Positions 1 to 17,699 of a stretch of DNA of 17,699 nt are shown here, piece by piece; position 1 is the stretch's first letter; each line of letters begins with the position of its first letter. The notes under the pieces were generated by a model. The model ran no database searches, was not told the origin of the DNA, and saw only the letters and a list, made by a program, of their open reading frames with translations. A program made the position numbers and the translations under genes. Source of the stretch: Candidatus Altimarinota bacterium. Lineage in GTDB: Bacteria > Patescibacteriota > Gracilibacteria > RBG-16-42-10. Where the stretch lies: NCBI GenBank assembly GCA_017984655.1, contig JAGNZB010000017.1, positions 1 to 17,699 on the forward strand. The letters run 5' to 3'.

Positions 1-405
1 CGCTTGGATGACACCAACTCCGACACAATTGAAGTCCTTGTACAATATATTCGCTCGGTGTCCTGGACTCTTCATCAGGGCGATCTCAGCTTCTTCAGTA
101 ACATTCTTGAATCCACGCATCTTTGCTAAGTTTTCACCAAAGGTGGTGTCGGTAATTCCCGCCCCGCGGATGCGATCACCGGGATCACGATGATTGGGAT
201 CGACATGGGCAAAGAAGTCCTTCTCAGCCATATGAAAGGAATGGTTGCGAGCAACAGTGCGTAGATCTTCTTGCATCGTCAAACTGCCCAAGCGGTGATA
301 TCTCCGATCTTGGTTGAGCAGCATCAGCATCCGCCACTCCATTGTCTTCAAACTATTGGGTGAGAGTATCGCATGTAAATAATACCAAATGCGATCTTTC
401 CACAT
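1..405 (-). CDS. CAP/SCP-domain protein (YkwD-like), 3' end cut by window
   Basis: Reading the minus strand from an ATG at 405 gives 135 open codons running off the left edge. The residues fit the CAP (SCP/PR-1, YkwD-like) fold: LLNQDRR near 29-35, then FFAHVDP (64-70), GDRIRGAGI (76-84), GENLA (90-94), SPGHRANIL (113-121) and GVGV (129-132). These match the family's signature His and Glu positions, H67, E91 and H116. Bacterial CAP proteins are usually secreted or wall-associated and of uncertain biochemical role. Here the 30 residues before the domain do not form a clear signal peptide, so it may be cytoplasmic or exported in another way. The start lies 1 nt beyond the prfA stop, with an in-frame TGA at 418-420 upstream, so this ATG is well supported. 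It is probably cotranscribed with rpmE and prfA. The Trp that usually precedes SPGH is Leu-Met here. Confidence 0.85.
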   Translation of the reverse strand, partial: MWKDRIWYYLHAILSPNSLKTMEWRMLMLLNQDRRYHRLGSLTMQEDLRTVARNHSFHMAEKDFFAHVDPNHRDPGDRIRGAGITDTTFGENLAKMRGFKNVTEEAEIALMKSPGHRANILYKDFNCVGVGVIQA

Positions 406-406
406 A

Positions 407-1474
407 TTATGATTCAGTCAGCGATTCTCTCTCACTTGCGAGTGCTAGTGCTTCTACAATCATGTCGATGTCACCATCGAGGATTTGGGGCAAGCCAGAC
501 CAATTCTCATGGAGACGGTGATCGGTGACACGGTCTTGAGGAAAGTTGTAGGTACGGATTTTTTCACTGCGGTCACCTGAGCCGATTTGAGATTTGCGCA
601 TCGTACTACGCTCAGTGTTGATACGTTCGATTTCTTGAGCCAAGAGTCGTGATCGCAAAACTTGCATTGCTTTGGCTCGGTTTTTTTGTTGGGATTTCTC
701 ATCCTGACAGCTGACCACTAAGCCGCTGGGTAAGTGAGTAATGCGCACAGCAGAGTCGGTAGTATTGACGCTCTGACCACCGTTACCACCAGCTCTGAAG
801 ACGTCAATTCGGAGCTCTTCAGCTTTGATGTTGACATCAGCTTCTTCAGCTTCTGGCAATACTGAGACCGTGGCAGTAGATGTATGAATACGTCCCATGT
901 TTTCTGTAGCTGGTACACGCTGTACACGATGCACTCCGCTTTCGAGCTTGAGTTTACCGTAGGCGCCAGCTCCTTTGATCAGAATGGCAATTTCTTTGAT
1001 CGATCCCACTTCACCATAGCTGGCATGCATCAGTTCTGTCTTCCAGTTTTGTTTTTCTGCAAACCGGGTGTACATACGAACTAAGTCGGCAGCAAATAGG
1101 CCAGCTTCATCACCACCAGTACCTGCTCGTAGTTCTAAGATCGTGTTCTTGTCGTCATTGGGGTCATGAGGCAAGAGCAGTTTGAGCATCTTGGCATCAC
1201 TAACTACTAGAGCTGCGTCAAGTCGCTCTAGTTCATCTTTGATCATCGCTACCATATCAGGGTCAGTCTCGGTGGTGGCCATGCGCTCATTCTCGAGCTT
1301 TTCTGCGGTCAGTTTTTCATTGATGGCAGCTTCAGCCAAGATATCGATCAGCTGTCCATGACGGCGGGCGACCTGTTCATGTCTTTTGCGGTCTTTGAAA
1401 ATAGCTGGATCAGCAAGTTGCTTTTCCAGCTCTTCGTATTCACTTCGCAATGCAGGTAGCTTACTTAGCACCAT
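407..1474 (-). CDS. prfA: Peptide chain release factor 1
   Basis: Class I release factor that recognises UAA and UAG in the ribosomal A site and triggers peptidyl-tRNA hydrolysis. The 355-residue length is normal. The codon-reading tripeptide PAT is at 188-190, inside [14 protein letters not shown], the RF1 form rather than the RF2 SPF form. The catalytic GGQ loop is at 232-234 in [11 protein letters not shown], followed by [11 protein letters not shown]. The N-terminal third is the helical domain 1. It starts 19 nt after rpmE and ends 1 nt before a CAP-domain gene, so the three look like one operon. The usual downstream partner prmC, which methylates the GGQ glutamine, is not the next gene. 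No Shine-Dalgarno is visible before the ATG. Stop usage in the window, 17 of 18 being UAA or UAG, agrees with reliance on RF1. Confidence 0.97.
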
Positions 1475-1493
1475 AGCTTGGAGTTAGTAAGAA

Positions 1494-1799
1494 CTACTTT
1501 GTCTTACTAGCTTTCTTGGCAGGTTTAGCTTTTGTAGCGGTCAACTCTGGAGATTCTTGCTCTTGAGTTTTCTTCAATTTTGCCTGCTTTGCATCCTCAG
1601 TACGCTGAAGACGTGCACGGAATTTATCTACCTGACCTGCAGCATCGATAATCTTACTCTTACCTGTATAGAAAGGATGACAAGCTGAACAGATTTCAGT
1701 ATGGATCTCAGGAAGCGTAGAGCTTAGTTCAAATTTGGCGCCACAAGCACATGTCGCGATGACATTGCCGTGATATGTTGGATGGATACTTGTTTTCAT
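1494..1799 (-). CDS. rpmE: 50S ribosomal protein L31 (zinc-binding form)
   Basis: Structural protein of the large subunit, near the central protuberance. The first 65 residues match L31: MKTSIHPTYH, then a CxC pair (C17, C19) and a CxxC pair (C37, C40), the zinc-binding form, then HPFYTGKSK and VDKFRARL. At 101 residues it is longer than the usual 65-85. The extra is a Lys/Ala/Thr-rich tail from about residue 70 (TKAKPAKKASKTK), probably flexible and RNA-contacting; that role is inferred from composition. It is the first gene of the operon with prfA. A strong promoter lies 24-52 nt upstream, leaving a leader of about 16 nt without a Shine-Dalgarno sequence. Confidence 0.95.
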   Translation of the reverse strand: MKTSIHPTYHGNVIATCACGAKFELSSTLPEIHTEICSACHPFYTGKSKIIDAAGQVDKFRARLQRTEDAKQAKLKKTQEQESPELTATKAKPAKKASKTK

Positions 1800-1822
1800 A
1801 AGTATAAAGAAATGACTACGCC

Positions 1823-1851
1823 AGTGTAAGGAGTTGGGTTTGGTTTGTCAA
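1823..1851 (-). promoter_or_regulatory. Promoter of the rpmE-prfA-CAP operon
   Basis: On the minus strand, TTGACA (1851-1846) and TACACT (1828-1823) are separated by exactly 17 nt. This is a near-consensus sigma-70 type promoter placed ahead of rpmE. It is the best-formed promoter in the window. The -35 box is only about 18 bp from the edge of the AT-rich repeat at 1869. Confidence 0.75.
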
Positions 1852-1868
1852 AGAAAGAAAACATACGA

Positions 1869-2081
1869 GAATTATAAATTACAAATTACAAATTATAAAT
1901 GGAGGGGGGGGGAAATTAGGAATTAGGAATTGGTAATGAGGAATTGGAGCTGCTCCCTTTCCGTCATCCTCATTCTCTCACCCGCCATCCTGAGCGCAGC
2001 CGAAGGACCTTGCCGAGATACTCGGCAAGTAGTCCCAATCCACAAACCAGCATTGAGCCCCATTTGTAATTTGTAATTTGA
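1869..2081. repeat. Interspersed repeat, copy A (inverted AT-rich ends plus core)
   Basis: Fills most of the 346-bp gap 1800-2145, in which I see no gene. Left end 1869-1901 is an AT-rich tract of AAATTAY-like heptads. Right end 2062-2080 carries the same heptads in inverted orientation. Inside are a second AT module of the type AATTGGTAATGAGGAATT (about 1918-1946) and a 92-nt core (1988-2079). That core is the reverse complement of 17053-17144 with about ten differences. The core includes a perfect 9-bp hairpin CTTGCCGAG-ATA-CTCGGCAAG (2009-2029). A stretch of the form CATCCTGAGCGCAGCCGAAGGA precedes it; similar strings are familiar to me from intergenic repeats in other bacteria, but I cannot verify that here. 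Confidence 0.85.
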
Positions 2082-2145
2082 CTCTTTGCTAGGGATAGGA
2101 AAGCTGCTTGGTTTTTAGTATTGTGAATGGGATTGATACTTATTT

Positions 2146-2529
2146 ATGATTGAGATGCTGAAGTTGGGTGCGGATAAGGAAGTGATCGAGTCACTGGGGC
2201 TTGATTTGTCTGGAGCGGCTCACTTTGTGCAGTACATTGGTGAGGGGGTGAGCTTTCCGATCTTGAGTAGTATGGATGATTACGGTACTCGCTTGCTTGA
2301 TCTCAGTGAGGTTGGTCTGCTGATTGGAGAACTGAAGAAAGTATTGGGTCATGAGGATTTGTCTCATTATCAAGCTGCTGTTGTGGGAAAGGATGCAAAA
2401 GAGCTTGATAAGAATATGGCTGAGTATGAGAAGCACCGATTGGCAATGAATAAGAAAGAACTAGTGCAGATCATCGCCTTTTTGGAAGCACCAAGTGAGG
2501 CCCAATATCTGTCTTGTGAAGGAGATTAG
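2146..2529 (+). CDS. Hypothetical protein, 127 aa
   Basis: I do not recognise this protein. It is an acidic, soluble-looking sequence with no signal peptide or membrane segment. A central stretch reads FPILSSMDDYGTRLLDL (about 45-61), followed by EVGLLIGELKKVLG, and the second half is Lys/Glu-rich and probably helical, possibly a short coiled coil (KDAKELDKNMAEYEKHR). It stands alone between repeat A and the convergent Cys-rich gene, with only 15 nt between the two stops. The start could be the ATG at 2146 or the one at 2155; neither has a Shine-Dalgarno sequence. A weak -10-like GATACT lies at 2135-2140. Codon use resembles the neighbouring genes. It is probably a real gene, since no better frame covers this stretch. 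Confidence 0.6.
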   Translation: MIEMLKLGADKEVIESLGLDLSGAAHFVQYIGEGVSFPILSSMDDYGTRLLDLSEVGLLIGELKKVLGHEDLSHYQAAVVGKDAKELDKNMAEYEKHRLAMNKKELVQIIAFLEAPSEAQYLSCEGD

Positions 2530-2544
2530 AGTTTTTTCTGTGCC

Positions 2545-4065
2545 TTATAGTTTTGCTAGCAGTTCACGACTTCTTCTTAGGTGTCTTGTTTCAAAGCTTT
2601 CTTGTGGTACTGGTATTTGATGGTGGCGGTAAAATTCAAGTTCTTTTTTTTGTAACCTAAATGGCTTTTGTGTCTTAGGATCTACGAGAATTGCCTCACA
2701 AATGTCGTCACTTACGTCGACAATGTCATTGGGGACTACATATGTTTGCGTGAATTGATGCATCGCTTTGGCTTGTGCCCAATGTACATGAAGCTTTTTC
2801 CCGTCCTCTTCAGTTAGTGGGAAATATTCTTGGGCAATGGTGTCAACATAGGGGAAATCAGACATCCACATTGGAAAGAACTTCCCCCATTCATTCGTAG
2901 ATTGCATATGGGCAATAACTCTGGGAAGGAGCTCTTCATATTCCTCTTTCGAGTATTGTTTGTTCAAAATACAGTATGAAGCGCGTCGTGGGATTCCAAT
3001 ACAGCCAAACATTTTCTCACCATGAAACACACTGGCACAATACATGGAGTCAACTAGGTTGGTTGCTGTGTGACAGAACTGACTATTATAACTATTGAGG
3101 CCTATTGCAATGCTACGATAATTGAGTTCGCCTTCGATACAGGTATGGATACTAATGCTGTCTTTGCTTTTTTGTGCGCCAAAACAATGTTCTAGTGAAT
3201 CACTCTCTCGAACAAAATAACTATTGTGACAATTGTGGCTATTTTCTATATAGGCCCCAGAGCATTCTTCACTACTAATAATTGACTGGTATATATATCC
3301 AGTTTCCTTGACTGTTTTTGTTAACTGTTGCTTGAAGGCCTCAACAATGTCGGCTTTGCCTGTGTTGATTGTGGTGATTTTTTCTTCGTATTCTTCTTTG
3401 GTATATTGCACATTCCAAATGCAATACTGTTTGTGTTCGAGGCCCACACAACCGAAACAATTGGAACAGTTTCGGCAGCCATAGAGAAACGCAGATTCGC
3501 GACAATGAAATGTATGCGTGCTCCATCGCAGATCATATGAGTTGTGGGTGTTGACGCATTCATAGCATAGTTCACAATTGGTGACGTACATACAATCGAC
3601 ACAGTCACGGGAGTGATAAAGCTTCACGGCGTACATACTGTCTTCATCTCCAAGACAACCAAAAGTGTAGTAACAGTTTTTTACATTCATGCTGAGATTT
3701 ACATAGGGGCTATTCTCAGCATTGACTCCAATCTTTCCTTCTCTGGGAACCACACGGGCTAAATCATAAAACTGTTCAAAGAACGGTCGACTAAAGTCGT
3801 AGGCTCTACCATATTGTAGCGGGTTGTTTTCATCTGAAAGCCACACTTCCCGTTCAAATACAGGGAATTTCGTCTCAGGACGATAACAACTGATGATATC
3901 TTTACCCGTTTTGCTGCACTTTCGTTCAAACAGAATTCTTTCATTTCGAAAAGCAAACATTTCACGAAATCTCTCAAGCGGAGAAATAGCTGGTAATGGT
4001 ATGGTACGTTGGCCACAATAAGCTCGTTCAACTTCAGAAATAGTGAAATTGTGATCGTCTTGCAT
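2545..4065 (-). CDS. Large Cys-rich protein with duplicated modules, unknown function
   Basis: A 506-residue protein with 25 cysteines, 21 of them between residues 131 and 365. Many are spaced in short steps, such as CVDC (155-158), CELCYEC (164-170) and CRNCSNCFGC (197-206), as in a metal-binding or repeat fold. A module is duplicated: FGCVGLEHKQYCIWNVQYTK from 204 and FGCIGIPRRASYCILNKQYS from 353, both followed by KEEYEE. The N-terminus (7-40) and C-terminus (469-502) also look related: both have an aromatic and hydrophobic start, IPxP exactly 15 residues after the first Phe, then Arg-rich helices. From memory of CPR proteins, relatives begin with a Cys zinc ribbon at this place; here the Cys positions appear replaced, which I could not verify. 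There is no signal peptide or membrane segment. An in-frame TGA upstream fixes the ATG at 4065. Function unknown; no enzyme motif seen. Confidence 0.85.
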   Translation of the reverse strand: MQDDHNFTISEVERAYCGQRTIPLPAISPLERFREMFAFRNERILFERKCSKTGKDIISCYRPETKFPVFEREVWLSDENNPLQYGRAYDFSRPFFEQFYDLARVVPREGKIGVNAENSPYVNLSMNVKNCYYTFGCLGDEDSMYAVKLYHSRDCVDCMYVTNCELCYECVNTHNSYDLRWSTHTFHCRESAFLYGCRNCSNCFGCVGLEHKQYCIWNVQYTKEEYEEKITTINTGKADIVEAFKQQLTKTVKETGYIYQSIISSEECSGAYIENSHNCHNSYFVRESDSLEHCFGAQKSKDSISIHTCIEGELNYRSIAIGLNSYNSQFCHTATNLVDSMYCASVFHGEKMFGCIGIPRRASYCILNKQYSKEEYEELLPRVIAHMQSTNEWGKFFPMWMSDFPYVDTIAQEYFPLTEEDGKKLHVHWAQAKAMHQFTQTYVVPNDIVDVSDDICEAILVDPKTQKPFRLQKKELEFYRHHQIPVPQESFETRHLRRSRELLAKL

Positions 4066-4142
4066 AGTATATAAAGATAGTATGTCTCAAACAGAATACC
4101 TCGCACTCCTAAACATGCAATCCACCACTACCCACACGCCTC

Positions 4143-4178
4143 AGCAATGAACCACTCGCTTTGCTCGGGTTCACTGCT
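4143..4178. other. Imperfect inverted repeat between divergent genes
   Basis: AGCAATGAACC (4143-4153) pairs with GGTTCACTGCT (4168-4178), an 11-bp stem with one mismatch and a 14-nt loop. It lies between the start of the Cys-rich gene and the gap promoter. There is no T-run after it, so it is not a standard intrinsic terminator. It could be an operator-like site or a repeat remnant. Confidence 0.4.
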
Positions 4179-4197
4179 CCCATTTTGCTTGTAAAGC

Positions 4198-4206
4198 TGC
4201 TATACT
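4198..4206 (+). promoter_or_regulatory. Extended -10 promoter ahead of gap
   Basis: TGC followed directly by TATACT (4201-4206) gives an extended -10 element. No convincing -35 lies at 16-18 nt. Transcription would start near 4213, leaving a short leader of about 15-22 nt before gap. The same nine bases occur ahead of the membrane-protein gene at 14644. Confidence 0.5.
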
Positions 4207-4234
4207 AAAGGGAAACAAAAAATAATCTGTGCTT

Positions 4235-5248
4235 ATGAAAAAGATTCGTCTGGGTATCAATGGATTCGGTCGCATTGGAAGATTGTTTCTTCGGAGTGTA
4301 CAAAATCACCCGCAGCTCGAAGTGGTGATGATCAATTCTGGATCGAATCCTCAGTCCCATGCATTTTTATTTGAGCATGACAGTACTTATGGCCAGTACA
4401 AAGGAACTGTTGGTTCGACTGATCATAGTATTATTATTGATGGACATGAGATCTTGGTGACCAAAGTCATGGATCCTGGTCAAATTCCTTGGCATAATGC
4501 TCAAGTGGATGTTGTAGTAGAGGCGTCTGGTCTATTCACTGATAAAGAAACAGCTCAAAAACACCTTCAGGCTCTCGGAGTAAAGAAGGTGATTATTTCT
4601 GCTCCTGGGAAGGGGGTGGATGGGACTTTTGTGATGGGCGTCAATGAACAAAGCTATGATCCTACAACGCAACATGTGATTGCCAATGCTTCATGTACAA
4701 CCAACTGTCTGACGCCGATCGCCTATTTGCTCAACAATGCCTACGGTATCAAGCATGCTGTGATGAATACGACGCATTCTTATACAAGTGACCAGAATCT
4801 TTTGGATAATTCTCATCCTCATGATTTGCGTCGTGCGCGTGGTGCGGGACAAAATATGATTCCTACAACTACTGGGGCGGCGTTGGCTACAACTGAGGTG
4901 ATTCCTGAGCTCAAAGGAAAACTGAATGGTATTGCTGTGCGGGTGCCTACAGCAACGGTGTCTCTTCTCAATTTAGTTGCTGAACTGGAGCAGGGAGTAA
5001 CTAAGGAAGCTATTAATCAATTATTCAAGGATGCAAGTGTGGGCTTTATGAAACAGTATTTGGCTTACAATGAGCTCCCTCTAGTATCTAGTGATTATAA
5101 AGGGACTACGTACTCTTGTATTGTAGATGGTTTATCTACTGATGTAGTCGACAAAACGATGGTTAGTATCGTGGCTTGGTATGATAATGAGTGGGGATAT
5201 ACGCAGAGATTGGTAGAACTCACTGGCTACGTAGCTTCGAAGCTTTAG
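4235..5248 (+). CDS. gap: Glyceraldehyde-3-phosphate dehydrogenase, type I
   Basis: Glycolytic enzyme oxidising glyceraldehyde-3-phosphate to 1,3-bisphosphoglycerate. Visible motifs: nucleotide-binding GINGFGRIGR near the N-terminus; catalytic SCTTNC with nucleophile C154; general base H181 in TTHSYT; IPTTTGAA phosphate-binding segment; RVPTATVS; and the C-terminal WYDNEWGY. With the ATG at 4235 it has 337 residues, the normal length. A GTG at 4229 is an alternative start adding two residues; it sits 13 nt from a GGGAA. After the second beta strand the usual Asp of NAD-dependent enzymes (IND) is Ser (INSGSN), so coenzyme preference may be relaxed toward NADP; this is inferred from one residue. 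It is followed 20 nt later by pgk, forming a gap-pgk operon. Confidence 0.97.
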   Translation: MKKIRLGINGFGRIGRLFLRSVQNHPQLEVVMINSGSNPQSHAFLFEHDSTYGQYKGTVGSTDHSIIIDGHEILVTKVMDPGQIPWHNAQVDVVVEASGLFTDKETAQKHLQALGVKKVIISAPGKGVDGTFVMGVNEQSYDPTTQHVIANASCTTNCLTPIAYLLNNAYGIKHAVMNTTHSYTSDQNLLDNSHPHDLRRARGAGQNMIPTTTGAALATTEVIPELKGKLNGIAVRVPTATVSLLNLVAELEQGVTKEAINQLFKDASVGFMKQYLAYNELPLVSSDYKGTTYSCIVDGLSTDVVDKTMVSIVAWYDNEWGYTQRLVELTGYVASKL

Positions 5249-5268
5249 TAATCACGATATCTGATCAA

Positions 5269-6363
5269 ATGATCCACTACTTGGATGAGACATTTCCTCA
5301 AGGTAAAACTGTTCTGGTCAGAGTGGACTTCAATGTGCCTCGCAATTCCGATGGTTTGATTGCTGATGCTCGTCGAATTCTTGCTCATCAACAAACTATT
5401 CGCTTCTTACTAAAAAAAAGGAGCAAAATTATTTTGCTCAGCCATCTTGGTGATCCCAAAGGTGTGGTTATGCCATTATTATCATTTAGACCTTTGGTTC
5501 AAGAGTTGTCGTCATATATCGATGAGCCTTTGATTGTGCAAGATCTGGCGCAGTATCAACCAGTACAGTCGATTACACTATTAGAAAATATTCGGTTTGA
5601 GGTTGGTGAAGAGCAGAATGATGCACAGTTTGCAACAAAACTGGCCGCACTTGGGGATATCTATATCAACGATGCATTCTCAGTCTCCCATCGCAGTCAC
5701 GCTTCTACAGTTGGCATTGCCAAGTATCTGCCAAGCTATGCTGGTTTGTCCTGGCAGTATGAATACGAGAAGCTGACTGTACTGCTCAATAATCCCCTTC
5801 AACCACAGACACTCATCGTTGGGGGAAAGAAGCTTTCTGATAAAATCGGTGTCTTGCAGCATCTCCTTCCCAAAGTAGATCGTGTGTTGATTGGGGGAGC
5901 TTGTGCTCATCCATTCTATCAAGCGCAAGGGAAAGATATTGGCAAGTCTTATACAGAGCCACGTCTTGTACCACTCTGTCGAGAATTGCTCAATCTATAT
6001 CCCACAAAAATCAGCTTGCCAATAGACTTTGTGGTGAAAAATCACGAGTTTTGTGATATTGGTCCAAATACTGTGGGGTTGTTTATTGAGCAAGCAATGA
6101 ATAGTCGTTCAATTATTTGGGCTGGTCCAATGGGCAAATATGAAGAAGTTCCTTTTGAGCAAGGTAGCAAGCAGCTCCTACGTGGGCTGGTTGATTCCCA
6201 TGCTCAAATTGCAGTGGGTGGTGGCGATACATTAGCTGTGCTTAGCGGTATGCCAGAATCAAATAGAATCGATTTCCTTTGTCTAGGCGGGGGAGCAATG
6301 TTGGAGTTCTTGGAGAAAGAAACACTTCCTGGTATCAAAGCTTTGGATGTTGAGGACAAGTAA
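5269..6363 (+). CDS. pgk: Phosphoglycerate kinase
   Basis: Transfers phosphate from 1,3-bisphosphoglycerate to ADP, the step after GAPDH. The 364 residues are short for the family (about 390-415). The start is the ATG at 5269: the open frame reaches back into gap, but RVDFNVP falls at 18-24 from this Met as expected. Further motifs: SHLG (58-61), LLENIRFEVGEEQND (104-118), NDAFSVSHRSHAS (134-146), GGKKLSDKIG (185-194), DIGPNT (263-268), GPMG (286-289), GGGD (317-320) and GGGAMLEFL (340-348). Several normally strict positions differ: HLGRPKG is HLGDPKG (Asp62) and WNGPMG is WAGPMG (Ala285). The fold and substrate residues otherwise look complete, so activity is likely. It is convergent with the TIM gene, 13 nt between stops. 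Confidence 0.95.
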   Translation: MIHYLDETFPQGKTVLVRVDFNVPRNSDGLIADARRILAHQQTIRFLLKKRSKIILLSHLGDPKGVVMPLLSFRPLVQELSSYIDEPLIVQDLAQYQPVQSITLLENIRFEVGEEQNDAQFATKLAALGDIYINDAFSVSHRSHASTVGIAKYLPSYAGLSWQYEYEKLTVLLNNPLQPQTLIVGGKKLSDKIGVLQHLLPKVDRVLIGGACAHPFYQAQGKDIGKSYTEPRLVPLCRELLNLYPTKISLPIDFVVKNHEFCDIGPNTVGLFIEQAMNSRSIIWAGPMGKYEEVPFEQGSKQLLRGLVDSHAQIAVGGGDTLAVLSGMPESNRIDFLCLGGGAMLEFLEKETLPGIKALDVEDK

Positions 6364-6381
6364 TGATTTTAGTGCATTACT
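6359..6381. terminator. Possible shared hairpin between pgk and tpiA ends
   Basis: AGTAATG (6359-6365) pairs with CATTACT (6375-6381), a 7-bp stem with a 9-nt loop spanning both stop codons. A run of five T follows on the plus strand after three other bases. It is a weak candidate for a bidirectional terminator. Confidence 0.3.
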
Positions 6382-7096
6382 CTGTTTTTGGTAGTGCTTC
6401 AAGGAGTGCAATGATCTCTTCAAATTTGGTACTAGCTCGGCCCACCAAGAAACCTGACAGTCCGGGTATAAGCAGCGACTGGATATTTCTTTGATTGATA
6501 TTGCCGCCATACAAAACTTTGGCAAAACCACAGGCATTGGCAATGGTGATTACCTGCATTAAGCGGTGAGCAGAAAAGGTCTCACTACTACCAATCATCC
6601 ATGTGGGCTCGTATGCCAGTGTGATTGAAGCATAGCGATCATTGATCACCATCGCATAGTGCATTAGTTCTTCAGTGAGCAAGAGGAGGAGTTGTTTGTC
6701 ACTGGTTGTCATTTCTTTCTCACCAAAGCAAAGGATAATTTCTTTGTTGGCCTGGAGTGCTGAAGCGATTTTTTGTTGAATATCTTCAATGGTCTCATGA
6801 TTGAGATGGCTACGCTCTGCATGACCAATGAGAATAGTCTTGGCGGGAATGAAATCAGCTCGAAGGCTCCCTGTCTGAGCTGGAATGAGGTCATTGGCAA
6901 CATCTTGGGCGCCTACTTGGATGGTCGATCCGCTATCGGCTAGTAGTTCCCCAATTTCTTTCAAACTCAGTGCTGATGGCAGAAGACATAGCTGATGTGA
7001 GCTGGGATGGGTGGAAGTATAGTTGATGAGCTCTTTTGTGAGGCTGATTTCTTGAGCTGGTGAGAGGAATTGTTTCCAGTTGGCAACTAAAAGCAT
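6377..7096 (-). CDS. tpiA: Triosephosphate isomerase
   Basis: Interconverts dihydroxyacetone phosphate and glyceraldehyde-3-phosphate, feeding GAPDH. At 239 residues it is near the family norm (about 250). Motifs: ANWK with Asn6 and Lys8, GAQDV (62-66), catalytic His92 in IGHAERS, CFGE (123-126), catalytic Glu163 in AYEPTW, YGGNI (196-200) and FLVGRAS. Two usually firm segments differ: IGHSERR is IGHAERS, and the mobile loop 6, normally P-x-WAIGTG, is PTWMIGSS. The catalytic Lys, His and Glu are all present, so it should be active. The gene lies on the opposite strand to gap and pgk, so it is not in their operon. There is no Shine-Dalgarno before the ATG. Confidence 0.94.
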   Translation of the reverse strand: MLLVANWKQFLSPAQEISLTKELINYTSTHPSSHQLCLLPSALSLKEIGELLADSGSTIQVGAQDVANDLIPAQTGSLRADFIPAKTILIGHAERSHLNHETIEDIQQKIASALQANKEIILCFGEKEMTTSDKQLLLLLTEELMHYAMVINDRYASITLAYEPTWMIGSSETFSAHRLMQVITIANACGFAKVLYGGNINQRNIQSLLIPGLSGFLVGRASTKFEEIIALLEALPKTE

Positions 7097-7115
7097 AAAA
7101 AGTGAGTTTGGGGGA

Positions 7116-7124
7116 AAGATAACA
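7116..7124 (-). promoter_or_regulatory. Possible extended -10 for tpiA
   Basis: On the minus strand TGT is followed by TATCTT (7121-7116), about 20 nt before the tpiA start. There is no clear -35; the region where it would fall is the AT-rich end of repeat B. Confidence 0.3.
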
Positions 7125-7135
7125 CGTGGGCTCAG

Positions 7136-7223
7136 AATTATAAATTAGAAATTAGGAATTCCTAATTTTTTTTGGGGCTTCGTCATCCTGAACCGTGTGA
7201 AGGATCCTGCCGAGTATCTTGGT
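7136..7223. repeat. Interspersed repeat, copy B (short, with 20-bp palindrome)
   Basis: AT-rich module from 7136, then a perfect 20-bp palindrome at 7149-7168 (AAATTAGGAA and its inverse), then a 43-nt core at 7181-7223. The core is the reverse complement of 16447-16489, equal in length and differing mainly in a 7-nt central patch. Only half of the hairpin seen in copies A and D is kept (CCTGCCGAG then CTTGG). It lies between tpiA and rpsB. Confidence 0.75.
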
Positions 7224-7346
7224 TTTTACTTTCTCTATCTCACTTTTTTACTTTTCATGAGCGAAAAAAGTTGAGGTGAAATGTAAAGGGAAACGTAAAT
7301 GTGAAAGTAAAGCTCTGTTGGCTTGTTGATTCTACGGGGTGTTTGA
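7224..7346. other. Non-coding stretch in the tpiA-rpsB gap
   Basis: The gap 7097-7489 is 393 bp. Between repeat B and the rpsB promoter region lies AT-rich sequence with imperfect runs of the form GTAAAGGGAAA and GTGAAAGTAAAG (7280-7312). Similar runs occur beside core C (GTAAAGGGGAAAGTG, 16395-16409), which suggests a further repeat module. I see no gene in it. Confidence 0.5.
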
Positions 7347-7375
7347 TTGACACTTTTGCTTGGGATCGATACCAT
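7347..7375 (+). promoter_or_regulatory. Candidate upstream promoter of rpsB
   Basis: A consensus -35 TTGACA (7347-7352) is followed after 17 nt by TACCAT (7370-7375), which matches four of six -10 positions. It would give a leader of about 105 nt ahead of rpsB. Confidence 0.4.
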
Positions 7376-7430
7376 GAATTGTGTTCGCTTTATTTATTTC
7401 AGTAGTCTTTTTTGATCGTTGTGACCTCCC

Positions 7431-7436
7431 TATACT
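7431..7436 (+). promoter_or_regulatory. Candidate downstream -10 of rpsB
   Basis: TATACT at 7431-7436, the same hexamer as ahead of gap and of the gene at 14644. There is no -35 and no TG extension. It is framed by a short inverted repeat CCCTA (7428-7432) and TAGGG (7440-7444). Transcription from here would begin at the foot of the leader stem at 7441. Confidence 0.4.
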
Positions 7437-7440
7437 ATCT

Positions 7441-7480
7441 AGGGTTAGCAGCGAAATGACAATCAGACTGCGCTAATCCT
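7441..7480 (+). promoter_or_regulatory. rpsB leader stem-loop
   Basis: AGGGTTAGC (7441-7449) pairs along its whole length with GCTAATCCT (7472-7480), 9 bp including one G-U, closing a 22-nt loop. The stem ends 9 nt before the rpsB start, and a weak AAGG ribosome site lies between. Ribosomal protein S2 is known to repress rpsB through its leader in some bacteria. This stem is a candidate for that type of control, inferred from position and pairing only. Confidence 0.5.
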
Positions 7481-7489
7481 AAGGTTTTT

Positions 7490-8341
7490 ATGTCTCTCTC
7501 AATGAAAGACCTGCTCGCTGCAGGTGTGCACTTCGGTCATCGTACACCACGATGGAATCCCAAAATGAAACATTATCTCTACGGTAAGAGAGGTGGTATT
7601 CATATTTTCGATCTTGAACAAACTGCTAATCAGCTCAATGAAGCTTTGGCGTTTCTTTATGATCAGGCTAGTGTTGGTAAGACAATTTTGTTTGTCAGTA
7701 CCAAAAACCAAACTTCAACAATCCTGCCAGAGGCTGCTAAAGCTGCCAATATTCCTTACTTAGCTAATCGTTGGCCAGGTGGTTTCTTGACGAACTTCCG
7801 TACTATTAAGGAGCGCATCAAGTACTTGATCTCTCTCGAAGAGAACAAACAAAGTGGTGAGCTGACTCGTAAGTATACTAAGAAAGAAGCTTTGATGTTT
7901 GAACGTGATATCGTCAAACTCAATGAAGTACTCGAGGGTGTCAAACCATTGAAGAATTTGCCAGATGTAGTGGTGGTCTTTGATGCTGTGCGTGATCAAT
8001 TGGCTATTGCTGAGGCTTTCAAGATGAAGATTCCTGTCATTGCTCTTTGTGATTCAAATGCTGATCCATCAAAAGTGAAAATTGTCATTCCAGGTAATGA
8101 TGATGCCCTTCGTTCATTGACCTTGATGGTCAATGCTGCCGCTCAAGCTGTAGCTGAAGGCCGCAAAGCGTATACGCCAAGTGTTCGTGAGAGTCGTGAT
8201 CAACGTCCAGCTAATCCAGCATCAGTTAAGCCGATTGATAAATTGGATATCTCTGCTGCGGTGATGAGTGAGAAGGACGAGGGTGAAAAGGCTGCTGTAG
8301 CACCTCGTGCGCCAGTAGCTAAGAAAGCTGACGCAAGTTAG
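7490..8341 (+). CDS. rpsB: 30S ribosomal protein S2
   Basis: Small-subunit protein bound at the head-body junction and needed for S1 binding in bacteria that have S1. The sequence is full-length S2: AGVHFGHRTPRWNPKMKHYL near the start, GIHIFDLEQT, FVSTKNQ, ANRWPGGFLTNF, LPDVVVVFDA, IPVIALCDSNADPS and a closing VNAAAQAVAEGR. Cys replaces the usual Asp in the DTN motif (CDSN). The last 60 residues or so form a Lys/Ala/Asp-rich tail beyond the core, taking it to 283 residues. An in-frame ATG at 7502 would shorten it by four residues, but the first ATG is the better fit. It heads a cluster with tsf, the cyclophilin gene, frr and rseP. Confidence 0.97.
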   Translation: MSLSMKDLLAAGVHFGHRTPRWNPKMKHYLYGKRGGIHIFDLEQTANQLNEALAFLYDQASVGKTILFVSTKNQTSTILPEAAKAANIPYLANRWPGGFLTNFRTIKERIKYLISLEENKQSGELTRKYTKKEALMFERDIVKLNEVLEGVKPLKNLPDVVVVFDAVRDQLAIAEAFKMKIPVIALCDSNADPSKVKIVIPGNDDALRSLTLMVNAAAQAVAEGRKAYTPSVRESRDQRPANPASVKPIDKLDISAAVMSEKDEGEKAAVAPRAPVAKKADAS

Positions 8342-8381
8342 TTTGGAATTGTAGGCTTCCCATTTTCTATTAATTATTCAT

Positions 8382-8972
8382 ATGATTACTTCACAACAAG
8401 TGAATGCGCTGAGAACCAAGACTGGTTTAGGCATGATGGATTGTAAAAGAGCTCTAGAAGAGAGCAATGGTAACGAAGATATGGCAATCGATATCTTGCG
8501 CAAGAAAGGTATTGCTAAAGCGGGTGAAAAAGCTACTCGTGAGACTGCTCAAGGTTTGGTTGTGTCATATATCCATACCAATAACACGATTGGAGTGCTT
8601 GTCGAAGTGAACTGTGAGACTGATTTCGTTGCTCGTACTGAAGGTTTCCAGCAATTCTGCCAAGATATTGCGATGCATGTCGCTGCGACTAACCCACTGT
8701 ATCTCTCACCAGCTGATGTTTCTCCTGAGCTGCTTGAGAAAGAAGGTGAGATTTATGTTGAACAAATGAAGAATGAGAACAAGCCTGCTGACATGATCAA
8801 GAAGATTGTAGATAGTAAGTTGAAGAAGTTTGCTGAAGAGTCTTCATTGATGACTCAGAATTTTGTGAAGAATCCTGAGATCACGATCGAACAATATGCA
8901 AAAGAAATGATTAGTAAAACTGGTGAGAATATTCAAATTAAACGTTTTGCTCGATTTTCATTAACTGCTTAA
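8382..8972 (+). CDS. tsf: Elongation factor Ts, short form
   Basis: Nucleotide exchange factor recycling EF-Tu-GDP. The N-terminal UBA-like part reads LRTKTGLGMMDCKRALEES (10-28), and the EF-Tu contact motif TDFV is at 80-83 in VEVNCETDFVAR. At 196 residues it is the compact single-subdomain form, as in Thermus, rather than the roughly 280-residue E. coli form. It closes with IKRFARFSL. It lies 40 nt after rpsB, the standard pairing. No Shine-Dalgarno is visible; the leader is AT-rich. Confidence 0.97.
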   Translation: MITSQQVNALRTKTGLGMMDCKRALEESNGNEDMAIDILRKKGIAKAGEKATRETAQGLVVSYIHTNNTIGVLVEVNCETDFVARTEGFQQFCQDIAMHVAATNPLYLSPADVSPELLEKEGEIYVEQMKNENKPADMIKKIVDSKLKKFAEESSLMTQNFVKNPEITIEQYAKEMISKTGENIQIKRFARFSLTA

Positions 8973-8976
8973 TACC

Positions 8977-9699
8977 ATGACTAACCGCTCACGTCTCAAT
9001 GTCGTTATCGGTAGCATGCTAGTAATCACTGGTTGTAGCAGTGGTGTCTCGCTCTCGACTCCTGAGAGTACGAACACTGCTGCTTCTTCAGTTCAGTCTA
9101 CTAGTACGACTACTGCAACGCCGATTGCAACATCAACTGTATTGCCCCTCACGGTAACAGCGACACCGTCATTAACACCATCCCCTACTGCTATGACTCA
9201 AGAGAATCCTGTAGTGATCATGAACACAAGCCAAGGTACTATCAAAATTGAACTATTGGCTGATAAGGCGCCTAAGACAGCTGCGAATTTCTTGAAGCTG
9301 ACCAAGGAAGGATTCTATGATGGTGTGCTTTTCCATCGTGTGATCCCTGGCTTCATGGCTCAGACTGGTGATCCTAATTCTAAAGACAAGGATCCTTATA
9401 ATGATGGTACGGGTGGTCCTGGCTACAAGTTCGAAGATGAGTTTGGTCCAGGTCTTAGCAATGCTCGTGGTATGGTAGCTATGGCTAATAGTGGTCCTAA
9501 TACCAATGGTAGCCAGTTTTTTATCAATGTAGTTGACAATACATTCTTGGATAATGGCTATAGTATTTTTGGAAAAGTAATCGAGGGGCTTGATGTCGTT
9601 GATAAGATTGTGAAAGTACCAACCAACAAAACCGATCCTCGCCTCAAAGATCGTCCTGTCAGTGATGTCAGAGTTACTAGTATTACTGTACAAGAATAA
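8977..9699 (+). CDS. Cyclophilin-type peptidyl-prolyl isomerase, predicted lipoprotein
   Basis: Catalyses cis-trans isomerisation of prolyl bonds, here probably outside the cytoplasmic membrane. The N-terminus has a hydrophobic stretch (8-19) ending in the lipobox ITGC with Cys20, so lipid anchoring is predicted. Residues 21-75 are a Ser/Thr/Pro-rich spacer. The cyclophilin domain (about 78-240) shows FHRVIPGFMAQTGDP with catalytic Arg121, then GMVAMANSGPNTNGSQFFI with Gln180 and Phe181. The Trp of the cyclosporin pocket is not visible: where PWLD is usual the sequence is TFLDNGYSIFGKV. The start is 4 nt after tsf, so it is cotranscribed. It occupies the place where pyrH normally stands between tsf and frr. 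Confidence 0.93.
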   Translation: MTNRSRLNVVIGSMLVITGCSSGVSLSTPESTNTAASSVQSTSTTTATPIATSTVLPLTVTATPSLTPSPTAMTQENPVVIMNTSQGTIKIELLADKAPKTAANFLKLTKEGFYDGVLFHRVIPGFMAQTGDPNSKDKDPYNDGTGGPGYKFEDEFGPGLSNARGMVAMANSGPNTNGSQFFINVVDNTFLDNGYSIFGKVIEGLDVVDKIVKVPTNKTDPRLKDRPVSDVRVTSITVQE

Positions 9700-9710
9700 T
9701 TTTTTCTTCT

Positions 9711-10265
9711 ATGCATAGCTCTCTTGTTGGTTTCAAACAATCAGTTCAAGCAGCAACTGATCACCTCAAATCAGAATTCACTCAAGTACAAGCTGGACGC
9801 GCGTCTACTGCTTTGGTTGAAAATCTTATGGTGGAGAGCTATGGTAGTATGATGCCCCTGAAGAGTGTCGCTACTATAACTACGCCTGATGCTAGCACGG
9901 TCAGTATTCAACCTTGGGACAAAGGTTTGGCTAGTGCAATTGAAAAGGCTATTCAACTCTCTCCCCTGGGACTCAATCCTCAGAACAATGGTGGTGTAGT
10001 ATTGTTGCCAATTCCAAAACCAACCGAGGAAAAGCGTCGTGATTTGGTCAAATCAATTAAGCAGATGAGTGAGGATAGTAAGGTGCAACTTCGCACTGCC
10101 CGTCATGATGCTTTGGCAATCATCAAGAAAGAGAAAGACGATGGTGCATTGCCTGAAGATCAATTCTTTCAAATCGAGAAAGATCTTCAAAAGTTGGTGG
10201 ATGAGGGTAACAAAGCAATTGAAGAACTACTAGAAAAAAAATCCCAGGAGATCCTGACAATATAG
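9711..10265 (+). CDS. frr: Ribosome recycling factor
   Basis: With EF-G it splits post-termination ribosomes. The 184 residues are the normal RRF length and show the expected blocks: QAGRAS (27-32), LMVESYGSMMPLKSVATI, STVSIQPWDKG, AIEKAIQLSPLGLNPQNNGG, LPIPKPTEEKRRDLVK and the helical closing EKDLQKLVDEGNKAIEELLEKK. It follows the cyclophilin gene by 11 nt in the same operon. The leader is T-rich with no Shine-Dalgarno. Confidence 0.97.
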   Translation: MHSSLVGFKQSVQAATDHLKSEFTQVQAGRASTALVENLMVESYGSMMPLKSVATITTPDASTVSIQPWDKGLASAIEKAIQLSPLGLNPQNNGGVVLLPIPKPTEEKRRDLVKSIKQMSEDSKVQLRTARHDALAIIKKEKDDGALPEDQFFQIEKDLQKLVDEGNKAIEELLEKKSQEILTI

Positions 10266-10290
10266 GTTATTTACTTTTACATCATATCGC

Positions 10291-11403
10291 ATGGCTATCT
10301 TGCTTCAGTTCGTGTGGCAATTGCTGAGTTTTCTGTTTGTCCTTAGTGTCTTGGTCTTTGTCCATGAGCTAGGGCATTTCTTAGTGGCGCGTTGGTGTGG
10401 GGTGAAAGTGGAGGAATTTGCTTTTGGTCTGCCACCAAGAATCTGGGGGAAAAAGTATGGAGAGACGACTTATGCTATCAATCTGATTCCTTTTGGTGGC
10501 TATGTGAAAATGCTGGGACAGCATGATTTTGATGCGGATGCTGCGACTGAAGGAATCACCCCTCGTCACTTCGAATCAAAAACCTGGTGGCAAAAGTCGC
10601 TGATTCTTTGTGCTGGTGTCACGATGAATATGATCCTGGCAATGGTGATCCTTAGTGTTGGTTATATGATCGGAATGAAACCATTCCTTCCTCAGTCTCC
10701 CTTATTTGCTCAAGCAATCGAGCAACAAGGTGTTGGTGTGCATCAGATTACTGCTGATTCTGTAGCAGCTAAGGCTGGTGTGGTGATCAATAGCAAAATT
10801 GAGAAGGTCAATGACACCGTTATTACTTCTACTGATCAGTTCAAAGCTACTTTGGATCAAGTAAAGACTACTGGGTTTACATTGCTCCTCAGTACTGAGG
10901 AGGGTGAACAAACGGTTACTGTGCCAGCTCAATCTGCCGATACGGTACTTGGTATTGGTTATGGTGGCTTGGCTACTTTGAAAAATGTGCAGTTACCTTG
11001 GTATCAGGCGATCTATTATGGGGCTACAGACAGTGTGATCGCACTCAAAGAGACTTTTTTGGGTTTAGGCAGGGTGGTGAGTTCGATTATTAGCGAAGGG
11101 CAAGTTGGTCAAGAAGTCACAGGACCTGTCGGCATATTCAAAATTACCAGTGAGGTTAGTAAAGATGGTCTCATTCCATTTATGCAGCTCATGGCGCTAC
11201 TCTCGATTAGTTTGGCAGCAATGAACATCTTGCCGATTCCTGCACTGGATGGAGGTCGCTTACTCTTTGTGTGGATAGAGGCGCTAGTTGGTAAGAAACG
11301 TTGGAACAAGGCCTGGGAAGGACGGATTCATCTTGTCGGTATGGCTTTGCTACTGCTGCTCATGGTTGTGATTTCAGCGAGAGATATCGGGAAACTGTTT
11401 TAA
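10291..11403 (+). CDS. rseP: Membrane-embedded site-2 protease (M50), RseP family
   Basis: Intramembrane zinc metalloprotease that cuts membrane-spanning substrates such as anti-sigma factors and, in some bacteria, leftover signal peptides. A first membrane segment (about 7-24) runs into the metal site HELGH (25-29). FGLPPRIWGKKYGETTYAIN and PFGGYVKMLG follow, the usual M50B blocks. A second hydrophobic segment lies around 108-127. A PDZ-like domain covers roughly 140-225 (KAGVVINSKIEKVNDTVI). The third zinc ligand is in ALDGGRLL with Asp320, inside the NILPIPALDGG motif. The last 20 residues form another membrane segment. At 370 residues it has one PDZ domain, not two as in E. coli. It follows frr by 25 nt. 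The substrate is unknown. Confidence 0.95.
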   Translation: MAILLQFVWQLLSFLFVLSVLVFVHELGHFLVARWCGVKVEEFAFGLPPRIWGKKYGETTYAINLIPFGGYVKMLGQHDFDADAATEGITPRHFESKTWWQKSLILCAGVTMNMILAMVILSVGYMIGMKPFLPQSPLFAQAIEQQGVGVHQITADSVAAKAGVVINSKIEKVNDTVITSTDQFKATLDQVKTTGFTLLLSTEEGEQTVTVPAQSADTVLGIGYGGLATLKNVQLPWYQAIYYGATDSVIALKETFLGLGRVVSSIISEGQVGQEVTGPVGIFKITSEVSKDGLIPFMQLMALLSISLAAMNILPIPALDGGRLLFVWIEALVGKKRWNKAWEGRIHLVGMALLLLLMVVISARDIGKLF

Positions 11404-11461
11404 AGATTTCTTTAAGATAGATTAAAAAAGTCGCTAGCCCGTTTTGACGGAAAATAAATCT

Positions 11462-11953
11462 ATGTTTATAAATAGAGTTGTTTTCCATTATTCATTAAAA
11501 AATGGCATGTCAAAAGAATCTCTTTTGCGACGGGGCTTGAAGATCCCAGACAAGCACGCTTATTGTCGGCGACTGCTCATCGACATCTCGACTGGAGAAA
11601 CAGAGTTCATGGAAAGAAAATTCTATGAACTCTGTTTTGCATTATACGCTCGCTTTTATACTGAGAAGCTCAATCCTCAATTGATTTATCCGTACTTTGT
11701 GTTGCTGGCTGAGATCTTCACCAGTCAGCCCGATCTCTATACAGCAGACATGCGAGTGATAGTGGATCTTGGTCTCAAACTGGGCGACTTCGCTCAGTAC
11801 AGTGAAGATGCACTGCAACTGGGGCATATCATGTTGCAGATCAATGCCAAAATTTCTGCATGGCACAGACAGAGTCATATTTGTAAATACTGCGGCCACT
11901 CATTGGAGCTATTAACTCAAGGAATTGAGGGCCACTTGCATACGACATCCTAG
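11462..11953 (+). CDS. Hypothetical protein with C-terminal CxxC motif, 163 aa
   Basis: I do not recognise this family. The 163 residues (ATG at 11462; a TTG at 11444 could add six) are mostly helical in look: a basic N-terminal part (SKESLLRRGLKIP, 17-29), then a long hydrophobic and aromatic middle (ELCFALYARFYTE, YPYFVLLAEIF). Near the end is CKYCGH (141-146), which could be a half zinc-binding site. There is no signal peptide. It starts 58 nt after rseP and ends in a perfect 9-bp hairpin covering its own stop codon. No Shine-Dalgarno near the start. Operon membership with rseP is possible but not shown. Confidence 0.7.
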   Translation: MFINRVVFHYSLKNGMSKESLLRRGLKIPDKHAYCRRLLIDISTGETEFMERKFYELCFALYARFYTEKLNPQLIYPYFVLLAEIFTSQPDLYTADMRVIVDLGLKLGDFAQYSEDALQLGHIMLQINAKISAWHRQSHICKYCGHSLELLTQGIEGHLHTTS

Positions 11954-11961
11954 TCGTATGC
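11938..11961 (+). terminator. Perfect hairpin over the stop of the 11462 gene
   Basis: GCATACGAC (11938-11946) pairs perfectly with GTCGTATGC (11953-11961) around a 6-nt loop. The stop codon TAG at 11951-11953 lies in it. No T-run follows, so termination is not certain. The next promoter starts 10 nt later. Confidence 0.45.
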
Positions 11962-11970
11962 TGGTAATAG

Positions 11971-11979
11971 TGTTATAAT
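11971..11979 (+). promoter_or_regulatory. Extended -10 promoter of the 12004 gene
   Basis: TGT followed directly by the consensus TATAAT (11974-11979). The start codon is 24 nt further on. No -35 is visible, as at the other extended -10 sites in this window. Confidence 0.5.
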
Positions 11980-12003
11980 AATAAGACATTAACAAAAATA
12001 AAC

Positions 12004-12876
12004 ATGTCGTTTCAGTCCTGGGCAGCTTCGGTAAAAAACGGAAATAAAATTGTTGGCGGAGCCTTGATTCTGGCGTTGCTTGTAGGCGGCATCTTTAGTA
12101 CACAGGGTGGAAAGAATCTACTAGCCAATGTGGTGGGCTATGATGCTAGTACAATTGAGACTAGTGGCGTGCCAATTAAAGGTGTCTACAAACCTTATGA
12201 ACGTTTCTTGACTGCTAATGGTAATGGACTGGCAATTCAAAAGATGGTTGCCGTGGGTACCGGTGACTTCCAGGATGCTGATACAGCTGAGACAGCTGTC
12301 GTGGAAAATGGCGAAGAAGTGAAGTATTTGATTCATGTTGGGAACGTGAACACTACAGAAGAAGTAGATAGTGCTGGTAACCGTTATTGGCCTGCAGCGT
12401 TTGTTACTGTTCAAGATCAGTTTCCTACTGATTTGGTAGGTCTCAATCGGGAGGTAACTTGTTGGTTTAGTGAAGATGCCAATGATACTGGTGCTGATTT
12501 AGATTCGAGAAGAGTGGCTATTGTCCATGAATGTTCTTATAGCGAAATGTCACAGCGTTTCTTCAATGCAGGTACCAATATTCGACCAGATACATTTGTG
12601 GTGGGTGCCTATGGTTACCTTCATATTTTAGTTACTGGCAATTATGTACAGACACCGACACTGTTTGGTCATGCTTCAGATGTAAAATGTAATATTGCTA
12701 TAGCTGATGGTGGTACCGCTTTCGGAATAGTCCAAGATAGTGCATGTGTGCGTGTCGATAACGCAGTACTAATCCCTGATGTGATTCGGACACCAAGACC
12801 AGACCCATCACGCCCTAAACCAATTCCAGAACCAGAGTTCTTTGAGAACTTCGAACTAGAAGGCAACTTGAAGTAA
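12004..12876 (+). CDS. Membrane-anchored secreted protein, unknown function
   Basis: Residues 16-31 form one hydrophobic segment after a short basic start, a signal anchor or uncleaved signal peptide, so most of the 290 residues lie outside. The middle part has EEVKYLIHVGNVNTTEE (104-120) followed by FVTVQDQFPTDL (133-144), which resembles the Ig-like DUF11 repeat found in bacterial surface proteins; this is recognition by eye at modest confidence. Four cysteines (153, 177, 229, 248) could form disulfides. The C-terminus has a Pro-rich stretch (262-277) and an acidic end. It has its own extended -10 promoter and a strong terminator, so it is probably a single-gene unit. A surface or adhesive role is plausible but not shown. 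Confidence 0.8.
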   Translation: MSFQSWAASVKNGNKIVGGALILALLVGGIFSTQGGKNLLANVVGYDASTIETSGVPIKGVYKPYERFLTANGNGLAIQKMVAVGTGDFQDADTAETAVVENGEEVKYLIHVGNVNTTEEVDSAGNRYWPAAFVTVQDQFPTDLVGLNREVTCWFSEDANDTGADLDSRRVAIVHECSYSEMSQRFFNAGTNIRPDTFVVGAYGYLHILVTGNYVQTPTLFGHASDVKCNIAIADGGTAFGIVQDSACVRVDNAVLIPDVIRTPRPDPSRPKPIPEPEFFENFELEGNLK

Positions 12877-12908
12877 AGTACTAAAACAGTTATTACTACA
12901 AAGTATAA

Positions 12909-12941
12909 GAGGAGGCTCAGCTTAAGCCTCTTCTTTTTTTT
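12909..12941 (+). terminator. Intrinsic terminator after the 12004 gene
   Basis: GAGGAGGCT (12909-12917) pairs with AGCCTCTTC (12925-12933), 9 bp with one G-U and a 7-nt loop, followed by eight T (12934-12941). This is the only textbook intrinsic terminator in the window. Confidence 0.88.
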
Positions 12942-12953
12942 GTGAACACTTCT

Positions 12954-12962
12954 TGTTATTAT
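12954..12962 (+). promoter_or_regulatory. Possible extended -10 of the glycosidase gene
   Basis: TGT followed by TATTAT (12957-12962), 20 nt before the ATG at 12983 and just after the preceding terminator. There is no clear -35. Confidence 0.35.
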
Positions 12963-12982
12963 CTGCACGATTTCCCCATTGC

Positions 12983-14575
12983 ATGATCAAAAAGTTCTTT
13001 GCTGGCATGACATTGTTTTTTTGTTTATTGCCAAGCACTTTTGCGAAACAGTTTTCTGAATGCTCAGCTGAAAATAATCAGTTTCTTGATCAGCAACTAA
13101 GTTATGTGCGAGCCCTCTATCCAGAGGCCCAGCAGAAAGAAATCACTGCTCCAGTTGGTCCCTTTCAAGGGATCATGCATGATTATGGTCCGCTAAGCAT
13201 TGATGGGCGCTTTATATTCAAGGGGGATGAGCGTGTTCAGGGTATTATGGTCAATTACTTTTTTCATAAACGAGAGCAAAGTCTGGCACAATTTGCTGAG
13301 GATATCAAAGTAATGAAAGCGCAAGGAATTATTGGTGTCTCACTAGAGGTGCCTTGGTACGAATATGAACCGCAAGATAATCACTTCACGCCCCCACTAT
13401 ATATTGAAAAAGCACTAGATATTGTTGAAGCTAATGGCTTGTATACTACGCTTCTTTTGTCACCTCATTATACCCCAGACTGGTTCTTTGAAAAAATGGG
13501 GAATGTCTACATGGAGCGGCCAGATCACACACCAATCATTTGGGATAATCTCAGAACATTGGTGCCTGAAGCGGGGGCCTATATGACATACTCACCTTTT
13601 GCGCAGCCAGCAATAGCTGAACAAATCGCTTTTGATATCGCTGCTACTCTGCATTATGAACAACGGCCATCCGTAGTGGCTATCTTCTTGAGTAATGAAC
13701 AGACCTATCCCAAGGAGATTAGGGTGGATTACTCATCTCATGCTCAAGCAGCATGGCAAGCTTACTTGCAAGCACGAGGTCATCCCAGCAAGGCCATGCC
13801 AACTACTCCGCAGGATCCTGACTATAGACTGTTTGAATACTTTTTGCAGGATGGATTGCATGCTATGCATCAGCAAATAATTACGACTGTACAGGCCAAG
13901 CAAAGCACCAATGTTCCAGTCACCGATCGCCTCATACTTTATGAATCAATTTCAGACAATGCTTTCAAATATCATCAACGCCCATTAAGGGGCAATGATC
14001 ACTCAACTATTGTCGCTAATGATATTTATGGCTACACGCCAAATGTTCTGGCTTTGCAGTATGGCTATCAAAAACCAATTATTGTTGCTGAGACGAATCT
14101 CTTGGGCAGCTGTGATAGTGCTGCTATGCAAGACTATATGATGTTGCATTTTCTCAGTGGTAGCTCAATTGTCAGTTTGTTCAAATGGGATCGCGGAGAT
14201 AATCCCTATTCACTGCTAGGCACCGATGGCAGCATCAAGGAGCGAGCCCGGGGAGTATTTGAGGCTGCTAAAAAGATTCAAAGCCTCCAGCAGTTATCAT
14301 ACCCAATGATAGAGGCAAGCTTCACCCTCAATCGTGATGCGATTCTCGATGCGGGCTATAGAGGTGAACGAGTGGATAGCGATAGCGTGGTAGAACAAGC
14401 CTGGCAAGCTGGAGTGGTGCCGATGATTTACTGGGAAGATGACAACGTATCTATTCATTCAAGTCAATTCCTGGCTAATCGCAAACAAACATTCCTACTG
14501 GGATTAGCATTGGTAACTTTTTTGCTAGGTATTACTTTTGTGGCTTATGCTGCTATAAAGTCTGAGCACACTTAA
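12983..14575 (+). CDS. Surface-anchored glycoside hydrolase, clan GH-A, GH42-like
   Basis: Predicted extracytoplasmic glycosidase of TIM-barrel type. The ATG at 12983 begins a clear signal peptide (MIKKFF, hydrophobic 7-18, likely cut after Ala21); the open frame also contains an upstream TTG that would spoil this. The strand-helix block GIIGVSLEVPWYEYEPQDNHF resembles the entry of GH42 beta-galactosidases (W..EP..G.f). The likely acid/base is Glu239 in LSNEQ and the likely nucleophile is Glu370 in IVAETN, the Asn-Glu plus late Glu layout of clan GH-A. A hydrophobic stretch near the C-terminus (TFLLGLALVTFLLGITFVAY) followed by a few polar residues looks like a membrane anchor. Total 530 residues. 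Substrate cannot be read from sequence; the family assignment is tentative, the clan less so. Confidence 0.82.
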   Translation: MIKKFFAGMTLFFCLLPSTFAKQFSECSAENNQFLDQQLSYVRALYPEAQQKEITAPVGPFQGIMHDYGPLSIDGRFIFKGDERVQGIMVNYFFHKREQSLAQFAEDIKVMKAQGIIGVSLEVPWYEYEPQDNHFTPPLYIEKALDIVEANGLYTTLLLSPHYTPDWFFEKMGNVYMERPDHTPIIWDNLRTLVPEAGAYMTYSPFAQPAIAEQIAFDIAATLHYEQRPSVVAIFLSNEQTYPKEIRVDYSSHAQAAWQAYLQARGHPSKAMPTTPQDPDYRLFEYFLQDGLHAMHQQIITTVQAKQSTNVPVTDRLILYESISDNAFKYHQRPLRGNDHSTIVANDIYGYTPNVLALQYGYQKPIIVAETNLLGSCDSAAMQDYMMLHFLSGSSIVSLFKWDRGDNPYSLLGTDGSIKERARGVFEAAKKIQSLQQLSYPMIEASFTLNRDAILDAGYRGERVDSDSVVEQAWQAGVVPMIYWEDDNVSIHSSQFLANRKQTFLLGLALVTFLLGITFVAYAAIKSEHT

Positions 14576-14612
14576 CTAGTGCAATTGCTCGCCTCGCACA
14601 AAGAATGATCTC

Positions 14613-14621
14613 TGCTATACT
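14613..14621 (+). promoter_or_regulatory. Extended -10 promoter of the PerM-like gene
   Basis: TGC followed by TATACT (14616-14621), the same nine bases as ahead of gap. The ATG at 14644 follows after 22 nt. Because this signal lies inside the longest open frame (from 14605), it supports 14644 as the start. Confidence 0.5.
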
Positions 14622-14643
14622 AGGGCAGACTTTTACTTTTATT

Positions 14644-15762
14644 ATGGAGCACACTCGCGAGAAACAAGAGTTTAACTTGATTGTTCTGCTCATTTTGATT
14701 GGGTTTTATATTGTGTATTTGGTCTATGCACCTTTCTTGTATGACCTGCTGATCGCTGCGAGTTGCGTAGCAGTTTTTCGACCTTTGTTTCTTTATTTGC
14801 GCAATCGATTTGCGGGTAAGAGTAACCTCAGTGCTACTGTTTGTACTTTGATCTTTATTTTTATTGTAGCTGTACCGACAACATTTCTGGTGACATCACT
14901 GACTGCTGAATCTCTTGCTACTTACAACTTTATTCGTGAACAAGTGCAGTCCGGAGCGCTCAGCCGCTTATTTGATTTTGATCAGTATGTTTGGCTTCAG
15001 GATGGACTGAAGTACATTAATCAGTATGTGAATATCGAAAGCCTTGATATCCAAGGGCCGATCACTGATCAAGCTACCAAGATTTCGCTTTGGGTTTATC
15101 AAAGTGGTACTGAGATTCTCGCTAGTGTGTCACTCTTGGTCATTCACTTTTTCTTCATTATCTTGATGTTTTACTTCCTCCTCCGTGATACTGACAACTT
15201 GCTCCGTGAGATCAATAAATTTAGTCCTTTCTCAAAGCAAAACCGCTTAATTATTACGCAGAAATTCACTGATGTTAGTCAGGCAATCTTCAAAGGAGCC
15301 TTTCTTACTGCTATTGCTCAAGGTGTGATGCTTGGTTTGGGATTTGTCGCTTTGGGTTTGCCAAGTCCAATCTTCTGGGGGTTTGTAACAGTGTTCTTTG
15401 CTCTTTTGCCAATCGGCACAGCGATTATCTGGGTACCGGCTGCAATTATTCTGTTGGTAGCTGGTAGCTACTTCAAGGCAATTCTGTTGATTATCTGGGG
15501 AACCTTGATCGTTAGTACTGTGGATAACTTCCTTCGACCTTATCTCATGAGTGACAAGGCGCACTTGCCCGCGATCGTGATCTTCTTCGCTGTACTTGGA
15601 GGTGTCAGTGTCTTTGGGGCAATGGGTATCGTGATCGGACCAATGATCACAGTCTTGGTTGTCACTTTGCTTGAGATGTATGGTCAGTACTTCCGTCGTC
15701 TAGAAAACGCAGAAAAGACAGACGATGATGCATGCAAGGACCAAATTGTCGTAAAGTTCTAA
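14644..15762 (+). CDS. PerM / AI-2E family membrane transporter
   Basis: Polytopic membrane protein of the PerM (AI-2E transporter, DUF20) family, whose members are linked to export of small molecules or ions; substrate unknown here. Starting at the ATG 14644 gives 372 residues. Two hydrophobic segments come first (about 12-50), another follows near 60-80, then a soluble stretch, then hydrophobic segments through to near the end. Family blocks: FFFIILMFYFLLRD (about 168-181), GLPSPIFWGFVTVFFALLPIG, ISTVDN-like STVDNFLRPYLMS and GGVSVFGAMGIVIGPMI. The open frame extends upstream to 14605, but the promoter at 14613-14621 argues against it. Its last 101 nt overlap the convergent rnhB gene. The C-terminal tail is charged. 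Confidence 0.92.
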   Translation: MEHTREKQEFNLIVLLILIGFYIVYLVYAPFLYDLLIAASCVAVFRPLFLYLRNRFAGKSNLSATVCTLIFIFIVAVPTTFLVTSLTAESLATYNFIREQVQSGALSRLFDFDQYVWLQDGLKYINQYVNIESLDIQGPITDQATKISLWVYQSGTEILASVSLLVIHFFFIILMFYFLLRDTDNLLREINKFSPFSKQNRLIITQKFTDVSQAIFKGAFLTAIAQGVMLGLGFVALGLPSPIFWGFVTVFFALLPIGTAIIWVPAAIILLVAGSYFKAILLIIWGTLIVSTVDNFLRPYLMSDKAHLPAIVIFFAVLGGVSVFGAMGIVIGPMITVLVVTLLEMYGQYFRRLENAEKTDDDACKDQIVVKF

Positions 15763-16291
15763 TGTGTAGCTCGGTAGCATAGCCCTTGTGTTTGGCAAAG
15801 CCGTATTGGGGAAACTGCTTATCGAGCTTGGCCATCAGTCGGTCTCGGCTCACCTTGGCGAGAATTGACGCAGCTGCAATGCTTTTGCTGATCGCGTCCC
15901 CACCGATGATCGACTTCTGAGCGATGCCGGGATAGGTAATATTAACAGCATCGAGCAGCAGAAAGTCAGGCTTGATCGTTAACTTCTTTACTGCCTGCAG
16001 CATGGCTCTTTTGGTAGCATTGAGAATATTGACCTTCTCAATCAACCCCACAGGGCCGTGGACGACACTATAGGCTAGGGCTTGTTCCTGAATAATAGGG
16101 AAGCAATACTCTCGCTCGGCTTCAGTCAGTGCTTTGGAATCATTTACGAGATCACAACTGAAGTCAGCAGGAAGAATGACAGCTGCAACTGTGACGGGAC
16201 CGGCGAGAGGACCTCGTCCGGCTTCGTCGATGCCAGCGATGAATTGGAAGCCAGAGGCCCAAAGTTGATTTTCTTCTTGGAAGCTGGACAC
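15662..16291 (-). CDS. rnhB: Ribonuclease HII
   Basis: Cleaves RNA in RNA-DNA hybrids, including single ribonucleotides in DNA. The active-site carboxylates are visible: Asp22 and Glu23 in GIDEAGRGPLAGP, Asp114 in LLLDA and Asp150 in VSRDRL. Also DSKALT (51-56), SIAAASILAKVSRD (137-150), YGFAKHKGYAT and the family-typical end HHRLSF (188-193). The 209 residues are normal. The start is a GTG at 16291; no in-frame ATG is nearby and no Shine-Dalgarno is seen. Its stop is the only TGA in the window and lies inside the convergent membrane-protein gene, with a 101-nt overlap. The AT-rich end of repeat C begins 4 nt upstream of the start. Confidence 0.95.
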   Translation of the reverse strand: MSSFQEENQLWASGFQFIAGIDEAGRGPLAGPVTVAAVILPADFSCDLVNDSKALTEAEREYCFPIIQEQALAYSVVHGPVGLIEKVNILNATKRAMLQAVKKLTIKPDFLLLDAVNITYPGIAQKSIIGGDAISKSIAAASILAKVSRDRLMAKLDKQFPQYGFAKHKGYATELHIRTLRQFGPCMHHRLSFLRFLDDGSTDHTSQAK

Positions 16292-16295
16292 GGGG

Positions 16296-16557
16296 ATTAA
16301 TTAGGAATTGGTAATTAGGAATTTGTAATTTGGCTCAGGGAATGCATTGTGGTTTTGGGTGACATTGATTGTGTACTATGGTTCTCTTGGAAGGTAAAGG
16401 GGAAAGTGAACGGGAAGTTAATGGTTGGGTGTGGGAGAGTGTGGGAACCAAGATACTCGGCAAGATCCTTCGCGTTGCTCAGGATGACGGCCATGCAGGG
16501 GGAGAATGAAGTGCCCTCCCCAATTCCTCATTACCAATTTCTAATTACTAATTTAAT
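16296..16557. repeat. Interspersed repeat, copy C (inverted type-II ends)
   Basis: Fills the rnhB-rlmH gap. Left end (16296-16333) and right end (16519-16557) carry the same AT-rich module in inverted orientation, sharing AATTGGTAATKAGGAATT; the right end has about one unit more. Between them is a 43-nt core (16447-16489), the reverse complement of 7181-7223. The right end overlaps the rlmH stop codon. The rest (16334-16446) is GT-rich and without recognised content. Confidence 0.75.
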
Positions 16558-16996
16558 AGTGATATTGTTGGTTGTGGCTGATTTTGTAGGAGCGGAATAG
16601 TTGTTCTAGGAGGAGAATGTAGGCTAGCTCGTGAGGGAATGTCAGGGGTGAGAGGGAGAGTTGCTTCCAGTGTTTTGGTAGTGATGGATAATGCCAGCCG
16701 AAGGGGCCGGCTATGATCAAGTAGTATCGGTCGTGACTTTGCCATTGATCTTGCCATAGCTTGGCAAATGCAAGTGAGTCATATGTCTTCCCACGCTCAG
16801 TTAGTATAAATACCCTCTGTTCATCTTTGTACTTATCGACAATTAGCTGAGTATCAGCTAGTGCTTCTTCGGTACTCTTCAAGGTCCGAATCTCATATGG
16901 TACTCGCAGCTTAGTCAGCAGATCGAGATAATGAGCTTCAGTCTCCATCAGAAACTGAGATCGAACCTTGCCAAATCGAATGATGGTAAAAGCCAT
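16553..16996 (-). CDS. rlmH: 23S rRNA (pseudouridine1915-N3)-methyltransferase RlmH
   Basis: SPOUT-type methyltransferase that modifies pseudouridine 1915 in helix 69 of 23S rRNA, using SAM on 70S ribosomes. The SAM-binding and dimer region is recognisable: LTERGK (65-70), IIAGPFGWHYPSL (94-106), LSLSPLTFPHELA (113-125), LLLEQLFRSYKI (128-139) and the closing YHY (145-147), where Tyr-His-basic is usual. IAGPFG replaces the more common IGGxxG. The 147 residues are slightly below the usual 155-159. The stop codon lies in the AT-rich end of repeat C; the start is about 40 nt from the end of repeat D. No Shine-Dalgarno is seen. Confidence 0.93.
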   Translation of the reverse strand: MAFTIIRFGKVRSQFLMETEAHYLDLLTKLRVPYEIRTLKSTEEALADTQLIVDKYKDEQRVFILTERGKTYDSLAFAKLWQDQWQSHDRYYLIIAGPFGWHYPSLPKHWKQLSLSPLTFPHELAYILLLEQLFRSYKISHNQQYHY

Positions 16997-17036
16997 AAGT
17001 AAATGGATAACTAACTTTACTGTGCATGATACGTGG

Positions 17037-17373
17037 GGGAATTACAAATTATAAATTACAAATTACAAATGGGGCTCTATGCTGGTTTGTAGATTGGGGA
17101 CTACCTGCCGAGATCCTCGGCAGGGTCCTTCACTGCGTTCAGGAGACGGAAGGGATGGGTGAGAACTAGAATAAGAACGAAAGTAAGCCTGTGAATACAA
17201 TCGATGAGTTACCTCATCATCATTCCTATCCGAACCTTCGTCTTCGTCTCAGTCTTAGTCTTCGAGCACCTTTGGTGCTCGTGGTGAGTGGTATCTCTCC
17301 ACGAATCTCAGTAAACTACCACTGAATTCCCCCACTGCAATTTGTAATTTATAATTTATAATTTGTAATTCCC
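17037..17373. mobile_element. MITE-like element with 34-bp terminal inverted repeats (copy D)
   Basis: A 337-bp non-coding element filling the rlmH-rmuC gap (378 bp). Left end 17037-17070 and right end 17340-17373 are inverted copies with one mismatch in 34, built of AAATTAY heptads after GGG. Inside, 17053-17144 is the core shared with copy A, including a perfect 9-bp hairpin CCTGCCGAG-ATC-CTCGGCAGG (17104-17124). A further perfect hairpin is at 17263-17281. It contains no convincing gene and no transposase. I see no clear target-site duplication at the borders. The right end stops 1 nt before the rmuC ATG and provides TATAAT boxes (17350-17355, 17357-17362). Confidence 0.75.
17263..17281. 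other. Perfect short hairpin inside element D
   Basis: CGAGCACC (17263-17270) and GGTGCTCG (17274-17281) form a perfect 8-bp stem with a TTT loop. No T-run follows on either strand. It may be part of the element's own structure. Confidence 0.5.
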
Positions 17374-17374
17374 T

Positions 17375-17699
17375 ATGGAGCTCTTTCTTATTATCATTAC
17401 CCTCGCCCTTTTGGCTTATCTTATTATTCGGCTGCATGATTTGCAGCAGTCGATGAAGAATGATGTGCATGGATCGGTGCAGTTTAGTAGTGAACAGCTG
17501 AGAAATAGTAATCAGTTGATTGCTAATGTGACTGAGAAGTTGGTGACTATTGAGCAATCACAGCAACAAGTGTTGTCATTTGCGGGACAGCTCCAGCGAC
17601 TTGAGCAAGTGTTTCAGAATCCAAAGCGTCGGGGACTGATTGGTGAGTACATGCTCGCGGAGCAGCTTCGAGAGATTCTTCCTCGCCACACCTATGATC
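17375..17699 (+). CDS. rmuC: RmuC-type DNA recombination protein, 3' end cut by window
   Basis: Only the first 108 codons are present. The N-terminus is a membrane segment (ELFLIIITLALLAYLIIRL), followed by a Gln-rich coiled-coil-like region (about 22-78). It reads into QRLEQVFQNPKRRGLIGEYMLAEQL, the family entry to the nuclease-like RmuC domain (usual form: L..IF.NPK.RG..GE..L). RmuC proteins are associated with limiting DNA inversions at short inverted repeats; the biochemical role is not well settled. The ATG at 17375 is 1 nt beyond the right inverted repeat of element D and has no Shine-Dalgarno. Confidence 0.88.
   Translation, partial: MELFLIIITLALLAYLIIRLHDLQQSMKNDVHGSVQFSSEQLRNSNQLIANVTEKLVTIEQSQQQVLSFAGQLQRLEQVFQNPKRRGLIGEYMLAEQLREILPRHTYD

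Follow-up and report, generated by a model that had tools for sequence, protein, structure and literature searches.

An inverted-repeat element between rlmH and rmuC

A 337-bp segment with inverted ends separates rlmH from rmuC at this locus, and the question it raises is whether this segment is a mobile element, as proposed by a sequence-only reading that called it MITE-like and non-autonomous. The window (the whole stretch of DNA analysed, 17,699 nucleotides) is contig C13 of the genome designated G000 (1.045 Mb, 92 contigs, 93% complete). It contains rlmH, which encodes a SPOUT methyltransferase (16553–16996, minus strand; PF02590), and rmuC (17375–17698, plus strand), which is cut by the contig end and whose N-terminal piece matches PF02646 with 25.5 bits against a cut-off of 26 bits. 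Residue 1 of RmuC is supported by the homologue in the related genome G001, which aligns from residue 1. The two genes are divergent around the element (17037–17373, no strand), the left arm lying 40 nt from the rlmH start and the right arm ending at 17373, 1 nt before the rmuC ATG at 17375, exactly as had been claimed.

The two arms (17037–17070 and 17340–17373) are 34 nt long and complementary at 33 of 34 positions (97%), in agreement with the earlier description, and their sole mismatch is a C/T difference at the Y of the third heptad. The family boundaries, defined below, are 17040–17370. The left end (17040–17070, plus strand) consists of 31 bp, AATTACA AATTATA AATTACA AATTACA AAT, with the C/T pattern CTCC, and the 31-bp right end (17340–17370, minus strand) has the pattern CTTC. 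Read outwards, the right end contains two TATAAT hexamers directly before rmuC; an outward promoter in this end is a speculation prompted by these strings, and the promoter-site scan listed no promoter-like site within 17340–17370. Part of the left end and the adjoining subterminal module (17053–17098, plus strand) are 96% identical to an inverted copy at 2034–2079. Further inside lie a REP-like double hairpin (17104–17144, no strand; CCTGCCGAG...CTCGGCAGG and TCCTTCAC...GTTCAGGA), found family-wide with compensatory changes, and the hairpin CGAGCACCTTTGGTGCTCG (17263–17281, no strand) in the mosaic centre.

The element is non-coding as far as open reading frames show: among ORFs of at least 80 amino acids, a single one enters it (17255–17557, minus strand), which also overlaps rmuC, and none of 80 amino acids lies wholly within it. 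It is thus short and without coding capacity, like a MITE. Its predicted RNA fold is far below that of shuffled sequences (z ~ -10). No Rfam match was found in 16250–17450 at E <= 1, nor in the whole window at gathering scores. One terminator-like site, a 7-pair stem on the minus strand, was detected in 16900–17500, inside the element, which does not carry the signature of an intrinsic terminator (a GC stem with a T-run behind it, located where genes end).

Related sequences occur elsewhere in the window. A second AATTAYA element (1870–2078, no strand) has a right end truncated to ~17 bp. The neighbouring element at 16299–16553 (no strand), which fills the rnhB–rlmH spacer, has degenerate AATTNNN four-heptad ends (16299–16330 and 16522–16553), and is one of the elements with degenerate AATTAGG-type ends also present in G000. 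An AATTNNN array with a REP-like hairpin (7136–7225, no strand) lies between a minus-strand ORF (6377–7096) and a plus-strand ORF at 7490.

Gene order was compared with G001, genes other than rlmH and rmuC being named by eye. G001 keeps on one contig a rseP-like gene, a hypothetical gene, an AI-2E-type transporter gene, rnhB and rlmH; in the window two extra ORFs precede the transporter gene. The rmuC gene of G001 is located ~7 kb beyond rlmH, in the opposite relative orientation. Because the position and relative orientation of rmuC differ between the two genomes, the window element lies at a rearrangement breakpoint.

The ends form a dispersed family of fixed length

A 26-mer of the end gave 64 + 58 overlapping matches in G000 at up to three mismatches, and the reversed pattern gave 0 + 0; the end matches are not due to chance. 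Among the matches listed, at least 61 ends differ by no more than two mismatches from the 31-bp consensus. The sequence-only reading had called a mobile origin unlikely should the ends be mostly single. They are not: 30 of the 61 ends listed form at least 15 intact inverted pairs, with 111–340 bp between outer edges, and 10 of the 61 look solo. Among these matches, the 31 unpaired ends comprise 12 close to a contig end (450 bp or less), 3 with a fragmentary partner, 6 with a degenerate AATTNNN partner and the 10 solo-looking ends, one of which is 477 bp from a contig end. The G000 assembly breaks at many heptad elements.

Alignment of the 61 listed ends delimited a conserved end of exactly 31 bp, in which four AATTAYA heptads are followed by AAT. 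Outside it the flanks are unrelated except for a purine bias, an outer GGG being a weak preference (G in 36/61, 35/61 and 26/61 of the ends listed at -1, -2 and -3, respectively); inside it follows a G-rich stretch, often GGGGCTC. RATTAYA arrays with at least three perfect units (n = 61, matches listed) had three units in 5 cases, four in 55 and five in 1. AATTAYA arrays, as well as the AACTTAG arrays described below, were gathered with patterns of ~3.7 units, so that three-unit counts are too low and only the upper cut-off is clean. The C/T pattern was CCTC, CTCC or TCCT in 48 of the 61 listed ends; these are three registers of a single 21-bp (C-C-T) pattern, which amounts to a heptad slip at constant length. 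What had been described as unusually simple ends therefore turned out to be the key feature of the family, fixed four-heptad arrays.

As noted earlier for the window copy, there is no target-site duplication: in the 15 pairs, checked for k = 2–10, the identity between left and right flanks fell short of the all-against-all expectation for seven values of k and marginally exceeded it for k = 4 (0.200 versus 0.169) and k = 8 (0.250 versus 0.245). A duplication of AATT could be hidden inside the ends. No gene enclosed by a pair of ends, and no autonomous copy at kilobase distance, was found in the G000 stretches read, the assembly being fragmented and incomplete. The Y1 transposase (PF01797), the family that was searched, had no match in the G000 assembly and was present in 5 of 14 control genomes.

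These results show that the element is dispersed as a unit with exact ends. The architecture, with exact inverted ends shared by a dispersed family, unrelated sites and variable interiors, can fairly be called MITE-like; transposition, the other half of the earlier claim, we infer, since no autonomous copy, enzyme or allele-level empty site was found.

Interiors are mosaic and more diverged than the ends

Interiors were compared by local alignment of 37 elements of at least 150 nt, single-ended ones being taken 300 nt inward. They are mosaic: 504 pairs aligned over at least 100 nt, with a median identity of 0.68 and a maximum of 0.87, compared with 0.97 for the ends when C/T positions are ignored. 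With core identity at or below 87% and ends ~97% alike, the family is not the product of a recent burst, and the gap suggests continuing constraint or conversion acting on the ends.

The recurrent interior module is the REP-like double hairpin, which most longer elements keep; the five smallest elements (111–129 bp) do not have it and retain the ends. Covariation was examined in 33 of the 40 module sequences detected. Pair 16–23 was A-U in 17 and G-C in 16 of the 33, and broken in none. Cells changed on both sides of hairpin pairs numbered 23, above all 500 shuffles; three pairs showed a change on both sides, which is not exceptional (152 of 500 shuffles reach that number). In the second helix, three outer pairs were broken in 12–16 of the 33 sequences. 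Correction of a palindrome at the DNA level could also cause the compensatory changes. The pattern CTCC was found on 9 of 15 hairpin sides and 4 of 24 B sides (p = 0.013) among the matches listed, in a comparison that left out 22 of the 61 ends as unclassified and whose grouping was chosen after the data were seen; as the end pattern differs according to core side, ends tend to travel with cores.

Several other repeats were observed in G000. Contig C69 contains a complete insertion sequence (locus L239, 1478–2546; 1,069 bp) with a Mutator-type transposase (PF00872, 24.8 bits; cut-off 21 bits). The 7-bp duplication on its two sides, CAGGATG, is part of a REP-like hairpin motif; five of the heptad elements, located at the ends of contigs (C6, C68, C76, C56 and C87), have one or the other end of this insertion sequence at that motif too. 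A second IS-like end (GGCTCTAGACTAGCAGACGG) was seen within the heptads of two elements that lie where contigs begin (C49:1–125 and C69:1–155). By eye, other inverted short-period arrays are apparently present (for example at C37:10000–10350, C88:17700–17950 and C35:1700–2050), made of hexads resembling GTAAAG on either side of CATGAGCGAA, of hexads resembling AGTCTC and of heptads resembling AGGAAAC.

Position relative to genes

Simple ORF calling provided a neighbouring gene for 60 of the 61 ends listed. Ends facing a stop codon were within -15 to +14 nt of it in 19 of 22 cases, and ends facing a start codon (38 cases) were 4–290 nt away from it. Compact spacers alone could explain the near-stop position. 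Both neighbours were called for 14 of the 15 pairs, which occupy 3 convergent, 4 divergent and 7 co-directional junctions. For the AACTTAG arrays of G001 (30 rows listed, of which 5 are the same array one heptad on, leaving 25 arrays among the loci listed), the census was 14 co-directional, 5 convergent and 3 divergent junctions, 1 array inside an ORF and 2 uncalled.

A related genus carries another heptad word

G001 is the only genome of the same family, and the 353 genomes of the class that were searched include none congeneric with G000. G001 contains no AATTAYA array (0 + 0 matches at up to two mismatches). With up to three mismatches allowed, an AACTTAG pattern matched G001 at 71 + 66 overlapping places; there were 0 matches when it was reversed, and 0 in G000 and six other genomes of the class. 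The AACTTAG arrays of at least three units (37 distinct, from 30 loci listed and 3 others) comprise 9 of three, 26 of four and 2 of five units, the step from four to five being much rarer than that from three to four (p = 1.6e-8). A period scan of three G001 stretches detected seven period-7 arrays and none of periods 5, 6 or 8–11. Some AACTTAG arms face each other 6–14 bp apart. Two genera of one family carry mutually exclusive heptad words with the same four-unit limit in the arrays read. A second heptad type (AATTGTT/AATTGAT) was seen in G001 as two near-identical arrays flanking one gene (locus L294, 71–105 and 713–749; contig C23).

Orthologous junctions were compared in the two genomes, ftsE, lepB, GT2 and DUF4012 genes being named by eye. 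At the rnhB–rlmH junction, G000 has a B-type element whereas G001 lacks a heptad array, the spacers between called ORFs being 261 and 21 nt, respectively (~87 nt in G001 if rnhB starts at the aligning methionine). The ftsE–lepB spacer is 121 nt in G000 versus 58 nt in G001, where it contains an AACTTAG array, and the GT2–DUF4012 spacer is 255 versus 82 nt, with an inverted pair of four-unit AACTTAG arms in G001. Both orthologous AATTAYA junctions tested are thus occupied by AACTTAG arrays in G001, and a clean empty-site account was dropped for this reason.

Heptad arrays in other genomes and viral contigs

Of the 353 class genomes, 29 had any match to the end pattern, and only G000 (33 + 29) and G034 (33 + 66) had more than eight. 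The G034 matches are pure tandem arrays at contig ends (seven stretches read), with arrays of at least 12 units. Its contigs C3, C6, C13, C21, C32 and C43 start or finish in pure AATTACA arrays of up to ~97 bp, which suggests that long arrays break the G034 assembly. In the class member G015 (locus L098, contig C75), a four-heptad AATTACR array at ~409–440 runs into the ATG of an rlmH-like gene, named by eye. In two other members, G014 and G011, in-frame TGA codons were seen in conserved genes, which may point to the Gracilibacteria group of the Patescibacteria.

The exact 35-base end pattern occurred at four places in the genome_contigs collection, in a scan from which near relatives of the window's genome were possibly excluded. 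These were single arrays of 4, 4, 8 and 10 units in a Flavobacterium and in Bacteroidetes, Cloacimonadota and Bacillota MAGs, and no paired ends were present in the stretches examined. The same pattern had no occurrence in viral_contigs, and a search of genome_contigs with rlmH found no relative. A Bacillota MAG (locus L073, WQYM01000124.1) carries AATTACA and CCCCCAT heptad arrays in one 600-bp stretch, together with 8-bp CAGTAGTG units arranged as an inverted pair, the two arms having different R variants.

In other genomes and in viral contigs, the AATTACR arrays read are mostly single. IMG/VR yielded 69 distinct AATTACR arrays of three or more perfect units, 39 of them with three units, 28 with four and 2 with five (p = 3e-4). 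Viral AATTAGG arrays (n = 42) decayed smoothly, with 29 of three, 9 of four, 3 of five and 1 of seven units (p = 1). By the perfect-unit measure, the four-unit rule is therefore not universal, AATTAGG in viral contigs being without a cut-off. GGGAATC was found at three places in viral contigs, too few to analyse.

One viral contig, IMGVR_UViG_3300020045_012626 (L104), is Mu-like (Portal_Mu, GemA and terminase by Pfam) and carries 12 AATTACG arrays at eight places, some in frame within ORFs (LRITNYELR-like peptides) and some as inverted pairs with short spacers. Arrays lie in extra DNA relative to relatives at three places, in gemA, at ~9066 (versus L160) and at ~6359 (versus L159), and no two-unit heptad match was detected in the compared stretches of L159 and L160. 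Divergence blurs the joins in these alignments, and the remaining array places did not align cleanly.

Comparison with known repeats

Bacterial MITEs such as Correia elements are short, non-coding and intergenic, with inverted ends, variable interiors and many copies. The G000 elements share all these traits; they differ in having no target-site duplication, no partner transposase found, ends made of a fixed number of tandem heptads, and interiors far more diverged than the ends. REP and REPIN elements are built on REP palindromic hairpins and partnered by RAYT. A conserved REP-like palindromic hairpin pair, which is also an IS target, is found in G000 cores, but the G000 ends are not REP hairpins and no RAYT was found in G000. 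Heptamer tandem repeats, partly of an AATTACG-type word, are also known in cyanobacteria (STRR heptamers, small dispersed repeats), where they are intergenic.

A close parallel is with the heptads of Xanthomonas and Nostoc, GGGAATC and GGGGA(T/C)T. In the available text of Rehm et al. (2015; PMC4692102), most GGGAATC arrays of Xanthomonas have four units and are intergenic, two genomes contain 70 and 75 convergent inverted pairs, the number four is tied to G-quadruplexes, and the repeats are said to be 'generally' not associated with mobile elements. Four-unit preference and convergent pairs are thus common to these repeats and to the window family. The words differ, those of Xanthomonas and Nostoc being G-rich whereas those of the window family and of G001 are A+T-rich and without a G-tract. 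The available text of that paper does not present the Xanthomonas heptads as bounding an element whose core is shared, whereas the G000 arrays are exact element ends. At least three perfect units being required, four-unit arrays represent 55/61 in G000 and 26/37 in G001 (matches listed), compared with 9/42 for viral AATTAGG. The TAACTGA heptads of Beggiatoaceae are, as far as the available text goes, mostly upstream of start codons in small direct-repeat sets, with one inverted case noted (MacGregor, 2015; PMC4679880); like the G000 family, they are a genome-specific word, intergenic, and present in over a hundred sets. Other heptamers appear in the available part of a satellite survey (PMC6749651). 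A search of the open-licence literature returned nothing on MITEs in Candidate Phyla Radiation/Patescibacteria, on repeats of Gracilibacteria/Peregrinibacteria, or on the words described here.

Origin of the four-heptad elements

Our best reading is that a MITE-like element with heptad-array ends is a variant of a known but unexplained class. We consider it somewhat probable that the window element is a non-autonomous, MITE-like dispersed intergenic element with four-heptad ends, copied by a trans-acting factor. This is supported by the 61 or more ends and 15 or more inverted pairs against no match to the reversed pattern, by the exact ends, by the three C/T registers and the link of end pattern with core side, by the A-U to G-C exchange at hairpin pair 16–23, by the restricted spread (no copy in G001, two genomes of 353 with more than eight matches), by the AACTTAG cut-off in G001 and by the AATTACR arrays in extra DNA of the Mu-like phage contig. 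Against it stand the lack of a target-site duplication, of an autonomous copy and of a Y1 transposase, the old-looking interiors, the 10 of 61 listed ends that look solo, the mostly single arrays elsewhere, and the two G001 junctions that are filled by other heptad arrays and so are not empty sites.

Heptad repeats might instead arise locally by polymerase slippage and be trimmed to four units, inverted pairs being secondary products of fold-back copying and not a transposon family. The frequency of single arrays elsewhere, the smooth decay of viral AATTAGG and the G034 arrays of 12 units or more fit this account, as does the over-representation of heptamers among simple sequence repeats of many bacteria in the available texts (PMC4679880, PMC4692102). 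Slippage predicts no sharp cut-off, however, and among arrays of at least four units a fifth is present in 1/56 in G000 and 2/28 in G001 (matches listed) and in 2/30 viral AATTACR arrays; shared cores of 200–300 bp at unrelated loci are also left unexplained, and we regard slippage as an unlikely origin. Rather unlikely too is that heptad pairs have an intergenic function, for example as terminators, as insulators or as sites for nucleoid proteins, and are maintained at junctions with lineage-specific words. Two orthologous convergent junctions do carry heptad arrays in both genera, with different words, and both the clustering of stop-facing ends at stop codons and the stable RNA fold agree with such a role. 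Nevertheless, junction types are mixed in both genomes, the element at rnhB–rlmH in G000 has no heptad counterpart in G001, compact spacers by themselves place insertions beside stop codons, and any long inverted repeat will to some extent fold with low energy.

The covarying REP-type double hairpin in the core would suit a REPIN-type element moved by a Y1 (RAYT) transposase via REP-like hairpins. This is very improbable, considering that PF01797 was detected in control genomes and not in G000, that the 31-bp ends are not hairpins, and that the five elements of 111–129 bp keep their ends without the hairpin. Least credible of all is that G-quadruplex formation, as proposed for Xanthomonas GGGAATC, sets the four-unit rule. 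The available text on Xanthomonas does report the same four-unit bias and convergent pairs (PMC4692102), but neither strand of AATTAYA or AAYTTWG contains a G-tract, and both words show the same cut-off. A G-quadruplex origin is ruled out for these words, and it follows that G-quadruplexes cannot be the general cause.

For the MITE-like element, which we favour, the enzyme, the reaction and the present activity of spreading can be proposed as follows. A trans-acting recombinase or nuclease would recognize the four-heptad block at both ends and copy the unit to new sites, each heptad serving as one binding site, and the C/T register could slip by 7 bp while the length of the end stays fixed. 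After insertion, selection would retain only copies outside coding DNA. The word would change between genera (AATTAYA in G000, AACTTAG in G001) as ends and recognizer co-evolve. A four-heptad block, with 28 bp of units plus 3–5 nt, spans roughly three turns of the helix.

That a related genus combines this four-unit design with a wholly different word points to a general process that spreads or maintains such blocks. Tentatively, and with more doubt than confidence, a widespread and so far undescribed bacterial system for spreading DNA may use four-heptad blocks as its recognition ends, with lineage-specific words. The blocks would move singly or in inverted pairs with mosaic cores, leave no target-site duplication and allow a junction to be re-occupied by a new word; the Xanthomonas and Nostoc repeats would be G-rich members of this system. 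Many bacterial genomes are known to contain heptamer repeats, for which there is no agreed mechanism; those of G000 form the exact ends of a dispersed element. An old descriptive puzzle thereby becomes a testable question: what measures four heptads?
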